A stretch of DNA of 64,000 nt from Polyangium fumosum (GTDB lineage: Bacteria; Myxococcota_A; Polyangia; Polyangiales; Polyangiaceae): NCBI RefSeq assembly GCF_005144585.1, contig NZ_SSMQ01000011.1, positions 124,001-188,000 of the forward strand. The letters run 5' to 3'. Positions 1 through 64,000 of this stretch are shown here, piece after piece. The translations under genes were made by a program, and so were the position numbers. The stretch's first letter is position 1. Every line of letters starts with the position of its first letter. The notes under the pieces were generated by a model. The model made no database searches. It had not been told where the DNA came from and was given only the letters and a program-made list of their open reading frames with translations.

Positions 1-144
1 GCCATCCCAGAGGATCCAGGCGAGGCCGACGCCGCAGAGGAGGGAGATGGCGAGGCGGGCGCGCCAGGGGATGTGGAGGCGTTCGGAGGCGACGCTCGGG
101 CCGGGCGTGGGTGCAGGCGGGAGAGGCTCGTCCACAGCGGACAC
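1..144 (-). CDS. Membrane protein, N-terminal fragment (cut by window edge)
   Basis: Reading leftward from a GTG at 144 gives an open frame to the window edge. It encodes a Pro-rich cytoplasmic leader of about 25 residues followed by a hydrophobic stretch (RLAISLLCGVGLAWILWDG) that looks like a first transmembrane helix. The other two frames of this strand give Arg/Pro-rich shadow translations, so this frame is the best candidate. A GTG at 135 and a TTG at 180 are alternative starts. Charged leader plus a first helix of this kind occurs in lysylphosphatidylglycerol synthase-like (UPF0104) proteins, but 48 codons are too few to assign a family. It is divergent from the lipoprotein at 244. Confidence 0.45.
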   Translation of the reverse strand, partial: MSAVDEPLPPAPTPGPSVASERLHIPWRARLAISLLCGVGLAWILWDG

Positions 145-243
145 GGCGCGCAGGGTGGCAGGACGAACGGGCGGGGGCAAGGCGGGAGCGGGAGCGGGGC
201 GGGGTTCTTTGCCCTTCGTGTTCGCTTGGGCAAAGAAGCGGCC

Positions 244-1626
244 ATGAGATTTCGTGGTGTGGCGCTCGGGCTCGTGGGACTTTTCGGTTGCGCGTGCGGC
301 GGCAAGTCTGCCCTCGAAGTGGACATCGGCAGCGGCGGCGCTTCGTCCAGCACCGGCAGCGGCGGCGCCGGGGGCGCCGGGGGCGGGAGCAGCATTGCAA
401 GCTCGTCCAGCACCGGCGGCGGCGGCGTCGGACCTGGCGCGCCTTATGGCCTCGTGCTCTCGGGCAAGCTCGCGACCTATCCCCTCGCCGTCGCGCCCGA
501 CGGCTCCGCCTGGGTGTTCGGCGGGACCACCACTGAGGAAGTCCCCGGCTACCCGGTATGGGAGAGTGCCTGGATCACGAAGCTCGATCCCTATGGCAAC
601 ATCGTGTTCCAAGGGACCATCGACGGCCCGGACATCGACGTCGAGCCCATCTCCATCAAGACCGACGCGGAAGGCAACGTGCTCTTCTCCGGGTATGCGA
701 AGCGCAAGCCGGAGTCGCAGGCGGACCTCGATTTTTGGGGGAACAAGTTCCAGACCTACGAGGAGGCTCCGTTCGTCGTGCGCCTCGATCCCAGCGGAAA
801 CATCCGATGGGCCTACGTCACCGACAGCCAGCAGACGCCCAACGATCCGCCCGCGTATCGCTTCAACGACGTCGGCGCCGACGGCAAGGGCAACGTGTAT
901 GTCGCCGCTTGGATTTCGAGCCCGTTCGTGTCGGACCAGACCGACTCCGAGGTGTCGATTCGATCGCCCGAAGCCATGCTCCTGGACGCACACACGATGC
1001 CGGCGATGAAGACGGTGTTCTGGAAGCTCGACGTGGAGCCGAATGGGGATTTTTGGCTCGCGCGATCCTCGTATTATCAAAAAGCACGGGTCCAGAAGTT
1101 CAAGCAGGATGGGATGTTGCAGAGCGAGGTGACCGAGGGCGTGTGCTGGGTCGATACGTTCGCCTTCGCGCCCGACGGCAAGGATGGATATTTCATGGCC
1201 CGCGCGGAGGACCCCGCCGAGCATTGTTATTCTTCCCTTCAGCACCACTCGGCCGATGGGAGCAGCGATTGGTTCGTCGAGGGAGAAGAATTCTACGCCG
1301 TCCACACGACGCTCACGCAGAGCGCCCCCGGACGCGCGTGGCTCGGCCTCGGGCTCGAAGGGACCATGAACATCAACGGGTCGACGCTTACCGGCGCGTC
1401 TTATGAAGACATCACCGTCGCCGAGATCGACGAGCAAGGAAACGTTTTACAATCCGCGACGTACGGAGGGCCCGGGAGCGACTGGGTCGTGCAAATCGCC
1501 CTCGATGCGGAAGGGCGTCGGTTCATGGCCGGCTATTTCACGAGCCAGATCGACTTCGGACAGGGCGCGCTCGTGAACGAGAGCGGAAAGCCGCGGGCCA
1601 TTTTCGTGACCCGCTTGGATCCTTGA
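244..1626 (+). CDS. Exported lipoprotein with SBBP-type beta-propeller repeats
   Basis: A 460-residue protein. I chose the ATG at 244 rather than upstream in-frame codons because it opens a signal peptide (MRFRGVALGLVGLFG) ending in a lipobox-like CACGG, followed by a Gly/Ser linker of about 45 residues. The remainder contains repeated blocks such as WITKLDPYGNIVFQG, FVVRLDPSGNIRWAY and VAEIDEQGNVLQSATYGGPG, characteristic of SBBP/seven-bladed beta-propeller repeats found on myxobacterial surface proteins. It is probably anchored to the outer membrane or surface. No catalytic motif is seen. It converges on the gene ending at 1648, and ligand and role are unknown. Confidence 0.85.
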   Translation: MRFRGVALGLVGLFGCACGGKSALEVDIGSGGASSSTGSGGAGGAGGGSSIASSSSTGGGGVGPGAPYGLVLSGKLATYPLAVAPDGSAWVFGGTTTEEVPGYPVWESAWITKLDPYGNIVFQGTIDGPDIDVEPISIKTDAEGNVLFSGYAKRKPESQADLDFWGNKFQTYEEAPFVVRLDPSGNIRWAYVTDSQQTPNDPPAYRFNDVGADGKGNVYVAAWISSPFVSDQTDSEVSIRSPEAMLLDAHTMPAMKTVFWKLDVEPNGDFWLARSSYYQKARVQKFKQDGMLQSEVTEGVCWVDTFAFAPDGKDGYFMARAEDPAEHCYSSLQHHSADGSSDWFVEGEEFYAVHTTLTQSAPGRAWLGLGLEGTMNINGSTLTGASYEDITVAEIDEQGNVLQSATYGGPGSDWVVQIALDAEGRRFMAGYFTSQIDFGQGALVNESGKPRAIFVTRLDP

Positions 1627-1647
1627 GGGATCGGAAGCAGCCCCGCC

Positions 1648-2418
1648 CTATGCTTTCCCCGTCTCCGCGCTCGGCTGCGCCGGGGTCGTGTCCTCGACCT
1701 CGGGCAGCCCCGCGCGCCGCCGCGCCGTCGGGCGCACGCGGTCGGCGAGCGCGGGCCGCTTGGCCAGCGTGAAGAGACCGGCCAGCGCGTCGGCCACGCC
1801 GGGATAGACGCTCCCCCAGCGAGCCATCAGCTCGTCTTTGGCGTTTTGCGTGAGCTGCGCCTCGCGTTTCTCGCGCTCGACGTCATTGAGCGCCGAGCGA
1901 AGCGCGGACATGGCGAAGGCGAGGTCATCGGCGGCGGCGATCGGGGCGAGCGTCAGGCTCTTGATCTTGGGCTGCTCGGTCAGCGGGCGCTCGCGGAGGA
2001 GTTTTTCGGCGTGGCCGGCGAGGCTCAGAAGGAGCTGCGGATCCTCCGGGAGCGCGCTGCCGAGGCCATACGCGTCGGCGACGGCGGGGCCATAACTGCG
2101 GACGACGAGCTCGCGGAGCGAGGCATAGACGTTTTTCAGATCGGCCATGCGCTCGTCGCGCGCGGTGCGATACCCATCGTCGTCGGAGAGCTCGGCGGCG
2201 TGGGCGCGATCGGCTCCTTCGAGGGAGACGACGTAACGGCCGAGGGTGTCGCCCAGGGCCGCGAGGAAGTCGGCCACGGTGACCTTTTCGGGCGCGCCGC
2301 TCGGGAAGAGGAGCGCTTCGAGATCCGCGGCGGCTTCCGGGCCGTGCACGGTGGCCGCGCTCTGCACGGCGCGGGCGATGGCTGCACGATCGGCAACCAT
2401 CTTGGAGACTTTGCTCAT
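1648..2418 (-). CDS. Uncharacterised 256-residue alpha-helical protein
   Basis: I do not recognise this family. The protein has no signal peptide or membrane segment. It is rich in Ala, Leu, Glu and Arg, and its spacing suggests several long helices (residues about 10-130 and 150-225), with a charged tail ending in a Pro/Thr-rich segment. The ATG at 2418 is preceded by a good ribosome site, GGGAGG at five bases. It is a single-gene unit, convergent with the lipoprotein ending at 1626, and its upstream flank is the unusual purine-rich spacer at 2454-2780. Codon use matches the resident genes. Confidence 0.8.
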   Translation of the reverse strand: MSKVSKMVADRAAIARAVQSAATVHGPEAAADLEALLFPSGAPEKVTVADFLAALGDTLGRYVVSLEGADRAHAAELSDDDGYRTARDERMADLKNVYASLRELVVRSYGPAVADAYGLGSALPEDPQLLLSLAGHAEKLLRERPLTEQPKIKSLTLAPIAAADDLAFAMSALRSALNDVEREKREAQLTQNAKDELMARWGSVYPGVADALAGLFTLAKRPALADRVRPTARRRAGLPEVEDTTPAQPSAETGKA

Positions 2419-2453
2419 GGTACCTCCCTGGGGAAGGTGGCCTGTGTAACACG

Positions 2454-2780
2454 GTGAGGGTGGGCAGAGGAACAGGTGATGTGCAAAGGGGGCGGAAGAA
2501 GGGTGGCAGGGTGGGGGGAGGGGGTACGGGTTTCAGGATGAAACAGGCGGGCTGGCGTACGTTCGAGGCGCGTGGGGGCGGCGGGGGAAGGCGCGTCGGC
2601 GGAGCAGGGAGGCGGGGTTCAGCGGGGGAAAGGCGCGGCGGGCGGCGAGGCGTGGGGGGTTCGAGCGGCGAAGCGCGGGGGAGGCGGGGAGGGAAGGGGG
2701 CTCGATGTTGAGGGAGACGGGCAGGGGGGAGGGGCGGGGGGATCGTGGGTTGCGAGGGGCGTGGCGGGGTGGCTGACGCA
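2454..2780. repeat. Purine-biased, G-run-rich non-coding tract
   Basis: Part of the 648-base gap between genes at 2418 and 3067. The plus strand is dominated by G and A for about 330 bases, with many runs of three to six G separated by short loops; the cluster around 2490-2525 fits the four-run pattern of G-quadruplex-forming DNA. Small open frames here are low-complexity Gly/Arg strings and are not credible genes. From 2781 to 3066 base composition becomes ordinary, and I see no feature there other than the ribosome site of the next gene. Confidence 0.6.
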
Positions 2781-3066
2781 GGGGTGTCGCCGTGAGAGGG
2801 GCGGGCGGTCTGTCACAGTGCGCTCATTCCTGGACGTTGGAGACGCTCAGGGGCGCTCTGCACACGATCGCTTGGAGGAGAACATGCGTTCTTGAACCCC
2901 GCAGTCGCCTCGCTCGTTCGAGACAGACAGTCGGGGGCGGCTCGGGCTGCGCGATGGCGTTCCTCCGACGGCAGGCTAGGATCTCGCTGTGATCCGCGCA
3001 CGGGCTACGAGAGTTATTTCGCCGCCGCACTCCAGCGTGATAGCGTCCGTTCGTGAGGACGATTCC

Positions 3067-4818
3067 ATGGACCGTAGCTCGATAACGATCCAAGCCACGC
3101 CATTCAAGGTGCGTCAACTCGTCGAGTTGAAGCGTGAGGGAAAACTTCATCTTCCAGACCTTCAGCGCGGCTTCGTATGGGATGATAGTCGCGTCCGGAT
3201 GTTGTTCGATTCCTTATTTCGTTTGTATCCTGTCGGGTCGTTGCTCCTCTGGAGACCCGTATGGGAGAGCGCAGAAGCGCCTATCAACGTAAGGCCATGG
3301 GATCTCTTTCCACCCAACCGAACGACCGAGATCGGGGAAGCTGAACCCGCCGTTCCGCCGCAACCAGGTGCTGTTTTTGTCCTCGACGGTCAACAGAGGC
3401 TCACCGCGCTTTTTCGTGTCATCTTCTCCAGCCGCCGCCGTGGATCGTCCGTACGTGAGCCCAACCTTTACGTTTCTCTCTCGCGGGACGAAGAGTGGGC
3501 TGCGGAGCCCTTCTTGTACAAGTCGCGGCAGGTGAAGAAGGAGGATGAGCGTCGCGCTCTCCTCGTCCCTGCCGAGGTTCTGTTCGCCGGGGTGCGCAGT
3601 GGCGCTGGGAACGGCGCGGAGAGCCTTGCGGTGAGCAAGGCAATCAGCGAGTGGGTGAAGCCGGATGTGGCCGAATTTTATTCGGCAATGGATCGCGCCA
3701 ACGAGATTCGTAACGCTATTCTGAATGCCGAGGTCGTATCCTATGAAATCGATACACAAGCTGAGGATGAAAGTGTCATCGAGATCTTCGGGAGGCTAAA
3801 TCAACAGGCGGTGCGCCTCACGCCGGCCGATCTTGCCGCTGCGCGCCTCACGGGGAAGATGAAGGACTTCCGGGGACGCGCGGCGACGAGCCTTGCGGCG
3901 TCCGAGCTTCGGGATTTTTCCGTGAGCGAAGGGACCGAGCGAGCCGTCTCCGGTGGGTTCGTCGACACGGATCTCATCGTCCGCACGGCGATGTGTCTGG
4001 CAACAGGAATCGTGAAGTACCGCGATGCGGAAAAGAAGGGTGACAAGAGCGCTCTTTATTCCAAGATAGAGCCGTGCTGGCCGGGGGCCGTGGATGGTCT
4101 GAAGAAAATTGTTGCGATACTTCGGAATGCCGGGGTGCCAGATGGCTCATGGCTCCCCTACCGCTATATCCTCCTAACGCCCGCGGTGGCCGTCGCGAAG
4201 GGACAACGTCGTCCGGATGATGAGTGGATGGGATGGGCCATCGCTGCGAGTTTGTGGGGGCTTTATGGCGGTTCGGCAGAAACGAAGGTGCAGACCGATG
4301 CGCGCCATGCCAGCCAAGGTGATTGGAGCGCACTTTGGCAATCCCTCAAGACCTACGCAAAGCGACGGGAGACACTCATCCCCGACGCAGAAGACCTCAC
4401 GCATGGCCTCGTCCAGACGAGTGGCGTGCTCTTGGCGCTACTCGTCGCTTGGACGCGCGGGGATGCTCGGTCATTTTTCCAATCCCGGTTCGCTGCGCGA
4501 AGCGCGGCCCTACATGTTCATCACATCTTTCCGAGATCCTTGTTCTCCGGCCTCGGCAGAGCACCCAAAGACAGTTCTCGAATCCCTGACCGTATCGGTA
4601 ATCTGACGGTCATCACGGAAACGGACAACACGTCGCTGGGAGACGACGCTCCGAGCGAGTACTTTCCGCGAATCGAAGCCTCGATCCGCAGGACGCATTG
4701 CATTCCAGAGGATTCGTCGCTCTGGACACTAGACCGCTACGCAGAGTTCTGCACCGCGCGCGAGGTGGCGCTTGCCGGACAAATAGCGTCGCTGATGAAG
4801 GAGTTCGGGGTGCCGTAG
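3067..4818 (+). CDS. DUF262/DUF1524 nuclease, single-chain GmrSD type
   Basis: A 583-residue protein of the GmrSD type IV restriction family, which cleaves modified foreign DNA in an NTP-dependent way (family knowledge). The N-terminal DUF262 domain shows LPDLQRGFVWD (about residue 30) and the VLDGQQRLTAL motif (about residue 105), a DGQQR signature proposed to act in nucleotide handling. The C-terminal DUF1524 domain has an HNH-like HVHHIFPRSLF followed by IGNLTVIT near residue 500. The ATG at 3067 has GAGGA at 7-8 bases; an upstream GTG at 2989 lacks one. The gene is visibly less GC-rich than its neighbours, stands alone, and is probably acquired defence cargo. No second restriction gene is adjacent. 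Confidence 0.92.
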   Translation: MDRSSITIQATPFKVRQLVELKREGKLHLPDLQRGFVWDDSRVRMLFDSLFRLYPVGSLLLWRPVWESAEAPINVRPWDLFPPNRTTEIGEAEPAVPPQPGAVFVLDGQQRLTALFRVIFSSRRRGSSVREPNLYVSLSRDEEWAAEPFLYKSRQVKKEDERRALLVPAEVLFAGVRSGAGNGAESLAVSKAISEWVKPDVAEFYSAMDRANEIRNAILNAEVVSYEIDTQAEDESVIEIFGRLNQQAVRLTPADLAAARLTGKMKDFRGRAATSLAASELRDFSVSEGTERAVSGGFVDTDLIVRTAMCLATGIVKYRDAEKKGDKSALYSKIEPCWPGAVDGLKKIVAILRNAGVPDGSWLPYRYILLTPAVAVAKGQRRPDDEWMGWAIAASLWGLYGGSAETKVQTDARHASQGDWSALWQSLKTYAKRRETLIPDAEDLTHGLVQTSGVLLALLVAWTRGDARSFFQSRFAARSAALHVHHIFPRSLFSGLGRAPKDSSRIPDRIGNLTVITETDNTSLGDDAPSEYFPRIEASIRRTHCIPEDSSLWTLDRYAEFCTAREVALAGQIASLMKEFGVP

Positions 4819-5030
4819 TTCCCCAAGGCACAGCGAACCAGGAGTTGGCCGCTTCTCCGGCGGCTCTGTGAGGAGCTCCCGGCACCCTACGCACTCCGCG
4901 GGCAGCCACTCCGAGCTTCGCCTCCCGCGAACGCTTTTGCCGTGACCTCGCCGTCCCGAACACGGCACCATCGGCGCGCATTCGTTGATCCTCTCGCTCT
5001 TCGCCGATCGGATTCGAGGGAGAAGCCTCA

Positions 5031-5310
5031 CCAGCGAGGCGCTGGACCCAGGGTCGATGAACTGCGCATCGCGCAGTTCATCGAACAGCCATGGTCAAGA
5101 CCAGCGACGACCCTGCCAACGGAGTCCGTGGCGCCGCAGGTTCAACCGGCGACGTTCGCGTCGCCCGGTCGAGATCCTCCTCCACGGTCTTGCCACGGGC
5201 CCGTTGGAAGAACTGCGCATCGCGCAGTTCTTCCACCTTCGGTCCAGGCTGTGCCTGGTCCGGGGTCGAGGGGGCGGACAGCCCCCCGCGGGGTCCGGGG
5301 CAGCGCCCCG
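5031..5310. repeat. Palindromic hairpin-array repeat, copy A (left arm truncated)
   Basis: First member of a dispersed family. The left arm keeps only hairpin H3 (CCAGCG/CGCTGG, 5031-5045) and H4 (5054-5084, 14-bp arms, loop ATC). A core of about 120 bases follows, then a full right arm: H4 (5206-5234), H3 (CCAGGC/GCCTGG), H2 with the TGTCC loop read on the minus strand, and H1 (GGGGC/GCCCC). The right end is 18 bases from the stop of the VOC gene at 5329. The 212 bases between 4819 and 5030 hold nothing I can identify. Confidence 0.85.
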
Positions 5311-5328
5311 GCGCAACGGCCCCACGAT

Positions 5329-5697
5329 TCAGCAGGTCACCTCGAACAGGTGCCCATTCTCGTCCACGAAGTACACCCGGCCCGCGCCGCCGAGCGGATC
5401 CTCGGTCTTCCCATTGCGAGGATCCTCCGGATCGTTGCCGAACGCCACGCCGCGCGCTTCCAGCCGCTTCACGACCTCGGCGAACCTGGTTTCGTCGACC
5501 CGAAAGGCGACGTGGTCCGGGTGGACGGTCGTGGCGGGATTGAAGAGCACGAAGGCCCCGTGGTCGAGGTCGATCCGATACATGTCGTCGTCTGCGCCTT
5601 CGACCGTCGGCTCGGCGGCTCCCAGGATCGCGGCCAGGTTCCTGGCCGACGCGTGCGCGTCCCGAGCGGCCAGGCCGATGTGATCGACTTTGAGCAT
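5329..5697 (-). CDS. VOC-superfamily (glyoxalase/bleomycin-resistance fold) protein
   Basis: A 122-residue single-domain protein with the two beta-alpha-beta-beta-beta halves of the VOC fold. The sequence opens with VDHIGLAARD, where a metal-ligand His is usual, has HPDHVAFRV at the start of the second module, and ends with VYFVDENGHLFEV, the usual position of the Glu ligand. The family covers glyoxalases, epimerases, dioxygenases and binding proteins, and the substrate cannot be told. It starts one base after the stop of the upstream lipoprotein gene (5699), so the two are probably cotranscribed leftward. Repeat copy A begins 18 bases beyond its stop. Confidence 0.88.
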   Translation of the reverse strand: MLKVDHIGLAARDAHASARNLAAILGAAEPTVEGADDDMYRIDLDHGAFVLFNPATTVHPDHVAFRVDETRFAEVVKRLEARGVAFGNDPEDPRNGKTEDPLGGAGRVYFVDENGHLFEVTC

Positions 5698-5698
5698 T

Positions 5699-6880
5699 TC
5701 AGCCTCCGGTTTTTTCCTTGGCAGGAGCGTCGCCGGGATTCTCCGGCGGGGTCTCGTCGAAGATGCTCGTGCGCCAGGCGAAGATGGCTTCTTTTCCGCT
5801 GTCGGCCCAGAAGATCGTGTCCCCCTCGACCGCGACGCCGCAGGCTCGTTGGGCCTCCGGGGCGCGCACGCGGACGACCTTTCCGGTCGTGACGTCGATG
5901 CGCGAGAGCGTGTCGTCGCCGTCTGCCCAATAATAGTAGCGACCGCCCGCGAATGCGCCTTCTCCCCGGCCGCCGAAGTCTCGGATGGGGAACCGTGTTC
6001 GCTCCTTCCTGCCGTCGGCCGAGACCACGACGATGTCCTTCGTCGTGCGGACGAGCCAACCGCCTGCGAAGGCGCTGCCGTCCGAGGGCATTTCGCCGAG
6101 CGGGATCCCGCGGGTCGTCTTTCGCGTGGCGAGGTCGGTGAGCGTGATCTCCCAGCTCCGGTCGGCCCACGCGAGCGTCCGCGCGTCTGCAGCGATGAGC
6201 CAGGGCTGCTCCTTGTCGGGCAGAATCGACTCGCCCGCGGGGTGCGCCTCGTCGACCCGGAGCGCGCCGCCTTTGCCGAAACGATCGGAGACGAATACGC
6301 TCGTCGGCGAGGTGATCACGCCGAGGTAACTCCGATCCTTTTCGCCCAGCGTGGTCGGCTTGGACGAGGTGCCGTCGCGGTAGGACCAGAACCAATCCGG
6401 ATTCGCCCCCGAGCGCGCCCCGCCGGTGCACGGCGCGCCGGTCCAGTAGAGGGTCTCTCCCTGCGCGGTCAAGCCGTAGGGGCGGTAGTCGAGCGTGGCG
6501 AGCGTGACCGTTTTGCCCTCGTGTCTCGAGGCCCGCAGGAGCACGCCGCCGGCCTCGTCGCACATGAGGGCCGCGCCATAGGCGCCCGAGCCGCTCGGCG
6601 TATTGCGAGGCGTGGTGTGCCGATCGCGGATTTCGAGCCAGTAGACGTGCGTCGGGGTCGCCACGAGGTCGCAGTGGCCGCTGTCGAAGGAAGCCAGGCG
6701 CAGGGGCGTCGACGGCGCGGGGGGCGACTTCGGGGGGGAGGCCGAGGCCGCGGGCAGAGGGGCCGCGGGCGCAGGGGCCATCACCACGGTCGGCGCCGCG
6801 GCGGGCGCGGGCGTTTCTGCGTGGCAGCTCGAAAGCGCGGCGATGCCGAGCACGAGCAAGCCGAGGGGGATTCGTGTCAC
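5699..6880 (-). CDS. Lipoprotein with a predicted beta-propeller domain
   Basis: A 393-residue protein. I place the start at the GTG at 6880 because it opens a signal peptide (VTRIPLGLLVLGIAALSSC) with a lipobox Cys; the longer upstream frame is Arg/Pro shadow sequence. A Pro/Ala-rich linker of about 40 residues follows. The body has repeated units with aromatic-rich strands (VYWLEIRD, LYWTGAPC, YYYWADGDD, IFWADSGKE) spaced about 45-50 residues apart, as in six- or seven-bladed propellers of the DUF5050 or NHL sort. It is likely anchored in the periplasm or outer membrane, and its partner is unknown. It shares an operon with the VOC gene. Confidence 0.82.
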   Translation of the reverse strand: MTRIPLGLLVLGIAALSSCHAETPAPAAAPTVVMAPAPAAPLPAASASPPKSPPAPSTPLRLASFDSGHCDLVATPTHVYWLEIRDRHTTPRNTPSGSGAYGAALMCDEAGGVLLRASRHEGKTVTLATLDYRPYGLTAQGETLYWTGAPCTGGARSGANPDWFWSYRDGTSSKPTTLGEKDRSYLGVITSPTSVFVSDRFGKGGALRVDEAHPAGESILPDKEQPWLIAADARTLAWADRSWEITLTDLATRKTTRGIPLGEMPSDGSAFAGGWLVRTTKDIVVVSADGRKERTRFPIRDFGGRGEGAFAGGRYYYWADGDDTLSRIDVTTGKVVRVRAPEAQRACGVAVEGDTIFWADSGKEAIFAWRTSIFDETPPENPGDAPAKEKTGG

Positions 6881-6986
6881 GCGCGGCAGGGTAGCGGGAT
6901 CCCGGTTCCGGGGATAGGCGTGGGCCGCGGGGAGCGACGGCCCAGCCGGGGACAAGAATCGAGAGAGCACGCTGGAGGGAACGGCG

Positions 6987-7445
6987 TCATGGACGACCGA
7001 TGCGCCCCGCGCGCTCGTAGGCGCGCCGAAACAGCTCGGCGCCTTCCTCCACCTCATCGGTCCCGTGGAACAGCTCCCAGCCTGGACCGAGCGCGCGCAG
7101 ATCGACCTGGCCATCGGCCGTCTGGCCACGCAATCCCTCCTCGGGATCGTCGTCATGGCGAGGGTCGCCGCGGCGGAGGGCCACGGTGAAGCGCCCGCGG
7201 TGAAGCGCGAAGATACGCGCGGTGCGCTCGTGGGCCATGAGGTTGTAGAGGCTCAAGCTGCATCGCGACGCGTCGGGGCAGTCTCGGCCATAACGATGAA
7301 AGAAGAGCTGGCCTCCTTCATCGAAGGGGCTCCCGTCCGTGCCCGCCTCGAAGAACCGAACGTCCTCCGGGCCCCGGAGCTCCAGAAACCGAAACACGCG
7401 CTGGTTGTCGGGCTGCGCGAACAGGGCTTCGACGGTCAACGTCAT
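6987..7445 (-). CDS. Uncharacterised 152-residue soluble protein
   Basis: Family not recognised. I chose the ATG at 7445 (MTLTVEALFAQPDNQRVFRFLELRG), because the 18 residues upstream of it in the longer frame are Cys/Pro-rich and poorly protein-like. No signal peptide or membrane helix is present. The sequence is acidic in its C-terminal third (DDDPEEGLRG, DEVEEGAELF) and has an RCSLSLYNLMAHERTARIFALHRG segment that looks like strand-helix-strand. It lies between the polysaccharide genes and the propeller lipoprotein, all leftward, with gaps of about 80-105 bases. Confidence 0.7.
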   Translation of the reverse strand: MTLTVEALFAQPDNQRVFRFLELRGPEDVRFFEAGTDGSPFDEGGQLFFHRYGRDCPDASRCSLSLYNLMAHERTARIFALHRGRFTVALRRGDPRHDDDPEEGLRGQTADGQVDLRALGPGWELFHGTDEVEEGAELFRRAYERAGRIGRP

Positions 7446-7523
7446 GGCGAGGGTGGAGCAACACGCGGGAAGCGGTCGATGGGCGCACACGCGATACACG
7501 CCGTGTCCGGCGCCGGCTCGCGC

Positions 7524-8843
7524 CTAGAGCCGCACGACCTTCCCCTTGTCCCCCTCGACCTTCCGGAGCGCATCCCGCGTATCGACCACGAGCTTCGCCT
7601 CGCGGAGGATCCGCGCATAATCGACCGACGCGTGATCCGTCACGATCACGACCGCATCGTATTCGCCGTACGCCAGCGTATTCGGCTCCGACCGCATCAC
7701 GATGCCGCCTTCGTCGCATTCGGGCACGTACGGATCGTGATACCGCACCTCGGCGCCGAGCTCCTGGAGCTGGTGGATGATGTCGAACGCCGGCGACTCG
7801 CGGTAATCGGCCACGTCGCGCTTGTACGCCACGCCGCTCACCAGGATCTTCGATCCATTCGCCGCCTTGCGCTCGCCGTTGAGCGCCTGTTGCACGAGGT
7901 GCACGACGTATTCGGGCATCGCGCTGTTGATCGTGTCGGCGAGCTCGATGAAGCGCGCCTGGTACTTCAGCGTCCGCATCCGCCACGACAGGTACAGCGG
8001 GTCGATCGGAATGCAGTGGCCGCCGAGGCCCGGGCCCGGGAAGAAGGGCATGAAGCCAAACGGCTTCGTCGCGGCCGCCCGGATGACCTCCCAGACGTCG
8101 ATGCCGAGCTTGCGGCTCATCAGCGCGACCTCGTTCACGAGGCCGATGTTCACCGCGCGGAACGTGTTCTCCAGGAGTTTTACCATTTCGGCCGCGTCCG
8201 TGCTCGACACCGGCACCACGGTCTCGATGATCTTGCCGTAAAGCGCCATCGCGACTTCGAGGCAGCCGGGCGTCGCGCCGCCGAGGACCTTCGGCGTGTT
8301 GCGCGTGCCATACGTCTTGTTGCCCGGGTCGACGCGCTCGGGGCTGAACGCGATGAAGACGTCCTTGCCGAGCTCGTAGCGGCCGGCCGTGAGCTTCGGG
8401 ACCAGGACCTCACGCGTGGTGCCCGGGTACGTCGTCGACTCGAGCACGATGAGCATGTTCGGGTGCTGGTGCTCCGCGATCTCGTCGCTCGCCGACAGGA
8501 TGAAGCGCATGTCGGGGTCTTTGGTCTTGTTGAGCGGCGTCGGGACGCAGACGACGATCGCGTCGGCCGAGCCGAGGATGTCGGGGTCGGTCGTGGCGCG
8601 CAGGCGACCCGCCGCGACGTGCGGCGCGAGCGCCGAGGACGGGATGTCGCCGATGTACGATTCGCCGAGCCCGAGCAGCCGAACCTTCTCGCGATCCTTG
8701 TCGTAGCCGGTGACGGAGAAGCCGGCTTGGGCGAACTCCACGACGAGCGGCAGCCCGACGTAGCCAATGCCCACGACGACGATGTGCGCGCTACGATCCT
8801 CGATCTTCTTGAGAAGCTCCTGCACGATGCCTGTCCCTTTCAC
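7524..8843 (-). CDS. UDP-sugar dehydrogenase (UDP-glucose/UDP-ManNAc/GlcNAc 6-dehydrogenase family)
   Basis: A 439-residue NAD-dependent enzyme that oxidises the C6 hydroxyl of a UDP-sugar to a carboxylate, giving uronic acids for capsule or exopolysaccharide. It shows the NAD-binding loop VVGIGYVGLP (about residues 23-32), the VCVPTPL strand at about 98-104, the SPERVDPG motif at about 176-183, and the catalytic Cys in GLGGHCIP (Cys277), followed by the C-terminal UDP-binding domain. The sequence resembles the WbpA/WecC branch, but substrate cannot be fixed by eye. The GTG at 8843 overlaps the phosphatase stop by four bases (GTGA), which suggests translational coupling and a joint role in surface polysaccharide synthesis. 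Confidence 0.95.
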   Translation of the reverse strand: MKGTGIVQELLKKIEDRSAHIVVVGIGYVGLPLVVEFAQAGFSVTGYDKDREKVRLLGLGESYIGDIPSSALAPHVAAGRLRATTDPDILGSADAIVVCVPTPLNKTKDPDMRFILSASDEIAEHQHPNMLIVLESTTYPGTTREVLVPKLTAGRYELGKDVFIAFSPERVDPGNKTYGTRNTPKVLGGATPGCLEVAMALYGKIIETVVPVSSTDAAEMVKLLENTFRAVNIGLVNEVALMSRKLGIDVWEVIRAAATKPFGFMPFFPGPGLGGHCIPIDPLYLSWRMRTLKYQARFIELADTINSAMPEYVVHLVQQALNGERKAANGSKILVSGVAYKRDVADYRESPAFDIIHQLQELGAEVRYHDPYVPECDEGGIVMRSEPNTLAYGEYDAVVIVTDHASVDYARILREAKLVVDTRDALRKVEGDKGKVVRL

Positions 8844-9568
8844 GAGTCGACCCGGCCTTCCAGGATGGAAAGCGGTCCTTCGATCAGCATGTCGCGTGCC
8901 TCCGCCGCGCCGAGCGCGCGGTGGAGGTGTTCGATGCCCGCCGCGACGTCCTCGACGTCCCCCGGGCGGTGGGCGTCGCTGCACGCCGCGTAGTAGTAGC
9001 CCTCTTCCAGGAGCGCCTCCGCGCACTTCCGCGCCGCCCGTCCGTACTTGCCGACGAGCGAAGCGACGTCGAGCAGAAGGACGACCCCACCGTCGAGCAG
9101 CGGATCGAGCACGGTGCGGTCGTTCCAGACGGGCTCGTACCGCTCGGGGTGCGCGAGGACGGGGCGGAGCTTTTTCTTGCGGCGGAGGTCGGCGAAGCGA
9201 GACGCGAGGCGCGCCGGGAAGGCGCGCGGGGAGAGCTCGACCAGGACGGCGCGTTCGCCGGGGTAGGGGAGGGCGTCGCCGCGCATGAGGCGCTCGTAGA
9301 CGACGTCGTCGAAGAAGTGCTCCGACGAGAGCGCGAGCTCAGGCAAGCCGGGCGCGTCCGCGAGCGCCTGCCGCGTGGCCTCGTAGGCGCGCGCGAGATC
9401 CCCCTTCGTGTTGTCGAACATCCCGGGGCGCATGTGCGGCGTGGCGACGACCTTGCCAAACCCCGCGCCCGCGAGGCCCGTGAGCAAGGCGCGGCTGTCC
9501 GCGACGGTCTTCACGCCGTCGTCGATGCCGACCACCCAGTGGCAATGAAGGTCGATGTACCCCGTCAT
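8840..9568 (-). CDS. CpsB/YwqE-type PHP-family tyrosine-protein phosphatase
   Basis: A 242-residue metal-dependent phosphatase of the PHP superfamily, the group that dephosphorylates bacterial tyrosine kinases controlling polysaccharide export. The metal-binding motifs appear in order: DLHCHWVVGIDDGV near the N-terminus, VATPHMRPGMFDNT, LSSEHFF, PVLAHPERYEPV, and CSDAHRPGDV near the C-terminus. I used the ATG at 9568, which gives the usual family length; a GTG lies directly before it, and the longer frame upstream is repeat DNA. It is coupled to the UDP-sugar dehydrogenase through a GTGA overlap. No matching tyrosine kinase is in the window. Confidence 0.93.
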   Translation of the reverse strand: MTGYIDLHCHWVVGIDDGVKTVADSRALLTGLAGAGFGKVVATPHMRPGMFDNTKGDLARAYEATRQALADAPGLPELALSSEHFFDDVVYERLMRGDALPYPGERAVLVELSPRAFPARLASRFADLRRKKKLRPVLAHPERYEPVWNDRTVLDPLLDGGVVLLLDVASLVGKYGRAARKCAEALLEEGYYYAACSDAHRPGDVEDVAAGIEHLHRALGAAEARDMLIEGPLSILEGRVDS

Positions 9569-9673
9569 CACGCGCCGCGCGAACCTAGCAGTTTTTGAGC
9601 AGGGTGCTCCGCCCATGGCGGCGTCCCCCTCGGGACGAGAGCTGCGCATGGGTCGCCTCGTGAAGCCGCCTTG

Positions 9674-9975
9674 CTGGGGCTTTGCCCCAGGCCCCACCAG
9701 GGGTTGTCCACCCCTGGACCCGGACCAGCCAGGGGCTGGACCCAAGCTCGATGACCTGCGCTCCGCGCAGCTCATCGAACAGGCCCGGTCAAGACCGGCG
9801 ACGAGCCTGCCAACCGAGACAGCCGCGCGGCGGGTTCGGCTGGCAACCTGGGTTCTTCGTCGGCCTGTTTGAAAAACTGCGCGGAGCGCAGTTTTTCAAC
9901 CCTGGGTCCAGCGCCTCGCTGGTCCGGGGTCGAGGGGGCGGACAGCCCCCCGCGGGGACCGGGGCAGCGCCCCGG
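9674..9975. repeat. Palindromic hairpin-array repeat, copy B (complete, 302 bp)
   Basis: Complete element. The left arm has H1 (CTGGGGC/GCCCCAG), H2 (CCAGGGGT/ACCCCTGG, loop TGTCC), H3 (CCAGCC/GGCTGG) and H4; then a core of about 90 bases, and a mirror-image right arm (H4 with AAAAACTGCGC stems, H3 CCAGCG/CGCTGG, H2, H1 CCGGGGC/GCCCCGG). It fills most of the 429-base gap between genes at 9568 and 9998. The right H1 lies 22 bases past the stop of the gene at 9998, and the left end is 105 bases upstream of the phosphatase start. Confidence 0.9.
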
Positions 9976-9997
9976 CGCGGCGCTTCATGCTCAGGGA

Positions 9998-10387
9998 CTA
10001 AAGCGCGCGGGTGAGGATCTTGGCGATGTCGAGATCCGTGATGCAGCCGTCGGAGCCTTTGGCGAACACACACGCGAGGGTGACGACGCCGTCCTTCAGG
10101 CCGACGGAGGGGGCGCCCTCCTTCAGGTTCGTGACGACGATGCGCTTGACGCCCTCGCGGACGGCCTCCTTGCCGAGCTCGTCGACGCAGATGACGCGGA
10201 AGGCGTTGGCGAGCTTGCGGACGCCGAGGTGCTGGACGTTCTTCAGCGCGGCCTCGTCGGTCTCGAAGGTCGCCCAGTCGACGTCCACGACGACGGGGGC
10301 GCCGACCTCCTTCTGGATGTCTTTTTGCTCGTCCGGAAGCCAGGACTCCTTCGCTTCCTTGATGAGCCGCTTCTCGATGAGTCCCAT
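9998..10387 (-). CDS. Uncharacterised 129-residue cytoplasmic protein
   Basis: No family recognised. A small soluble protein with a charged N-terminal helix (MGLIEKRLIKEAKESWLPDEQKDIQKEVG), then an alternating strand/helix pattern including VVVDVDWATF, VRKLANAFRVICVDELGKEAVREGVKRIVVTN, and a Val-rich VVTLACVF strand. No signal or membrane segment is present. The ATG at 10387 has GGAGGCGG at about six bases, a strong ribosome site. It is divergent from the small gene at 10515, and repeat copy B begins 22 bases after its stop. The conserved look of the core suggests a real, probably lineage-restricted gene. Confidence 0.8.
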   Translation of the reverse strand: MGLIEKRLIKEAKESWLPDEQKDIQKEVGAPVVVDVDWATFETDEAALKNVQHLGVRKLANAFRVICVDELGKEAVREGVKRIVVTNLKEGAPSVGLKDGVVTLACVFAKGSDGCITDLDIAKILTRAL

Positions 10388-10514
10388 GGAAACCGCCTCC
10401 GTTCGAACGCGTGACGATCACGCCGGGGGCGGAGCATACAGGAACGGGATCTCGCCGGAAAGTGGACCCCAGCGCGGCGAACGGGCGACCATTTCCCGCG
10501 AAGGAGGTTCTCTC

Positions 10515-10931
10515 TTGTCGAGGATGGATCCCATCGAGGCCCCGCCGCCGTCGCTCGGAGCCGAGCGCCGCAGGCGGAGGAGCGAAGACCCGATCACGGC
10601 GCTGCACTACCAGCTCTCCGTCGCGCGCAGCGAAGGGAAGCTCGAGGCCCTCGTGCTCGTCGACGACCGGGGCTGCCTCGTCGCAGGCGCCGGCTCGTGG
10701 CCCGTCTGCGAGGAGCTCGCCGCCTACGCGCCGCTGCTCGCCGAGCCCGACCTGCCCACGTCCGCAGCCGTGGGCACGCGGATCGCCGATCTCTCGCGAG
10801 AAGTCCTCGTGCGCGCGCTCCCCCTCGGCACGGCCGAGGCGCTGCTCGCGGTGCGCGGCGGGGGCGACGACCGGTCGGCCTTTGTCGCCCGCGCGGCCGC
10901 GGGGTGCCGGCGGATCTTGCGGGCGGCTTGA
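10515..10931 (+). CDS. Small protein, possibly roadblock/LC7-like
   Basis: A 138-residue protein. I prefer a TTG start at 10515 because AAGGAGG lies at 10501-10507, an ideal seven-base spacing; the ATG at 10524 would sit 16 bases away. After a charged leader (GAERRRRRSEDP), the sequence shows a helix, then LEALVLVDDRGCLVAGAG and later a VLVRALPLGTAEALLAVRGG strand pair. This helix-strand-helix pattern with a 'VDDRG..VA' turn resembles roadblock/LC7 proteins that act on small GTPases such as MglA, but the match is weak. Repeat copy C starts 23 bases past its stop. Confidence 0.72.
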   Translation: MSRMDPIEAPPPSLGAERRRRRSEDPITALHYQLSVARSEGKLEALVLVDDRGCLVAGAGSWPVCEELAAYAPLLAEPDLPTSAAVGTRIADLSREVLVRALPLGTAEALLAVRGGGDDRSAFVARAAAGCRRILRAA

Positions 10932-10953
10932 GAGAGCGTGTCGCAGCGTCGCC

Positions 10954-11255
10954 CCGGGGCGCTGCCCCGGACCCCGCGGGGGGCTGTCCGCCCCCTCGAC
11001 CCCGGACCAGGCACAGCCTGGACCGAGGGTTGAAAAACTGCGCGGTGCGCAGTTTTTCAACCGGGCCGACGAAGAAGCCGGGGTGCCAGCAGAACCCGCA
11101 GCGCGGCGGTCTCGGTTGGCAACGCCGCTGCTGGTCTTGACCGGGCCTGTTCGATGAGCTGCGCGGAGCGCAGGTCATCGATCCTGGGTCCAGCGCCTCG
11201 CTGGTCCGGGTGCAGGGGCGGACAGCCCCTGCTGGGGCCTGGGGCAAAGCCCCAG
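10954..11255. repeat. Palindromic hairpin-array repeat, copy C (complete, 302 bp)
   Basis: Same length from H1 to H1 as copies B and F, but the central core is inverted relative to them (it reads as the reverse complement of the copy B core). Left arm: H1 CCGGGGC/GCCCCGG, H2 loop TGTCC, H3 CCAGGC/GCCTGG, H4 with AAAAACTGCGC stems. Right arm: H4, H3 CCAGCG/CGCTGG, H2 with a GCAGGGGC/GCCCCTGC stem, and H1 CTGGGGC/GCCCCAG. It occupies the gap between genes ending at 10931 and starting at 11374. Confidence 0.9.
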
Positions 11256-11373
11256 CAAGGCGGCTTCACGAGGAGACCCCATGCGCAGGCGCATGGCGAG
11301 GGGCACGCTCCGCGGGCAGTCCGAGCGCTTTCCCTCATCCCCGAAACGCGCGAGCCGTGCTAAAGGGCGCCCC

Positions 11374-12546
11374 GTGGCAGCCTCGGATTCTCGTTCGTCC
11401 TCGCCCGGCGGGCTCGGCAAGCTCCTCGATGCGCGGCGGGTCCTCCTCGTCGTCGGCTGCGGCGGGGTCGGCAAGACGACGACCACGGCAGCGCTCGGTC
11501 TCGCCGCAGCACGTCGCGGCAAGCGCGTGCTCTGCTTGACGATCGACCCCGCGCGGCGCCTCTCGCAGAGCCTCGGCATCGAGGAGATGAAGACCGAGGC
11601 GCAGACGATCGATCCCGCCCTCTTCGCCCAGGCGGGCGTGACCATCACGGGCTCGATGACCGTGATGATGCTCGACACGAAGAGCACCTTCGACTCGCTC
11701 GTCACGCAGCTCGCGCCCTCCGTCGAGCAGCGCGATCGCATCCTGAACAACGTGCTCTACAAGTACATCTCGACGTCGCTCGCCGGTACCCAGGAGTACA
11801 TGGCGATGGAGAAGCTCTACGCGACGAAGAGCGACCCGAGCTACGACCTCATCCTGCTCGACACGCCGCCGACCCCCAACGCGCTCGACTTTCTCGACGC
11901 CCCGGAGCGGCTCGTGGGCGCGATCGACAGCGCCGCGACGCGGTGGCTCGTCCAGGCCGTGCAGAGCTCGGGGAAGTTCTCGCTCAACGTGCTGGCGAAG
12001 GGCGCCGCCGCGATCGTGCGGGGCATCGGCAAGGTGTCGGGCAGCGGGTTTCTGGAGCAGATGGCGGCGTTCATCGCGGAGATCAACTCGGTCTTCGGCG
12101 GATGGAAGAAGCGCGCAGACGCCGTGAGCACAGCGCTGCGCGGGCCCGACGTGGCCTACGTGCTCGTGACGACGCCAGACCCGCTCGCCGTGCGCGAGGT
12201 GATGTTCTTCGCAGACCGGCTGCGCGAGCAGGACATGCGGCGCGACGCCTTCGTGGTGAACCGCGTGCACCCGACCTACGGGCGCGTGCCGGACGTCGCC
12301 GAGGTGGAGGCCGCGCTTTCGCAGAGCGCAATCCCGCTCGGCCCAGACGCGCCAGCGCGGCTCCGGCGCGCGGCGGAAGACGAGAGCCGCATGGGCAAGC
12401 TCGACGCGCTGCACCTCGTGGGGCTCGAAGCAGCCCTGGAGGACGAGGCCTCCGGCGGGAGCCTGCTCGCGCACGTGCCCGCGTTCCCCTACGACATCCA
12501 CGATCTGGAGCGGCTGTCGCGCATCGCCGAGGTCCTCGCGCCGTAG
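11374..12546 (+). CDS. ArsA/Get3-like anion-transporting ATPase
   Basis: A 390-residue member of the SIMIBI-class ArsA/Get3 ATPases, which couple ATP hydrolysis to arsenite export or tail-anchored protein targeting; the bacterial homologues mostly lack a known substrate. The P-loop is GCGGVGKTTTT (about residues 27-37), with LTIDPARRLSQ (switch-like segment) and DLILLDTPPTPNAL following. Notably, the family's 'signature' lysine (GKGGVGKT) is a Cys here. No ArsB or tail-anchor partner is adjacent. I chose the GTG at 11374, just downstream of repeat copy C; upstream in-frame residues are repeat sequence. Confidence 0.88.
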   Translation: MAASDSRSSSPGGLGKLLDARRVLLVVGCGGVGKTTTTAALGLAAARRGKRVLCLTIDPARRLSQSLGIEEMKTEAQTIDPALFAQAGVTITGSMTVMMLDTKSTFDSLVTQLAPSVEQRDRILNNVLYKYISTSLAGTQEYMAMEKLYATKSDPSYDLILLDTPPTPNALDFLDAPERLVGAIDSAATRWLVQAVQSSGKFSLNVLAKGAAAIVRGIGKVSGSGFLEQMAAFIAEINSVFGGWKKRADAVSTALRGPDVAYVLVTTPDPLAVREVMFFADRLREQDMRRDAFVVNRVHPTYGRVPDVAEVEAALSQSAIPLGPDAPARLRRAAEDESRMGKLDALHLVGLEAALEDEASGGSLLAHVPAFPYDIHDLERLSRIAEVLAP

Positions 12547-12623
12547 AACGGTTCGAGGCTCTCGTGCAGGGAAGGGCGCTTCTGCGTGTTCCGCCCGAGC
12601 CGTCCTCGTGGCATGGTCGGGGC

Positions 12624-13400
12624 ATGGATCGAGGCGGCAAGAGGCTTTCGCGTACGCGCTGGGCGTTCCTTTCGCTCGTCGGAGCGCCACTCCTGCTCGC
12701 ATGGCTCTCCGGCGCAGCCGGGTGCACCGAGGAAGACCCGCCGGAGCCACGCCCCGGCTTCCCCGGCGATAGCTGCACAAAGACGGACGATTGCGCCGTG
12801 CCACTGCGCTGCATCGACAACGTCTGCGTGGTGCCCGGCGGCTCCGGCGGCAGCGACGGCGGCACCGAGCCCGACGCCTTCGGCCCCGGCCCCGGCCCAA
12901 GCGCCGACGCCGGCCCCTGGAGCCAGTGCGACGAGTGTCTCGAAGGCACCTGCGGGCAAGCCGAGAAGGCATGCGGCCCCGATTGTCGCTCCATCGAGGC
13001 CTGCATCGAGACCGTGTGCGTGAACCTCAGCGACTCGCCGCAAGACGAGAGCGCCTGTTTCGTGTACTGCCAGGACCGCTTCCCCGCCGGAAAAGATCAG
13101 CACCTCGCCGTCGTGAACTGCGCGCTGGAAGTGATGTGCTCGCCGCCCTGCACGTTCTACCCGCAAGACTACGATCTCTGCCGGACGTTCATGAACAACG
13201 GCGATTGCACAGGCTTCCAGAAGGCATGCGAAGCCGACGCACGATGCGGGGTCTACCGCGATTGCGTGAAGTTCTGCACGTCGATCGGAGACTGCACCGC
13301 CTGCGACGACTCCGCCGACGGAACCGAAGGTCGCAAGCTGCTCGAAGCCTACGAGCAGTGCGTCGCAAGCGAATGCATGACGGAGTCATGGATCCCGTGA
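12624..13400 (+). CDS. Cysteine-rich lipoprotein
   Basis: A 258-residue exported protein. The ATG at 12624 opens a signal peptide with a long hydrophobic core (WAFLSLVGAPLLLAWLSGAAG) and a lipobox Cys before TEEDPPEP. A short Cys-containing module (CTKTDDCAVPLRCIDNVCV), a Gly/Pro-rich linker and a C-terminal domain of about 150 residues with some 20 cysteines follow. That domain has repeated C-x2-C and A-C-x3-C spacing, consistent with a disulfide-stabilised extracellular domain. The same cysteine spacing recurs in the lipoprotein at 14400-14978. Function is unknown. Repeat copy D begins 15 bases after its stop. Confidence 0.85.
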   Translation: MDRGGKRLSRTRWAFLSLVGAPLLLAWLSGAAGCTEEDPPEPRPGFPGDSCTKTDDCAVPLRCIDNVCVVPGGSGGSDGGTEPDAFGPGPGPSADAGPWSQCDECLEGTCGQAEKACGPDCRSIEACIETVCVNLSDSPQDESACFVYCQDRFPAGKDQHLAVVNCALEVMCSPPCTFYPQDYDLCRTFMNNGDCTGFQKACEADARCGVYRDCVKFCTSIGDCTACDDSADGTEGRKLLEAYEQCVASECMTESWIP

Positions 13401-13414
13401 TGGCAGGCGTCGCG

Positions 13415-13530
13415 CTGGGGCGTTGCCCCAGGCCCCAGGAGGGGGCTGTCCGCCCCCTCCACCCCGGACCAGCGAGGCGCTGGACCCGGGGTCGATGAAC
13501 TGCGCGTTGCGCAGTTCATCGAACGGCCGT
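13415..13530. repeat. Palindromic hairpin-array repeat, copy D (one arm plus decayed core)
   Basis: Left arm only: H1 CTGGGGC/GCCCCAG (13415-13431), H2 with stem GGAGGGGGC/GCCCCCTCC and TGTCC loop, H3 CCAGCG/CGCTGG, H4 13492-13522 (14-bp arms, loop GTT). The following 40 bases still align loosely with the core of copy B (GTTGACAAGGTAGGCGAGG), after which similarity is lost and no right arm is found. Confidence 0.85.
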
Positions 13531-14057
13531 TGACAAGGTAGGCGAGGCGTCTGCCGACCAAGGCGGCGGCGTGGACGAGTGCCCGTGGGAGAGCACGAGC
13601 GCCGCGAGGGGCCGGAACCCGTTCGTGCCCCCCGCGTCGTTGCCCCTCAGGCATCTCGACAGGCAACATCAGCCCTCGTCCTCGTGTGTTCGGTGCCGTG
13701 ACAAGCGAGCGTGCTTGCCGCAGGGCATCGGGCACGAAGCCAAGCAAGGCGTGTCCGCGCGGCAGAGGAGGTGTCTCGCCGCCGGACACGTGGTGAAGCG
13801 TGCGTCCAGGGGAAGGTCGACCCTCGAGACAAGGTCTCGACGCAGCCGACGTTCCTCGTCTCGCCGCCGAACACGGTCCGTCCGCCGTCGACGGAGCGTG
13901 TCGCGGGGGCTCACAGGTCGGCGCCCAGGCCAACGTCAGGCGGCCGGCCGCGTCCCTCGGTCTGTCGCCCAGCGGAGGCTCCTGTGGCGCCGCCGAACAC
14001 GCGTCGTCGACAGCGGAGGTCACGTGTTTGGGGGGATGCCGCGCTGGGGGCGTCGCG
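13531..14057. other. Gene-less spacer between repeat copies D and E
   Basis: About 525 bases with no credible gene. Long open frames exist on both strands but are Arg/Pro-rich and run straight into the flanking repeats. A short motif, GCCGCCGAACACG with variants, occurs near 13780, 13862 and 13994, with an inverted relative near 13686, so the segment may itself be degenerate repeat or remnant DNA. No terminator or RNA gene is evident. Confidence 0.5.
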
Positions 14058-14385
14058 CCGGGGCGCTGCCCCGGACCCCGCGGGGGCTGTCCGCCCCTCG
14101 ACCCGGACCAGGCACGGCCTGGACCGAGGGGGGAAGAACTGCGCAACGCGCAGTTCTTCCCACGGGCCCGTGGCAAGACCATGGAGGTGGGTCTCAAGCT
14201 GGCGACGGGAGCGCTGCCCGTTGAACCCGCAGCGCCGCTGTCTTGGTTGGCAGGGTCGTGGAGGGTCTTGACCCCGGCTGTTCGAGGAACTGCGCGGAGC
14301 GCAGTTCCTCGACCCCGGTCCAGGCCGTGCCTGGTCCGGGTCCAGGGGTGGACACCCCCTGGTGGGGCCTGGGGCAACGCCCCAG
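14058..14385. repeat. Palindromic hairpin-array repeat, copy E (complete, 328 bp)
   Basis: Both arms are complete: left H1 CCGGGGC/GCCCCGG, H2, H3 CCAGGC/GCCTGG, H4 loop AAC; right H4 loop GGA, H3 CCAGGC/GCCTGG, H2 with a CCAGGGG/CCCCTGG stem around TGTCC (minus strand), H1 CTGGGGC/GCCCCAG. The core is longer than in the 302-bp copies and lies in the reverse orientation, matching the core type of copy A. The right end is 15 bases from the stop of the lipoprotein at 14400. Confidence 0.88.
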
Positions 14386-14399
14386 CTCCGCGCCCCCAG

Positions 14400-14978
14400 T
14401 CAGGGGCAGTTGGGATTCGCGGCTTCGACGACGGCGCAGTATTCGGGGGCGCCGTCGCTCATGCAGATCGTCTTGCAGGTTTGGCAGAAGACGCAGGAGT
14501 CGAGGGCTTTGAACTTTTGGAGGGCGCCTGCGGGGGTGCCGAGGTCTTCGGCACACTTGAGCGTGCAGCAGCCGCCGTCTGTGCTGAGGGCGCAGTTGTC
14601 GTAGGAGCAGTCGGCGAGGGCCTTGCAGGCGGCGTCGGCGATGCAGGCGTCGGCGAGGGCTTTGCACTCGTTTGTGTAGGCGCCTGTCGTGTTGCTCGTG
14701 CAGTCGCTGCAGACGGAGTAGCTGCCGCTGCCGCCGCTGCCGGAGGAGGAGCTCGATGAGCTGCCGCCGCTGCCGGAGGAGCTGGAGGAGCCGCCGCCTG
14801 CGGAGCTTGACGAGCCTCCGCCTGCGGAGCTGGAGGAGCTGCCGCTCGAGGAGCTTGATGACGAACCGTTGCCGGAGCCGCCTGCGCCGCCCGAGCCGCC
14901 TGTATCGTCACCGCACCCTACGGATACGAACAAAGAGCTGAGCGCTGCGAGCCCGAGCGCGTACCAACCAAGCCTCAT
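14400..14978 (-). CDS. Ser/Gly-linker lipoprotein with cysteine-rich domain
   Basis: A 192-residue lipoprotein. The signal peptide MRLGWYALGLAALSSLFVSVGC ends in a lipobox Cys at residue 22. Residues 26-86 are an almost pure Ser/Gly linker, which would hold the C-terminal domain away from the membrane. The C-terminal 105 residues carry about 14 cysteines in repeating ACxxDAAC, CxxC and CCxxxC patterns, similar to the domain of the lipoprotein ending at 13400, with which it converges across copies D and E. GGAAGGGAG at seven bases supports the ATG at 14978. Function is unknown. Confidence 0.87.
   Translation of the reverse strand: MRLGWYALGLAALSSLFVSVGCGDDTGGSGGAGGSGNGSSSSSSSGSSSSSAGGGSSSSAGGGSSSSSGSGGSSSSSSSGSGGSGSYSVCSDCTSNTTGAYTNECKALADACIADAACKALADCSYDNCALSTDGGCCTLKCAEDLGTPAGALQKFKALDSCVFCQTCKTICMSDGAPEYCAVVEAANPNCP
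14721..14903 (-). repeat. Low-complexity Ser/Gly coding repeat
   Basis: Encodes residues 26-86 of the lipoprotein, made of runs of four to seven serines separated by Gly-rich triplets. The DNA is a loose GAG/CTC-GCC trinucleotide pattern prone to slippage, so linker length is likely to vary between strains. Confidence 0.8.
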
Positions 14979-15037
14979 CGTCTGTCTCCCTTCCAAGCGT
15001 GAGCCACGCGCCGTCCGCGCGGTGGAATGGAGACATC

Positions 15038-16036
15038 CTACCGCGGAGGCGTCTCCTTCGGGCGCGTGAACTCGTCTGTCAGCCTGGACCATGGCAGGGC
15101 GGCGCTTGATCCTGTGGGCTCGGACGAAGCGGCCTCGGGTGCATCGGCGAGCGACCATGCCGTGAGCACGACGAGCGCCATCCAGACGAGATCGGCGAGC
15201 AAGAGGTGCACGAGCTGCATCGCCACCGGCGCGAGGAGGAAGAGGTTCAGGAAGCCTGCGCCGATTTGCACGATGACGAGCGCTGAGACGAGCCGCGCGG
15301 GCTTGAGCAGCGCGGGGCGCTGCGACGTGACGAACCCTGTTGCGAAGAGCAGGTAGGCGGCGACCACGCTGGCCACGATCGGGTGGTAGACGCGGAGCTG
15401 CACGAACACGTGTGCGGCTTGGGACACGTCGGCGGCGAGACCTTCGCTCAGTGTCTTGGCGGGGAAGAGCGTGTCGCCGAGGGCTGCGATCGCGCCGGTC
15501 ACGCCGACGGCTACCACGCCGAGGAGACCGCCGCCGAGCACGTAGGTCGGCGTGCCTGACGAGCGACGGGGCAGGGGACCGCCCGAGGCCCAGAGCACCG
15601 TGAGCGTCATCGCCGCGACGAGCAGGAACGTGTTGATCAGATGCGCGCTCATCCAGTAGCCACGCGCGATCGATGTATCGCCCGCGACGCGCTCGAAGAG
15701 GACGATGCCCGCGCCGACGGCTGCTTCGGTGACCATGAAGAACATCGACGCGACGGCGCCGAACCGCACGGCGTGCCGGCGCGGGAAGGCGCGGAAGGCC
15801 CACACGAGCTGGAGGAGCGTGAGCAGGAAGGCGATCCCCGAGGTCAGCCGGTGCGTGAACTCGATCAGGGTCTTCACGCTGGGCGCGCGGGGGATGACGT
15901 CGCCGTTGCAGGTGGGCCAGTGGCTCCCGCAGCCTGCGCCTGCGCCGGTGGCGCGGACGAAGGCGCCCCAGAGGATGACGCCGAGCGTGACGACGAGCGT
16001 CGCCCACGCGACCCGGCGAAACGAACCTTGCGACAT
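15038..16036 (-). CDS. CtaA/COX15-family haem A synthase-like membrane protein
   Basis: A 332-residue integral membrane protein with about eight predicted helices. The family converts haem O to haem A for aa3-type oxidases. The first helix and loop (LGVILWGAFVRATGAGAGCGSHWPTCNG) and EFTHRLTSG are hallmark CtaA/COX15 sequences; further histidines lie in WMSAHLINTFLL, HVFVQLRVYHPIVA and QLVHLLLADLVW, matching the conserved haem-ligand pattern of two fused four-helix halves. No CtaB or oxidase subunit is nearby. The ATG at 16036 is divergent from the MOSC gene at 16130, leaving a 93-base shared promoter region. Confidence 0.93.
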   Translation of the reverse strand: MSQGSFRRVAWATLVVTLGVILWGAFVRATGAGAGCGSHWPTCNGDVIPRAPSVKTLIEFTHRLTSGIAFLLTLLQLVWAFRAFPRRHAVRFGAVASMFFMVTEAAVGAGIVLFERVAGDTSIARGYWMSAHLINTFLLVAAMTLTVLWASGGPLPRRSSGTPTYVLGGGLLGVVAVGVTGAIAALGDTLFPAKTLSEGLAADVSQAAHVFVQLRVYHPIVASVVAAYLLFATGFVTSQRPALLKPARLVSALVIVQIGAGFLNLFLLAPVAMQLVHLLLADLVWMALVVLTAWSLADAPEAASSEPTGSSAALPWSRLTDEFTRPKETPPR

Positions 16037-16129
16037 GCCCCCCGTTCTAGGGCCGGCCGGGCGTCCAGGCGAGCGCCTTTCATCCTCTCGACGCGCGGGC
16101 GAGGCCGCTTTATGCCTCCCAGGGTCCCC

Positions 16130-16951
16130 ATGAGCACCATCACCCTGAGCGGACTCTTCGTGTATCCCGTCAAGGGCGCGCGTGGCATCACCCTCGACCG
16201 GGCTCGGGCACAGGGCCTCGGCATCGAGCATGACCGGCGGTTCATGATCGTCGACCCGGACGGCGAGTTTCTCACGCAACGCGAGCACCCTGAGATGGCG
16301 CTCCTCGAAACGGCGATCGAGGGCGACACGCTCGTCCTCCGCGCGAAGGGCCATGGCCCGCTCCGCCTCCCGCTCCGCCCCGAGGGGCCTACGGATCGGC
16401 GCGTCCGGGTCTGGAGCGACAAGTGCGGCGCCGTGTTCGTCGGCGACGAGGCCGCTGCGTACCTGAGCGACGTGCTCGGCCGACGCGCGGAGCTCGTGTA
16501 CATGCCCGACGATGCTACGCGGCGCGTGGACGGCCGCTACGTGAACCGCAAGGAGCGGGTCGCGTTCGCGGATGGGTTTCCGTACCTCCTTGCCTCGGAG
16601 GGCTCGCTCGCGGATCTGAACGCGCGCCTGCGCGAGGGCGTGCTGATGGATCGGTTCCGGCCGAACCTCGTGGTCCGCGGGGCGCCGCCCTGGGCCGAGG
16701 ACGCGTGGACGAGCTTGTCCATTGGCTCCGTCGTCTTCCATCTGCGCAAGCCGTGCAGCCGTTGCAGCGTGATCACCGTGGATCAGGCGACGGGCGTGCG
16801 GGGCAAGGATCCGCTGGCCACGCTGGCGACGTTCCGCGCGCGGTCGAACCGCGTGTATTTCGGCTGGAACATGGTCGCCGAAGGGGAGGGCGAGATCTGC
16901 GTGGGAGACGTGGTGACCCTGGGCGCTCGCTCGTACGACGAGGCCGGCTGA
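16130..16951 (+). CDS. MOSC-domain molybdenum-cofactor sulfurase-like protein (YcbX type)
   Basis: A 273-residue protein with an N-terminal MOSC_N beta barrel (LSGLFVYPVKGARGITLDRA, GIEHDRRFMIVD) and a C-terminal MOSC domain. The conserved RFRPNLVVRG and the Cys-containing KPCSRCSVITVD place it in the YcbX/mARC group, which binds Mo-cofactor through a Cys and reduces N-hydroxylated compounds. It lacks the C-terminal ferredoxin domain of E. coli YcbX, so electrons would have to come from another protein. The ATG at 16130 has AGGG at about five bases; an in-frame ATG at 16112 is the alternative. The halogenase-like gene follows after 17 bases and may be cotranscribed. Confidence 0.92.
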   Translation: MSTITLSGLFVYPVKGARGITLDRARAQGLGIEHDRRFMIVDPDGEFLTQREHPEMALLETAIEGDTLVLRAKGHGPLRLPLRPEGPTDRRVRVWSDKCGAVFVGDEAAAYLSDVLGRRAELVYMPDDATRRVDGRYVNRKERVAFADGFPYLLASEGSLADLNARLREGVLMDRFRPNLVVRGAPPWAEDAWTSLSIGSVVFHLRKPCSRCSVITVDQATGVRGKDPLATLATFRARSNRVYFGWNMVAEGEGEICVGDVVTLGARSYDEAG

Positions 16952-16968
16952 GGCGCCGAGGAGAGAGC

Positions 16969-19224
16969 ATGCAGAACGCGGCACCGTGGGATGCGATCGT
17001 GATCGGCGGCGGGCCCGCGGGCTCGTCCGTCGCGACCTACCTCGGACGGGAAGGGCGGCGGGTGCTTCTGCTCGAACGGGAGCGGTTTCCGCGCGAGCAC
17101 ATCGGCGAATCGCTTTTGCCCGGCGTCTTGCCGTACCTCGACGCGCTCGGCGCGCGCGAGGCCGTGGAGAGCGCGGGCTTCGAGCGCAAGGAGGGACAAA
17201 CCTTCGTCTGGGGCCGCGATCGCACGCCGTGGGAGATCGATTTCCGCGAGCTCGACGTGCACCCGTACGCGTACTTCGTGGATCGGGGGCGCTTCGACGA
17301 GATCCTCCTGCGCAACGCCGAGAAGGCGGGGGCCACGGTGCGCGAGGGGTACGCGGTGACGCGCGTGATCTTCGAGAAGGGCCGCGCCGTCGGGGTGCGC
17401 GTGCGCGGGCCGGGCGGCGAGGAGCGAGACGAGCGGGCGAAGTTCGTCGTGGACGCGTCGGGGCAGAGCGCGCTCGTGGCGCGGAACGCGGATCTGCGGC
17501 GGGTCGTGCGCGGCCTCAAGAACGTGGCGGTGTGGGCCTACTGGGAGGACGCCGAGCGCCTGCCGGGGCACAAGCGCGCGCACATCCTGACGACGAGCAT
17601 CCCCGAGGGCTGGATCTGGGTGATCCCGCTGGGCAAGCGCACGAGCGTCGGGGTCGTGACCTCGGCGGCGACACGCGCGGAGCGGGACAAGCTCGGGGCG
17701 AAGGCGTGGTATGAGCAGGTGCTGCGCGCGTCGGAGGCGGCGTGGCCGCTGCTCGCGAACGCGCGTCGGGTGACGGAGGTGACGGGGGCGCGGGACTGGT
17801 CGTACCGCGCGCGGCGCCTCTCCGGGCCGGGGATCTTGCTCGCGGGCGACGCGGCCTGCTTCATCGATCCGATCCTCTCGACGGGCGTGCACCTCGCGAT
17901 GACGAGCGGCTTCTGGGCCGCGGCGTGCGTGCACAGCGCGCTCGACGAGCCGCGCCACGAGCCGTTTTTGCGACGCTTCTACGAGGAGACGTACGGCGCG
18001 ACCTACCGGGAGTTGCTCACGCAGGTGAAGGCCTTTTACAAGGCCGCGGGGCGCCGGGACTCGATCTTTTGGATGTCGAAGCAAATCCTGCGGGTCGGCG
18101 AGGCCGTCGCGCCGGAGCTCGCGTTCCTGTTCATCACGGCGGGCCTCTTGCGGAACGCGGCGGTGGACGCGCCGCACGATCCGGCCGCGCAGGTCCGCGC
18201 CGAGCTCGGCGAGCGGGCGCGGCTCCCCGCGGAGGAGCCGAAAAAAACGTTCTCGCCGGAGTTCCCTTCGGCGCGGTCGCGCTCGCGGATCGTGTCGCCG
18301 CCGATCGTGTGGCGGGTCGGGGAAGGCGGATCCGCGCAGCTCGTGAGTGTGCGGGCCGAGGGACTTCGCCTCCGGCTCGTCCGGCACGAGCCACGCAGCA
18401 TCACGGATCGGCCGCGGAAGAGTTATTTCGTGCTCGATCTGGTCGACGCCGGGCGGTTGCCGCTCGGGCTCGTGCTCGTCGAGGAAGGACGCGCGGCAGG
18501 CGAGCCGCTCGCGGGGGTCGCGCCGCGTCGGGCAGGTCGGTTGCTCGTCACGCTCCTCCCGTACCCCCGGTCGATGGGGGCTGCGCTCGGACAAGCCGAG
18601 CGACGCCCCCAAACCCCCATGCGTCCCCACGATCCCGCGGTCCTCGCGAAGCTCGAACAGACGCTCGTCGGCCTCGTCGCGGCCGCCGACGATCCCGCGA
18701 AGCCGCTCCTTCTGCGCCGCGTGCGTGCGCAGCTTCGAACGGCGCTCCGCGCGCCGGGCGTGTTGCCGGCCGAGATCACGGCGACGCCTTCGCGCGCCTT
18801 CCGCGGCGGCGGCGTCGCCGAGCCGCCGATGACCCTCGTCTTCCGCGCGAAACACCCGGAAAACCCCGTTCCGCGCGTCTACCTCCTGCTCGAAGCGCGC
18901 TTGCCGCCAGAGCTCGTCGACATCCCGATCCTGCGCACGCGCTTCTGCGACGTGTGGCTCCGGCCCGAGCGCGCGCGGGATGGCCGCCTCCTCGCCGAGG
19001 TGCCCGAGGTCCGGAGCCTCGTCGAAAGTGCCTGCGCTGCCATCTGGGACGCGACGCGCCCGGCGACGACGCTGCCCGCGGCGTTCGCGGCGGCCGAGGC
19101 GGCGCTCCGCGCGCTCACGCCGGCGGGGTACACTTTCGAGATCTCGGGTCGACTCGGGAGCACGGAGGATGGAGAGCTTCCCCCTTCGGCGACGGGCGCC
19201 ACGGAAGGCGCTTCCATCGGCTGA
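16969..19224 (+). CDS. Flavin-dependent halogenase-like oxidoreductase with a long C-terminal extension
   Basis: A 751-residue protein. Residues 1-430 form a group A flavin monooxygenase/halogenase domain: GxGxxG in VIGGGPAGSS (11-20), Lys74 in FERKEG, the WxWxIP motif (WIWVIP, 215-220) typical of flavin-dependent halogenases, GDAACF (293-298) and FxxPxxSxG (298-306). Such enzymes use FADH2, O2 and halide; whether this one halogenates is inference. Residues about 430-751 are an unrelated extension rich in Arg/Pro/Leu with no family I recognise, and contain a palindrome-like insert at 18576-18616. The ATG at 16969 has a GAGGAGAGAG site. The two radical-SAM genes downstream suggest a tailoring pathway. 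Confidence 0.9.
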   Translation: MQNAAPWDAIVIGGGPAGSSVATYLGREGRRVLLLERERFPREHIGESLLPGVLPYLDALGAREAVESAGFERKEGQTFVWGRDRTPWEIDFRELDVHPYAYFVDRGRFDEILLRNAEKAGATVREGYAVTRVIFEKGRAVGVRVRGPGGEERDERAKFVVDASGQSALVARNADLRRVVRGLKNVAVWAYWEDAERLPGHKRAHILTTSIPEGWIWVIPLGKRTSVGVVTSAATRAERDKLGAKAWYEQVLRASEAAWPLLANARRVTEVTGARDWSYRARRLSGPGILLAGDAACFIDPILSTGVHLAMTSGFWAAACVHSALDEPRHEPFLRRFYEETYGATYRELLTQVKAFYKAAGRRDSIFWMSKQILRVGEAVAPELAFLFITAGLLRNAAVDAPHDPAAQVRAELGERARLPAEEPKKTFSPEFPSARSRSRIVSPPIVWRVGEGGSAQLVSVRAEGLRLRLVRHEPRSITDRPRKSYFVLDLVDAGRLPLGLVLVEEGRAAGEPLAGVAPRRAGRLLVTLLPYPRSMGAALGQAERRPQTPMRPHDPAVLAKLEQTLVGLVAAADDPAKPLLLRRVRAQLRTALRAPGVLPAEITATPSRAFRGGGVAEPPMTLVFRAKHPENPVPRVYLLLEARLPPELVDIPILRTRFCDVWLRPERARDGRLLAEVPEVRSLVESACAAIWDATRPATTLPAAFAAAEAALRALTPAGYTFEISGRLGSTEDGELPPSATGATEGASIG
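18576..18616 (+). repeat. In-frame palindrome inside the halogenase-like gene
   Basis: GGGGGC-TG-CGCTCGG pairs with CCGAGCG-AC-GCCCCC around a five-base loop, followed by AAACCCCC. A close relative lies at 21543-21583 in the second radical-SAM gene, in the same reading frame relative to GGG-GCT. This suggests a small palindromic unit inserted into coding DNA without breaking the frame. Confidence 0.5.
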
Positions 19225-19316
19225 TTTTCCTGCGCGGAGGCGGCTGTCCCGAGCGTGCAAACTGGCTCGGGCTGGTGCAGCTTCGACGTATGGCGATCAC
19301 ATGCAGGGAAGAAGCG

Positions 19317-19670
19317 ATGCGCTGGGTGCATCGATATGCGATCGGCGGCGCGGCCTTCGCGGCCCTCCCGCTGCCGATCTCCACGACGGCGGGCCTCGCC
19401 GCGCTCGAGGTCCACATGCTCAACTTCATCGGCGGGGTCTACGACGAGCCCGTCGGCAACCTGAAGAGCCTCGCGGCGGGCGGCGGCCTCGAGATCATGG
19501 GGTCGGGCCTCAAGTTCGTGGCCACGCGCGCCTCCGCCTTCGTGCCCGGCCCGGCGGGCATCGTGATCCGGGTGGGCATCGCGGCGCTCGTGATCGAGTC
19601 CCTCGGCCGCGCGATCGTCGGGTATTTCGAGCGCAAGCACCCCGACAAGCTCTTTTCGGCCGCGGTCTAG
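19317..19670 (+). CDS. Small membrane protein with DUF697-like helices
   Basis: A 117-residue protein. I prefer the ATG at 19317 (AGGGAAG at six to seven bases) over the ATG at 19290. It has a hydrophobic segment, AAFAALPLPISTTAGLAALEVHML, resembling the 'PLPxxDxxxLxxLQxxM' pattern of DUF697 helices, and a second hydrophobic hairpin (FVPGPAGIVIRVGIAALVIESLGRAIVGYF) ending in a basic tail. It is likely membrane-inserted, with the C-terminus in the cytoplasm. DUF697 proteins often accompany GTPases, but none is here; it sits between the halogenase-like gene and the radical-SAM pair. The family call is tentative. Confidence 0.8.
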   Translation: MRWVHRYAIGGAAFAALPLPISTTAGLAALEVHMLNFIGGVYDEPVGNLKSLAAGGGLEIMGSGLKFVATRASAFVPGPAGIVIRVGIAALVIESLGRAIVGYFERKHPDKLFSAAV

Positions 19671-19699
19671 GGCCTCGTTCGTACTAAGATCGCGCCGTC

Positions 19700-21514
19700 G
19701 TGAAGGCGCTGATCAAAGTCGGCTATGCGTGCAACGAGAACTGCACGTTCTGCCACACGGCCGACATCCGCCACCTCGACGACACGTCCGAGCGGATCGA
19801 CTGGAAGATCGACCGCGCCAAGCGCCTCGGCGCGTCCATGGTCGTCCTCTCCGGCGGCGAGCCCACGATGCGGCCCGAGCTCTCGCGCTGGGCGCGCCGC
19901 ATCGCCGGGCACGGCCTCGACTTTGGCCTCGTCACGAACGGGCTGATGCTCTCGTACCGGAACGTCGTCGACGAGCTCGTGGGCGAGTGCCGCCTCCGCT
20001 ACGTCTACATGTCCCTGCACGGCGGCGCGCCCAAGGTCCACGGCTCCGTCGTCCGCGCCGACACGTTCCACAAGGCCATGCAGGCCATCGAGAACCTGCA
20101 CGGCAGGATCCCCGATCTCACGATCAACTGCGTGATCACGACGGCGAACGTGAAGCACTTGCTCGGCCTCGTCGATCGGCTGCTCCCGTTCGAGGACCTC
20201 TGCATCAAGTTCTCGATGACGCAGCCGAAGGGCGCGGCGAACCGGGCCTTCGACGTCATCGTGCCCGAGGTCGCCGCCTGCGCCGCGCGCGTGAACGAGG
20301 CGATCGCGTACGGGCTCGCGAAGCGGAGCGAGCGCGGGCCGCGCTTCGCGCACGACGGCCTGCCGTTTTGCCTGCTGCCGGGATACGAACACCTCTACGA
20401 CGATCTCAAGACGCACCGGTACGCGACGATGATCGAGGCCGATGAGGACGACTTCGTCCCTGTCGACGACGTGGCCAAGATCCAGCCCGAGGAGGTCTGC
20501 GGCGACTGCGCGCTGCGCGGCGCGTGTCCGGGGCTCTACCGCGGCTACCACGAGATCCACGGCGCGGGCGCGCTCCGGCCCGTCACGGATCGGCCCCGGG
20601 CGAACTCGTACAACTTCGTCCCCGAGCGCGACCTCGCGCGCCCGCCCGGCGCGCCGTGCCCGATCCGCGCGGACGGGACGAGCCCGTACGATCGCGGGCG
20701 CACGTTGCTGCTTCGCCTCAAGGACCGGATGCGCCTCTTCCGCACGGAGACGCGGGACTTTTCCGACGAGGAGCTCCTCGCCACCAAGGAGAGCGCCGGC
20801 CAGATCTACCTCGACGTCTCGACGAAGCTCGCGCCCGACGACTTCGCGAAGGACTTACGGAAGCTCCGCCCCGCGGCCGAGTGCGAGGCGTGCCCCGAGC
20901 GGCCGCGTTGCACCGGCGCCTGGGAGCCCGTGCCCGCGGACGTGTTCACGCGGGATGATCGCGACGTGATGGCGATCCTCGCGAACCTCTCGGGCCGCGT
21001 GCTCGACCTCGGCTGCGGCGAAGGGCCGTACCTCGAAGCGCTCGCGCGGCGCGCGGCGGAAGGGCACATCACGTACGTGGGCGTCGATCCGGATCCGCAG
21101 CGGCTCGCCGTCCTCGCGTCGCGCCACCCGTTCGCGCAGTTCGTGGAGGGCCGCGCGGAGGAGCTCGGCGAGGCGCTCGGCACGTTCGACCACGTGCTCG
21201 CGCTCCGCAGCGTGAACCACCTCGAAGATCCGGCGCGCGCGTTCGGCGCGGCGATCGCGCGGCTCAGGCCCGGCGGTACGCTCCTGCTCGTGGACAACGT
21301 CGCCTTTGGCCTCGTCCGCAGCCGCGCGCACGCGGCGCGCGCCGAGGCTGCGCCCGGGAACCGCTTCGAGCATTTTCGCAACGACGACGCGGCCCGTACC
21401 GCGCGGCGGCTCGAAGACAAGCCCTTGCGTCTCCTCGAACGCCGCGACATCGGCCGCGAGACCAGCAATCAGTGGATGTTGCGCTACGAGCGCACGGGAG
21501 AAATGCCGTCGTGA
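19700..21514 (+). CDS. Radical-SAM enzyme fused to a SAM-dependent methyltransferase
   Basis: A 604-residue fusion. The N-terminal radical-SAM core has the 4Fe-4S motif C-x3-C-x2-C (Cys11, Cys15, Cys18), VVLSGGEPTMRP (the GGE motif, about 48-60) and a TNG strand (79-81). Two auxiliary cysteine groups follow, C-x2-C-x5-C at 267-276 and at 395-404, like SPASM/twitch clusters. From about residue 430 there is a class I methyltransferase with motif I VLDLGCGEG (434-442) and an acidic D at GVDPDP. Radical-SAM chemistry would act on a peptide or small molecule, with the fused domain methylating it (inference). The downstream radical-SAM gene overlaps by four bases. Start is GTG. Confidence 0.92.
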   Translation: MKALIKVGYACNENCTFCHTADIRHLDDTSERIDWKIDRAKRLGASMVVLSGGEPTMRPELSRWARRIAGHGLDFGLVTNGLMLSYRNVVDELVGECRLRYVYMSLHGGAPKVHGSVVRADTFHKAMQAIENLHGRIPDLTINCVITTANVKHLLGLVDRLLPFEDLCIKFSMTQPKGAANRAFDVIVPEVAACAARVNEAIAYGLAKRSERGPRFAHDGLPFCLLPGYEHLYDDLKTHRYATMIEADEDDFVPVDDVAKIQPEEVCGDCALRGACPGLYRGYHEIHGAGALRPVTDRPRANSYNFVPERDLARPPGAPCPIRADGTSPYDRGRTLLLRLKDRMRLFRTETRDFSDEELLATKESAGQIYLDVSTKLAPDDFAKDLRKLRPAAECEACPERPRCTGAWEPVPADVFTRDDRDVMAILANLSGRVLDLGCGEGPYLEALARRAAEGHITYVGVDPDPQRLAVLASRHPFAQFVEGRAEELGEALGTFDHVLALRSVNHLEDPARAFGAAIARLRPGGTLLLVDNVAFGLVRSRAHAARAEAAPGNRFEHFRNDDAARTARRLEDKPLRLLERRDIGRETSNQWMLRYERTGEMPS

Positions 21515-23268
21515 CTGCTTCAGCTCCGTCCTCTCCACGCTCGGGGGCTCCGCTCGACGAGCGAGCTGCGCCCCCGAACCCCCCCCGCAGGCTCCCCGTC
21601 CTCGCCGCAGGCGCTGTCGAGACGTCCTTCGCCGACTTCCAGAACGAGGCGTTGCTCGGCGACGCGGAGGGCGGGGAGAAGACGCTCGCGCACGAGGCCG
21701 CCGCGCACGAAAAACGCAACTGGGTGCGCCTGTCCTACGATTGCAACAACCACTGCACGTTTTGCCTCGATTCGAATGCGCACGACGGCACGATGCGGGC
21801 GACGCAGGACATCAAGGTGCAGATCGTCGAGGGCCGGCGGCGCGGCGCCGATCGGCTGATCCTCTCGGGCGGCGAGCCGACGATGCACCCGAACTTCCTC
21901 GACTTCGTGAAGCTCGGGCGCCTCGCCGGCTACCGGAAGATCCAGACCGTGACGAACGGTCGCATGTTCCGTTACCCGGAGTTCCTCAACAAGGCCGCGG
22001 ACAACGGCTTGCACGAGATCACGTTCTCGCTGCACGGCCACACGGCGAAGCTACACGACGCGCTCGTCGGCACGCCCGGCGCGTTCGTGGAGGAGGTCGC
22101 GGGACTCAAGGCGGCGCTGGCGTCGCAGAGGTTCATCGTCAACGTCGACATCGTCATCAACAAGCAAAACGTCCGGCACCTGCCGGCGATGCTGGAGATG
22201 TTCATCGGCTGGGGCGTGAAGGAGTTCGACCTGCTGCACGTGATCCCCTTCGGCAACGCGTGGAGCGACGCGCGGCACCACCTGTTCTACGATCTCGACG
22301 GCAACCTCGAATACCTGCAGCAGGCCTTCGCGTACGCGCGGAGGCCCGACATCCACATCTGGCTGAACCGCTTCCCGCCGCCCTACGCCGAGGGTTTTGA
22401 GGATCTGATCCAGGATCCTTATAAATTGAACGATGAAGTTCGCGGTCGGCGCGAGGAGTACGATCGGTACCTCTCGCTCGGCAAGAAGCTCATGTGTCGC
22501 GAGCCCGAGCGGTGCAAGTACTGCTACCTGGAGAGCCTCTGCGACACGCTCGACGAGGTGATCGACGTGCGCAAGGCCGAGGAGGTGGACGTGCTCCGCT
22601 ACGCCGGCGAGCCGCCCCTCGCGGGCAAGCTGCCGGAAGCACACGCAGCGCGGATCGTGGCGGCGAACCTGGAGGAGGCCGCGGCGCTCGCAGCGAAGGC
22701 GACGCCGGGCGCGATCGAGCTCGAGCTCGCGTCCTACGAGGGGTTGTCCGAGGCGCTCTCCCCCGAAGGTCTGCTCTTCGGCAAGAAGCTCGTGGCCTGT
22801 TACACGGGTGATCCCGCCGCAATCGAGCCCCTGCTCGGAATCCCCCGGTCCTTCGAGGTCCGCACCTTCCTCACGAAGGCAACGGAGCCCGTGATCCGCA
22901 GGCTGGATCCCCCGCCGGAAAACCTCGTGCTCGTGCAGCAAAACTACGACCTCGTGTCGGACGCCCACGCAAACGACGTCGACACGAAATCGTTTTTCGC
23001 GGCGTACCCCCATCCCGTCCCCGTGGAGAACGTACCCGCCTGCGTGGCAGGAAGGCCCGTGCGGCCCGCCGCGCGGACGCTGGACCTCGCGATGCTCGGC
23101 ACCGACGCGCGCATCGACATGACAGCGTTCACGAAGCGCTACGTGGCCGACGGGTTCTACACGAAGGCACTCCGCTGCAAGGACTGCCGCGAGAACACCT
23201 CCTGCCGTGGCGTGCACGTGAACTGGGTTCGCGCCCACGGCTTCGGGGCGCTGGCGCCCATCGGCTAG
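21511..23268 (+). CDS. Second radical-SAM protein with C-terminal auxiliary-cluster cysteines
   Basis: A 585-residue protein starting at a GTG inside the GTGA overlap with the upstream gene, implying coupled translation. The first 65 residues are a Pro/Ala-rich leader interrupted by a palindrome-encoded segment. The core shows C-x3-C-x2-C (Cys78, Cys82, Cys85), LILSGGEPTMHP and TVTNG, then a partial TIM barrel through about residue 300. Cysteines in CREPERCKYCYLESLC and, near the end, CKDCRENTSC suggest auxiliary Fe-S clusters of SPASM type. With its neighbour it makes a two-enzyme maturation set; no obvious precursor peptide gene is seen. Repeat copy F starts eight bases after the stop. Confidence 0.92.
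   Translation: MTASAPSSPRSGAPLDERAAPPNPPRRLPVLAAGAVETSFADFQNEALLGDAEGGEKTLAHEAAAHEKRNWVRLSYDCNNHCTFCLDSNAHDGTMRATQDIKVQIVEGRRRGADRLILSGGEPTMHPNFLDFVKLGRLAGYRKIQTVTNGRMFRYPEFLNKAADNGLHEITFSLHGHTAKLHDALVGTPGAFVEEVAGLKAALASQRFIVNVDIVINKQNVRHLPAMLEMFIGWGVKEFDLLHVIPFGNAWSDARHHLFYDLDGNLEYLQQAFAYARRPDIHIWLNRFPPPYAEGFEDLIQDPYKLNDEVRGRREEYDRYLSLGKKLMCREPERCKYCYLESLCDTLDEVIDVRKAEEVDVLRYAGEPPLAGKLPEAHAARIVAANLEEAAALAAKATPGAIELELASYEGLSEALSPEGLLFGKKLVACYTGDPAAIEPLLGIPRSFEVRTFLTKATEPVIRRLDPPPENLVLVQQNYDLVSDAHANDVDTKSFFAAYPHPVPVENVPACVAGRPVRPAARTLDLAMLGTDARIDMTAFTKRYVADGFYTKALRCKDCRENTSCRGVHVNWVRAHGFGALAPIG
21543..21583 (+). repeat. In-frame palindrome inside the second radical-SAM gene
   Basis: GGGGGC, CGCTCG, CGAGCG and GCCCCC in order, followed by GAACCCCC. 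It resembles the unit at 18576-18616 in layout and reading frame. It encodes part of the non-conserved N-terminal leader, so insertion here would be tolerated. Confidence 0.45.
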
Positions 23269-23275
23269 CGTTGCG

Positions 23276-23577
23276 CTGGGGCTTTGCCCCAGGCCCCACC
23301 AGGGGTTGTCCACCCCTGGACCCGGACCAGCCAGGGGCTGGACCCAGGCTCGATGACCTGCGCTCCGCGCAGCTCATCGAACAGGCCCGGTCAAGACCAG
23401 CAACGACCCTGCCCACCAAGACCGCCGCGCGGCTGGTTCGGCTGGCACCCTGGGTTCTTCGTCGGCCTGTTTGAAAAACTGCGCACCGCGCAGTTTTTCA
23501 ACCCTGGGTCCAGCCCCTGGCTGGTCCGGGGTCGAGGGGGCGGACAGCCCCCCGCGGGGTCCGGGGCAGCGCCCCGG
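23276..23577. repeat. Palindromic hairpin-array repeat, copy F (complete, 302 bp)
   Basis: Near-identical in arms and core orientation to copy B. It fills a convergent gap: the left H1 starts 8 bases after the stop at 23268 and the right H1 ends 13 bases before the opposing stop at 23590, so the element is almost the entire spacer. H3 is CCAGCC/GGCTGG in both arms, with loops AGG and CCT; H4 is mirror-placed as in copy B. Confidence 0.92.
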
Positions 23578-23589
23578 CGCGGGGTGGCG

Positions 23590-24315
23590 TCAGGGGACGA
23601 GCGTGCAGCCGGTGAGGACGCCCGCGAGCATCTCGCCGCGGGGCTGGCCTTCCCAGCCGCTTTCCCAGTGGAAGGTGGGGGCCTTGAGCTTGCCTTCCAC
23701 GGTGTACTTGCACTTCACGCTGAAGCGCGTGGTGGGCAGGTTGCCTGCGAGGGCGGGCTCGCTCCAGAGGCCGGCGGCGACGAACTGCACGTTGTCCGTC
23801 GAGGTGTAGGGCCGCAGCGTCTTCTTGTCGTCGGTGGCGTCGCCCTTGCTCCAGGCCTTCGACGGCGACTCGAAGCCGCAGTGCCTGCCTGCGACCTCGT
23901 CTGTCGCGGCGCAGTTGAGCTCGCGTTTGTCGCCGGCCACCAGCGTGATCTCGACGTCCACGGTCTGGCCTGGCTTCCATGCGGGGCCGCGCGGGCCGCC
24001 GCCGCCGCGCTCTTGACCGAGCAGCGCGAAGCCTGCGGCCAGCGTGCCTACGACGACCACGAAGAGCACCATGCTCTTGCCGAGGGATGCCGAGCTCGGC
24101 GGCGGTGCGCGCCTTGGCGCGGCTTTGCCGGCCTTGGGCTGCTTCTTCGCGGGCGCCTTTGCGGGCGCGGCTTTTGCGGCGGCAGGGGGGGCCTTTGCTT
24201 CGGCTTTTGCCTCGGCCTTCGGAGCCTCTGCTTGGGCTTCGGCTTCGGGCTCGTCGTGGCCCTCGTCCTCGGCTCCGCCTTCGTCCTTGTCCTCGTCCGG
24301 TTCTTTCTCGGCCAT
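23590..24315 (-). CDS. Single-pass membrane protein with Ala/Lys/Glu-rich cytoplasmic tail
   Basis: A 241-residue protein. Residues 1-75 are a disordered Glu/Ala/Lys/Pro-rich tail, followed by one transmembrane helix (SMVLFVVVVGTLAAGFALLG, about 80-100) and an exported C-terminal domain of about 140 residues. That domain contains VDVEITLVAGDKRELNCA and several cysteines (C-x-F, KCKY, GCTL), which look like an extracytoplasmic beta domain with disulfides. The topology (N-in, C-out) follows from the single helix and the basic residues before it. No family is recognised. It is convergent with the radical-SAM genes and divergent from the KAS III-like gene at 24377. Confidence 0.82.
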   Translation of the reverse strand: MAEKEPDEDKDEGGAEDEGHDEPEAEAQAEAPKAEAKAEAKAPPAAAKAAPAKAPAKKQPKAGKAAPRRAPPPSSASLGKSMVLFVVVVGTLAAGFALLGQERGGGGPRGPAWKPGQTVDVEITLVAGDKRELNCAATDEVAGRHCGFESPSKAWSKGDATDDKKTLRPYTSTDNVQFVAAGLWSEPALAGNLPTTRFSVKCKYTVEGKLKAPTFHWESGWEGQPRGEMLAGVLTGCTLVP

Positions 24316-24376
24316 GGCGCGCGGACTCTACCTTCCTCCGCCCCGCTTCTCAAACCTTCTGTTACCCTCCGCGCCC

Positions 24377-25372
24377 ATGAGAGCGAGCCCCCCGCGCGCC
24401 CGGATTCTCGGCACTGGCCGGTACTTGCCTGCGCGTGTCGTCACGAACGACGAGATCGCTGCGCGCGCAGGAACCTCGGATGCTTGGCTCAAGGAGCACG
24501 TCGGCGTCGAGCGCCGTCACGTCGCGGCCGAGGGCGAGACGACGAGTGACATGGCCACGGCGGCGGCGCGTGCTGCGCTGGATGCGGCGGGGCTCTCGCC
24601 TGCGGATCTCGACCTCATCATCGTCGCGACCGTGAGCGGCGACAGCCCCATGCCGGCCACCGCGGCCACGGTGCAGCAGAAGCTCGGCACCGAGCTCGTC
24701 CCTTCCTTCGACCTCGCGGCTTCGCATGCGGGCTTCCTCTACGCGCTCGCCGTGGCGGAGCAGTCGATCTCCGCGGGCGCGACGCGCACGGCGCTCGTCG
24801 TCGGCGCGGACATGCTCTCGCGTCGCGTGGATCCCGAGGATCGGACGACGGCGGGGCTCTTCGGCGACGGCGCGGGCGCGGTGATCCTCGGCGCGGCGGG
24901 CGAGGATGGCCGCGGGATCCTCTCGATGCGGCTCGGCGCGGATGGCGCGATGGGCTCGCTCCTCTCGATTCCGGGCGGGGGGACGGGCGAGCCGATGACG
25001 CTGGAGCGGCTCGCGGCGAAGCGGAACAAGGTGCGTATGGAGGGGGCCGACCTGTTCCAGGTCAGCGTGAAGAAGCTCCAGGTCACGAGCATGGAGGCGC
25101 TGAAGGCGGCGGGGCTGCTCTCGGACAAGCTCGACTGGGTCATCCCGCAGCAGGCGAACCGCAGGATCGTGGATCGGATCGCCGAGCGGCTCGGGTATTC
25201 GCGCAGCAAGTTCATCGAGAACCTCGCCGACGTGGGCAACACGGGCGCGGCTTCGATTCCGATCGCGCTCGACGAGGCCGTGCGGGATGGCCGCGTAAAA
25301 CCCGGGCAAAACGTGCTGCTTTGCGCGCTCGGGGCCGGCATCACGTGGGCGGCGTCGATGGTTCGGATGTGA
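24377..25372 (+). CDS. KAS III (FabH-like) thiolase-fold protein lacking the catalytic Cys and His
   Basis: A 331-residue protein of normal FabH length with clear family blocks: GTGRYLPARVVTNDEIA, the GDGAGAVILG loop and the C-terminal NTGAASIPIAL. In FabH a Cys-His-Asn triad condenses acetyl-CoA with malonyl-ACP. Here the Cys position (AAACAGF in FabH) reads AASHAGF, with His117, and the HQAN histidine is Gln258 (IPQQAN); only Asn288 is kept. Codons are unambiguous (CAT at 24725, CAG at 25148). Condensation is therefore unlikely; an acyltransferase, binding or structural role is possible. The stop overlaps the next start by four bases (GTGA). Confidence 0.9.
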   Translation: MRASPPRARILGTGRYLPARVVTNDEIAARAGTSDAWLKEHVGVERRHVAAEGETTSDMATAAARAALDAAGLSPADLDLIIVATVSGDSPMPATAATVQQKLGTELVPSFDLAASHAGFLYALAVAEQSISAGATRTALVVGADMLSRRVDPEDRTTAGLFGDGAGAVILGAAGEDGRGILSMRLGADGAMGSLLSIPGGGTGEPMTLERLAAKRNKVRMEGADLFQVSVKKLQVTSMEALKAAGLLSDKLDWVIPQQANRRIVDRIAERLGYSRSKFIENLADVGNTGAASIPIALDEAVRDGRVKPGQNVLLCALGAGITWAASMVRM

Positions 25373-26430
25373 AACGTCGGTTCGGAAAGGCGCCGCTCGC
25401 GCTCGTCTCGGCCCTCGCGCTGAGCGCGCTCGTCTCGCTCGACGTCGGCTGCGGCGCGCCGCCGCGGGGTGTCGACTGGAACGGCAAGCGCCTGCCGGCC
25501 ATCGACATGCACCTGCACCCGGGCGACTGGGATCACGTCCCCGAGGACACGCGGAAGTTTTTGGCCTCGCGGTTTCCGTTTCCGATCGGGCTCGACGCGG
25601 AGGCGGCGGCGAAGGGCTCGCTCTTGCCGGAGAGCATCCTCGGCGAGATCGACGACGCGGGCATCTGGGGCGCGGGCCTCTTTGCCATCTATGCCCCGCG
25701 CACCGTGGGCGTCGCGTCGAACGAGCTCGTCGCCGAGGATCTCACGTTCGCCCCGGATCGCTTCTTCGGGCTCGCGTCTTTGCGGGTCGACCGGTGGACG
25801 ACCGATCGCGACGCGGAGCTCGATCGATTGAAGAGCACGCTCTCGCGGCCGGGGTTCGTCGGGATCAAGCTGGCCCACGCGCACCAGCATTTTCGGATGG
25901 ATGATCCGGCGTTTTTCCCGATCTACGAGGTCGGGGCCTCCCTGGGCAAGCCGCTCTACCTGCACACGGGGACGAGCCCGTTCCCGGGGACGTCGCAGGA
26001 GCCGGCCTATACGGACCCGACGTACCTGGAGACGGCGATCCAGCAATTCCCCGCCGCCACGTTCATCCTCGGGCACCTCGGCTACGATTTCGAGCAGAAG
26101 CGCCACGCGGGCCTCGAAACGTGCATTCGGCTGGCGAAGACGTACCCCAACGTGTTCCTCGAACCTTCGGCGCTCGGCTCTGCGTCGTCGGATCCGACGG
26201 GCGCGAACTTGAAGGAAGCCATGCGTCGCATGCGCGAGGCCGGGATCACGGACCGCGTGGTGTATGGCAGCGACGGGCCGCAGAGCCCGGGGTTCGTGAA
26301 GGGATACCTCGAACGAACGGTCGCCGCGATGAAGGACGCCGGATACACGGAGCAGGAAGCGGCCGCCGTCCTCGCGGGGAACTTTGCGCGCGTGTTCGGC
26401 GTGACGGTGCCCGCGGAGGCGGCCGAATGA
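25369..26430 (+). CDS. Lipoprotein amidohydrolase (Amidohydro_2, TIM-barrel type)
   Basis: A 353-residue protein with a signal peptide and lipobox (LSALVSLDVGCGAPP), so the enzyme would be membrane-anchored outside the cytoplasm, which is unusual for this superfamily. Metal-binding motifs appear in order: AIDMHLHPGD (the HxH pair), GIKLAHAHQHF, LYLHTG, FILGHLGYDF and the C-terminal VYGSDGP with the catalytic Asp. Members hydrolyse or decarboxylate small cyclic or aromatic acids; the substrate is unknown. The GTG start overlaps the KAS III-like stop, and its own stop overlaps the next ATG, so at least four genes are translationally linked. Confidence 0.9.
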   Translation: MKRRFGKAPLALVSALALSALVSLDVGCGAPPRGVDWNGKRLPAIDMHLHPGDWDHVPEDTRKFLASRFPFPIGLDAEAAAKGSLLPESILGEIDDAGIWGAGLFAIYAPRTVGVASNELVAEDLTFAPDRFFGLASLRVDRWTTDRDAELDRLKSTLSRPGFVGIKLAHAHQHFRMDDPAFFPIYEVGASLGKPLYLHTGTSPFPGTSQEPAYTDPTYLETAIQQFPAATFILGHLGYDFEQKRHAGLETCIRLAKTYPNVFLEPSALGSASSDPTGANLKEAMRRMREAGITDRVVYGSDGPQSPGFVKGYLERTVAAMKDAGYTEQEAAAVLAGNFARVFGVTVPAEAAE

Positions 26431-27098
26431 ACGTGCGCTTTGGCGTGACGTTCGGAGGCTGCGTGATCGCCACTCTCCTGGGCGCCTCCGAGGCCGCCGC
26501 TGCGGAGCCGAGGACGCCCTTTCCAGCGCACGCCGCGCTCGACGCCGTGGGCGGGAGCCCGGCGAAAGGGGCGTACGTCCTGTCGGCGCAAGGCGGCTGG
26601 CCGTTTTCGTTCCTGCGCGCGCAGGTGGGGTTGTCGGACCGGATCACCCTGCAAAGCGAGCTCGAATCGGCCGTCGGGCGCCGGTATCGCCCGATGCTGG
26701 GGATCGGCGTGCGCCTCGCCGAGGCGACGCACGTGCGCCTGACGGGCGAGTTCCTCGCCGGCTGGCTCTTCCAGCGCAGCGAGGAATACCGGCGCGGCCC
26801 GAACGGCGAGCTCCGGTTTCGCCTCGCCATTCCGGTGCGCCGGTTCGTCCCGTACCTCGTGCTCGGCACGCGCCACGCCTTTTTGCCGGATCTGCTGACG
26901 ATCGAGCGCGCCTCGGGCACGGAGACGAGCTGGTCTTTGCGGCATGAGTGGACGCCCTGGGCCACGCTGGGGCTCGGGTTCGCGATATCGCGGGGGATCG
27001 GGCTCGACCTCGGCATCAACTACGGCTGGGTCGGCGCGCCGGATACGATCGCGCTGCCCGGCGTGCACCTCGGCTTGCATTTCGGAGGGGATCGATGA
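26427..27098 (+). CDS. Predicted outer-membrane beta-barrel protein
   Basis: A 223-residue protein with a cleavable signal peptide (VTFGGCVIATLLGASEAAAA). The rest alternates polar and hydrophobic residues in about ten strands (AYVLSAQGGWPFSF, ITLQSELESAVG, YRPMLGIGVRL, VRLTGEFLAGWLF) and ends in an aromatic/hydrophobic strand (GVHLGLHFGG), features of a small outer-membrane barrel. No family is named. It overlaps both neighbours by four bases (ATGA), linking it to the amidohydrolase lipoprotein and the small lipoprotein after it; the trio could form a surface-exposed complex (inference). Confidence 0.82.
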   Translation: MNVRFGVTFGGCVIATLLGASEAAAAEPRTPFPAHAALDAVGGSPAKGAYVLSAQGGWPFSFLRAQVGLSDRITLQSELESAVGRRYRPMLGIGVRLAEATHVRLTGEFLAGWLFQRSEEYRRGPNGELRFRLAIPVRRFVPYLVLGTRHAFLPDLLTIERASGTETSWSLRHEWTPWATLGLGFAISRGIGLDLGINYGWVGAPDTIALPGVHLGLHFGGDR

Positions 27099-27544
27099 GC
27101 CGGGCCCGCTTCGTTTTCGCCGGTGCCCTCGGGGTCGTGCTCGCGGGGTGCGTCAACGAGGAGACGCGCCTCTACGAAATCGAGCTCGACGGGAAGGTCG
27201 CCGTGCCGGACGGCGCGCCGAGCGCGGGCGCCGTGCACCTCGCGTTCCACGTGGCGAAGACGTTCGGCGAGGGCGACCTCGAACATCCGCTCGGCGTCTT
27301 CGAAACGCGCACGGTGGCCGGCGTGGGGCCGGTGCGCGAGACCGTGCTGTATCCGCTCGACGAGGGGGAGGGGCTCGTCGTGTACGGCTGGCTCGACAGC
27401 GATGGAGACGGCGTCCATTGCGCGCCCGGGCAAACCGAGGAGCCAGCGGGGCTCGTGAAGGTCGCGGGGTTCCCGGCGCACGCGCTTTCGTTTTCGCTCA
27501 CGCTCCGCGCGCCGTGTGTGGGACCGGAATCGCTGTATCCTTGA
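27095..27544 (+). CDS. Small lipoprotein
   Basis: A 149-residue protein with signal peptide and lipobox (FVFAGALGVVLAGC). The mature part looks like one beta-sandwich: LYEIELDGKVAVPDGAPSAGAVHLAFHVA, ETVLYPLDEGEGLVVYGWLDSDGDG, then a VKVAGFPAHALSFSLTL strand. A DSDGDG stretch may bind Ca2+. No family assigned. It is the last member of the overlapping run that starts at 24377; the large helical gene begins after a four-base gap and may be read through. Confidence 0.82.
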   Translation: MSRARFVFAGALGVVLAGCVNEETRLYEIELDGKVAVPDGAPSAGAVHLAFHVAKTFGEGDLEHPLGVFETRTVAGVGPVRETVLYPLDEGEGLVVYGWLDSDGDGVHCAPGQTEEPAGLVKVAGFPAHALSFSLTLRAPCVGPESLYP

Positions 27545-27548
27545 GCGG

Positions 27549-30182
27549 ATGTCCGACGGACCCAAGCCGAAGCGTGATGTGCTCGATCCCGCGCTGGCCT
27601 CGCGTTTCGCCTGGCGCATGGCGCCGCCGCCCGAGGCGCCGCCCCCGCAGGCCGAGGCCCCGCCTGCGCCGAAGCTCGACCCGGCAGCCTCGGAGGGCTT
27701 CGCCGAGCGCGCGGCGCAGGTCTGCGAGGAGCTCGCGAAGGACGTGCGGAAAACGTGGGCGCTCGGTTCTCCCGCGGCGCAGGCCGCCGCCACCGAGCGC
27801 TTGAAGCGCTTCGCGCGGCGGATCGGCTTTCAGATCCTCGGCATGACCCGGCATCCGCTGGAGGCCGTCCGCTTGCTTCGGCTGATCGCCCGTCACATCG
27901 AGGCCACGCCGTTCCGCAAGGCCGACATGCTCCAGCTCGCGTGGCTGCCCATCCCGGAGCGCCACCCCGAGGTGGTCGAGCTGATCGTCGAGGCCGCGCG
28001 CACCGGCGACAAGAACTTCGCGTTCGTCCTCGATCGCACCGTGGCCGAGAAGGCGTTCGAAGGTCGTTACCCCGAGCTCGGCGTGCGGCTCGCGGAGCTC
28101 GCCGATACGTCGCGCGTGTGGGACGTCCGCGCGCTCGCGATCCGATGGCTCTCGCTCGACGATTATCCGGCGGCGATCCCTTCGTTACGCCGCGCCCTCC
28201 GGATGCCGCACGCGCGCCTGCGGTATTATTCGCTCTTCATCCTCGTGCAGATGAAGGGATGGACGCAGCGCGAGGAAGACGTGCTCTGGCTGCTCGAGGA
28301 CGCCGTGCGCCACCCGCTCGACCGCGGCGCCGGGATGAGCGCCTATGATCGCGTCGGCGATTACGAGGAGGCGCTGATCGACGCGCTCCGGGTGGCGCCC
28401 CCGGCGGAAGGGTGGAAGCCGCTCGAGGTCATCGTCGAGGGCGGCGGTGCGCACATCTCCCAGGACCGACCCGGGCTCGACGCCGATTGGGCGCTCAAGG
28501 CGCTCGCCGCCGGGTATCCGGAGCGGGCCGTCGCCCGGGTCGATCGTGTGCTCGCCGATCCGAGCGGCATTCGTCGCTTCGCCGCGATCGGCGCGCTCGC
28601 GCTCTTGCCGGAGGATCTCGCGCGCCCACGGCTCATCGAGGCGGCCGGGTGCTGCGAGCACAACCTCGTCGAGCGCGTGAAGGGGATCTGGTTCGAGCGG
28701 TTCGGGGGCGCGCTGCCGGTGTCGCCCCTCGCCGGGGTGCCCGTGTTCCTGCTCGACGGTCCGCCGAGCGAGCGGTTTTTCGCGTGCCTGACCGTGCTCC
28801 GCGGCGCCTCGCAGGAGGCGCGCTTCACGATGGTGGACGCGCTGCTCGTCGAGGCGCCCGAGACGAGCGCTCCGCCCGCGCAGCTCTCTTCGTCGCAGCG
28901 TGAAGCGCTCGCCTTGCTTCTTCTCACGTTGCGCATGTCCGGCACGCTCTACAAGCACCCGACGCTGAGCAACCTGGGGGAGGGCGACTGGGCCAAGCTG
29001 CTGCTCCGGCGCTTCGGCGCGCCCGCGTTCGAGGGGCTCGCGAACCTCGCGGAGGCGCCGGCCCTCGCGGGGGTCAGCCGCGGCTGGCTCGACGCGCTGA
29101 CCAGCGTGGCGCGGGAAGGGATGCTCGGCGCAGAGCAGCGCGAGCGGCTGCGTAGCATCGCGCGCGCGGCGCTCGCGTCGCCCGCGTGGGACAACACGTC
29201 TTCGCCGCTCATCACGCTCTCGGTCGTGGGGGCGCCGCAGGCGTGCGTGGAGCAGCTCTGGTCGATCCTGATCAAGCCGGACGACCCCACGGACGCGCGG
29301 AGCGAGGGAGTGCGGTCGAACGCGGATGCGTCGCGATGGGCGTCGATCGTGCTGCGCGACGTGACCGACGCTCCGTGGCTCGACGCGCGGATCGCAGCGA
29401 TGGCGAGGGAGGCGTTCCAGCAGAGGCGCTTCGATCTCTTCGAGCGGCTGATGTACCTCGGATCGGAGCGAAAGGCACAGGAGGTGCTGGACGTCGCGCC
29501 GGCCGTCCTGTCCGCCTACGACGGTGATCCCGAGGCGTTCGACGCGGTCTTCCAAGCCGCCTCGGCGCTCATGCAGGCCAAGCGCCTCGACGACGCGTGG
29601 ATCCTGTCCGCGCTCGCGGAGCCCGAGGGGCCGCTGTTCGCCGTCGCCGCGAGCCTCGTCCGCAAGTCCTCGCCTGCGCCGGTGTTCGAAGCGCTCACGC
29701 GCGCGCTCGGCTCGACCGCGCGGGGCGGCGCATCGGCGGCCGAAGCGGCGCACGTGCTGGTCTTGCAGGAGATCCTCGCGGGGGATGACGCGCGGCTCTC
29801 GGGCATCCTGGATCGAGCCCCGGCCCGTGCGCGTGCCGCGCTCTGCGGCGCGCTCCTCGACAACGAGGTCCCGCTCGCGAGCTACCGAGAGCACGTCGCC
29901 GCGTGCCTGATCTCGCCTGATCCACGGGTCGCCCAGGAGCTCCACGATCCCTTGTGGCTCCGCAAGCCGGACGGGATGGAGGAGCTGTTCGAAGAGGTCC
30001 TGCCGCGGGTGCAAGTGGAGGACACGCGCGACTTCCTGCTCTACCTCCTCCGCGCGCCGAACGAGGCCGCGAAGTACTGGGTCGACGGGGGCGACGACGA
30101 GGACGAGGACGAGGACGCCTGGGACGACGAGGACGAAGACGAAGACGAGGACGACTGGGAGGACGAGGACGCGTCCTCCTGA
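27549..30182 (+). CDS. Large alpha-helical (HEAT-like) protein with acidic tail
   Basis: An 877-residue soluble protein. After a Pro/Ala-rich leader (residues 15-45), the sequence is almost entirely helical, with repeated pairs of about 35-45 residues (for example VWDVRALAIRWLSLDDYPAAIPSLRRALRMPHARLRYYSLFILVQM), reminiscent of HEAT/armadillo solenoids. The last 30 residues are nearly all Asp and Glu with a few Trp. Solenoids like this scaffold other proteins, and the acidic tail could bind basic partners. No catalytic motif is seen. It is convergent with mfd, whose stop lies seven bases away. Confidence 0.82.
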   Translation: MSDGPKPKRDVLDPALASRFAWRMAPPPEAPPPQAEAPPAPKLDPAASEGFAERAAQVCEELAKDVRKTWALGSPAAQAAATERLKRFARRIGFQILGMTRHPLEAVRLLRLIARHIEATPFRKADMLQLAWLPIPERHPEVVELIVEAARTGDKNFAFVLDRTVAEKAFEGRYPELGVRLAELADTSRVWDVRALAIRWLSLDDYPAAIPSLRRALRMPHARLRYYSLFILVQMKGWTQREEDVLWLLEDAVRHPLDRGAGMSAYDRVGDYEEALIDALRVAPPAEGWKPLEVIVEGGGAHISQDRPGLDADWALKALAAGYPERAVARVDRVLADPSGIRRFAAIGALALLPEDLARPRLIEAAGCCEHNLVERVKGIWFERFGGALPVSPLAGVPVFLLDGPPSERFFACLTVLRGASQEARFTMVDALLVEAPETSAPPAQLSSSQREALALLLLTLRMSGTLYKHPTLSNLGEGDWAKLLLRRFGAPAFEGLANLAEAPALAGVSRGWLDALTSVAREGMLGAEQRERLRSIARAALASPAWDNTSSPLITLSVVGAPQACVEQLWSILIKPDDPTDARSEGVRSNADASRWASIVLRDVTDAPWLDARIAAMAREAFQQRRFDLFERLMYLGSERKAQEVLDVAPAVLSAYDGDPEAFDAVFQAASALMQAKRLDDAWILSALAEPEGPLFAVAASLVRKSSPAPVFEALTRALGSTARGGASAAEAAHVLVLQEILAGDDARLSGILDRAPARARAALCGALLDNEVPLASYREHVAACLISPDPRVAQELHDPLWLRKPDGMEELFEEVLPRVQVEDTRDFLLYLLRAPNEAAKYWVDGGDDEDEDEDAWDDEDEDEDEDDWEDEDASS

Positions 30183-30188
30183 CGTGCG

Positions 30189-33100
30189 TTACGCCCCCGC
30201 CTTCATGCACGACGCGAGCTCCGCGAGGAGTTTGTCCGTCGCTTCGAGCCCGCTCGCGAAGACCTCCGTGTCCCGCGTCCTCCTCGACAAACGCATGTCC
30301 GGCGAGAGCTTGTACGGCGAGCCCTTGGGCTGCACGAGCTTCATCACCTTCGCGGGATCGAGCGGCGTGTCGTCGCGCAGGTGCAGCGTCACGCCCTTCG
30401 CCGTCGCCTCGCACGCGAGCGCGCGGAGCTTGCGGAGCTCGGTCTTGAGGCTCATCAGGTGCACGAGCCTTCGCGCCTCGATCGGCGGCGAGCCGAAGCG
30501 ATCCTCCATCTCGTTCGCGAGATCCTGCACCTCGTCCGGGCTCGACGCGCTCGCGAGGCGTTTGTAGAAGGACAACCGCACGCCGACGTCGGACACGTAG
30601 TCCTCGGGCAAGAGCGCGTCCGCGTCGAAGGCGAGCTCGGGATCGACCTCGTGCACCACGGGCTCGCCCTGGAGCTCGTGCACGGCCTCGTCGAGCATCT
30701 GGCAGAAGAGCTCGAAGCCGACCTGCGCCACGTTGCCGCTCTGCTCGGCGCCGAGGATGTCGCCCGAGCCGCGGAGTTCAAGATCGAGCGAGGCGATCTG
30801 GAAGCCCGAGCCGAGCTCGGTGTGCCGCTCCAGCGCCTCGATGCGCGAGCGGGACTCGTCGGTCATCGCGTTCGCGGGCGGGACGACGAGGTAACAATAC
30901 GCGCGCTCCTTCGAGCGGCCCACGCGGCCGCGGAGCTGGTAGAGCTGCGAGAGGCCGAACATGTCGGCGCGATCGACGATCATCGTGTTCGCGCGCGGGA
31001 TGTCGAGGCCGCTCTCGATGATCGCCGTCGAGCAGAGGATGTCGTAACGGCCCTCGACGAAGTCGAGCATCGCCTGCTCCAGCGTGGTCTCGCTCATCTG
31101 CCCGTGCGCGATCGTGATGCGCGCCGAGGGGACGAGCTCCTGGAGCCGCGCGGCCCGCTCGTAGAGGCCCTCGACGCGGTTGTACACGTAAAACACCTGC
31201 CCGCCGCGGCCGAGCTCGCGCAGGGCGGCTTCGCGCAGGACGTTCTCGTCGTGCCGCGTGACGATGGTCCGGATCGCGCGGCGCTCCGCGGGCGGCGTCG
31301 TGATGATGGACATGTCGCGCAGCCCCGTGACGGCCATCTGGAGCGTGCGCGGGATCGGCGTCGCCGTGAGCGTGAGGACGTCGACGTTCGTCTTCAGCGC
31401 CTTGATGCGCTCCTTGTGCGTCACGCCGAACCGCTGCTCCTCGTCCACGACGAGCAGGCCGAGCTTCTTGAAGTGGACATCCTTGGAGAGCAAACGATGC
31501 GTGCCGATGACGACGTCGACCTTGCCGTCGCGTAGGCCGCGCGTGGTCTCGTCTTGCTCCTTGTTCGACTGGAAGCGCGACATGGCCCGGACTTCGAGCG
31601 CGTACGGGCTCATGCGGGCCTTGAAGTTCAGGTAGTGCTGCTGCGCGAGCACGGTCGTCGGGCAGAGGACGGCGACCTGGCGGCCCGAGGCGGCCACGCG
31701 GAAGGCGGCGCGGATCGCGACCTCGGTCTTGCCGAAGCCGACGTCGCCGCAGACGAGGCGATCCATCGGGCGCGCGGCTTCGAGATCGGAGGAGACCTCG
31801 CCGATCGCGCGGGCCTGATCGGGCGTCTCGTCGAAGGGGAAGGTCGCCTCGAACGCGGCGTAGTCGTCGTCGGGCGGCGCCGTGGGCTCGCCGATCGCGC
31901 TCCTTCGCTCGGCGTAGAGGCGGAGCAGCTCGTCCGCCATCTTGCGGAGGCTTTTCTCGACTTTGGCTTTCGTCTTGGCGAACGTTTGTCCGCCGAGCCG
32001 GTCGAGCTTGGGCGTGCCCTCGCCGCCCTGAAACTTCTGGATCTGGTTCAGGCGGTAGACGGGCAGGTAGAGTTTGTCGCCGCCCGCGTACTCGACCGTG
32101 ATGAGGTCGACGACCATGCCGCCGACCTGTTTGTGCACGAGCCCGTGGTAGCGGCCAATGCCGTGATCGGCGTGCACGACGTAGTCGCCGACGGAGAGGT
32201 TGCGCAGGTCTTCGAGGAAGGGCCGCGCCGAGGCCTTGGTGTCCTTACCGCCCCGCGCGGCGCGTCGATGCGCGCGGGCGCCGAAGATCTCTTCCTCGGT
32301 GACGAGCGCGAGGAGCTCGGCCGGCGCGACGACGCCTCGCGCGAGCGCACCTCGCACGACGAGCGCGGTGCGCGCGGCCTCGGGAGCTTGCTCGTCGAGG
32401 ATCGCGGGGTCGAACGCGCCGAGGCGGGCGCGGACGCGGACGCCCTGGTGGCGCAGGAGCGTGACGAGGCGCTCGACCTGCGTCTCCGCGCGCGCCGCGA
32501 CGACGACACGCATGCCGTGCTCCTGCCAAGCGAGGATGCGGCGCACGAGCGGATCGAGCGCGCCGGTTTTGCCCCGGGAAGCACGCGCGGCCTTGATGGC
32601 GCGTTCGAGGTCGCCCTGATCGAAGGTGGCGAGCGAAGGTGCCTCCTCCGGCGCGACCTCGAAGCGCTCGAGGGAAGCAGGATCCGGCGCGTCTCCGGCG
32701 ATCCCGGTCCGATGGAGCGCGATGTGCGTGCGGCCCTCGATCCACGCGGCGATGCCGCCCTCGGTCTCGTAAAACGCGTCGAGCGGGAAGTGCGCGTCGC
32801 GCGACTTGTGGGCGAGATCGGCCAGGGCGCGGCCGAGCTCGTCGCGCAAGGATCGCGTGATCGCCGCGGGATCTTCGAGCACGACGATGGCGTCGTCGGG
32901 CAGGTACGAGGCGAGCGGAGCGAGGTCGAGGTACGCCGGGAGGAACCCTTCGGCCCCGAAGAACGTGCGACCACTCGTGACGTCGTCGACGAGGGCGCGC
33001 GCCTTCACCGAGGGTAGATCGACCGCGTCACACGCGGCCCGCGCGCGCTCGCGGGCGCGGGACTCGTTCTCGGGCGTGAGCACGGCCTCGCGCGCCTGCG

Positions 33101-33938
33101 GGAGCCAGACCTCCTTGATGTCGGCGATCGTCTTCTGTCCTTCGGGGTCAAACGATTTGATCCCCATGACGAGGTCGCCGTAGAACTCGATGCGCGCGGG
33201 AAAACTCGCGTTCGGGGGCCAGACGTCGAGCAGGGCGCCACGCACGGCGAAGGTGCCGGGGTCCTCGACGAGGGGGCTCCGGACGTAGCCGGCCTGCGCG
33301 AGCCTGCGGATCAAGGCGTCCCGCTCGATCTCCTGCTCGGTCACGACGAGCTCGGCGTGTTCGAGGACCTCCGGCTGCGGGACGACCTTGCGGGCGAGGG
33401 CGGAGACGGGACAGACGAGCGCGCGCCAAGGCAGATCCACGGCGAGGTGGAAGAGCGCGGCGAGGCGGGCCTCGGCGCCGCGGCGATCGGGGTTCACGTC
33501 GGCGTAGGGGCTCGACTCGTTCGGCGGGAAGAGCAGGACCTCGCCGAGCGTGGTCTTGCCCGCGTCCGGCTCCTCGGCATCCGCGCCGGCGAGGAGGAAC
33601 GAAGCGTCGGCGTGGAGGGCGCGCGCGGCTTCGAGATCGGCCGTGACGGCGATGATCTTTCGGCGCGTCGTTTTCGCGAGGGCGCGGAGGACGAGCGCGG
33701 TGGCGCCGCCCGCGACGGAGACGACGTGGATCGTGGGGCCCTTCGCGCCGAGGATGCGCGTGGCGAGATCCCGCGTGGTGGTGATCGGGCGATCGAGCGG
33801 GAGCTCGTAGGAGGGGAGGGGCTCGACCGGCGTTATTTCGGGGCGATCGAGCTCGACGTCGAGGGCCTCGACACCGGCGATCTCGCCGAGGGAAGCGCGG
33901 AGCTCTGCGCCTCTGGTTGCCTTTTCGGTCGCGGGCAT
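30189..33938 (-). CDS. mfd: Transcription-repair coupling factor
   Basis: A 1249-residue Mfd, slightly longer than E. coli Mfd (1148). It removes RNA polymerase stalled at DNA lesions and recruits UvrA. Domains in order: UvrB-like N-terminal region (residues 1-470), RNA-polymerase-interacting domain beginning with SVGDYVVHADHGIGRYHGL (about 586), then a RecG-like translocase with Walker A GDVGFGKTE (about 734) and the DEEQ box VVDEEQRFG (about 832), and the C-terminal autoinhibitory TRCF domain. The ATG at 33938 was chosen because the 52 residues upstream in frame are poor and would leave only a short gap to the next gene. The extra length lies mostly in the N-terminal third. Confidence 0.97.
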   Translation of the reverse strand: MPATEKATRGAELRASLGEIAGVEALDVELDRPEITPVEPLPSYELPLDRPITTTRDLATRILGAKGPTIHVVSVAGGATALVLRALAKTTRRKIIAVTADLEAARALHADASFLLAGADAEEPDAGKTTLGEVLLFPPNESSPYADVNPDRRGAEARLAALFHLAVDLPWRALVCPVSALARKVVPQPEVLEHAELVVTEQEIERDALIRRLAQAGYVRSPLVEDPGTFAVRGALLDVWPPNASFPARIEFYGDLVMGIKSFDPEGQKTIADIKEVWLPQAREAVLTPENESRARERARAACDAVDLPSVKARALVDDVTSGRTFFGAEGFLPAYLDLAPLASYLPDDAIVVLEDPAAITRSLRDELGRALADLAHKSRDAHFPLDAFYETEGGIAAWIEGRTHIALHRTGIAGDAPDPASLERFEVAPEEAPSLATFDQGDLERAIKAARASRGKTGALDPLVRRILAWQEHGMRVVVAARAETQVERLVTLLRHQGVRVRARLGAFDPAILDEQAPEAARTALVVRGALARGVVAPAELLALVTEEEIFGARAHRRAARGGKDTKASARPFLEDLRNLSVGDYVVHADHGIGRYHGLVHKQVGGMVVDLITVEYAGGDKLYLPVYRLNQIQKFQGGEGTPKLDRLGGQTFAKTKAKVEKSLRKMADELLRLYAERRSAIGEPTAPPDDDYAAFEATFPFDETPDQARAIGEVSSDLEAARPMDRLVCGDVGFGKTEVAIRAAFRVAASGRQVAVLCPTTVLAQQHYLNFKARMSPYALEVRAMSRFQSNKEQDETTRGLRDGKVDVVIGTHRLLSKDVHFKKLGLLVVDEEQRFGVTHKERIKALKTNVDVLTLTATPIPRTLQMAVTGLRDMSIITTPPAERRAIRTIVTRHDENVLREAALRELGRGGQVFYVYNRVEGLYERAARLQELVPSARITIAHGQMSETTLEQAMLDFVEGRYDILCSTAIIESGLDIPRANTMIVDRADMFGLSQLYQLRGRVGRSKERAYCYLVVPPANAMTDESRSRIEALERHTELGSGFQIASLDLELRGSGDILGAEQSGNVAQVGFELFCQMLDEAVHELQGEPVVHEVDPELAFDADALLPEDYVSDVGVRLSFYKRLASASSPDEVQDLANEMEDRFGSPPIEARRLVHLMSLKTELRKLRALACEATAKGVTLHLRDDTPLDPAKVMKLVQPKGSPYKLSPDMRLSRRTRDTEVFASGLEATDKLLAELASCMKAGA

Positions 33939-33973
33939 CGTTCGCCGCGGGTGTAGCACGAAGCGTGCGGGAA

Positions 33974-35023
33974 CTACGGAGCCGAGATGTACGCCTCGGC
34001 CACCCAATACTGCTCGCCGTTGCTCATCGTCACGAAGTACTGACCTTGTGAGATTTGCGCGACCGTCCCCGGGTACTTGTTTCCGTCCGACCACGCGACG
34101 AGCACGGCCGATCCGACGCCTGGTTTGGACAGGCTCTTGCCGAACGAATCGAGCGCGTGGCCGAGCTTGTCGAACCCGCTCTTGAGCGCGCCGCCGACGG
34201 CCTTGGCCGCATCGGTGGCCTCTTGCTCCAGGGTCTTCGGTTGTTGCACCGGAGCGGCTGTGGGAACGGCAGCGGGCGCGGCCGCGGGCTCGGCCGCGGG
34301 GACGGCCGCGGGCTCGGGTGTAGGAACGGCCGCGGGAGCGGGAACGGCAGCGAGCGCAGGCGCGGGAATGGAGGCGAGCGCGGGCGCGGGCGCAGGAACG
34401 GCAGCGAGCGCGGGCGCAGGAACGGCAGCGAGCGCAGGCGCAGGAATGGAGGCGGGCGCGGGTTCACTCGCGGGAGCCGCGGGGGCCTCCGAGGGGGGCG
34501 CGTAGGCCGTGGCTTGCGTGCCGATCAGCGTGGCGAACGTGGCAATGGGGCGACGCTCACCGCCGCGGTGCAGGCGCAAGAGTTCCTGCTCGACGGCGCA
34601 GACGTACGCGACGAACTGCTGCATGTCGCGGGACATCGCGGCGTTCCAGTGGAACGCGATCTGCGTGTAGCGGAAGAGATCCAGGTCCTGGCGCGCGAGC
34701 GTGGACGAGAGGCCTGCGTGCATGATCTGCGCGGAGAGCTCGACGTACTCCTCGAACGAGAGCGCGGGGGCGGCGCCCTTGGCGCGGCCGAGCGCGGCCT
34801 GATAGGCCGGGACGAAGCGCACGGCGACGGCGCCGCCGAGCGCGGGATCCTCGAGCCGCGCGAGCCAGCCCGCATGCGCGGCGAGCCAGTCCTCGCGGGA
34901 GACGTTCTTCGATTGCACGACACGCGCGCAGGCGTCGGCGTCGTCGGGGTGATCCGCGCAGAGGGCGCGAAGCTCGGCGTATTGCTCCAGCGTGAGGCCG
35001 GCGATGGGCGCGAGGGGATCCAT
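33974..35023 (-). CDS. Protein with Pro/Ala linker and C-terminal Tudor-like domain
   Basis: A 349-residue protein. Residues 1-160 are helical (LTLEQYAELRALCADHP and SFEEYVELSAQIMHAGL are two similar blocks), then a Pro/Ala-rich repeat (175-258), an amphipathic helix, and a C-terminal module of about 40 residues (VLVAWSDGNKYPGTVAQISQGQYFVTMSNGEQYWV) that closely resembles Tudor/Agenet barrels, which bind methylated or charged peptides. No signal peptide. The gene lies just upstream of mfd with a 35-base gap and may be cotranscribed; a functional link is not established. Confidence 0.83.
   Translation of the reverse strand: MDPLAPIAGLTLEQYAELRALCADHPDDADACARVVQSKNVSREDWLAAHAGWLARLEDPALGGAVAVRFVPAYQAALGRAKGAAPALSFEEYVELSAQIMHAGLSSTLARQDLDLFRYTQIAFHWNAAMSRDMQQFVAYVCAVEQELLRLHRGGERRPIATFATLIGTQATAYAPPSEAPAAPASEPAPASIPAPALAAVPAPALAAVPAPAPALASIPAPALAAVPAPAAVPTPEPAAVPAAEPAAAPAAVPTAAPVQQPKTLEQEATDAAKAVGGALKSGFDKLGHALDSFGKSLSKPGVGSAVLVAWSDGNKYPGTVAQISQGQYFVTMSNGEQYWVAEAYISAP
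34250..34501 (-). repeat. Tandem Pro/Ala coding repeat
   Basis: Encodes about 84 residues built from 9-residue units of the type AAVPAPALA (27 bp), some nearly identical at DNA level. Unit number is likely to vary by slippage or recombination. The tract is a flexible spacer between the helical and Tudor-like parts. Confidence 0.8.
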
Positions 35024-35133
35024 GCGCGCCGAGGGAAGCCGGGGTGCGGCGAGGGGTCAAGGGGAAGCAAAACCCCGTCGAGGTGGCAGACCGGCCCTCG
35101 CAATGGCCACGGGGGCCCGCAATCGCGAGGGGC

Positions 35134-35517
35134 TCAATTCAACGTCTCGCCCCCGCCGTCCCCACGTCCCGCCCCGAAAATCGCCTCCCAGTTTGCCCGG
35201 TACGCGTCCGTCGCGACCTGCGCCGGGCCCGATCGGGGCGCCTCCGAGGGCCTCGGGCTCTTCACGAGCACCTCGACGTCGTAGAGACGCTCGTGCTCTT
35301 TGCGTTGCGACAGCTTCACGACGTCGCCGTGCACCGGCGCGCCTTCGCGCATGTTCCGGATCGCGCCGAGCTCCACGTTGCCCTCGCGCAGCCGCAGCAC
35401 GTGGTAGCCCTGTCCGTCGGACATCGGGCTGTGGATCATCACCACGTCCTCGGCCTTCGTCTCCGTCGCCTCGCTCGGGGCGGACGGCTGCTCGGGCGCT
35501 TCGGGCTCGTCACTCAC
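35134..35517 (-). CDS. Uncharacterised 127-residue protein
   Basis: Family not recognised. Acidic, low-complexity N-terminus (residues 1-22), then a compact beta-rich core (VVMIHSPMSDGQGYHVLRLREGNVELGAIRNMREG and VVKLSQRKEHERLYDVEVLV), and a Pro/Ser-rich tail with a helical YRANWEAIFG motif. No signal peptide or membrane segment. The core, with its GxxVHGDVVKL turn, reads as conserved, so I think it is expressed, but no function can be named. It lies between the Tudor-like gene and the DUF2325 gene, all leftward. Confidence 0.78.
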   Translation of the reverse strand: MSDEPEAPEQPSAPSEATETKAEDVVMIHSPMSDGQGYHVLRLREGNVELGAIRNMREGAPVHGDVVKLSQRKEHERLYDVEVLVKSPRPSEAPRSGPAQVATDAYRANWEAIFGAGRGDGGGETLN

Positions 35518-35600
35518 ACGCGGAGCTTGTCACGTTTCGGGCAGATCGCAGCCGCGATGCGCCCCGGCCTCGCTCGGAGAGGCCGAGCACATTCGCAGCG

Positions 35601-35969
35601 TTACGCACCGAGCAGGGCCGCTTCGTAGCCCGTGCCCATCGAACCGTCCGCGTGGAAGAGGCCTTTCGCCGTCGCCTCGTCGATGGCCTCGAGCAAGCGC
35701 GCGAAGCGGGCGATGCCGCTCTTGCGCAGGAGGAGCGTGCCGCGGCCGCGTTGACGCGCGAGCTTGCGCGCGAGCAGGACGGCGCCGTGGCTGTTCGTCT
35801 CCGTCACGATCACGATGAGCTGGCAGCGCTCCACGAGCCCCTCGAGCGACTGCGCCCCCCGGCCCCGCACGTCGCCCCGGTGATATTCGAGCTCGTGCCC
35901 GGCCGCCTTCGCGAGCCGCTCCAGTTGCACCTCGTAACGCTCGACTCCCCCGATCCAACCAATGCGCAT
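35601..35969 (-). CDS. DUF2325-family protein
   Basis: A 122-residue protein matching the compact Rossmann-like DUF2325 domain: MRIGWIGGVERYEVQLERLAKAAGHELEYH, an RGDVRGRG loop, then LVERCQLIVIVTETNSHGAVLLARKLARQRGRGTLLLRKSG. The VTETNSHGA stretch corresponds to the 'D..SH.A' block of the family. The role of DUF2325 is poorly known; it is often near stress or metal-response genes. The ATG at 35969 has GAGGAGG at about four bases, which decides the start over an upstream codon. It is divergent from the PilZ gene at 36313. Confidence 0.85.
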   Translation of the reverse strand: MRIGWIGGVERYEVQLERLAKAAGHELEYHRGDVRGRGAQSLEGLVERCQLIVIVTETNSHGAVLLARKLARQRGRGTLLLRKSGIARFARLLEAIDEATAKGLFHADGSMGTGYEAALLGA

Positions 35970-36312
35970 GGGGCCTCCTCGACGGCCACCGCCGAGAAGC
36001 ACCTCGGTGCTCCCGGTGGCCGACTGTCCGCTATAGCGGATGATCTAAGGTTCCGTAGCGGGACTGTCCAGGCCTTTCCGTCGTCATCACGGAAAATAGT
36101 CCGTGATGGCGGAGCCTGGACCCAACCCCTGCGCCCTGCCTCGGGCGCCGGTCTCGTCCGCGCTTCGGGACAACCTGCGCGGGGGCGGTTTCTTCCCGCC
36201 ACGCAAACTTGGCCCTCTTCCTCGGGGTGACTTAGTCGGGGCGAAAGCGAGTGAGCCGCGTGGGGCGCGGCGGGGACGGGGTCTGTCACGTCTCCACCCC
36301 TGGAGGATTGTC
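35970..36312. promoter_or_regulatory. Divergent control region with two palindromes
   Basis: A 343-base gap between the DUF2325 gene (minus) and the PilZ gene (plus). It holds a perfect 14-bp palindrome TCCGCTATAGCGGA at 36027-36040 and an inverted repeat CATCACGGA/TCCGTGATG at 36085-36108 with a six-base AAATAG spacer; both look like operator-type sites. A strong GC hairpin lies near 36172-36215. The PilZ gene's GGAGG ribosome site is at 36302-36306. No protein-coding content is credible. Confidence 0.55.
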
Positions 36313-38511
36313 ATGAGCATGCGAGGCGCAGAGGACTCCGCGGAAGGCACGAACGGCCGGGCAAACACGACGGCCACGCCCGGGACGCCCGGGACGCCGG
36401 ACCGGCGCGCGGGCCATCACCGGGTCCACTTCGAGGCGCTGGTGGCCGTGGGCGAGGCCAAGGGCAGCGGCGGCTTCGAGGCCGAGTCGATCGACGTCTC
36501 GCCCGAAGGCATGCGCCTGCGCACGGCCTACCTCCCGCAGCTCGGCGATCGGCTCGTGTGCCGGTTCGAAGGCGACGCGGGCGAGGTGGTCGCCGACGGC
36601 GAGGTGACCTGGCGCCGCGAAGCGCCCCGCGGCGGCGAGTTCGGCCTGCGCTTCGTGGGCTTCGACAACCCCGACGCCGAGGCGACGCTGCGCAGCCTGT
36701 GCCAGGAGCTCGGCGGGACGACCGAAGGGAGCAGCGGGATCGGCGCGATGGGGATCCCCGGGACACGCGTGCGTCTGCACATCGATGGGCTCGGCTCGCC
36801 GATGAAGGCGCGGGTGCGGGAAGCCGCGGGCGGCGAGGTGCTCGTGGGCTCGAACCTGGAGTTCCTCAAGGTGGGCCGGTCGCTGGAGCTCGAAGACATG
36901 GACCACGGCGACAAACGCGCCGCGAGGGTCGACGCCGTGAAGGTGGAGGTCGACCCGGCGACGAAGGTGCCGCAGCTCGTGGTGTCGCTGAGCTTCGGCG
37001 AGGCGAAGGAGTCGAAGAAGGCCGTCGCCGCGGCGAAGGAGCCGGAGAAGGCGGTCGCGTCGAAGGCGCCGGAGAAGGAGTCGAGCAAGGAAGCTCCGTC
37101 CCTCGGGCTCGGCGCGCTGATCAAGCGCACGACGCCGGGCGTGGGTCCGGCCACGAAGACGGAAGTCAGCGCGGGGAGCGGCGAGGCCAAGGAGGCCAAG
37201 GAGGCCAAGGAGAAGGAGGCTCGCGCCGAGCTTCTCTCATCGCCGGTCGTGCCCTCGCGTGCGCGGACGCAGGAGATGCGGTCGACGCCGCCGGCCACGC
37301 GGCCGAGCGCGTCGACCGAGTCCGCAGCGCTGCGCACGACGAACGAGGAGGAGAACGACGAGGTGGCCGAGGCGAACGATCCGTCGCTGGATTCGCCCGC
37401 GATCGGCGCGAAGAAGGATTTTTCCGCGGCGCTGCGCGGGGCGACCGAGAAGGCGAAGGGCGCGACGAAGGCGGCGTTCGGCGCGATCGGTCCGGCGGTG
37501 GGCGGGATCGGGACGCGCGCGAAGGACGCGATGTCGGGCCTGTTCACGGCGATCCGGAAGCGGCGCGGCGAGGAGGCGGCCGAGGCGACGGACGGTCAAG
37601 CGATGCGGCGGACGACCGCAGCGCCGCCGACGGGCGCGTTGCGCGCAGCCGGCAAGAAGCTCGTGCGCGACAAGGAAGAGGCGGAGACGAGCGAGGCGGC
37701 GCCGAAGGCCCGATCGAGCCGGAAAGCCGCGCTCATGGGCAGCGCGCTCGGGCTCGCCGCGGTGCTCGTCGTGGTGGGCGGGATCCGGCTGCTCGGCGCG
37801 TCGCGCGCAGCGGCGCCGGCCGATCCGCAAGGCATGGCGGCGAACGCCGCGGGATCGGCCGCAGCGCTGCCCGCGCCGACGGCGGCGAACGTGGCGGCCG
37901 GGGATCCGAACGCCGTGCCGAACGTGAACGTGCCGCTCTTCGGGGCGACGCCGCTCTCGACGACGGAGCCGGTGCCAGCGATGCCGACGCAGCCCGACGG
38001 GACGGTCGCGCAAGTGCCGCCGGCCGGGTCCGAGGGCGACGGCGCGCAGGCCGCCGCGGCGGACGACGGCGAAGGCGAAGGCGACGCGGACGAGGCGGAG
38101 ACACAAGGCGACGGCAAGCAGTACGGCAAGGGCAACGTGCGGAGCCCGATCGTGCTGAAGCTGAAGATGGACGGGCCGATCGAGACGGTGAACGGCGCGG
38201 CTGGCGCGATGGGCTTCACGGTCTCGCTGCCCGGCCGGCGCGCGCTCTCGTCGGCGACGGAGCTCGCGCGCAAGGACAAGCGGATCGCCTCGATCAACGT
38301 GGTGAACAACCCCGCGGGCGCGGAGATCAGCCTGCAGTTCAAGGACGGCGTGCCGGCCTACCTCGCGAAGGCGAAGGGCGACCGGCTCGACATCGCGCTC
38401 GGCACCGACGCGAAGAAGAAGGTCGCGAAGGCGGGCGACAAGACGAAGAAGAAGAAGGCCGCGGACAAGAAGAAGGCCGCTGCTGCCAAGAAGCCGACGA
38501 AGAAGCCCTGA
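36313..38511 (+). CDS. PilZ-domain membrane protein with C-terminal AMIN-like domain
   Basis: A 732-residue protein. Residues about 35-140 form a PilZ-type domain (HHRVHFEALVAV, then IDVSPEGMRLRT, the D/N-x-S-x-x-G motif), a c-di-GMP receptor fold; the usual RxxxR is only partly kept. A second domain at about 145-230 resembles another PilZ-like barrel. A long Lys/Glu/Ala-rich linker precedes a transmembrane helix (AALMGSALGLAAVLVVVGG, about 470-490), then an exported linker and a beta domain (about 608-705) resembling AMIN, ending in a Lys-rich tail. It could couple c-di-GMP to the cell envelope. The ATG at 36313 has GGAGG at six bases. Confidence 0.87.
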   Translation: MSMRGAEDSAEGTNGRANTTATPGTPGTPDRRAGHHRVHFEALVAVGEAKGSGGFEAESIDVSPEGMRLRTAYLPQLGDRLVCRFEGDAGEVVADGEVTWRREAPRGGEFGLRFVGFDNPDAEATLRSLCQELGGTTEGSSGIGAMGIPGTRVRLHIDGLGSPMKARVREAAGGEVLVGSNLEFLKVGRSLELEDMDHGDKRAARVDAVKVEVDPATKVPQLVVSLSFGEAKESKKAVAAAKEPEKAVASKAPEKESSKEAPSLGLGALIKRTTPGVGPATKTEVSAGSGEAKEAKEAKEKEARAELLSSPVVPSRARTQEMRSTPPATRPSASTESAALRTTNEEENDEVAEANDPSLDSPAIGAKKDFSAALRGATEKAKGATKAAFGAIGPAVGGIGTRAKDAMSGLFTAIRKRRGEEAAEATDGQAMRRTTAAPPTGALRAAGKKLVRDKEEAETSEAAPKARSSRKAALMGSALGLAAVLVVVGGIRLLGASRAAAPADPQGMAANAAGSAAALPAPTAANVAAGDPNAVPNVNVPLFGATPLSTTEPVPAMPTQPDGTVAQVPPAGSEGDGAQAAAADDGEGEGDADEAETQGDGKQYGKGNVRSPIVLKLKMDGPIETVNGAAGAMGFTVSLPGRRALSSATELARKDKRIASINVVNNPAGAEISLQFKDGVPAYLAKAKGDRLDIALGTDAKKKVAKAGDKTKKKKAADKKKAAAAKKPTKKP

Positions 38512-38529
38512 ACGAAGCCCCTCCCCAGA

Positions 38530-40131
38530 TCAGCGCGGCGCCGGACGGGTTTCGGCGCCGCTTTTTCTTTCGAAGATGCACCAGGCCCCGCCGTTGCGGA
38601 GCTTGATCGGCTCGGCCACGACGAACTGCGTGCGCAGCTCGCTACTCGCGTGGAGCGTGCGGGACGAGGGGACCGTGGGGCTCTTGCAGTCGACGGTCGA
38701 GGAGATGATCACCACGTAGCGCGGGTCGCGCGCGAAGATCGCGTCGGCGTATCCCGCGCCCGTCTTGTTCGTGTAGCCGCCCGGGAGGCGCGCGATCTCG
38801 GGCGCGAGCAGGCCGAGCATGTCGACGACGGGAAAGCCCGTCGCGTAGCCGACGTAGCCGATGTCGGCGATGGCGACGGGCCCGGGGTTTCCGCGCGCCG
38901 AGAGCCACGCCGCGGTCCGGCCGCCGGCGTCGTCCCAGAAGGCTTTGTCCTTTTCGAAGATGTCGCGCTGCGCTTGCCGCAGCGAACCCACGCGCGTGAA
39001 GCCCACGAGGATCATGAACAGGGCGACCGCGAGCGCCACGGCCCGCTCCCTGCGCTCGGCGACGGTGCGCACGACGGCGTCGATGAGCAAGAACGCGAAG
39101 GGCTCGGCGGGCGCGAGGAAGCGGTAGTACGGCATCCAGTCGCCACCGACGAGGAGCACGTAGAGGCCGAAGGTGAGGGCGATGGCAGCGACGGCGAGCC
39201 CGTCGCGTCGCTTGCGGACGACGAAGACCACGATCGCGGCGATCCCGGCCCAGAGCGCGGGCCCGGCGTGCATCGCGTAGCGGCGCAGGTAGTCGAGGCC
39301 GCCGTGGAGCTGCTGGTTCATGTCGCCCGTCTTCGCGGTGAGCGTGTTGGGGAAGAAGCCGCCGTAGTAGAGGCGGCGGAACGCGAGGTGCGCGAGGACG
39401 GGAACGGCGAAGGTGGCGAGGCGCGTGAGGCTCCGGCGGGAGAAGGGTTGGTCCGGGTGCCAGACGTAGAGCAGGAGGAGGAAGAGCGGCGCCTCGGGGC
39501 GGGTGAGGGCCGCGAGCGCGAAGAGCGGGCCCGACCAGGGGAAGACGTCGGCGTCGTCGTGCGCCTCGATGAGGAAGCGATCCGTGCCGAGGAGGACGAG
39601 CAGGACGAAGAGCGGCGACTCGAGGCCGAAGACGGCATACCCCGTCTGGAGGAAGCTCGAAGCGCAGAGCCACGTGGCGAGGCACGGCGACCACCCGAGC
39701 GGCGCGAGCCTGCGCGCGATGCGGTAGACGGGGACGAGCGAGGCGCACGCGCAGACGACGCCGAGCACCTTCGCGGTGATCTCGGGGCGCGCGCCGAGCG
39801 TCGCGAAGACGCCGAGCAGCACGGTCCAGAGGAAGTTCGTGTACCCCTCGACGCGCTCGCCGAGGTTGTAGACGAGCCCGTGCCCCTCCGCGAAGTTCCG
39901 CGCGTAGCGGAAGGAGATGTACGCGTCGTCGATCGTGAAGCCCGCGACGCGGTAGGCGTTCGCGACGACGAGCATCATCGGCAGGACGAGACCGAGCGCG
40001 AGGTGCGTGGGTTGGGAGAGCGGCGCGCCGCCGAGCCAGGCGCGGAAAGAGACAAGCGCGCTCGGCGGGGGGGCCTCGGGCGAGGCGGCGACGGGGCCGT
40101 TTTCGCAGGTCGACATCGAGGAGCGGCCCAT
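38530..40131 (-). CDS. GT-C-type polyprenyl-sugar glycosyltransferase-like membrane protein (paralogue 1)
   Basis: A 533-residue integral membrane protein with about 10-12 helices. The first periplasmic loop carries FTIDDAYISFRYARNFAEGHGLVYN and RVEGYTNFLWT, the DD-containing motif of GT-C glycosyltransferases of the AftB-like class, which use lipid-phosphate sugars. ALTRPEAPLF, YGGFFPNTLTAKTG and a C-terminal soluble loop (DIGYVGYATGFPVVDMLGLLAPEI) are shared with the divergent neighbour at 40205, so the two are paralogues. The acceptor is unknown. The ATG at 40131 leaves 73 bases to the partner's start; 40116 is an alternative. Its 3' end contains the PilZ gene's terminator. Confidence 0.88.
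   Translation of the reverse strand: MGRSSMSTCENGPVAASPEAPPPSALVSFRAWLGGAPLSQPTHLALGLVLPMMLVVANAYRVAGFTIDDAYISFRYARNFAEGHGLVYNLGERVEGYTNFLWTVLLGVFATLGARPEITAKVLGVVCACASLVPVYRIARRLAPLGWSPCLATWLCASSFLQTGYAVFGLESPLFVLLVLLGTDRFLIEAHDDADVFPWSGPLFALAALTRPEAPLFLLLLYVWHPDQPFSRRSLTRLATFAVPVLAHLAFRRLYYGGFFPNTLTAKTGDMNQQLHGGLDYLRRYAMHAGPALWAGIAAIVVFVVRKRRDGLAVAAIALTFGLYVLLVGGDWMPYYRFLAPAEPFAFLLIDAVVRTVAERRERAVALAVALFMILVGFTRVGSLRQAQRDIFEKDKAFWDDAGGRTAAWLSARGNPGPVAIADIGYVGYATGFPVVDMLGLLAPEIARLPGGYTNKTGAGYADAIFARDPRYVVIISSTVDCKSPTVPSSRTLHASSELRTQFVVAEPIKLRNGGAWCIFERKSGAETRPAPR
38535..38568 (+). terminator. Intrinsic terminator of the PilZ gene, inside the convergent gene's coding end
   Basis: Nine-bp GC stem GCGGCGCCG/CGGCGCCGC (38535-38543 with 38553-38561) followed by TTTTTCTTT. 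This is the only classical stem-plus-T-tract that I see in the window. It lies 24 bases after the PilZ stop and within the last codons of the opposing gene; the reverse strand has no T-tract beyond the stem, so it should act one way only. Confidence 0.8.
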
Positions 40132-40204
40132 ACCTGGCCTTCGTCGCGGCGGAAAGCACGGCGACGCTTGCCAAGACCGGGCCCGACGGTGGTATGGCCG
40201 TGGC

Positions 40205-42022
40205 GTGAAGAGGCAGCCCGAGGGCGACGAGCGAGCGAGCGACGCGGCGGCGGAGGCGGAAGCGAAAGCCGACGTGGAAGCGGAAGCCGACGCGGAAGCG
40301 GAAGCAAACGCGGAAGCGGAAGCAAACGCGGAAGCAGACGCGGACGCGGACGATCCGGAATCCGACGACGATCGCGACGATCCCGATCCCGACGCGGCCG
40401 ATCCCCCCTGGAAACGTCCGCCGGCGGTGACGCTCCGCGACTGGGCTGCGGGGGCGCCCTTGCCGCGGTTCGTGCACCTCGTCGTCGGCCTCGTCCTTCC
40501 GGCGATCGTGATGCTCGTGAACGCAGGCCGCGTCCTGTCGTTCACCATCGACGACGCGTACATCTCCTACCGCTACGCGCGGAACCTCGCGCAGGGCCTC
40601 GGCCTCGTCTACAACGCGGGCGAGCGCATCGAGGGGTACACGAACTTCCTCTGGACCGTGATCCTCGCCGGCGCGATCAAGATCGGCCTCGATCCCGACG
40701 TCACGGCGAAGGTCCTCGGCGCCGCCTCCGCGCTCGGCGCGCTCGTCATGATGTACCGCCTCTCCGATCGGCTCCGGCCGCTCGCGGCGGCGCCCTGCCT
40801 CGCGACGTGGCTCGCCGCGACCACCGTCGTCTTCTCGGGGTACGCGGTCTTCGGCCTCGAGACCGCGTTCTTCGTCTTCCTCTTGCTCGCGGGCACGTGG
40901 CTCTTCCTCGGCGAGATCGATCCCGACGAGGAAGGTTCGTCCAGGGCGAGCTTCCGTTTCCCTTGGTCGGGCCTCGTCTTTGGCCTCGCCGGGATCACGC
41001 GGCCCGAGGCGCCTGCGTTCGTCGGGCTGCTCATGCTCGTGCTGACCTTCGGGCGAGATGCGTTCGGCACGAAAAACGCCGCGGTCCGCGTGTTCACCGC
41101 GCCGGGCGGCTTCTTCGGCAAGCAGAACCTCCTGCGCGGCGTGGCGTTCGTCCTGCCTGTCGGGACGCACCTCGCGTTTCGGCGCGCGTACTACGGCTCG
41201 TTCGTGCCGAACACGTTCTCGGCGAAGACGGGCAACTGGTCGGCGCAGATCGACGGCGGCGCCGACTACGTCCGGAACTACGTCAACCACGCCGGACCCG
41301 TGCTCTACCTCGGGATCTTCGCAGTCGCGATGGGCCTTGTGTGGAAGCGACGGGATCTGCTCGCGGTCTCCGCGATCGCGATCTTCGTGCTGCTCTACGT
41401 CGTGCTCGTCGGCGGCGACTGGATGCCGTTCTACCGCTTCATGGCGCCCTTCGAGCCGTTCGCGTTCCTGCTCATCTGCGTCTCGACGCGCGCGATCGTC
41501 GATCGAAGGAGTCGCGCCGCGAACCTCGCGCTCGCCGCGTTTCTGACCATCGCTTTCTCCTTGCGGGTCGGGAACATGCAGAGCGCGCAGCGGCAGATCC
41601 TCGAGAAGGAGGATCGCTTCTGGAAGATGGCCGCGGGCGGCACGGCGAAGTGGTTCCTCGAGAACGGCAAGCCCGGGGAGATCGCGATCGGCGACATCGG
41701 GTACGTCGGCTACGCGACGGACTACCCCATCCTCGATCTGCTCGGCCTCGTCGATCCGGTCATCAGCAAGCTCGAGGGCGGCTACACGCGCAAGCTCGGC
41801 CCCGGCTTCCTCGATCGCTTCTTCGACAAGCGCCCGCCCTACTTCCTGCTGATCTCCTCGAACATCGACTGCAAGCACCCCTCCGTCCCGGGATCGCAGG
41901 TCATCTACCGCGATCGACGCTTCCTGCCGGCCTACGAGATCGCGGGCAAAGTTCCGCTCGACGCGGGCTTCGCCTGGTGCATCTACCGTCGCAAGGAGAC
42001 GCCCGACACGCGGACGCCCTGA
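40205..42022 (+). CDS. GT-C-type glycosyltransferase-like membrane protein (paralogue 2)
   Basis: A 605-residue paralogue of the gene at 38530, starting from a GTG at 40205. It adds a cytoplasmic N-terminal tail of about 65 residues made of Glu-Ala and Asp-Ala repeats. The GT-C signature FTIDDAYISYRYARNLAQGLGLVYN and RIEGYTNFLWT follows the first helix; GITRPEAPAF, YGSFVPNTFSAKTGNW, VGGDWMPFYRF and DIGYVGYATDYPILDLLGLVDPVI all align with the partner. Divergent, 73 bases from it; both promoters must overlap there, so coordinate control is likely. A gene-duplication origin is inferred from shared motifs and order. The sugar donor and acceptor are unknown. Confidence 0.88.
   Translation: MKRQPEGDERASDAAAEAEAKADVEAEADAEAEANAEAEANAEADADADDPESDDDRDDPDPDAADPPWKRPPAVTLRDWAAGAPLPRFVHLVVGLVLPAIVMLVNAGRVLSFTIDDAYISYRYARNLAQGLGLVYNAGERIEGYTNFLWTVILAGAIKIGLDPDVTAKVLGAASALGALVMMYRLSDRLRPLAAAPCLATWLAATTVVFSGYAVFGLETAFFVFLLLAGTWLFLGEIDPDEEGSSRASFRFPWSGLVFGLAGITRPEAPAFVGLLMLVLTFGRDAFGTKNAAVRVFTAPGGFFGKQNLLRGVAFVLPVGTHLAFRRAYYGSFVPNTFSAKTGNWSAQIDGGADYVRNYVNHAGPVLYLGIFAVAMGLVWKRRDLLAVSAIAIFVLLYVVLVGGDWMPFYRFMAPFEPFAFLLICVSTRAIVDRRSRAANLALAAFLTIAFSLRVGNMQSAQRQILEKEDRFWKMAAGGTAKWFLENGKPGEIAIGDIGYVGYATDYPILDLLGLVDPVISKLEGGYTRKLGPGFLDRFFDKRPPYFLLISSNIDCKHPSVPGSQVIYRDRRFLPAYEIAGKVPLDAGFAWCIYRRKETPDTRTP
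40247..40352 (+). repeat. GCGGAAGC-type hexanucleotide coding repeat
   Basis: Imperfect GAAGCG/GAAGCA/GACGCG units encode alternating Glu-Ala and Asp-Ala. This makes an acidic, slippage-prone tail that is absent from the divergent paralogue. Confidence 0.8.
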
Positions 42023-42242
42023 GGCATTCCGTACGAGCGTCCAGGCCGTACCTGACACGCACCTCGGGGGATCGCGATACCCAAACGAGGGGGATCCTGA
42101 ATTGATCCCGGCGGGTGGCGTGAGCGAACCTCTTCGCTAGAGTTCCTTCACCGAAAGCGTGGAGGCGCCGCGTAGATCGCGCGGAGAACCTCCGGGGAGG
42201 AAAAGCTTGGGAGCGAGCGCTTCAGTGCATGCGAGGGGACCG

Positions 42243-44048
42243 ATGCTCCGCGCGCACCGGGCGGCCGGGCACCATACGGGGCGTGTCTTGCTGGTCGAGG
42301 ACGAGCCTGATCAAGCTGCGATCCTGGAGGCCGTGCTCCGGCATGAGGGGCTCGACGTCCTCGTCGCTTCGAGCGGCGAGCAGGCCCTCGAGATCCAGCA
42401 CCGGACGCCCGCCGATGTGCTCGTGACCGATCTGAACCTCCCCGGGATGACCGGCATGGATCTCATGCGTCGCCTCACGCCTCCGACGGAGGATGAGGCC
42501 ATGAAGACGACCACGCCCGCGCCCGCGGTCGTGGTTGTGACGGGGTCGGGCTCGGTGTCGAGCGCGGTTGACGCGCTCAAGCTCGGCGCGGCCGACTACC
42601 TGCAAAAGCCGCTCGATCCGGCGCGGCTCGTCTCGCTCGTGCGCGAGCTGCTGTCGTCGGACAACGTCCGCGAGGCCGAAGGCGAGGACGACGACGCCAC
42701 GTCGGGGCCGCTCGTGTTCGAGGGCATGGTGGGCGGCTCCCGCGGCATGCGCGAGGTCTTCGCCCGGATCGACCGGGTCGCATCGACGATGGCGCCCGTG
42801 CTCATCGTGGGCGAGAGCGGCACGGGCAAGGAGCTCGTGGCGCGCGCGATCCACAACCGCAGCCCACGCAAGAACGGCCCCTTCATCCCCGTGCACACGG
42901 GCGCGATCCCGCGCGAGCTCATCGGCAGCGAGCTCTTCGGTCACGAGAAGGGCTCGTTCACCGGCGCCTTCTCCTCGGCCGAAGGCAAGTTCGAGGCGGC
43001 GACGGGCGGCACCGTGTTCCTCGACGAGGTCGGCACGATGGACAGCGCCGTGCAGGTGAGCCTGCTGCGCGTGCTCGAGACCTACCGCTTCACGCGCGTC
43101 GGCGGCCGCAAGGAGATCGAGGCCGACGTCCGGATCGTGGCTGCGACGAACAAGGACCTGCTCGATCTCGTGGACGAGAACGTCTTCCGCGAGGACCTCT
43201 ACTATCGCCTCAACGTCTTCACGATCACGCTGCCTCCGCTGCGCGAGCGCGTGGAGGACATCCTGCCGATCGCCGAGCGGTTCCTCGTGAAGTTCGCGAA
43301 GCGCTACGGCACGCCCGCGCGTCGCTTCTCCGAGGGCGCGATCCAGAGGCTCTACGGGCACGACTGGCCGGGCAACGTGCGCGAGCTCCGCAACGTCGTC
43401 GAGCAGACGGCGCTCTTCGCCGCGGGCGAGATCGTCGCGCCGGAGGAGGTCCAGATCGGCCAGGGCCGCATCGAGCGGCGCACGGGCCGTCGCTCGCACC
43501 ACGACCTGCAGGTCCACGCGAGCCCTCCGCACCCGGAGCCGGAGCACCAGGTGCCGCCTGCGCCGATCACGACGACGCCGCCGCCGGCGATCGCGGAGCT
43601 CGAGGGGCGCGAGCCTCCGCCTTCGCTCACCGAACCGCCGCCGTCGGCGGCCGCGTCGTTTGCCCAGGCGCCGATCCGCGCGACGACGCCGTCGTCCCAC
43701 GACCTCGAAGCCCGCGAGGGCGGCGAGCGCGGCGAGCACCCGCTCGTGCTGCGTTTGCCCGTGGGCACGCGCCTCGCCGACGCCGAGCGCAAGCTCATCC
43801 TGCTGACGCTCGAGGCCGTGCGCGGCAACAAGCAGCGCGCGGCGCGCGTGCTCGGCATCAGCCGGCGCGGGCTCTACTCGAAGCTCCAGGCGTACGGCGA
43901 GCACGTTGGCAGCCACGAGGCGCCCGAGGCGCAGGAGGCCGAGAGTCCGCAAGACAGCGCCGAGGAAGCGCCGCCGCCGGCCTCGGAAGAAGCGCCGAGC
44001 GTTCCCAGCGCCGCGGGCGACCTCGACGCGGGCCGCTGTCTTTCCTGA
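42243..44048 (+). CDS. Sigma-54-dependent response regulator (NtrC/AtoC type)
   Basis: A 601-residue enhancer-binding protein. The receiver domain (about 14-135) has the acidic pair at VEDE and phospho-acceptor Asp63 in VTDLNLPG. The AAA+ domain has Walker A GESGTGKE (about 190), the sigma-54-contacting loop as GSFTGA (about 237, a common variant of GAFTGA) and Walker B TVFLDEVG (about 257). A Pro-rich linker of about 75 residues precedes a Fis-type helix-turn-helix ([17 protein letters not shown]). The ATG at 42243 has GAGGGG close by; a TTG at 42207 with GGGGAGG at seven bases is a serious alternative. No sensor kinase is adjacent, as is common for myxobacterial orphans. Confidence 0.95.
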
Positions 44049-44282
44049 TCCCTCCCTCGATCCAGCGTGCGCCGATCCGGCGGCGAGGGGCCTCGCCGGT
44101 CGGGTTCGTCCGTCGTCTTGCGGTCCTGCTTCCCGAAGCGGGCCGCTTTCGACACGCTTGCAAGCGCTTTTTTGGGTCGGGCTCCAAGAAATTGCACGTG
44201 GAGACGAATTTTTGGCAGATTCGAGTCTTCCTCGTGGCTGATACGTCAGGAAAGGTCCGAAACGACAGGGCGCCCTGGTAGA

Positions 44283-44298
44283 GTCTTCGATCGAAGAC
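44283..44298. promoter_or_regulatory. Perfect 16-bp palindrome upstream of the ZnR-GYF gene
   Basis: GTCTTCGATCGAAGAC is fully self-complementary and lies 42 bases before the ATG at 44340, in an otherwise unremarkable 291-base gap. The position suits an operator for a dimeric regulator. It is neither a terminator (no T-tract) nor part of the repeat family. Confidence 0.5.
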
Positions 44299-44339
44299 CG
44301 ACCCGAGGTAAACAGTCGACCCTCCGAACCAGACGCGAC

Positions 44340-45629
44340 ATGAAGATCACCTGCCAATCTTGCCAGTCGAAGTACACGGTTTCGGACGAGAAGGTCCAAG
44401 GCAAGACCGTCAAGATCAAGTGCCGTAAGTGCGGCGCGACGATCCTCGTCAACAGCAGCGGGGCGACCACGACGAACGCTGACGCCGCCTCGGCCGCGGG
44501 CGCCGAAGAGGCGGCGGCGGACGGCGGGGCGTACCAGATCAACGTGGCCGAGGGCGATCAGCGAACGATGTCGCTGCAAGAGATCGTCCAGGCCTACAAC
44601 AGCTCGGTCATCACCGCAGACACGTACGTCTGGGCCGATGGCATGGGCGACTGGCAGCCCCTCGGCCAGGTGCAGGCGATCGTGGACGCGCTCAACGCGG
44701 CCGCGCAAGGCGCGAGCGCGCCGCAGCCTGCGCCCGAGCCCGCGCGTGCTGCCGTCAAGAAGGACGGTGCCCGCGGAGGAGCGCGCGATCTCTTCGGCTC
44801 CGACGGCGCCTCCGACGTGTCGACGAGCGCCTCGGGCATCGGCGGCTCTTCGCCCCGCGCAGCAGCCGCGCCCGTGCGCATCGGCGCCGGCAAGGAAGAG
44901 CAGTCCGCGCTCTTCTCGCTCAGCGCGCTGACGAACCGCGCAGGCCAGTCGTCCTCCTCGGCCGCGAGCAGCCTCGGCAGCCTCGGCGCGCTCGCGTCGA
45001 CGCCGTCGAAGTCGATGAACTCCGATGACTCCGGCCTCATCGATCTGAAGGCGCTCGCCGCCGGCGCGTCCGCTGCGCCGTCCACGACGTCCGCTGCGGC
45101 GAGCTTGCTCGGTGACTCCGGCGGCTTGTTCGAGCTCGCGGCGCCGCCCGTCACGGCACCCGCGGCGGCTCCGATCCCGATTCCCGAGGAGACGAAGCCG
45201 CAGAAGAACCGCACGCCGCTCTTCATCGGCGTCGGCGCGCTCGTCGCTGTCGGCGCGATCGTCGGCGCGTTCATGGTGATGAACGGCGGGCCTCCGCCGG
45301 AGCAGCCGACGGCGCAGTCGGTCGCGCCTGCGAACACGCCGCCTCCGCTCGAGACCGCGCCGCCCGTGCCGACGCCTTCCGTCGCCGAGACGGAAGCGCC
45401 CGCGGCCAGCGCGTCTGCGGTCGCCGCGAACCCGAAGGGCGGCACGTCGAAGGCGGGCGCCACGACGTCGAAGACCGGCGCCACGACGTCGAAGGCCGGT
45501 ACGGGGACCACGAGCGGCGGCGGCACGGCGCCCGCGTCCACGGCGAAGCCCGCGACGAAGGCGAGCTCCTGCGGCTGCGCGCCCGGCGATCTCATGTGCG
45601 CGATGCGCTGCTCCGCCAAGGGCAAGTGA
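44340..45629 (+). CDS. ZnR-GYF membrane protein, GltJ-like N-terminal architecture
   Basis: A 429-residue protein. Residues 1-36 form a zinc ribbon (CQSC at 5-8, CRKC at about 29-32, with the YTVSDEKVQGKTVKIKC pattern of the MJ0042/zinc_ribbon_4 family). Residues about 64-115 match a GYF_2 domain (EIVQAYNSSVITADTYVWADGMGDWQPL). A Ser/Ala-rich linker leads to one transmembrane helix (about 290-314), then a Pro/Thr-rich exported tail ending in cysteines. In Myxococcus the gliding-machinery protein GltJ has the same ZnR-GYF head, which responds to MglA; here the TonB-like C-terminus is absent. So this is a related, shorter protein. It is coupled to the next gene by GTGA. Confidence 0.9.
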   Translation: MKITCQSCQSKYTVSDEKVQGKTVKIKCRKCGATILVNSSGATTTNADAASAAGAEEAAADGGAYQINVAEGDQRTMSLQEIVQAYNSSVITADTYVWADGMGDWQPLGQVQAIVDALNAAAQGASAPQPAPEPARAAVKKDGARGGARDLFGSDGASDVSTSASGIGGSSPRAAAAPVRIGAGKEEQSALFSLSALTNRAGQSSSSAASSLGSLGALASTPSKSMNSDDSGLIDLKALAAGASAAPSTTSAAASLLGDSGGLFELAAPPVTAPAAAPIPIPEETKPQKNRTPLFIGVGALVAVGAIVGAFMVMNGGPPPEQPTAQSVAPANTPPPLETAPPVPTPSVAETEAPAASASAVAANPKGGTSKAGATTSKTGATTSKAGTGTTSGGGTAPASTAKPATKASSCGCAPGDLMCAMRCSAKGK

Positions 45630-46225
45630 CCCTTCCGGGAGGGGGCTCCCGATCCACGGATCCGCAGAGCCCCGCCCGCTTCCGCCTCGTTCGTTTCTCC
45701 AAACCCGCGATCGATCCGCGCGCGTTCGTCCTCGCCGCGAGCGCATGCCTCGTCGCGTGCGCCGCGCGTGCGCCCGAGCCTGCGCCCGTCGTGGCGATCG
45801 TCGGTGGCGCGCCTGCCGTGGTCATCGTCGGAGATCCCGAACCGAAAGGCGCGGCGTCCTCGCCGTCGCTTCGTCCGTGGGTGTGGGAGACGGACGAACC
45901 TCGGGCCCGCGCCCGCGCCGCGCGGGAAGGGGTGCCGCTCGTCGTGCACCTCTCGGCGGCGTGGTCCGCGGCGTCGATTGCCATGGCGCGGGAGGTCTGG
46001 TCCGATCCGCGCATCCAGCTCCAGCGCACGCCGCTCGTGGCGCTGCGCATCGATCTCACGGACGAGACGCCGGACGCCGAGCTCTGGGCTGCGCGGTACG
46101 GCGTGAGCACCGTGCCGACGACGCTCGTGCTCGATGCCGACGGGCGTGAGGTCGCGCGTCTCTTGGGCGCCTGCACCGTCGAGGAGGTCCTCGCGGCGAT
46201 CCGGAAAGCCGCCGCCGATCCCTGA
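45626..46225 (+). CDS. Thioredoxin-fold lipoprotein without redox cysteines
   Basis: A 199-residue protein. The GTG at 45626 overlaps the previous stop by four bases; a lipobox-like segment (FVLAASACLVACAARAP) lies at about 34-49, so the true start may be nearer to it. The C-terminal 100 residues match DsbD-gamma/thioredoxin_7 domains: VPLVVHLSAAWSAASIAMAREVWSDPRI, then LWAARYGVSTVPTTLVLDADGREV with the cis-Pro at VPT. The active site WCxxC is WSAAS (Ser114 and Ser117), so it cannot do disulfide exchange. It precedes a DUF3570 operon, a context in which thioredoxin-like genes are common. Possibly a structural or binding role. Confidence 0.83.
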   Translation: MTLPGGGSRSTDPQSPARFRLVRFSKPAIDPRAFVLAASACLVACAARAPEPAPVVAIVGGAPAVVIVGDPEPKGAASSPSLRPWVWETDEPRARARAAREGVPLVVHLSAAWSAASIAMAREVWSDPRIQLQRTPLVALRIDLTDETPDAELWAARYGVSTVPTTLVLDADGREVARLLGACTVEEVLAAIRKAAADP

Positions 46226-46259
46226 TAGGAGAGCTTGTCCCTGTTTCGCGGGCCCGGCT

Positions 46260-46817
46260 ATGATGGCGAACCTGCCCGGTAAGATGCACAAGCCCTCATC
46301 CATCCTTCTTCTCGCCGCGATTGCGGCGCTCCCGATGGCGATCGCTGGATGCGCCACCGAGGAGATTCCGCCCTACGGCGATCCGGCGAAGGTCGTGGGA
46401 GGCGCGGGGGCGACCTCGTCCTCGGGTGGCGGCACGTGCATGAGTGATCCCTCATGCGCCGTGAGCTTCGCGAGCGACGTGCTCCCGATCCTCGAAACGA
46501 AGGGCAAGTGCGCGGACGCCCAGTGTCACGGCATGGGCGCGGGCACGCTCACGCTCACCGCGGGTGACGCGAAGAAGCTCCGCGGGGAGCTGCTCGACAT
46601 CAGCGTGGTCGGCGGTCCGTACATCGCGTGTGAAACACCGGGAGACTCGAAGATGCTCTGCAACCTGCGTGTCGAGATGGGGGTCGTGAAGCCCCCGAAC
46701 TGCGGCGCGCTCATGCCGCAGGTCGATCCCGACGACACCGTCGACGATGCCCGGATCAATCAGATGGAGTTCACCACCATCGAGGAGTGGATCAAGTGCG
46801 GCGCGCCCGACAACTGA
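46260..46817 (+). CDS. Lipoprotein with a CX4CH haem-like motif
   Basis: A 185-residue exported protein; signal peptide ending in a lipobox (LPMAIAGC). The mature region has a Gly/Ser linker, then SFASDVLPILETKGKCADAQCHGMG, where C-x4-C-H at about residue 83 takes the place of the usual CxxCH of cytochrome c. More cysteines follow (ACETP, MLCNL, NCGALMPQ), and GALMPQ resembles the Met ligand region of surface cytochromes of this type. I infer covalent haem but cannot exclude a disulfide module. The start of the barrel gene lies inside its 3' end (22-base overlap), so the two are coupled. Confidence 0.82.
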   Translation: MMANLPGKMHKPSSILLLAAIAALPMAIAGCATEEIPPYGDPAKVVGGAGATSSSGGGTCMSDPSCAVSFASDVLPILETKGKCADAQCHGMGAGTLTLTAGDAKKLRGELLDISVVGGPYIACETPGDSKMLCNLRVEMGVVKPPNCGALMPQVDPDDTVDDARINQMEFTTIEEWIKCGAPDN

Positions 46818-48901
46818 TCCGCGCGTTCCTGCTGCCGGCGGCCGTCTTCGCGCTCGTCGGGCTCACGGACGCCGGGCCCTCGTACGCGGGGGACAAGGAT
46901 GCTGATGGGCTCGTCGCGGTCGCCGAGGCGATGAACGAGTTCGTCGAGGGCAAGTACGACAAGGCCCTCTCGCGGCTCGATACCGCGCTCAAGGCGTGCA
47001 AGGGCAAGGCCTGCGAGCCGAGCGTGCGCGCCGAGATCCAGATGGCGATCGGCGTCGTGCAGGGTGCGGGCAAAAAGAAGCTCGACGCGGCGAAGAAGGC
47101 GTTCGAGTCGGCCCTCAAGGAAGACGCGAACGTCAAGCTCGACAAGCAGTGGGCGACGAAGGAGCTCGAGAAGACCTTCACCGAGGCCCGGCAAGTCCTC
47201 GGGCCGGCGCGCCCGCCGCCCACGAAGCAGCAGATGGCGTCGGTCACCGCGGCGCAGGGGGCGCTCGCCCAGAAGGACTGGAGCGGGTGCATGCAGACGC
47301 TCATCGCCGAGATGGCGACGTCGAGCGAGTTCGCCGCGGGCAAACTGATGCTCGCGAAGTGCCAGGACGCGGGCGGCCTTTTGCTCGAAGCCGCCGCCGA
47401 CGCGCAGATCGCGGCGAAGTTCGCCGAGGAAGAGAACAACGCGGCCGTCGGGGAAGAGGCGAAGGCGCTCCTCGAAAAACTCCAGATCGACACGCCCACG
47501 ATCACGCTGCAGATCCCGAGCTCGTGGAGCGAGGTCGAGATCAAGATCGACGGCGTCGTCGTCCCGGCCGACAAGGTCAAGCAGCCGATCCCGCACAACC
47601 CGGGCAAGGCCACGATCGAGGCCAAGGGCAAACGCGGCAAGTTCCCCACGCAGTACAAGTCGACCGAGGCCTTCGATCGCGGCGAGCAGATCACCGTGAA
47701 CGTCGATCAGGGCAACGCGGGCGGCAACAACAGCGCCGTCTTCCAGTGTATGCAGGCCGCGCGCACGCCGGCCGACATGCAGCGCTGCATCGACACGGGC
47801 GGCAAGGGCCGCGGCTTCACGCTGAAGGCCGGCGTCGAGACGATGTTCTACACCGACACGTTGAGCACGACGGTCGTGTCGCCCGCCGCCTACATCTCCG
47901 GCGAGAACCCGACCGCGGGCTGGCAGGTCGGCGGCAGCTTCATCGTCGACGTCGTCAGCACGGCGTCGCCCGACATCGTGGCCACGGCGTCGCGGCGGTG
48001 GAACGAGCGGCGTTTCGCGGGATCGCTCTCGGGTGACTTCAAGGTTGGCCCCGCGAAGATCGGCTTGAACGGCGCGGTCTCGGTCGAGCCGGACTACCTC
48101 GCGCGCAGCGTCGGCGTCGCGGTGAGCACGGACCTCAAGAGCAAGATGGTCACGCCGACGCTCGCGTACAACGTCGGCTTCGACGTGCTCAGCCGCGCGG
48201 GCACGCCCTTCGAGGTGTTTCGCGAGGACATCCTGCGGCACACGATCGACGCGGGCGTCTCGCTCGTGATCGATCCGAGCACGATCGTCGTCGTCGGTGG
48301 CACGGCCGAGCTCGTCTTTGGCGACACCTCGAAGCCGTACCGCCACATCCCGATGTTCACGCAGGCGACGGCCGATCGCGTCCCGCTCGGCGCGACCCGC
48401 CAGGTCGTCAGCCAGAACCGCTTGCCGTTCGCGCCGCTCGAGCAGCTCCCCACGGAGCGCAGCCGCTTCGCGCTCGTCGGGCGCGCGGCCAAGCGCTTCG
48501 AGAAGACCACGATCCGCGGCGACGAGCGGGTCTACGTCGATACGTGGGGGCAGATGGCGAGCACCACGGACGCGCGCTTCTTCTTCGACGTCAACGACGA
48601 CCTGCGCCTCGGCAGCCACCTGCGCTTCAACATCCAGTCGTCGGTCGACTTCTGGAAACGCGCCTACGTCGCCACGCAGAGCGCGACGGGGTGGAACGTC
48701 CCCGAGTTCCGCTCGAGTGATCGCGAGCTCGGGGCGCTCATGGGCTTCACGCTCGGCGCGAACGCGCGGTACGCGCTCGCCCGGGTGCTCTCGGCGCAGC
48801 TCCAGGTCGAGGGCCTCTACAACCAGTACTTCGACCACATCTACGTCTTCAACCGGTTCGGCTTGTTCACCGCCGTGACCCTGGAGCTGGAGGTCGATTG
48901 A
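46796..48901 (+). CDS. Outer-membrane protein: N-terminal helical repeat, C-terminal DUF3570 barrel
   Basis: A 701-residue protein. I chose the GTG at 46796, since GAGGAG sits eight bases before it; it opens a signal peptide ending near PSYAGDKD. Residues about 40-220 are helical, TPR-like (GKYDKALSRLDTALKACKG), followed by a short beta domain (ITLQIPSSWSEVEIKIDGVVV) like PEGA. Residues about 330-701 match DUF3570 barrels, with YRHIPMF, ERSRFALVGRAAKRF and RVYVDTWG blocks and an aromatic final strand. DUF3570 genes typically sit beside lipoprotein and redox genes. Flanking haem-motif lipoproteins suggest a porin-cytochrome conduit (inference). Confidence 0.88.
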   Translation: MRRARQLIRAFLLPAAVFALVGLTDAGPSYAGDKDADGLVAVAEAMNEFVEGKYDKALSRLDTALKACKGKACEPSVRAEIQMAIGVVQGAGKKKLDAAKKAFESALKEDANVKLDKQWATKELEKTFTEARQVLGPARPPPTKQQMASVTAAQGALAQKDWSGCMQTLIAEMATSSEFAAGKLMLAKCQDAGGLLLEAAADAQIAAKFAEEENNAAVGEEAKALLEKLQIDTPTITLQIPSSWSEVEIKIDGVVVPADKVKQPIPHNPGKATIEAKGKRGKFPTQYKSTEAFDRGEQITVNVDQGNAGGNNSAVFQCMQAARTPADMQRCIDTGGKGRGFTLKAGVETMFYTDTLSTTVVSPAAYISGENPTAGWQVGGSFIVDVVSTASPDIVATASRRWNERRFAGSLSGDFKVGPAKIGLNGAVSVEPDYLARSVGVAVSTDLKSKMVTPTLAYNVGFDVLSRAGTPFEVFREDILRHTIDAGVSLVIDPSTIVVVGGTAELVFGDTSKPYRHIPMFTQATADRVPLGATRQVVSQNRLPFAPLEQLPTERSRFALVGRAAKRFEKTTIRGDERVYVDTWGQMASTTDARFFFDVNDDLRLGSHLRFNIQSSVDFWKRAYVATQSATGWNVPEFRSSDRELGALMGFTLGANARYALARVLSAQLQVEGLYNQYFDHIYVFNRFGLFTAVTLELEVD

Positions 48902-49464
48902 TGGTCCCCGTGTCGCACGGGCGAAGGTTCGCCGTGCTCTCGTTCGCCGTCGTCCTCGGCGTGGGCGCGTTTGGTTGCAACGGCAACGATCCCATCCCGC
49001 AGGAGGTCCTCGACGATTTGCCCGCGGAGCAGGGGTCGCCGAGCGCGCTGCACCGGCCCGGTCAGCCGTGTTTGTCCTGCCACTCCACGTACGGCGCCGC
49101 CGCGCCCGCGTTCGCGATCGCCGGCACCGTGTACAAGGAGAACGCGATGGGCGCGCTCGCGGCCGCGCCCAACGTGAAGGTCGAGATCTTCGACTCGGCG
49201 GGGCCCTCGCGCTTCGCGTGCACGAACGCGGCCGGCAACTTCTACATCGAGAAGGACAAATGGGCCGACCTCACCTTCCCGCTCAAGGTGAGGGCCGGGC
49301 AGCGCAGCATGAACTCGATCATCGGCCGCGAGGGCTCGTGCGCCGCGTGCCACAAGTTGCCCTCGGACGACAGGCCGGGGAACGGCGCCGGGCATGACTC
49401 GGCCGGCGTGGTGATCGTCGATGACGGAGACACGGATTCGATTTGTGGTGGAGGTGCGCCGTGA
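48901..49464 (+). CDS. Lipoprotein with two CxxCH haem-binding motifs
   Basis: A 187-residue exported protein with a signal peptide and lipobox (VLGVGAFGC). Classical cytochrome c motifs CLSCH (about residue 58) and CAACH (about 146) flank a beta domain (FAIAGTVYKENAMG, VKVEIFDSAGPSRFACTNAAGNFYIEKD) that looks like a carboxypeptidase-regulatory-type fold inserted between two haem sites. The protein would be an outer-membrane or periplasmic di-haem lipoprotein. Its ATG shares one base with the barrel gene's stop, and its stop overlaps the next GTG by four bases, so the set is translated together. Confidence 0.87.
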   Translation: MVPVSHGRRFAVLSFAVVLGVGAFGCNGNDPIPQEVLDDLPAEQGSPSALHRPGQPCLSCHSTYGAAAPAFAIAGTVYKENAMGALAAAPNVKVEIFDSAGPSRFACTNAAGNFYIEKDKWADLTFPLKVRAGQRSMNSIIGREGSCAACHKLPSDDRPGNGAGHDSAGVVIVDDGDTDSICGGGAP

Positions 49465-50027
49465 GGCGGAACGTGCGTGAACGGCTCCGGAAGGCGCTCG
49501 GCCGGCGCTCCCTCGCGGCGCTCGGCGTCCTCGCGGCGGGGCTCTTCGGCCTCGGCTTCGGGGCTTCGAGCTGCGTGGGCGAGGCGGGGCTCGAAGCGTA
49601 CGGGTGTCCGAACCCGGCCGTCTTTACGGCGAGCGTGTCGCCGTATCTCGAGCGTCGTTGCGGCACCCTCGACTGCCACGGCCAGGCGACGCGCCCCATG
49701 CGGATCTACGGCCAGCTCGGCCTGCGCCACCCGGCGGAGAACAACGTCTCCGGCGGCGTTTCGACGACGCAGCTCGAGCTCGAATCGAACTACGCGGCCG
49801 TCTGCAACCTCGATCCCGCGGCGATGCAGCAGGTCGTCGACGATCTCGGCTCCACGGCCGACAAGCTCCTGCTCGTCAACAAGGCGCGGGGGCTCGAGCG
49901 GCACAAGGGCGGCAAGATCGTGAACGAGCAGGATCCCGGGGATCTATGCATCCTCGGTTGGCTCGGCTTCAAGGACGCCGCCACCGTGGCGGCCTCTTGC
50001 ACGGCGGCGATCGAGCCCCTCAAGTAG
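49461..50027 (+). CDS. Exported protein with CX4CH haem-like motif
   Basis: A 188-residue protein with a signal sequence (LAALGVLAAGLFGLGFGASSC). The mature domain has SVSPYLERRCGTLDCHGQATRPMRIYG, again C-x4-C-H (about residue 66), as in the gene at 46260; the downstream RPMRIYG segment is typical of such domains. A second half carries VCNLDP and GDLCILGWLG cysteines. I infer a cytochrome-like electron carrier. The GTG at 49461 overlaps the previous stop. It is the last gene of the DUF3570 operon; the pseudokinase begins 96 bases on. Confidence 0.82.
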   Translation: MRRNVRERLRKALGRRSLAALGVLAAGLFGLGFGASSCVGEAGLEAYGCPNPAVFTASVSPYLERRCGTLDCHGQATRPMRIYGQLGLRHPAENNVSGGVSTTQLELESNYAAVCNLDPAAMQQVVDDLGSTADKLLLVNKARGLERHKGGKIVNEQDPGDLCILGWLGFKDAATVAASCTAAIEPLK

Positions 50028-50123
50028 GGGACCCTGCGAAGCGATCGCGGGAAGTACCCACCGAGACCCGAGACGTGCCAGAATGGCCCCGCGGCTTTCC
50101 TCGACGCCGCCACGATCCGAAAC

Positions 50124-52100
50124 ATGCGACCTGACGAAATTCGCCCGGGCGGCCTCGTGGCCGGGAAGTACCGCATCCGGACCATTCTCGGCCGGGGGCA
50201 CGGGGTCCTCGTCGAGGCCTTCAACACCGAGTTCGATCAGCGGGTCGCGATCCGCCTCCTGCTCGCGGGCCAGACCGACGACAAAGAGCTCGAGCGCTTC
50301 CGGCGCGAGGCGCGCACGCTCGCCAAGCTCGAGTCCGAGCACGTCGCGCGCATCATCGACGTCGGCACCCAGCAGGACGGCACGTTTTACCTCGTCCGCC
50401 AGTTCCTCGAAGGCACCGACCTCGCCACGCACGCCAAGACCCGCGGCCCCTTGCCCTTGCAGGAGGCCTGCTTGCTCGTCTTGCAGGCGGCGGAGGCCGT
50501 CGCCGAGACGCACGGGCACGGCATCATCTTCCGCGAGCTCCAGCCGCAGCACCTCTTCGTGACGACGCGTGTCGGCGGCGCGCCCTTCCTCAAGGTCATC
50601 GACTTCGGCACCGCGAAGCTCATGCGCGACGTCGCCGCGCCGATGGCGGGCGAGATGACGGCCACCACGATGCTCGGCCTCTCGCCTTACTCCTCGCCCG
50701 AGATCGTGCGCAAGGCGAAGAGCATCGACGTGCGGGCCGACGTGTGGTCGCTCGGCGCGATCCTCTACTACCTGCTCACGGCGCGCCCGCCCTTCGAGGG
50801 CGAGATGGCGATGTTGATGCTGCAGATCACGAAGGAGGAGCCGCGCCCCGTGACGCAGGTCCGCCGCGATTTGCCGCCCGAGATCGACCAGATCCTCGGC
50901 TGGGCCATGGCCAAGGACGTCGATGGCCGCTTCGCCAACGTGCACGGCTTCGCGCATGCGCTCCGGCCGTACGTGACGGCCGAGGGGCAGGTGATCATCG
51001 ATCGCATCGGCGCGATCACGCACGCGGCCAAGCAACGCAAGAAGACCGGCTCCGTGCCGCCGCCGCCCTTGCCCACGCCCATGCCGCCCCCGCGCGGCTC
51101 TGCGGGCGGCCAGGCGGCGGACATCGAGGACGAGGAGTCCGTCACGCGGATCCAGAGCTCCGCGGCCGCGCTCGGCGAGATGGAACGGACGATGTTCCTC
51201 GCCGGCGATTTCGTCCCGCAGCCGCCCGGACCGCCCAAGGACGCGAAAGCGGGGACGGTTCCGTTCCCGGGGGGCGGCGGGGGTCCCGTGTTCGGGGGCG
51301 CGGCGAGCGGGATGGGGGCTCCCGAGGGGGGGCCGCTTCAGGCGCAAAGCGCGTGGGCCCCGGGGCGTCCGGATCCGACGACGCCCTCGGGGGCCGTGAT
51401 CTCGCCGCCGGGAACGGGCCCGGGCGGCGGGGTCGTCGAGCCAAACCCATTCGCGCCGAAGAGGGATCGGCGAATCCTCTTCGGAGGGCTCGCGGCGGCG
51501 GCCGTGCTTGTGCCCGTGATCCTCGTGCTCCTGCTCGTCGGCGGCGACAAGAAGGGCGGCGAGGGCACGACGGCGGACAGCGCGGGGCCTGTGGCCGTCG
51601 CGGCGCCGCCGTCGACGACGGCCGAGCCGGCGGCCACGGCGCCGCCTCCGGCCACGACCGAGACCACGCCTCCAACGGCGGAAGATCCGGTCGCGGTGAA
51701 CACGCCTCCGGCCGGTGATCCGAACGTCGGCAAACCTGCGGCCGGCGGCAATACGGGGGGCGGCAGCGCGCCCGCGGGCACGGCGCCGAGCGGCGGCGCG
51801 ACCCCGAAAGCCACGGCGACGGCGACGGCCACGAGCACGGCGAAGCCGCCTGCGACGGCGACGCCGACGGCTGCGCCTGCGGCGGGCGGCGGCAACGGCA
51901 CGCTCGTCGCGGTCGCGGTCGGCGGGACGTGTGCGTTTTCGGTGAACGGCGCCTCCAAGGGCACCACGTCGACGCTCAAGCTCTCGCTCTCGCCGGGCAC
52001 CTATTCGGTGAGCTGCAAGCCTGCGAGCGGCGCTACGAAATCGCGGAGCGTGGCCATCAAGGGCGGCGAGACCGCGATGGCGATGTTCAAGCTCCAGTAA
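50124..52100 (+). CDS. Membrane-anchored Ser/Thr pseudokinase
   Basis: A 658-residue protein. Residues 15-280 are a protein-kinase fold with a recognisable Gly loop (LGRGHGV), the C-helix Glu (Glu62), DFG (160-162) and a SPE end to the activation segment. The catalytic residues are changed: the VAIK lysine is Arg44, and the HRDLKPxN loop reads FRELQPQH (136-143), losing the catalytic Asp, Lys and Asn. Phosphotransfer is therefore unlikely. A Pro/Gly-rich linker, one transmembrane helix (about 453-472), a Pro/Thr/Ala-rich exported stalk and a beta domain (GTLVAVAVGGTCAFSVNGASKG, PEGA-like) follow. It may bind ATP or a partner as a scaffold. Confidence 0.92.
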   Translation: MRPDEIRPGGLVAGKYRIRTILGRGHGVLVEAFNTEFDQRVAIRLLLAGQTDDKELERFRREARTLAKLESEHVARIIDVGTQQDGTFYLVRQFLEGTDLATHAKTRGPLPLQEACLLVLQAAEAVAETHGHGIIFRELQPQHLFVTTRVGGAPFLKVIDFGTAKLMRDVAAPMAGEMTATTMLGLSPYSSPEIVRKAKSIDVRADVWSLGAILYYLLTARPPFEGEMAMLMLQITKEEPRPVTQVRRDLPPEIDQILGWAMAKDVDGRFANVHGFAHALRPYVTAEGQVIIDRIGAITHAAKQRKKTGSVPPPPLPTPMPPPRGSAGGQAADIEDEESVTRIQSSAAALGEMERTMFLAGDFVPQPPGPPKDAKAGTVPFPGGGGGPVFGGAASGMGAPEGGPLQAQSAWAPGRPDPTTPSGAVISPPGTGPGGGVVEPNPFAPKRDRRILFGGLAAAAVLVPVILVLLLVGGDKKGGEGTTADSAGPVAVAAPPSTTAEPAATAPPPATTETTPPTAEDPVAVNTPPAGDPNVGKPAAGGNTGGGSAPAGTAPSGGATPKATATATATSTAKPPATATPTAAPAAGGGNGTLVAVAVGGTCAFSVNGASKGTTSTLKLSLSPGTYSVSCKPASGATKSRSVAIKGGETAMAMFKLQ

Positions 52101-52322
52101 AGGCGGGAAGGGCCGGCGCGATTCACGCGCTTGCCCGCCCATTGCACCAAACGCGCGAACACGAGCCCCGGCGCGTCGGCTGCCTCACGACGCATTGCGG
52201 TACATCCATACTCGTGCCACGCACCGCGTGTCGCGTGTTCACGCATCTGTTTGACTGCGAATGAATTTACGCGATCCCCCTCGGCGAGGCCTATGGGACG
52301 GGCTTTTCGCGACATTTATGTG

Positions 52323-52351
52323 TTGACCCACCGACGCGCCCTTGTTTAAAT
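52323..52351 (+). promoter_or_regulatory. Putative housekeeping-sigma promoter
   Basis: TTGACC (52323-52328), 17-base spacer, TTAAAT (52346-52351), 54 bases ahead of the ATG at 52405. It lies in an AT-rich island within a 304-base gap that otherwise holds nothing I can identify. Four of six bases match the -10 consensus and five of six the -35. Confidence 0.5.
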
Positions 52352-52404
52352 AACAAACTGGTCCATCGCGTACGGCGTCGTGGGGAAAGCATCGGGAGTG
52401 GAGC

Positions 52405-53433
52405 ATGCGTAATAGCTTTATCAAATCGATTCTCGTTCCGTTGACTGCGCTCGGCTTGGCGGCGTTTTTCGCGCAGGCATGCAGCGGAGGAGACAACACG
52501 AACTCGGGCTCGGGCGGCCCCACCGGCTGTATTCCCGGATCGACCGCCGCGTGCATCTGCGGCGGCGGGCTCGAGGGCGTGCAGGTCTGCAACGCGGCCG
52601 GCAATGGGTACGAGGCCTGCGATTGCGGCAGCGGCAGCGGCGGCAGCGGTGGCAGCGGCGGCGGCGGCCCCGTCACGTGCGTGGAAGGTGGCTCCACGGC
52701 GGTCGTCTGCGGCAATGGCACGCTCGATCCGGGCGAGGAGTGCGACGACGGCAACTGCGTCCCCGACGACGAGTGCTCGGACAAGTGCAAGAAGCCGTAC
52801 TGCGGCGACAAGATCGTCCAGGCGGGCGAGGACTGCGACGACGGCCAGAACGAGGTCGGCGACATGTGCCCCGACGACTGCCAGATCCCGGACGACGGCG
52901 GCCCCGACGCCCCCGTCGATCCCTGCGCTGGCAAGCTCATCTTCAGCGGCTTCACGGCGGCGCCGCAGGCCTCGCAGTGGAGCTACATGGGCAGCCTCGG
53001 CTACGAGGCCGGCACGAAGATGTGCCAGGCGATCGGCGCGGCGGGCGTGTGCGACTACGAGCAGCTCGCCGAGATTTTCAACAACCAGGCCGCGCACCCG
53101 GTCGACGTCGCGAAGATCACCACGGGCGTCCCGGCCGGTGGCATGATCACGGCGTGGGTCAATCGCACCACGATGGCGACCATCGGCGGCACGAGTTATG
53201 CGGTGGGCGCGGGCGGCCGCTGCAACAACTGGACGTACATGACGAACCACATCGACGACGGCGAGTTCGTGACCATCACGAACTCGGCCGGCGCGATCGC
53301 GGGCGCGTTCACGCTCGACTCGAACGCGTGCTTCACCGGCAATCCGGCCGATGGCTGCGCGGGCCCGGGCCTCGAGTGCGGCAGCGTGCAGCGCTACATC
53401 CCGTGCTGCTTCCCCGTCTGCCAGAGCCCCTGA
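52405..53433 (+). CDS. Cys-rich repeat lipoprotein
   Basis: A 342-residue lipoprotein; the signal peptide ends in FFAQACSGGD. After a Gly/Ser linker come two copies of the myxobacterial Cys-rich repeat (DUF4215), seen as VCGNGTLDPGEECDDGN and YCGDKIVQAGEDCDDGQ at about residues 105-160, each probably stabilised by disulfides. The C-terminal 170 residues form a separate domain (LIFSGFTAAPQASQW to CCFPVC) with a conserved look but no name I can give. GGAGTGGAG lies immediately before the ATG. The gene is followed after 16 bases by the first di-haem oxidoreductase and is probably cotranscribed. Confidence 0.9.
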   Translation: MRNSFIKSILVPLTALGLAAFFAQACSGGDNTNSGSGGPTGCIPGSTAACICGGGLEGVQVCNAAGNGYEACDCGSGSGGSGGSGGGGPVTCVEGGSTAVVCGNGTLDPGEECDDGNCVPDDECSDKCKKPYCGDKIVQAGEDCDDGQNEVGDMCPDDCQIPDDGGPDAPVDPCAGKLIFSGFTAAPQASQWSYMGSLGYEAGTKMCQAIGAAGVCDYEQLAEIFNNQAAHPVDVAKITTGVPAGGMITAWVNRTTMATIGGTSYAVGAGGRCNNWTYMTNHIDDGEFVTITNSAGAIAGAFTLDSNACFTGNPADGCAGPGLECGSVQRYIPCCFPVCQSP

Positions 53434-53449
53434 CGCGAGGTGTTGGGTG

Positions 53450-54928
53450 ATGAGCGCCTTCCGCCGCTTCGGATTCGCGCTCATCCTCCCCCTGGCGGCC
53501 GGCCTTCTGGTCGCCGCCGGGGGCGAGGAGCCCATTCCCTGGCCCCACGGGGACGCCCCTTCCTCCCTCGAGCTCGACGAGGCCATCGGCGCCGCGATCG
53601 AGCTCGCCGCCCGCGAGCGCGTCGAGGAGTTCCTCGAAGCCGCCGAGAAGGGCGAGGATCGTGAGCACATCTTCGCGCTGCAGACGAACATCGATCTCGG
53701 CGCCTACGATCTCGAACGGCTCTTCGCCTTCGGAGACGCGCTCTTCGCGCACGAGTTCCGCGGCGAGGACGGTTTTGGGGATCGACCTTTGCCTGGGCTC
53801 TCGCGCGTGCATTCGGGCGTGCGCGGCGGGCTCGACACGTATTCCTGCGCGGGGTGCCACTCCGTCGGCGGGCCCGACGGCGCGGGCGCGCCGACGCAGA
53901 ACGCATTCCTCCTCGGCGACGGCGATCGCGCCTCGTCGGCGAACCAGCGAAACGCGCCGCACGTGCTCGGCCTCGGGTTCGTCCAGGCGCTCGGCGCCGA
54001 GATGTCCTCCGACCTCGGACAAACGCGGGGCGCCGCGCTCGCCAAGGCCGCGGAGACCGGGACCGACGTGACCGTCTCGCTCGAATCGAAGGGCGTCTCG
54101 TTTGGCAGCCTCACGGCGCACCCGGATGGCTCGCTCGATACGTCGGCGGTCGTCGGCGTGGATCGGGATCTCTTGGTCAAACCCTTCGGCTGGAAGGGCG
54201 ACATCGCGCGGCTGCGTCGCTTCACCGAGGACGCGGCGCGGATTCATTTCGGGGTTCAGTCGCACGTACTCGCGCTCCAGTGGCAAGTGGAGCCCGACGT
54301 GCCGCGGCTCGGCGCGGGGCCGAACTGGTGGGATCCTGATAACGACGGCGTGCAACGCGAGATCGAGGAGGGGATCTTGACGGCGACCGCGGTGTACATG
54401 GCGATGCTGGAGACGCCGGTGATCCTGCCGCCGCACGATCCGGCGCTGCGCACGCGCTGGTCGAACGGCATGGCCGTGTTCGAGGAGGCCGGCTGCGCGA
54501 GCTGCCACAGCCCGGAACTGCCGCTCATGAACGTGCGGTGGGACGAGTGGCCCGATACGACCGGCGGCCCTCCGGTCGAGCTGAACCTCATGCGTGACGG
54601 TGATCAGCCGCGGGGCACGAGCCTCGTGAGGCTCTACAGCGATCTCAAGCGGCACGACATGGGCGAAGGGCTCGCCGATCCCCACGACGGAGCCGGGGAC
54701 GTCCCGCGCAGCGTGTTCCTCACGCGCCCGTTATGGGGCCTCGCCGAGACCGCGCCGTACCTGCACGACGGCCGCGCCGCGACGATCCCCGAGGCCATCG
54801 ACGCGCACGGCGGCGAGGCCACGGCCGCGCGTGACGCGTTCCGCGCGCTCGATCCGGAGGATCGGAAGGACCTCCACGTCTTTTTGCTCTCGCTCACGCG
54901 GGAGCCGAAGGTCCACGTGCTGCAATGA
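53450..54928 (+). CDS. Di-haem oxidoreductase (DHOR/thiol oxidoreductase-like), copy 1
   Basis: A 492-residue exported protein with a signal peptide (FALILPLAAGLLVAAGG). It belongs to the di-haem cytochrome c family related to MauG/CcpA-like peroxidases and 'thiol oxidoreductases'. Haem motifs are CAGCH (about residue 133) and CASCH (about 348); shared blocks are LLVKPFGWKGD, VYMAMLETP, VRLYSDLKRHDMG and the C-terminal FLTRPLWGLAETAPYLHDGRA, AIDAHGGEA. The substrate is unknown. The stop overlaps the second copy's ATG by four bases; the two share order and motifs and are clear tandem duplicates. Confidence 0.92.
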   Translation: MSAFRRFGFALILPLAAGLLVAAGGEEPIPWPHGDAPSSLELDEAIGAAIELAARERVEEFLEAAEKGEDREHIFALQTNIDLGAYDLERLFAFGDALFAHEFRGEDGFGDRPLPGLSRVHSGVRGGLDTYSCAGCHSVGGPDGAGAPTQNAFLLGDGDRASSANQRNAPHVLGLGFVQALGAEMSSDLGQTRGAALAKAAETGTDVTVSLESKGVSFGSLTAHPDGSLDTSAVVGVDRDLLVKPFGWKGDIARLRRFTEDAARIHFGVQSHVLALQWQVEPDVPRLGAGPNWWDPDNDGVQREIEEGILTATAVYMAMLETPVILPPHDPALRTRWSNGMAVFEEAGCASCHSPELPLMNVRWDEWPDTTGGPPVELNLMRDGDQPRGTSLVRLYSDLKRHDMGEGLADPHDGAGDVPRSVFLTRPLWGLAETAPYLHDGRAATIPEAIDAHGGEATAARDAFRALDPEDRKDLHVFLLSLTREPKVHVLQ

Positions 54929-56412
54929 GGCGCGCGCTCGTCCTCTCGCTCGTGGCCACCACGCTCGCGGCGTGCGCGCTCGATCCGGCGCCCGTGCCCA
55001 CGGCTCAGAAAGGCTCGGCGCGCGCGCTCGGGGTGTACACGACAGACCTCGAATCGGACCTCGAACGCCAAGCGTACGACGCGCTCGCGCGTGATGCGCG
55101 CAGGCGCGAGCATCGTTTCCTCGACGCGGCCGATCCCGGCCACCTCGCCCGTGCGATCCGCGTCGAGCAGGCCGATCTCGAGGCGGGCGTGCATTCGCCC
55201 GAGGAGATCTTCCAGCTCGGCGCGCAGATCTTCCACGCGACCTTCACGCCTGCGATGGGGTACGGCGGCAAGGATCGGCCGCACCTCGCGCGCTTTCACG
55301 AGGGGCGCCGCGGCGGGCCGGACGCCATGCGGTGCGACTCATGTCACTGGCGCGGCGGCCCCGGCGGCGCGGGCGACGCGGCGGACAACACGTATCTCGC
55401 CGGCGACGGGGATCGGCAATCGAGCGCGCTCGCCCGGAACCCGCCCTCGCTCGTGGGCGCGGGCTTCGTCGAGCTCGTCGCCCGCGAGATGAGCGGCGAG
55501 CTCGCCCGCGCGCGAGACGCGCTCGTCGGGAAGGCGAAGGCCGAGGGCAAACCCGCGCGTGGCCCGCTCGTCGCCAAGGGCGTCGCGTTCGGCGAGCTCG
55601 AAGCTCGGCCCGACGGCGCCCTCGACGGCACGAGCCTGCTCGGCGTCGACACCGATCTCGTGGTCAAACCTTTCGGCTGGAAGGGGCATTTCGCCTCGCT
55701 GCGCGACGTCGTCGAGGACGAGCTCAACATCCACCACGGCATGCAATCGACGTGGCTCGTCACGCACGGCGAGCCCGCGCGCATCGGCTCGTTTGGCGGG
55801 ACAGACCCCGACGGTGACGGCGTCGCGGACGAGATCCGCGAGGGCCAGGTGACCGCGCTCGCGCTCTTCCTCGCCATGCAGGAGGTGCCCGTCGTGGATC
55901 CGCCGGAGGATCAGGATCACATCGTGCACCTCGGCGCGGGCGAGGCGCGTTTTCACGCGCTCGGCTGCGCGAGCTGCCACATCCCCGCGCTCCCGCTGGA
56001 CAGCGCCGTGTATTCGCTCCCGAGCCGAGAGGGCGGCGCCGAGGTCCGCGTCGATCTCGCCGCGGACGCCGCGGCCCCGCGGATCACGCCGCCGTTCGAC
56101 GGAGGCCCGCTGCGGGTCTACCTCTACAGCGATCTCAAGCGGCACGACATGGGGCCCGGGCTCGCGGAGAAGCAGGCGGATCGCGGGGTTCGTCCGGGCA
56201 CGTTTCTCACGCGCCCGTTATGGGGCGTCGCGCGGAGCCGCCCGTACCTGCACGACGCCCGCGCGCCGACCCTCGAGGATGCGATCCTGCTCCACGGCGG
56301 CGAGGCGCAGGCCGCGCGCGACGCGTTCGCCGCGCTCTCGGAGTCCGAGCGCGCCGATCTTCGCGTCTTCCTCACCTCGCTCACCCGGGCTCGCCGGCTC
56401 TCCGTTCCATGA
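54925..56412 (+). CDS. Di-haem oxidoreductase (DHOR/thiol oxidoreductase-like), copy 2, lipoprotein
   Basis: A 495-residue paralogue of the preceding gene, but with a lipobox (LVATTLAACALDP), so lipid-anchored where copy 1 has an ordinary signal. Haem motifs are CDSCH (about residue 137) and CASCH (about 347). Conserved blocks are LVVKPFGWKGH, LFLAMQEVPV, RVYLYSDLKRHDMGPG, FLTRPLWGVARSRPYLHDARA and ILLHGGEA. The different anchoring suggests that the two work at different membranes or form a heteromeric pair (inference). The ATG lies in the ATGA overlap; its stop overlaps the next gene's ATG, so three genes are coupled. Confidence 0.92.
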   Translation: MRRALVLSLVATTLAACALDPAPVPTAQKGSARALGVYTTDLESDLERQAYDALARDARRREHRFLDAADPGHLARAIRVEQADLEAGVHSPEEIFQLGAQIFHATFTPAMGYGGKDRPHLARFHEGRRGGPDAMRCDSCHWRGGPGGAGDAADNTYLAGDGDRQSSALARNPPSLVGAGFVELVAREMSGELARARDALVGKAKAEGKPARGPLVAKGVAFGELEARPDGALDGTSLLGVDTDLVVKPFGWKGHFASLRDVVEDELNIHHGMQSTWLVTHGEPARIGSFGGTDPDGDGVADEIREGQVTALALFLAMQEVPVVDPPEDQDHIVHLGAGEARFHALGCASCHIPALPLDSAVYSLPSREGGAEVRVDLAADAAAPRITPPFDGGPLRVYLYSDLKRHDMGPGLAEKQADRGVRPGTFLTRPLWGVARSRPYLHDARAPTLEDAILLHGGEAQAARDAFAALSESERADLRVFLTSLTRARRLSVP

Positions 56413-57896
56413 AACGTATCAGCGCATGTTTGCTTCTCCTCGGCCTCGGCGCGCTCGGATGCGGCGAGGTCGAGGTCGCTTGTGACGACCCCGCCGCCTG
56501 CACCTGCGGCCCCACGCGCGCCTTGCCCGAGGGCGGCTGCTGCCCTGCGTGGACCGTGGCAGACGGGGAGGTTTGTCGTGCCCGCACCTGGACCTACCCC
56601 GCGCCTTCGCAAGCGATCAGCGGCCCTGGGGCGCGCCGCGTGTACACGTCGATCGACGGCCGCGGCCGCGCGCTCTTCGTGTGGGACGAGGCGACCGCGC
56701 CCGGCGCCGACCTGCTCGTCGTGGCCGAGGAGACGGACGCGGGTTTGTCCCTGCGCAAGCCGAGCGCCGCGCTACCCGGGTTTGCCGGCATGGGCGTCGT
56801 GCTCGGCGGCGAGGCGGGCGACGCGGTCGTGTCGTGGCGCCAGTCGATCACGGGCGGCGAGGGCGATGTCCACCGGAGTGAACGTGCGCCCGATGGGACG
56901 TGGACCGATCCGATGTCGCCTGCGGATCGCGTCTCGTTCGGCATACGAGCGTACGAGCCGCGGCTCGCGACGCGGCCTTCGGGCGAGATGCTGCACGTGT
57001 GGAACCAGTGGTTTGGCGGTTCCCATTTCGGCGTCGCGATCGCGCGCAGGAGAGGCCCGGGCGAGGCGTGGGAGGGGCCTTCGGCCGAGGACGACGTGCT
57101 CTCGCCGGTCTCGTTTTTCTCGAACGCGCCGCAGATCACGGTGAACAGCCGCGGGGATGCGCTCGTGTCCTGGTACCAGTCGGCCGGCGCCCAGCTCATG
57201 GCGTTCATGAGCGAGCGCCTCGGCGCGGAGGGCGCGTTTTCACGCCCCGGCGTGGATGCGTATCTCTCGGCTCCGGGCGCGCCCATCGACAACGATCCCA
57301 TTTGCAACCCGAAGCCTGCCCTCGCCGAGGACGGTCGCGGCGTCGTGGTGTGGACGCAGGAGACGGGGCAGGGGGGCGTCGCGGTGTACCTCGCCTCGCG
57401 GGATGCGAGCGGCACCTGGACGCGGCCCGCGGACCTCGCCGACACGTTTTCGCGGCCTGAGGGCAAGTGCCGAGATGCGCGGGCTGCGTTCGATGGGCTG
57501 GGCCATTTGTACGTCACCTGGTCCGAGGACACGGGGGCGGGGCCGGTCGTGCACCTCGCGCAGCGCGCGCCGGACGGCGTCTGGATTCATCCGGGGGATC
57601 GACCGCTCGTGCTTTCGACCGAAGGCGCGACGCAGGCGATCACGCCGGTGCTCACGGTCGGCCGGGAGGGCGGCGTGATCGTGGTGTGGAGCGAGGAGGT
57701 GGGCGACCACTTCCGCGTTGCGGCGCGGCGTGGCAGCGCGGCGGGCTTTGGGCTCCTCGAGGTCCTCTCGCCCGCGGGCGATCACGCGCTCACGCCGCAC
57801 GTGGCCGTGGGCGGCCCGGGCGATCGCGCCGTGGTCGCATGGATCCACGGCGAACCCACCGTCGGCCGTGTCCTCTTCGCGACGCTCGCCCTCTGA
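56409..57896 (+). CDS. Lipoprotein with BNR/propeller-like repeats
   Basis: A 495-residue lipoprotein (ISACLLLLGLGALGC) with a short Cys-rich segment after the anchor (CDDPAACTCGPTRALPEGGCC). The body has repeated motifs of about 60 residues such as GRALFVWDEATAPGADLLVVAE, GDAVVSWRQSITGG, GDALVSWYQSAG and GVVVWTQETGQGGVAVYLASRD, typical of BNR/Asp-box six-bladed propellers. No sialidase catalytic residues are evident, so I consider it a binding protein. It is translationally coupled to the di-haem oxidoreductases. Repeat copy G follows 41 bases after its stop. Confidence 0.85.
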   Translation: MKRISACLLLLGLGALGCGEVEVACDDPAACTCGPTRALPEGGCCPAWTVADGEVCRARTWTYPAPSQAISGPGARRVYTSIDGRGRALFVWDEATAPGADLLVVAEETDAGLSLRKPSAALPGFAGMGVVLGGEAGDAVVSWRQSITGGEGDVHRSERAPDGTWTDPMSPADRVSFGIRAYEPRLATRPSGEMLHVWNQWFGGSHFGVAIARRRGPGEAWEGPSAEDDVLSPVSFFSNAPQITVNSRGDALVSWYQSAGAQLMAFMSERLGAEGAFSRPGVDAYLSAPGAPIDNDPICNPKPALAEDGRGVVVWTQETGQGGVAVYLASRDASGTWTRPADLADTFSRPEGKCRDARAAFDGLGHLYVTWSEDTGAGPVVHLAQRAPDGVWIHPGDRPLVLSTEGATQAITPVLTVGREGGVIVVWSEEVGDHFRVAARRGSAAGFGLLEVLSPAGDHALTPHVAVGGPGDRAVVAWIHGEPTVGRVLFATLAL

Positions 57897-57936
57897 GCCG
57901 TCAGGGTTTGTCAGAGGGGACTGGCACAGCGTGGCG

Positions 57937-58039
57937 CCGGGGTTTCACCCCGGACCCGACGAGGGGCTGTCCGCCCCTCGACCCGGACCAGGGCACGGCC
58001 CTGGACCGCACATGCATCGACCGCGATGCGGTCGATGCA
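57937..58039. repeat. Palindromic hairpin-array repeat, copy G (solo arm, divergent stems)
   Basis: One arm only, in a convergent gap. H1 is CCGGGGT/ACCCCGG (loop TTC), H2 CGAGGGGC/GCCCCTCG with the TGTCC loop at 57960-57980, H3 CCAGGGC/GCCCTGG (loop ACG), and H4 58013-58039, whose 12-bp stem TGCATCGACCGC/GCGGTCGATGCA is unrelated in sequence to every other copy yet keeps the position and three-base loop. No core or right arm follows; the next stop is at 58073. Confidence 0.85.
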
Positions 58040-58072
58040 AAGGCGCGTCGGTTTTGCTGTGGCAATGTCTAT

Positions 58073-59572
58073 TCAGGGTTGCGCTTCGGCGCCGGTGCCG
58101 AGCGCGCCTGCGGCGTCGCGACCGCCCCACACGAGGATCCGCGAGCCTGTCCATACGGCGGTTGCGTCGCGGCGTGTGCTCAACGCGGGCACCTCGGGGA
58201 TGGGCTCCCAGGTCCCTCCGTTCATGCCGGGTGTGTATCGCCCGCCGTCGCCGAGGCTCCCGGTGCAGACGAGATCTCCGCAGCCTCCCCAGACGATCAT
58301 CGATGACCCGGTCCACACGGCGACGTGCGAGCGGCGCGGGCTTGGCGCGCCTGTGGTGGTCATGGGCGTCCATGTGCCTTGCGCGCCGGTTTGGGGCGCG
58401 AAGATCGCGCCCGTGTCGAGGTACGGGCCGCCGTTCCAGCCGCCCCAGATGTAGATCTCCGAGCCGGTCCATACGGCGGTGTGGGATTCGCGGAACGACG
58501 CGGCGTTCGTCATGGAGGTCTTTGCTGTCCATGCGTTGTCGAGCGGCGAGTACATCGCGCCGTCGCCGAGCCAATCGAAGAAGTCCATGCCGCCCCATAC
58601 GACCATGCGATCGCCGACCCAGGTCGCGGAGTGCTGCGTGCGCGGGCTTGGCGCGCCCATCGTCGTCGTCGGGGACCAGGTCTTCGTGGGGATGTGGTAG
58701 CGGCCGCCGGAGAGCAGCGGCTGGTTGTTCCCCGAGGTGCCTCCCCAGACGATCATGTACGCGCCTGCTGCGACGGCGGAGTGCCGGATGCGCGGCGTGG
58801 GCTCGTTCATCGTCGGGATCGTCGTCCAGGTATCCGTGTCCGGGTTGTAGATTGCGCCGGAGCCGACCATCCCGTTCGTTGAATAGCCGCCCCACACCAT
58901 CATGACTTGGCCCGTCCAGACGGCGGTGTGCCCGAAGCGCGGGGAGGGCGCGTTGACGCTGCTCATCGGCGTCCATGTCTTCGCCGTCGGGTCGTAGCGG
59001 GCGCCGTCGCCGAGCAGCGGATCGGGGCCGCTGCGCTCGCCGCCCCAGATGATCATGTGCTTGCCGGTCCAGATCGCGGTGTGGTTGAAGCGCGGCGACG
59101 GCGCGTTCTCCTGGGACAACGGGACCCACGCGAGGCAAGCGCCGCCGACGGCCGTGTGCGAGATCGCGCCTGTCTGCGGATCGCAGGCGTCGGTCGTGCA
59201 GGGATCGCCGTCGTCCGTCGTGACGGGCTTCGGCGCGCATGCGCCTGCGGCGTCGCAGGTGAGGCTCTCGACGCAGGGTGCTGGCGTGCCGCAGGTCGTG
59301 CCTATCGCGAGGGGCGTCGTGACGCACGCGCCGTTGGTGCAGGCGTCGGCTGTGCAGGGGTTTTGGTCGTCGCAGGCCGTGTCCGAGGTGCAGCCTGCGT
59401 CGCTGCCGCTGTCGGGCGCGCCGCCGCCGGAGCCTGCGTCCGGGGCATCCGTGTCTTCGGGGATGAGATCGTAATCAATCTCGGCGATGAGCACGCAGCT
59501 CGTGACCGACGACACGGCGAGCGCGGCGAGGAGCGTGCTCGCGAGGGCGAGCGACGCGCGGCGTTGGGACAT
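58073..59572 (-). CDS. Kelch-repeat lipoprotein
   Basis: A 499-residue lipoprotein; signal peptide LASTLLAALAVSSVTSC. A Cys-rich region (residues about 60-145, with CTSDTACDDQNPCTADACTNGAC and CDAAGAC, a scaffold common in myxobacterial surface proteins) precedes six or seven Kelch blades. Each blade has a PSPRxxHTAVWTG element and a MxVWGG turn; blade 1 reads FNHTAIWTGKHMIIWGGE. Kelch propellers bind other proteins or carbohydrates. Likely outer-surface exposed. Divergent from the operon at 59798, and convergent with the lipoprotein ending at 57896. Confidence 0.92.
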   Translation of the reverse strand: MSQRRASLALASTLLAALAVSSVTSCVLIAEIDYDLIPEDTDAPDAGSGGGAPDSGSDAGCTSDTACDDQNPCTADACTNGACVTTPLAIGTTCGTPAPCVESLTCDAAGACAPKPVTTDDGDPCTTDACDPQTGAISHTAVGGACLAWVPLSQENAPSPRFNHTAIWTGKHMIIWGGERSGPDPLLGDGARYDPTAKTWTPMSSVNAPSPRFGHTAVWTGQVMMVWGGYSTNGMVGSGAIYNPDTDTWTTIPTMNEPTPRIRHSAVAAGAYMIVWGGTSGNNQPLLSGGRYHIPTKTWSPTTTMGAPSPRTQHSATWVGDRMVVWGGMDFFDWLGDGAMYSPLDNAWTAKTSMTNAASFRESHTAVWTGSEIYIWGGWNGGPYLDTGAIFAPQTGAQGTWTPMTTTGAPSPRRSHVAVWTGSSMIVWGGCGDLVCTGSLGDGGRYTPGMNGGTWEPIPEVPALSTRRDATAVWTGSRILVWGGRDAAGALGTGAEAQP

Positions 59573-59797
59573 CCTTTTTCGGTACCAAGGATGCCTTCGA
59601 GCATCAAGAACTCCTTCCCATGGCGGGAATAGGGGCGCATAATCCGGACCTGATCTCGCTCGTCCTCGATCCTCGAGACGAGACGAATCGAGGCGAGGGT
59701 GCGCGGATCGATGCCGGAAGAGGCGCGCGCCCTCGGGTTCCCGGGCCTCCCCGGGTGGGCATGCATCGATCCACCCGGATCACCCTCGATCCTTGTT
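59573..59797. promoter_or_regulatory. Divergent promoter region of the Kelch and haem-lipoprotein genes
   Basis: A 225-base gap with locally lower GC (TTTTTCGGTACC near 59575-59586; CTTGTTATGG at the plus start). It must hold promoters for both directions. I see no convincing consensus elements or strong palindromes. Confidence 0.4.
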
Positions 59798-61036
59798 ATG
59801 GCAGTGAAAACTTCTCGTGAAATCGGATCCGCGGGCCGCCCCATTCTGGGGCTGCTCCTGTCGCTCAGTGTTGTGGTCGCGGTCGCGGGGATGAGCGCGT
59901 GTTCGAGCAATGACTCGGAAGGCTCGTCGGAGGGGACCGGCGCGACGGGCGGGGGCGGGGGCGGGGGTGGAGGCGGGGGCGGCGGGCCGACGGGGCCGAC
60001 GCCGTACGAGCTTTTCCTGAAAATCGAGCCGGACCTCGTCACGAATTGCAACATTTGCCACAAGAAGGGCGGCTCGGCGCCGGCGCCGTTCCTCGCGGGG
60101 ACGACGCCCGAGGAGCGGTACCAGACGATTACGTTCTGGCCGGGGATCGTGGTGAAGGCGCCCGAGCAGAGCATTCTGCTCACGCACCCCGAGTCGGCGA
60201 ACCACGGCGGCGGCGAGGCGCCGAGGATCCCGGACAACGTCAAGCCTGGCGTGCTCACGTGGCTCACGGCGGAGGCCGATGGGCTGCCGGAGGGCAATGG
60301 GGACATCGGGCCGAGCGTGCGTCCGTTCCGGCCTTTGCCGGGCGGCGCGTTGAACACGGTTTACCTCGACGCGCTCGGCGCTGATTTCGAGTACATGTCG
60401 ATCGCGTTCTTCGCGGAGGCGCTCGGCGGCACGAGCGACGCGCCCACGATGCTTCGCCTGACGAACATCACGGTGCACCCCGTCATCAACAAGCCGCTGC
60501 ACATCGTGCACCCGGTCTTCACGGTCTACGTGCCGGGACAACCGGGCGATCCGGATCCGGTCGACAGCTTCTCGAACCTCGACCAGACGTTCACGCTCGG
60601 CGGGAACAACACGCTCGGGACCGGGGAGGTCGTCCTGACGAACTGGCAGAAGGGGGCGTACGTCGGGATCGCGTTCGAGCTCATCGAGGTGTACGGGGGC
60701 AACGCGGGCCCGGGGACGGGCTGCAACGATCTCGTGACGTTCCAGCAGAACGTCGTGCCGGCCATGCAGACGTGCATGATGAAATGTCATGGCGGGGCAA
60801 ACCCGCAGGCCAAGGGCACGATGGATCTGTCGGAGCTCAACGTGATGATGCCCTCAGCGGCTTGCCAGGAGGTACGGGCGCGCATCAAGCCGGGCGATTC
60901 CGCCGCGAGCCAGATCCTGCAGGTGACGGATCCGGTGCAGCCGATCGTGCACATGTACAAGTTCGACGGTGATCTGAACGCATACAACGCTTTCAAGACC
61001 AAGGTGGAGCCTTGGATCATGGCGGAGCAGCAATGA
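59798..61036 (+). CDS. Lipoprotein with CxxCH and CX3CH haem-like motifs
   Basis: A 412-residue lipoprotein (VVVAVAGMSACSS). A run of 13 glycines (about residues 50-62) leads to the first haem motif, CNICH (about 83), within a region like surface cytochromes (LKIEPDLVTNCNICHKKGGSAPAPFL). A middle beta domain (LTNITVHPVINKPLHIVHPVFTVYVPG) resembles copper-type monooxygenase or cupredoxin sheets but shows no clear metal site. The C-terminus has C-x3-CH (CMMKCHGG, about 326). It heads an operon with the haem lipoprotein at 61033 (ATGA overlap). Confidence 0.85.
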   Translation: MAVKTSREIGSAGRPILGLLLSLSVVVAVAGMSACSSNDSEGSSEGTGATGGGGGGGGGGGGGPTGPTPYELFLKIEPDLVTNCNICHKKGGSAPAPFLAGTTPEERYQTITFWPGIVVKAPEQSILLTHPESANHGGGEAPRIPDNVKPGVLTWLTAEADGLPEGNGDIGPSVRPFRPLPGGALNTVYLDALGADFEYMSIAFFAEALGGTSDAPTMLRLTNITVHPVINKPLHIVHPVFTVYVPGQPGDPDPVDSFSNLDQTFTLGGNNTLGTGEVVLTNWQKGAYVGIAFELIEVYGGNAGPGTGCNDLVTFQQNVVPAMQTCMMKCHGGANPQAKGTMDLSELNVMMPSAACQEVRARIKPGDSAASQILQVTDPVQPIVHMYKFDGDLNAYNAFKTKVEPWIMAEQQ

Positions 61037-62355
61037 CAATGAAATGGGGCAAGAGAGCGTGGACCGGGACCGCGCTGATGGGACTTTCTTTGGTCCTTTC
61101 GGCGTGCAACCCCGATGATCCCAACCAGCTCCTCGGCGGGCCGCCCGCCAATGGAGGCAAGCCCTGTCCGCCCTCCGCGGGCGGAGAGGGCGGATCCACG
61201 GCGTCGGCCACCGTCGGGAATGGCGGCTCGGGCGGCGACCCGACGACGAGCGGCGGGCAGACGACCGGCTCGGGCGGCGGCGTGAAGACCGTGCTCGACG
61301 AGCGCGTCGTCGCGTACAGCGAGGCGCTGCGCACCGCGAGCCTCAAGCTCGTTGGCAAGCTGCCGAAGAACGATGAAATCGAGGGCGTCCGGAGCGCCTC
61401 GGATCCGAAGCAGGTCTACGAGACGTTCGTCGACCAGTACATGGCGTCGCCGCGCTTTGCGGCGATGATGCTCGATTACTGGAAGAACACGTTCCGCTCG
61501 GGCGCCATGGCCCCGAACGAGACGCCGAACCGCAACAACGCGCCGCTCTTCGCGGCGAAGATCACCGTCGAGGGCGGCGATTACCGGCAGATCTTCACGG
61601 CGACGAGCGGCACCTGTCCCACGTTCGACCCGGCGGCCGGTACGTTCACGGCCGCCGATTGCGCGAACGGCCCTGCGGCGGCGCCCGCGGCCGGCGTGCT
61701 CTCGGACGCGGGCCTCATGGCGCAGTACGCGAGCGCGCTCGCGTTCCGGCGCGTGCGGTTCATCCAGGAGACGTTCTCCTGTCGCAAGATGCCGGCCGAA
61801 TACCGAGGCACGCCCGAGCCGAGGGGCGGTGGTTTCTATACGTCGCCCTGGCCCTTCGAATCGATTGCCGGCGCGGCGAACGGCGGTCGTGTCGACTTCC
61901 TCGATGACTCGTCGACGATCTGCGCGAACTGCCACGGCTCGATGAACCACCGGGCCCCGCTCTTCGCGGCCTACGACGACAGCGGCAAGTACGTCGAGCC
62001 CGCCGCCGGCATGGACGGCATTCTCGAGTTCTCGGCCACGGTGCCCATCGACGGCAATCCGAAGGTCAAGCAGAGCGATTACCTGCCCCCCGGCGAGACG
62101 ACGGCGTTCAAGTTCGGCCAGCCCGCGGCGAACCTCCTCGAGTACGGCCAGCGCATGGCCGCCGACGACGAGGTCGCGCGCTGCGCGGTCGTCCGCGTCT
62201 GGAACTACGCGATGTCGAAGGGCGACGCGGTCTACGATCTGGCCGACGTGCCCGACAGCGTCATCGACCCGTTCGTCAAGCAATTCAAGACCAACTACAA
62301 CCTGCGCGAGATCATCCGCGCCGCGTTCGTCCACGACGACTTCGTGAGGTATTGA
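61033..62355 (+). CDS. DUF1549/DUF1592-like lipoprotein with CxxCH motif
   Basis: A 440-residue lipoprotein (MGLSLVLSAC, then a Gly/Ser-rich linker to about residue 85). The core shows YETFVDQYMASPRFAAMMLDYWKNTF and LREIIRAAFVHDDFVRY, features of the 'F..S..F....Y' blocks in planctomycete/myxobacterial DUF1549/1588/1592 proteins, and a haem motif CANCH (about 296). These proteins typically pair with DUF1501 or DUF1552 partners; a DUF1501-like gene is two positions downstream. Function is unknown, perhaps carbohydrate-related redox at the cell surface. ATG at 61033, or at 61039. Confidence 0.86.
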   Translation: MTMKWGKRAWTGTALMGLSLVLSACNPDDPNQLLGGPPANGGKPCPPSAGGEGGSTASATVGNGGSGGDPTTSGGQTTGSGGGVKTVLDERVVAYSEALRTASLKLVGKLPKNDEIEGVRSASDPKQVYETFVDQYMASPRFAAMMLDYWKNTFRSGAMAPNETPNRNNAPLFAAKITVEGGDYRQIFTATSGTCPTFDPAAGTFTAADCANGPAAAPAAGVLSDAGLMAQYASALAFRRVRFIQETFSCRKMPAEYRGTPEPRGGGFYTSPWPFESIAGAANGGRVDFLDDSSTICANCHGSMNHRAPLFAAYDDSGKYVEPAAGMDGILEFSATVPIDGNPKVKQSDYLPPGETTAFKFGQPAANLLEYGQRMAADDEVARCAVVRVWNYAMSKGDAVYDLADVPDSVIDPFVKQFKTNYNLREIIRAAFVHDDFVRY

Positions 62356-62357
62356 TC

Positions 62358-63191
62358 ATGGCGCGGAGCTTCCTCGGCTGGGCGCTGCCCGGCCTGTTCT
62401 TCACGATCGGCTTCGGATTCGCGGCGTGCCTCGGCAGCGCGGATCCGATGGGCGAGGACTGCGAGCCGACCACGTCGGGTCCCGGCGCGGGCGGCAATGG
62501 TGGCACGGGCGGCGCGGGCGGCAACGGCGGCGGCTCGGCCGGCGCGGGCGCGCAATCGACCGGCGATCCCGAGACGAGCGAGAATGGCAGCAACAACTTC
62601 CATCACCCGATGGACCCGACGCAAGCGGGCCAGGACGATCCGTTCGAGATCCTGAAGAAGCGCGCGGCGGAAGGTCCGCCGGAGATCCGCACGCGGCTGC
62701 ACTCCTGCAGCAAGATGACGTATGCGGCGCTCGGCGATCTGCTCACGACGCGCGGCGTGGATCTGAACAAGATGGCCGCGGCGGGTCAGCCCCCGACGGC
62801 GGGCCAGCTCTACAAATCGGCGGCGACGAAGGATTCGCTCGGCGTGGCGAACTTCGACGCGCGCATGGGCGAGTCGTATTTCTATACGATCTCGGCGGCC
62901 GCGAAGGTGCTCGACATCTTCATCCAGGCCGCGCCCGAGATCATCCAGAACATCGAGAACGCCGAAGAGTGCAAGATCAACGGCGTGGGCAATCCCATGT
63001 TCGATGCTGCCACCGGTCGGTGCGTCTACAACTCGCTGAGCTGCATCATGGGCCGCCCGGCGACCGAAGACGACATGGACCTCTGCAACCTGATGATCGA
63101 GCAGGCGAACAAGGCGGATCCCAAGGATCTCGCGAACAAGCGCGCGCTCACCGTCGCTGCGTTCCTGAGCGCGGCGCATACCTGCGAGTAG
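62358..63191 (+). CDS. Lipoprotein of the haem/DUF1501 operon
   Basis: A 277-residue protein; signal peptide with lipobox (FFTIGFGFAACLG) and a Gly-rich linker (residues about 40-65). The mature domain is mostly helical (EIRTRLHSCSKMTYAALGDLLTTRGVDL and GESYFYTISAAAKVLDIFIQAAPEIIQNIENAEEC), with cysteines CSK, CKI, CVY, SCI, LCN and TCE, several probably in disulfides. No haem motif. It starts two bases after the stop of the DUF1549-like gene and is followed by the DUF1501-like gene, so it is likely a dedicated partner of both. Family not recognised. Confidence 0.85.
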   Translation: MARSFLGWALPGLFFTIGFGFAACLGSADPMGEDCEPTTSGPGAGGNGGTGGAGGNGGGSAGAGAQSTGDPETSENGSNNFHHPMDPTQAGQDDPFEILKKRAAEGPPEIRTRLHSCSKMTYAALGDLLTTRGVDLNKMAAAGQPPTAGQLYKSAATKDSLGVANFDARMGESYFYTISAAAKVLDIFIQAAPEIIQNIENAEECKINGVGNPMFDAATGRCVYNSLSCIMGRPATEDDMDLCNLMIEQANKADPKDLANKRALTVAAFLSAAHTCE

Positions 63192-63202
63192 GAGAACGGG
63201 CC

Positions 63203-64000
63203 ATGGCAAACTACAAACTCAAGGATTTGCGCGGCCCCCAGCGCCGGAACTTCCTCCGGCTGATGGCCGCGGCGGGCGCGGGCTTCGCGCTCGAGCGCTC
63301 GCGGCTGCTCAATTTCATCGCCGACGAGGGCGGCACCGCGCTCGCCGCCGAGGCGTGCGGCGAGACGAACCGCCACGTCGGTATCGTCTCCGGCGGCGGC
63401 AATTTCTGCCTCTGGCAGCTCATCTGGCCGCTGCCCGACGTCGCCGCGTCCATGAACCCCGCCTTCGCGTACGACGCGGTCGGCCAGGGCTTCATGACGA
63501 ACTACGTCGACGAGAACTCGTATTTCAAGAACGGCGCCGCCGACCGGCCGATGTATTACGGCCCGGACGCGCCGTTCGTCGATCAGGCGTCGCAGACCGT
63601 GCACCGGCCGATGAGCGCGTTCCTCGTCGCGGACACGGCCGTGCATCACCGAAAGCCGCTCCGCCAGATCACGATCGACGGCGCGCTCCCCGGCAACACG
63701 AACAACAGCGGCGACGGCGTCGTCGGCAGCAGCGTCACGCTCTTCGCCGCGATCGGCGCATTGCAACGCACGACGACCTCGATCCTCCCGTCGATCGGCG
63801 TCGCGCCTGCCTCGATTGGCTCCGCGCCGGGCGCGCCCACGCTCTCGATCGTGCCGAGCGCGGACTCGATGGTCGACCTGTTCAACAGCGCCGCGTCGAA
63901 GGCGATCCTGCTCGCGCAGGAGGACAAGTCGATGTTCGAGACCTATTACAAGGCGATCCTCGGCCTGCGCGAGGCCGCCGGGCGCCCGACCTGGGCGCGC
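63203..64000 (+). CDS. DUF1501-like Tat-exported protein, N-terminal part (cut by window edge)
   Basis: At least 266 residues from the ATG at 63203, open to the window end. It begins with a twin-arginine-like leader (RGPQRRNFLRLMAAAGAGFALE), so export would be by the Tat system, often used for cofactor-containing or folded proteins. The next region (ETNRHVGIVSGGGNFCLWQLIWPLP) and the TSILPSIGVAP segment are reminiscent of DUF1501/DUF1552 proteins, which in other bacteria neighbour DUF1549/1592 cytochromes. GGAG lies about nine bases before the ATG. The family call is moderate because the diagnostic C-terminus is missing. Confidence 0.78.
   Translation, partial: MANYKLKDLRGPQRRNFLRLMAAAGAGFALERSRLLNFIADEGGTALAAEACGETNRHVGIVSGGGNFCLWQLIWPLPDVAASMNPAFAYDAVGQGFMTNYVDENSYFKNGAADRPMYYGPDAPFVDQASQTVHRPMSAFLVADTAVHHRKPLRQITIDGALPGNTNNSGDGVVGSSVTLFAAIGALQRTTTSILPSIGVAPASIGSAPGAPTLSIVPSADSMVDLFNSAASKAILLAQEDKSMFETYYKAILGLREAAGRPTWAR

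Follow-up and report, generated by a model that had tools for sequence, protein, structure and literature searches.

REPINs, BIMEs and REP doublets are high-copy pairs of inverted palindromes that lie between genes with fixed spacing. They are placed 3' of genes or between convergent genes and show compensated changes in their stems (PMC3116915, PMC3733652), all of which also holds for the repeat studied here. Bacterial MITEs (QMITE, RUP, BOX, SPRITE) share other features with it, i.e., they are short, non-autonomous and intergenic, combine terminal inverted repeats (TIRs) with a target duplication, and are known for predicted structured transcripts and nested insertions (PMC10969869). The study of IS targets in REP sequences by Tobes and Pareja (PMC1525189) offers a further parallel, since several copies of our repeat sit inside other palindromic repeats. 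Finally, the mobile or repeat candidates of ncRNA screens (PMC11109978) are likewise multi-copy structured motifs without fixed orientation to genes; the text of that paper names neither Polyangium nor Sorangium. We found no description of the Polyangium repeat in the open-licence papers searched. Rfam provided no gathering-score match within the window (the whole stretch of 64,000 nt analysed here), and a relaxed threshold gave only weak unrelated hits.

Positions 9650-9984 and 10945-11279 of the window are two copies of one element, 89% alike and in inverted orientation, which flank two unrelated genes. The element is about 310 bp long and near-palindromic: two arms are inverted about a variable centre, and each arm reads H1-H2-H3-H4 in terms of its hairpins. 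The first copy, as a full element without assigned strand, covers 9642-9984 including a decayed left TIR (CTGCGCATGGGTCGCCTC). Its neighbours are a minus-strand gene ending at 9998 and a minus-strand gene starting at about 9568. The left arm (plus strand) comprises H1 (9675-9689), the H2 core stem-loop (9700-9714, loop TGTCC at 9705-9709), a GGA (9722-9724) marked by loop-flank covariation as the putative pseudoknot partner of the H2 loop, H3 (CCAGCC-AGG-GGCTGG, 9725-9739), and H4 (TCGATGACCTGCGC-TCC-GCGCAGCTCATCGA, 9748-9778, with one C.C mismatch and a perfect part at 9756-9770). The right arm (minus strand) holds H4 with a TTGAAAAACTGCGC stem (9869-9899), H3 (9908-9922), the GGA partner (9923-9925), H2 (9935-9949, loop 9940-9944), and H1 (9960-9974). 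None of five congeners has a full element at this site.

The second copy covers 10945-11289 with a decayed right TIR and lies between two plus-strand genes, the left of which ends at 10931. Here, the left arm (plus strand) is composed of H1 (10955-10969), H2 (10980-10994, loop TGTCC at 10985-10989), the putative GGA partner (11004-11006), H3 (11007-11021), and H4 (11028-11062), while the right arm (minus strand) contains H4 (11151-11181, one mismatch, perfect part 11159-11173), H3 (11190-11204), GGA (11205-11207), H2 (11215-11229, loop 11220-11224), and H1 (11240-11254). The site is empty in the genomes G001 and G003. G004 instead holds another insertion there, some 2.4 kb in length (L127:9388-11830), with the end of the target gene partly repeated on both sides. 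Two additional full copies, both between convergent genes, are located at 14050-14393 and 23268-23590; the site of the latter is also filled in G005 and G002, and the copy is absent from G001, G003 and G004. A further copy (5030-5318) has a complete right arm and a truncated left arm that begins at H3. Single plus-strand arms are present at 13405-13522 (H1 from 13416, H2 from 13442, GGA from 13466, H3 from 13469, H4 from 13492) and at 57929-58039, the latter with a differing H4 (GCATCGACCGC stem).

The earlier note on this DNA had described an invariant TGTCC loop in H2 on top of stems that vary with pairing retained. Within the window, this description is accurate: all 11 readable H2 hairpins show TGTCC, the stem variants CCAGGGGT/ACCCCTGG, GCAGGGGC/GCCCCTGC, GGAGGGGGC/GCCCCCTCC, CGAGGGGC/GCCCCTCG and GGGGGC/GCCCCC are present with pairing kept, and the H3 variants as well as the C-G/T-A swaps of H1 can be verified. 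One of the 11 hairpins (14345-14359, right arm of the copy at 14050-14393) has a broken closing pair (G.A), which had gone unmentioned. The invariance of the loop is lost with wider sampling. When arms are collected by profile sampling over 2.03 Mb without demanding TGTCC, only 134/172 arms carry it, next to TATCC (16), TGTTC (14), TCTCC (3), TCTTC (3) and TATTC (2); a rarer loop type, TACGC, exists outside these six. That is, the uniform picture in the window results from its small sample. The loop consensus of the family is T-N-T-Y-C plus the rarer TACGC, with a constant length of 5 and unchanging bases 1 (T) and 5 (C). Within the whole genome (12.98 Mb in 201 contigs), we counted 338 occurrences of the core GGGGNTGTCCNCCCC compared to 0 and 1 for the reversed control, i.e., more than expected by chance.

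Loop bases 3-5 of H2 are complementary to the GGA immediately 5' of H3 (CCAG...CTGG), and in arms with loop TTC the downstream GGACC is replaced by GAACC. Summed over the six Polyangium genomes, we counted at least 1270 exact matches of TGTCC/GGACC, while a genus-wide pattern search yielded 407 exact matches of TTC/GAACC and only 3 mismatched arms (TTC/GGACC 2, TCC/GAACC 1). For the loop CGC with unconstrained flank, 16 matches in four genomes were obtained, and 16/16 show GCG in the flank. The loop-flank helix thus occurs in three covarying states, from which 3 out of about 1700 arms in six genomes depart. Among 99 non-redundant arms, it is paired in 100% of the cells with 17 both-side changes. 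Based on a tree built without the loop and flank columns, we infer about 20 joint changes of both sites, 6 of which fall on supported branches (p=0.03), and no change of one site alone. Orthologous insertions (L169 vs. L230) differ by one such double change of a pseudoknot pair. Recombination can move linked sites together, such that linkage could contribute to this pattern. Loop base 2, two bases off, speaks against linkage as the sole cause since it varies freely: G, A and C are each seen with both TCC and TTC, i.e., bases 2 and 4 are not linked. The potential partner of base 2 is already engaged in H3.

Given this, TGTCC seems to be conserved mainly through base pairing with the nearby flank. 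We describe the arm as a covarying four-hairpin fold with a predicted H2-loop pseudoknot, the pairing of which rests on covariation. Once single-stranded, each arm would form four near-perfect hairpins, and the H2 loop together with GGA would form a small pseudoknot of the H-type, for which stacking on H3 is probable. A kissing interaction of the H2 loops from paired arms was considered and rejected, as an element in G005 mixes a TGTCC/GGA arm with a TGTTC/GAA arm; the pairing therefore lies within one arm. The same data bear on the suggestion of the earlier note that the H2 loop is recognised by a base-specific protein, with the stem as a mere scaffold. The constant bases 1 and 5 and the constant loop length agree with such a reader, but bases 2, 3 and 4 vary, and 3 and 4 change only with their flank partner. 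As the main cause of TGTCC conservation, a protein reader thus conflicts with a free base 2 (G/A/C) and with bases 3-5 that follow the flank, and we regard it as improbable. A TGTCC-reading protein is unnecessary for explaining the loop, while the invariant first T could be a contact.

With regard to architecture, 203 arms form 81 inverted pairs. The start-to-start spacing of their H2 hairpins is 219-266 bp for 71/81 pairs with a mode of 235 bp (33 pairs). Intact copies carry the 18-bp TIR CTGAGCATGGGTCTCATC at both ends and are mostly 355-392 bp long. Many copies keep one or both TIRs, and in 59/81 arm pairs the TIR is unrecognisable at either end. About half of the intact copies are flanked by target duplications of 9 bp, which are exact at L192 (CCGGCCAGG) and L229 (CTCACCGCT), contain one mismatch at L166 and L227, and can be read as 10 bp at L026 (CCCTCGCGGG) and L069 (CCCGCGCGGG); among the intact copies examined, those at L005, L209, L215 and L221 show no duplication. 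Corresponding sites in congeners are empty or differently filled, e.g., 7 sites are filled and 4 are without arms when comparing G000 with G004. In view of the TIRs, the 9-bp duplications and the empty congener sites, the element is mobile.

The combination of TIR and 9-bp duplication suggests that a DDE-type transposase probably moves the element in trans, which would make it a non-autonomous one. When TIRs were searched across the genus, none of the copies found carried a transposase of its own. L221 was rejected as an autonomous partner: this 3.5-kb copy of Polyangium sp. y55x31 (L221:4259-7797) is interrupted by a segment encoding an IS1-like transposase (PF03400), i.e., the transposase ORF belongs to an insertion inside the element. 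In the ORF translations of long copies (665-936 bp), no transposase was recognised by eye. Long versions from two species (L158:5154-5908, L190:5488-6367, L180:9637-10302) have an internal segment rich in tandem repeats in common. Nested copies (L192:1501-2511, L026:1477-1843, L231:5980-7420, L158:5100-5970) have inserted into other palindromes, among which are arms of older copies as well as CCCCTCTCC...GGAGAGGGG hairpins.

Exact loop-plus-partner motifs are found in all six Polyangium genomes (50-321 per genome) and in 0/102 other Polyangiaceae genomes; the element is Polyangium-specific. The same 18-bp ends enclose unrelated palindromic interiors in other Myxococcota MAGs (L266:3872-4229, L304:5560-5838, L301:6495-6839), with 9-bp duplications TTACGGTCG and TGACGGTCG at L266 and L304, and the end sequence seems to predate the Polyangium arms and to be more widespread than these. 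Many contigs of G000 (among them C14, C15, C20, C21, C32, C40, C66 and C73) start about 70-170 bp into an arm. The draft assembly is therefore interrupted at these repeats, which may in truth be more numerous than counted.

Next, we related the element to its neighbouring genes as predicted by a codon-based gene caller for 2.03 Mb. From 112 clusters with assignable neighbours, 58 are located between convergent (52%), 41 between tandem and 13 between divergent genes, while none is found inside a gene. For all gaps, the respective numbers are 136, 495 and 208 (Fisher p=2e-15; p=8e-19 by free intergenic length). The median distance to the neighbouring stop codon is 26 nt compared to 269 nt expected at random; for start codons it is 193 nt. 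Purifying removal from genes and promoters covers part of this placement, and the closeness to stop codons exceeds it. Location and hairpins together suggest that the element, tens of bases past the stop codons of chiefly convergent pairs, most likely acts as a 3'-end structure transcribed in two directions, i.e., as a terminator or mRNA-end protector. A consensus terminator scan does not flag H4 since its T-run sits within the stem.

The earlier note had also taken the compensated stems as a mark of selection on a folded single strand. For the whole fold, 99.4% of the cells are paired in the 99 non-redundant arms, with 146 both-side and 0 one-sided changes, compared to 35-62% paired for slid controls; the independent compensations are fewer than such cell counts because copies share ancestry and recombine. 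G-U pairs are nearly absent from the stems. This is odd for RNA, such that ssDNA or a DNA-level homogenisation of the stems are live alternatives. An assignment of the strand via sense/antisense wobble asymmetry (10 vs. 27 distinct mismatches) was too noisy and discarded. Within four orthologous copies of G000 and G004 (a small set with 90-97% identical flanks), 26/576 stem positions differ, 22 of them within 11 compensated pairs, while differences amount to 20/88 for loops and 103/399 for the centre. One of the four pairs resembles a subfamily swap and supplies most changes, while the other three are clean orthologs.

According to the homogenisation scenario, template switching during replication and gene conversion among copies repair the quasi-palindromes without any selection on the folded strand. 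The complete lack of one-sided stem changes agrees with it, as does the free combination of H1-H4 variants among copies. Furthermore, orthologous copies with 91-96% identical flanks show subfamily replacement and, in one case, a wholly inverted interior, which also fit this scenario. In that case (L080:12961 vs. L181:11863), H4-centre-H4 is inverted with H1-H2 and the flanks retained. Since copies recombine and G-U intermediates are almost absent, the stem covariation may indeed partly reflect such a process. On the other hand, the 3-bp loop-flank helix is non-palindromic and too short to serve as a repair template, yet it covaries in three states, and loop base 2 is unlinked at a distance of 2 nt. 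The unpaired spacers between hairpins are conserved too, with 8/150 differences against the 103/399 of the centre in the four ortholog pairs. We thus consider homogenisation as a full explanation rather unlikely. Selection on the folded strand, as claimed, is well supported and strengthened by the three-state covariation, while its original argument from the stems is partly called into question; the selected molecule may be RNA at mRNA 3' ends or else ssDNA. The divergence of TIR-less copies does not significantly exceed that of TIR-bearing ones (p=0.24). The retention of arms while TIRs decay may reflect either selection on the arms or recombination that refreshes TIR-less copies.

Another scenario is a transposon that moves as a single strand (HUH/Y1), like REPINs or IS200/IS605, and whose cleavage is directed by the loop-flank pairing. 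This would account for the REPIN-like paired inverted hairpins, their fixed spacing, the 3'-of-gene location and the perfect Watson-Crick stems (PMC3116915, PMC3733652). We give it very little chance, as Y1_Tnp (PF01797) is absent from G002, G003 and G004 (3/6 Polyangium genomes), the aligned arms show neither the GTAG nor the CGTC tag of REPs and REPINs at the hairpin foot, and TIRs with 9-bp duplications suit a DDE enzyme. RAYT/IS200 was accordingly rejected as mover, given the missing Y1 transposases. Overall, we consider it probable that the arms belong to a Polyangium-specific non-autonomous mobile element with a selected pseudoknotted fold that is spread by recombination and most likely has a 3'-end role. 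That is, selection would keep the fold and repeated recombination between copies would spread it.

The covarying three-state pseudoknot is documented unusually cleanly by about 1700 natural arms from six genomes, and the existing alleles allow for testing the fold. The findings suggest a transposable element that furnishes a genus with structured 3' ends, i.e., a testable route from mobile DNA to gene-expression machinery. They also illustrate that covariation of the kind known from RNA can be imitated or enhanced when copies multiply and recombine. Tentatively, the element might stand for a kind of mobile structured nucleic acid that forms a class of its own and is new: a pseudoknotted module of several hairpins would be scattered behind stop codons throughout the genus by a transposon, work as an interchangeable 3'-end element of mRNAs and outlast the decaying transposon ends.

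Compared to the described systems, the Polyangium arms differ from REPINs in their length of about 110 nt, their four hairpins plus predicted pseudoknot, and the 18-bp TIRs and 9-bp duplications of intact copies. With MITEs, the element shares terminal inverted repeats, a fixed-length duplication and presence/absence polymorphism at orthologous sites. Unlike bacterial MITEs, it is GC-rich instead of AT-rich and its arms are far better kept than its TIRs; for bacterial MITEs, we found no description of a covarying pseudoknot in the open-licence papers searched. In contrast to the insertion sequences that target REP sequences (PMC1525189), the incoming element is itself palindromic and MITE-like. 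We therefore file the element as a novel variant of MITE/REPIN-like palindromic mobile DNA.
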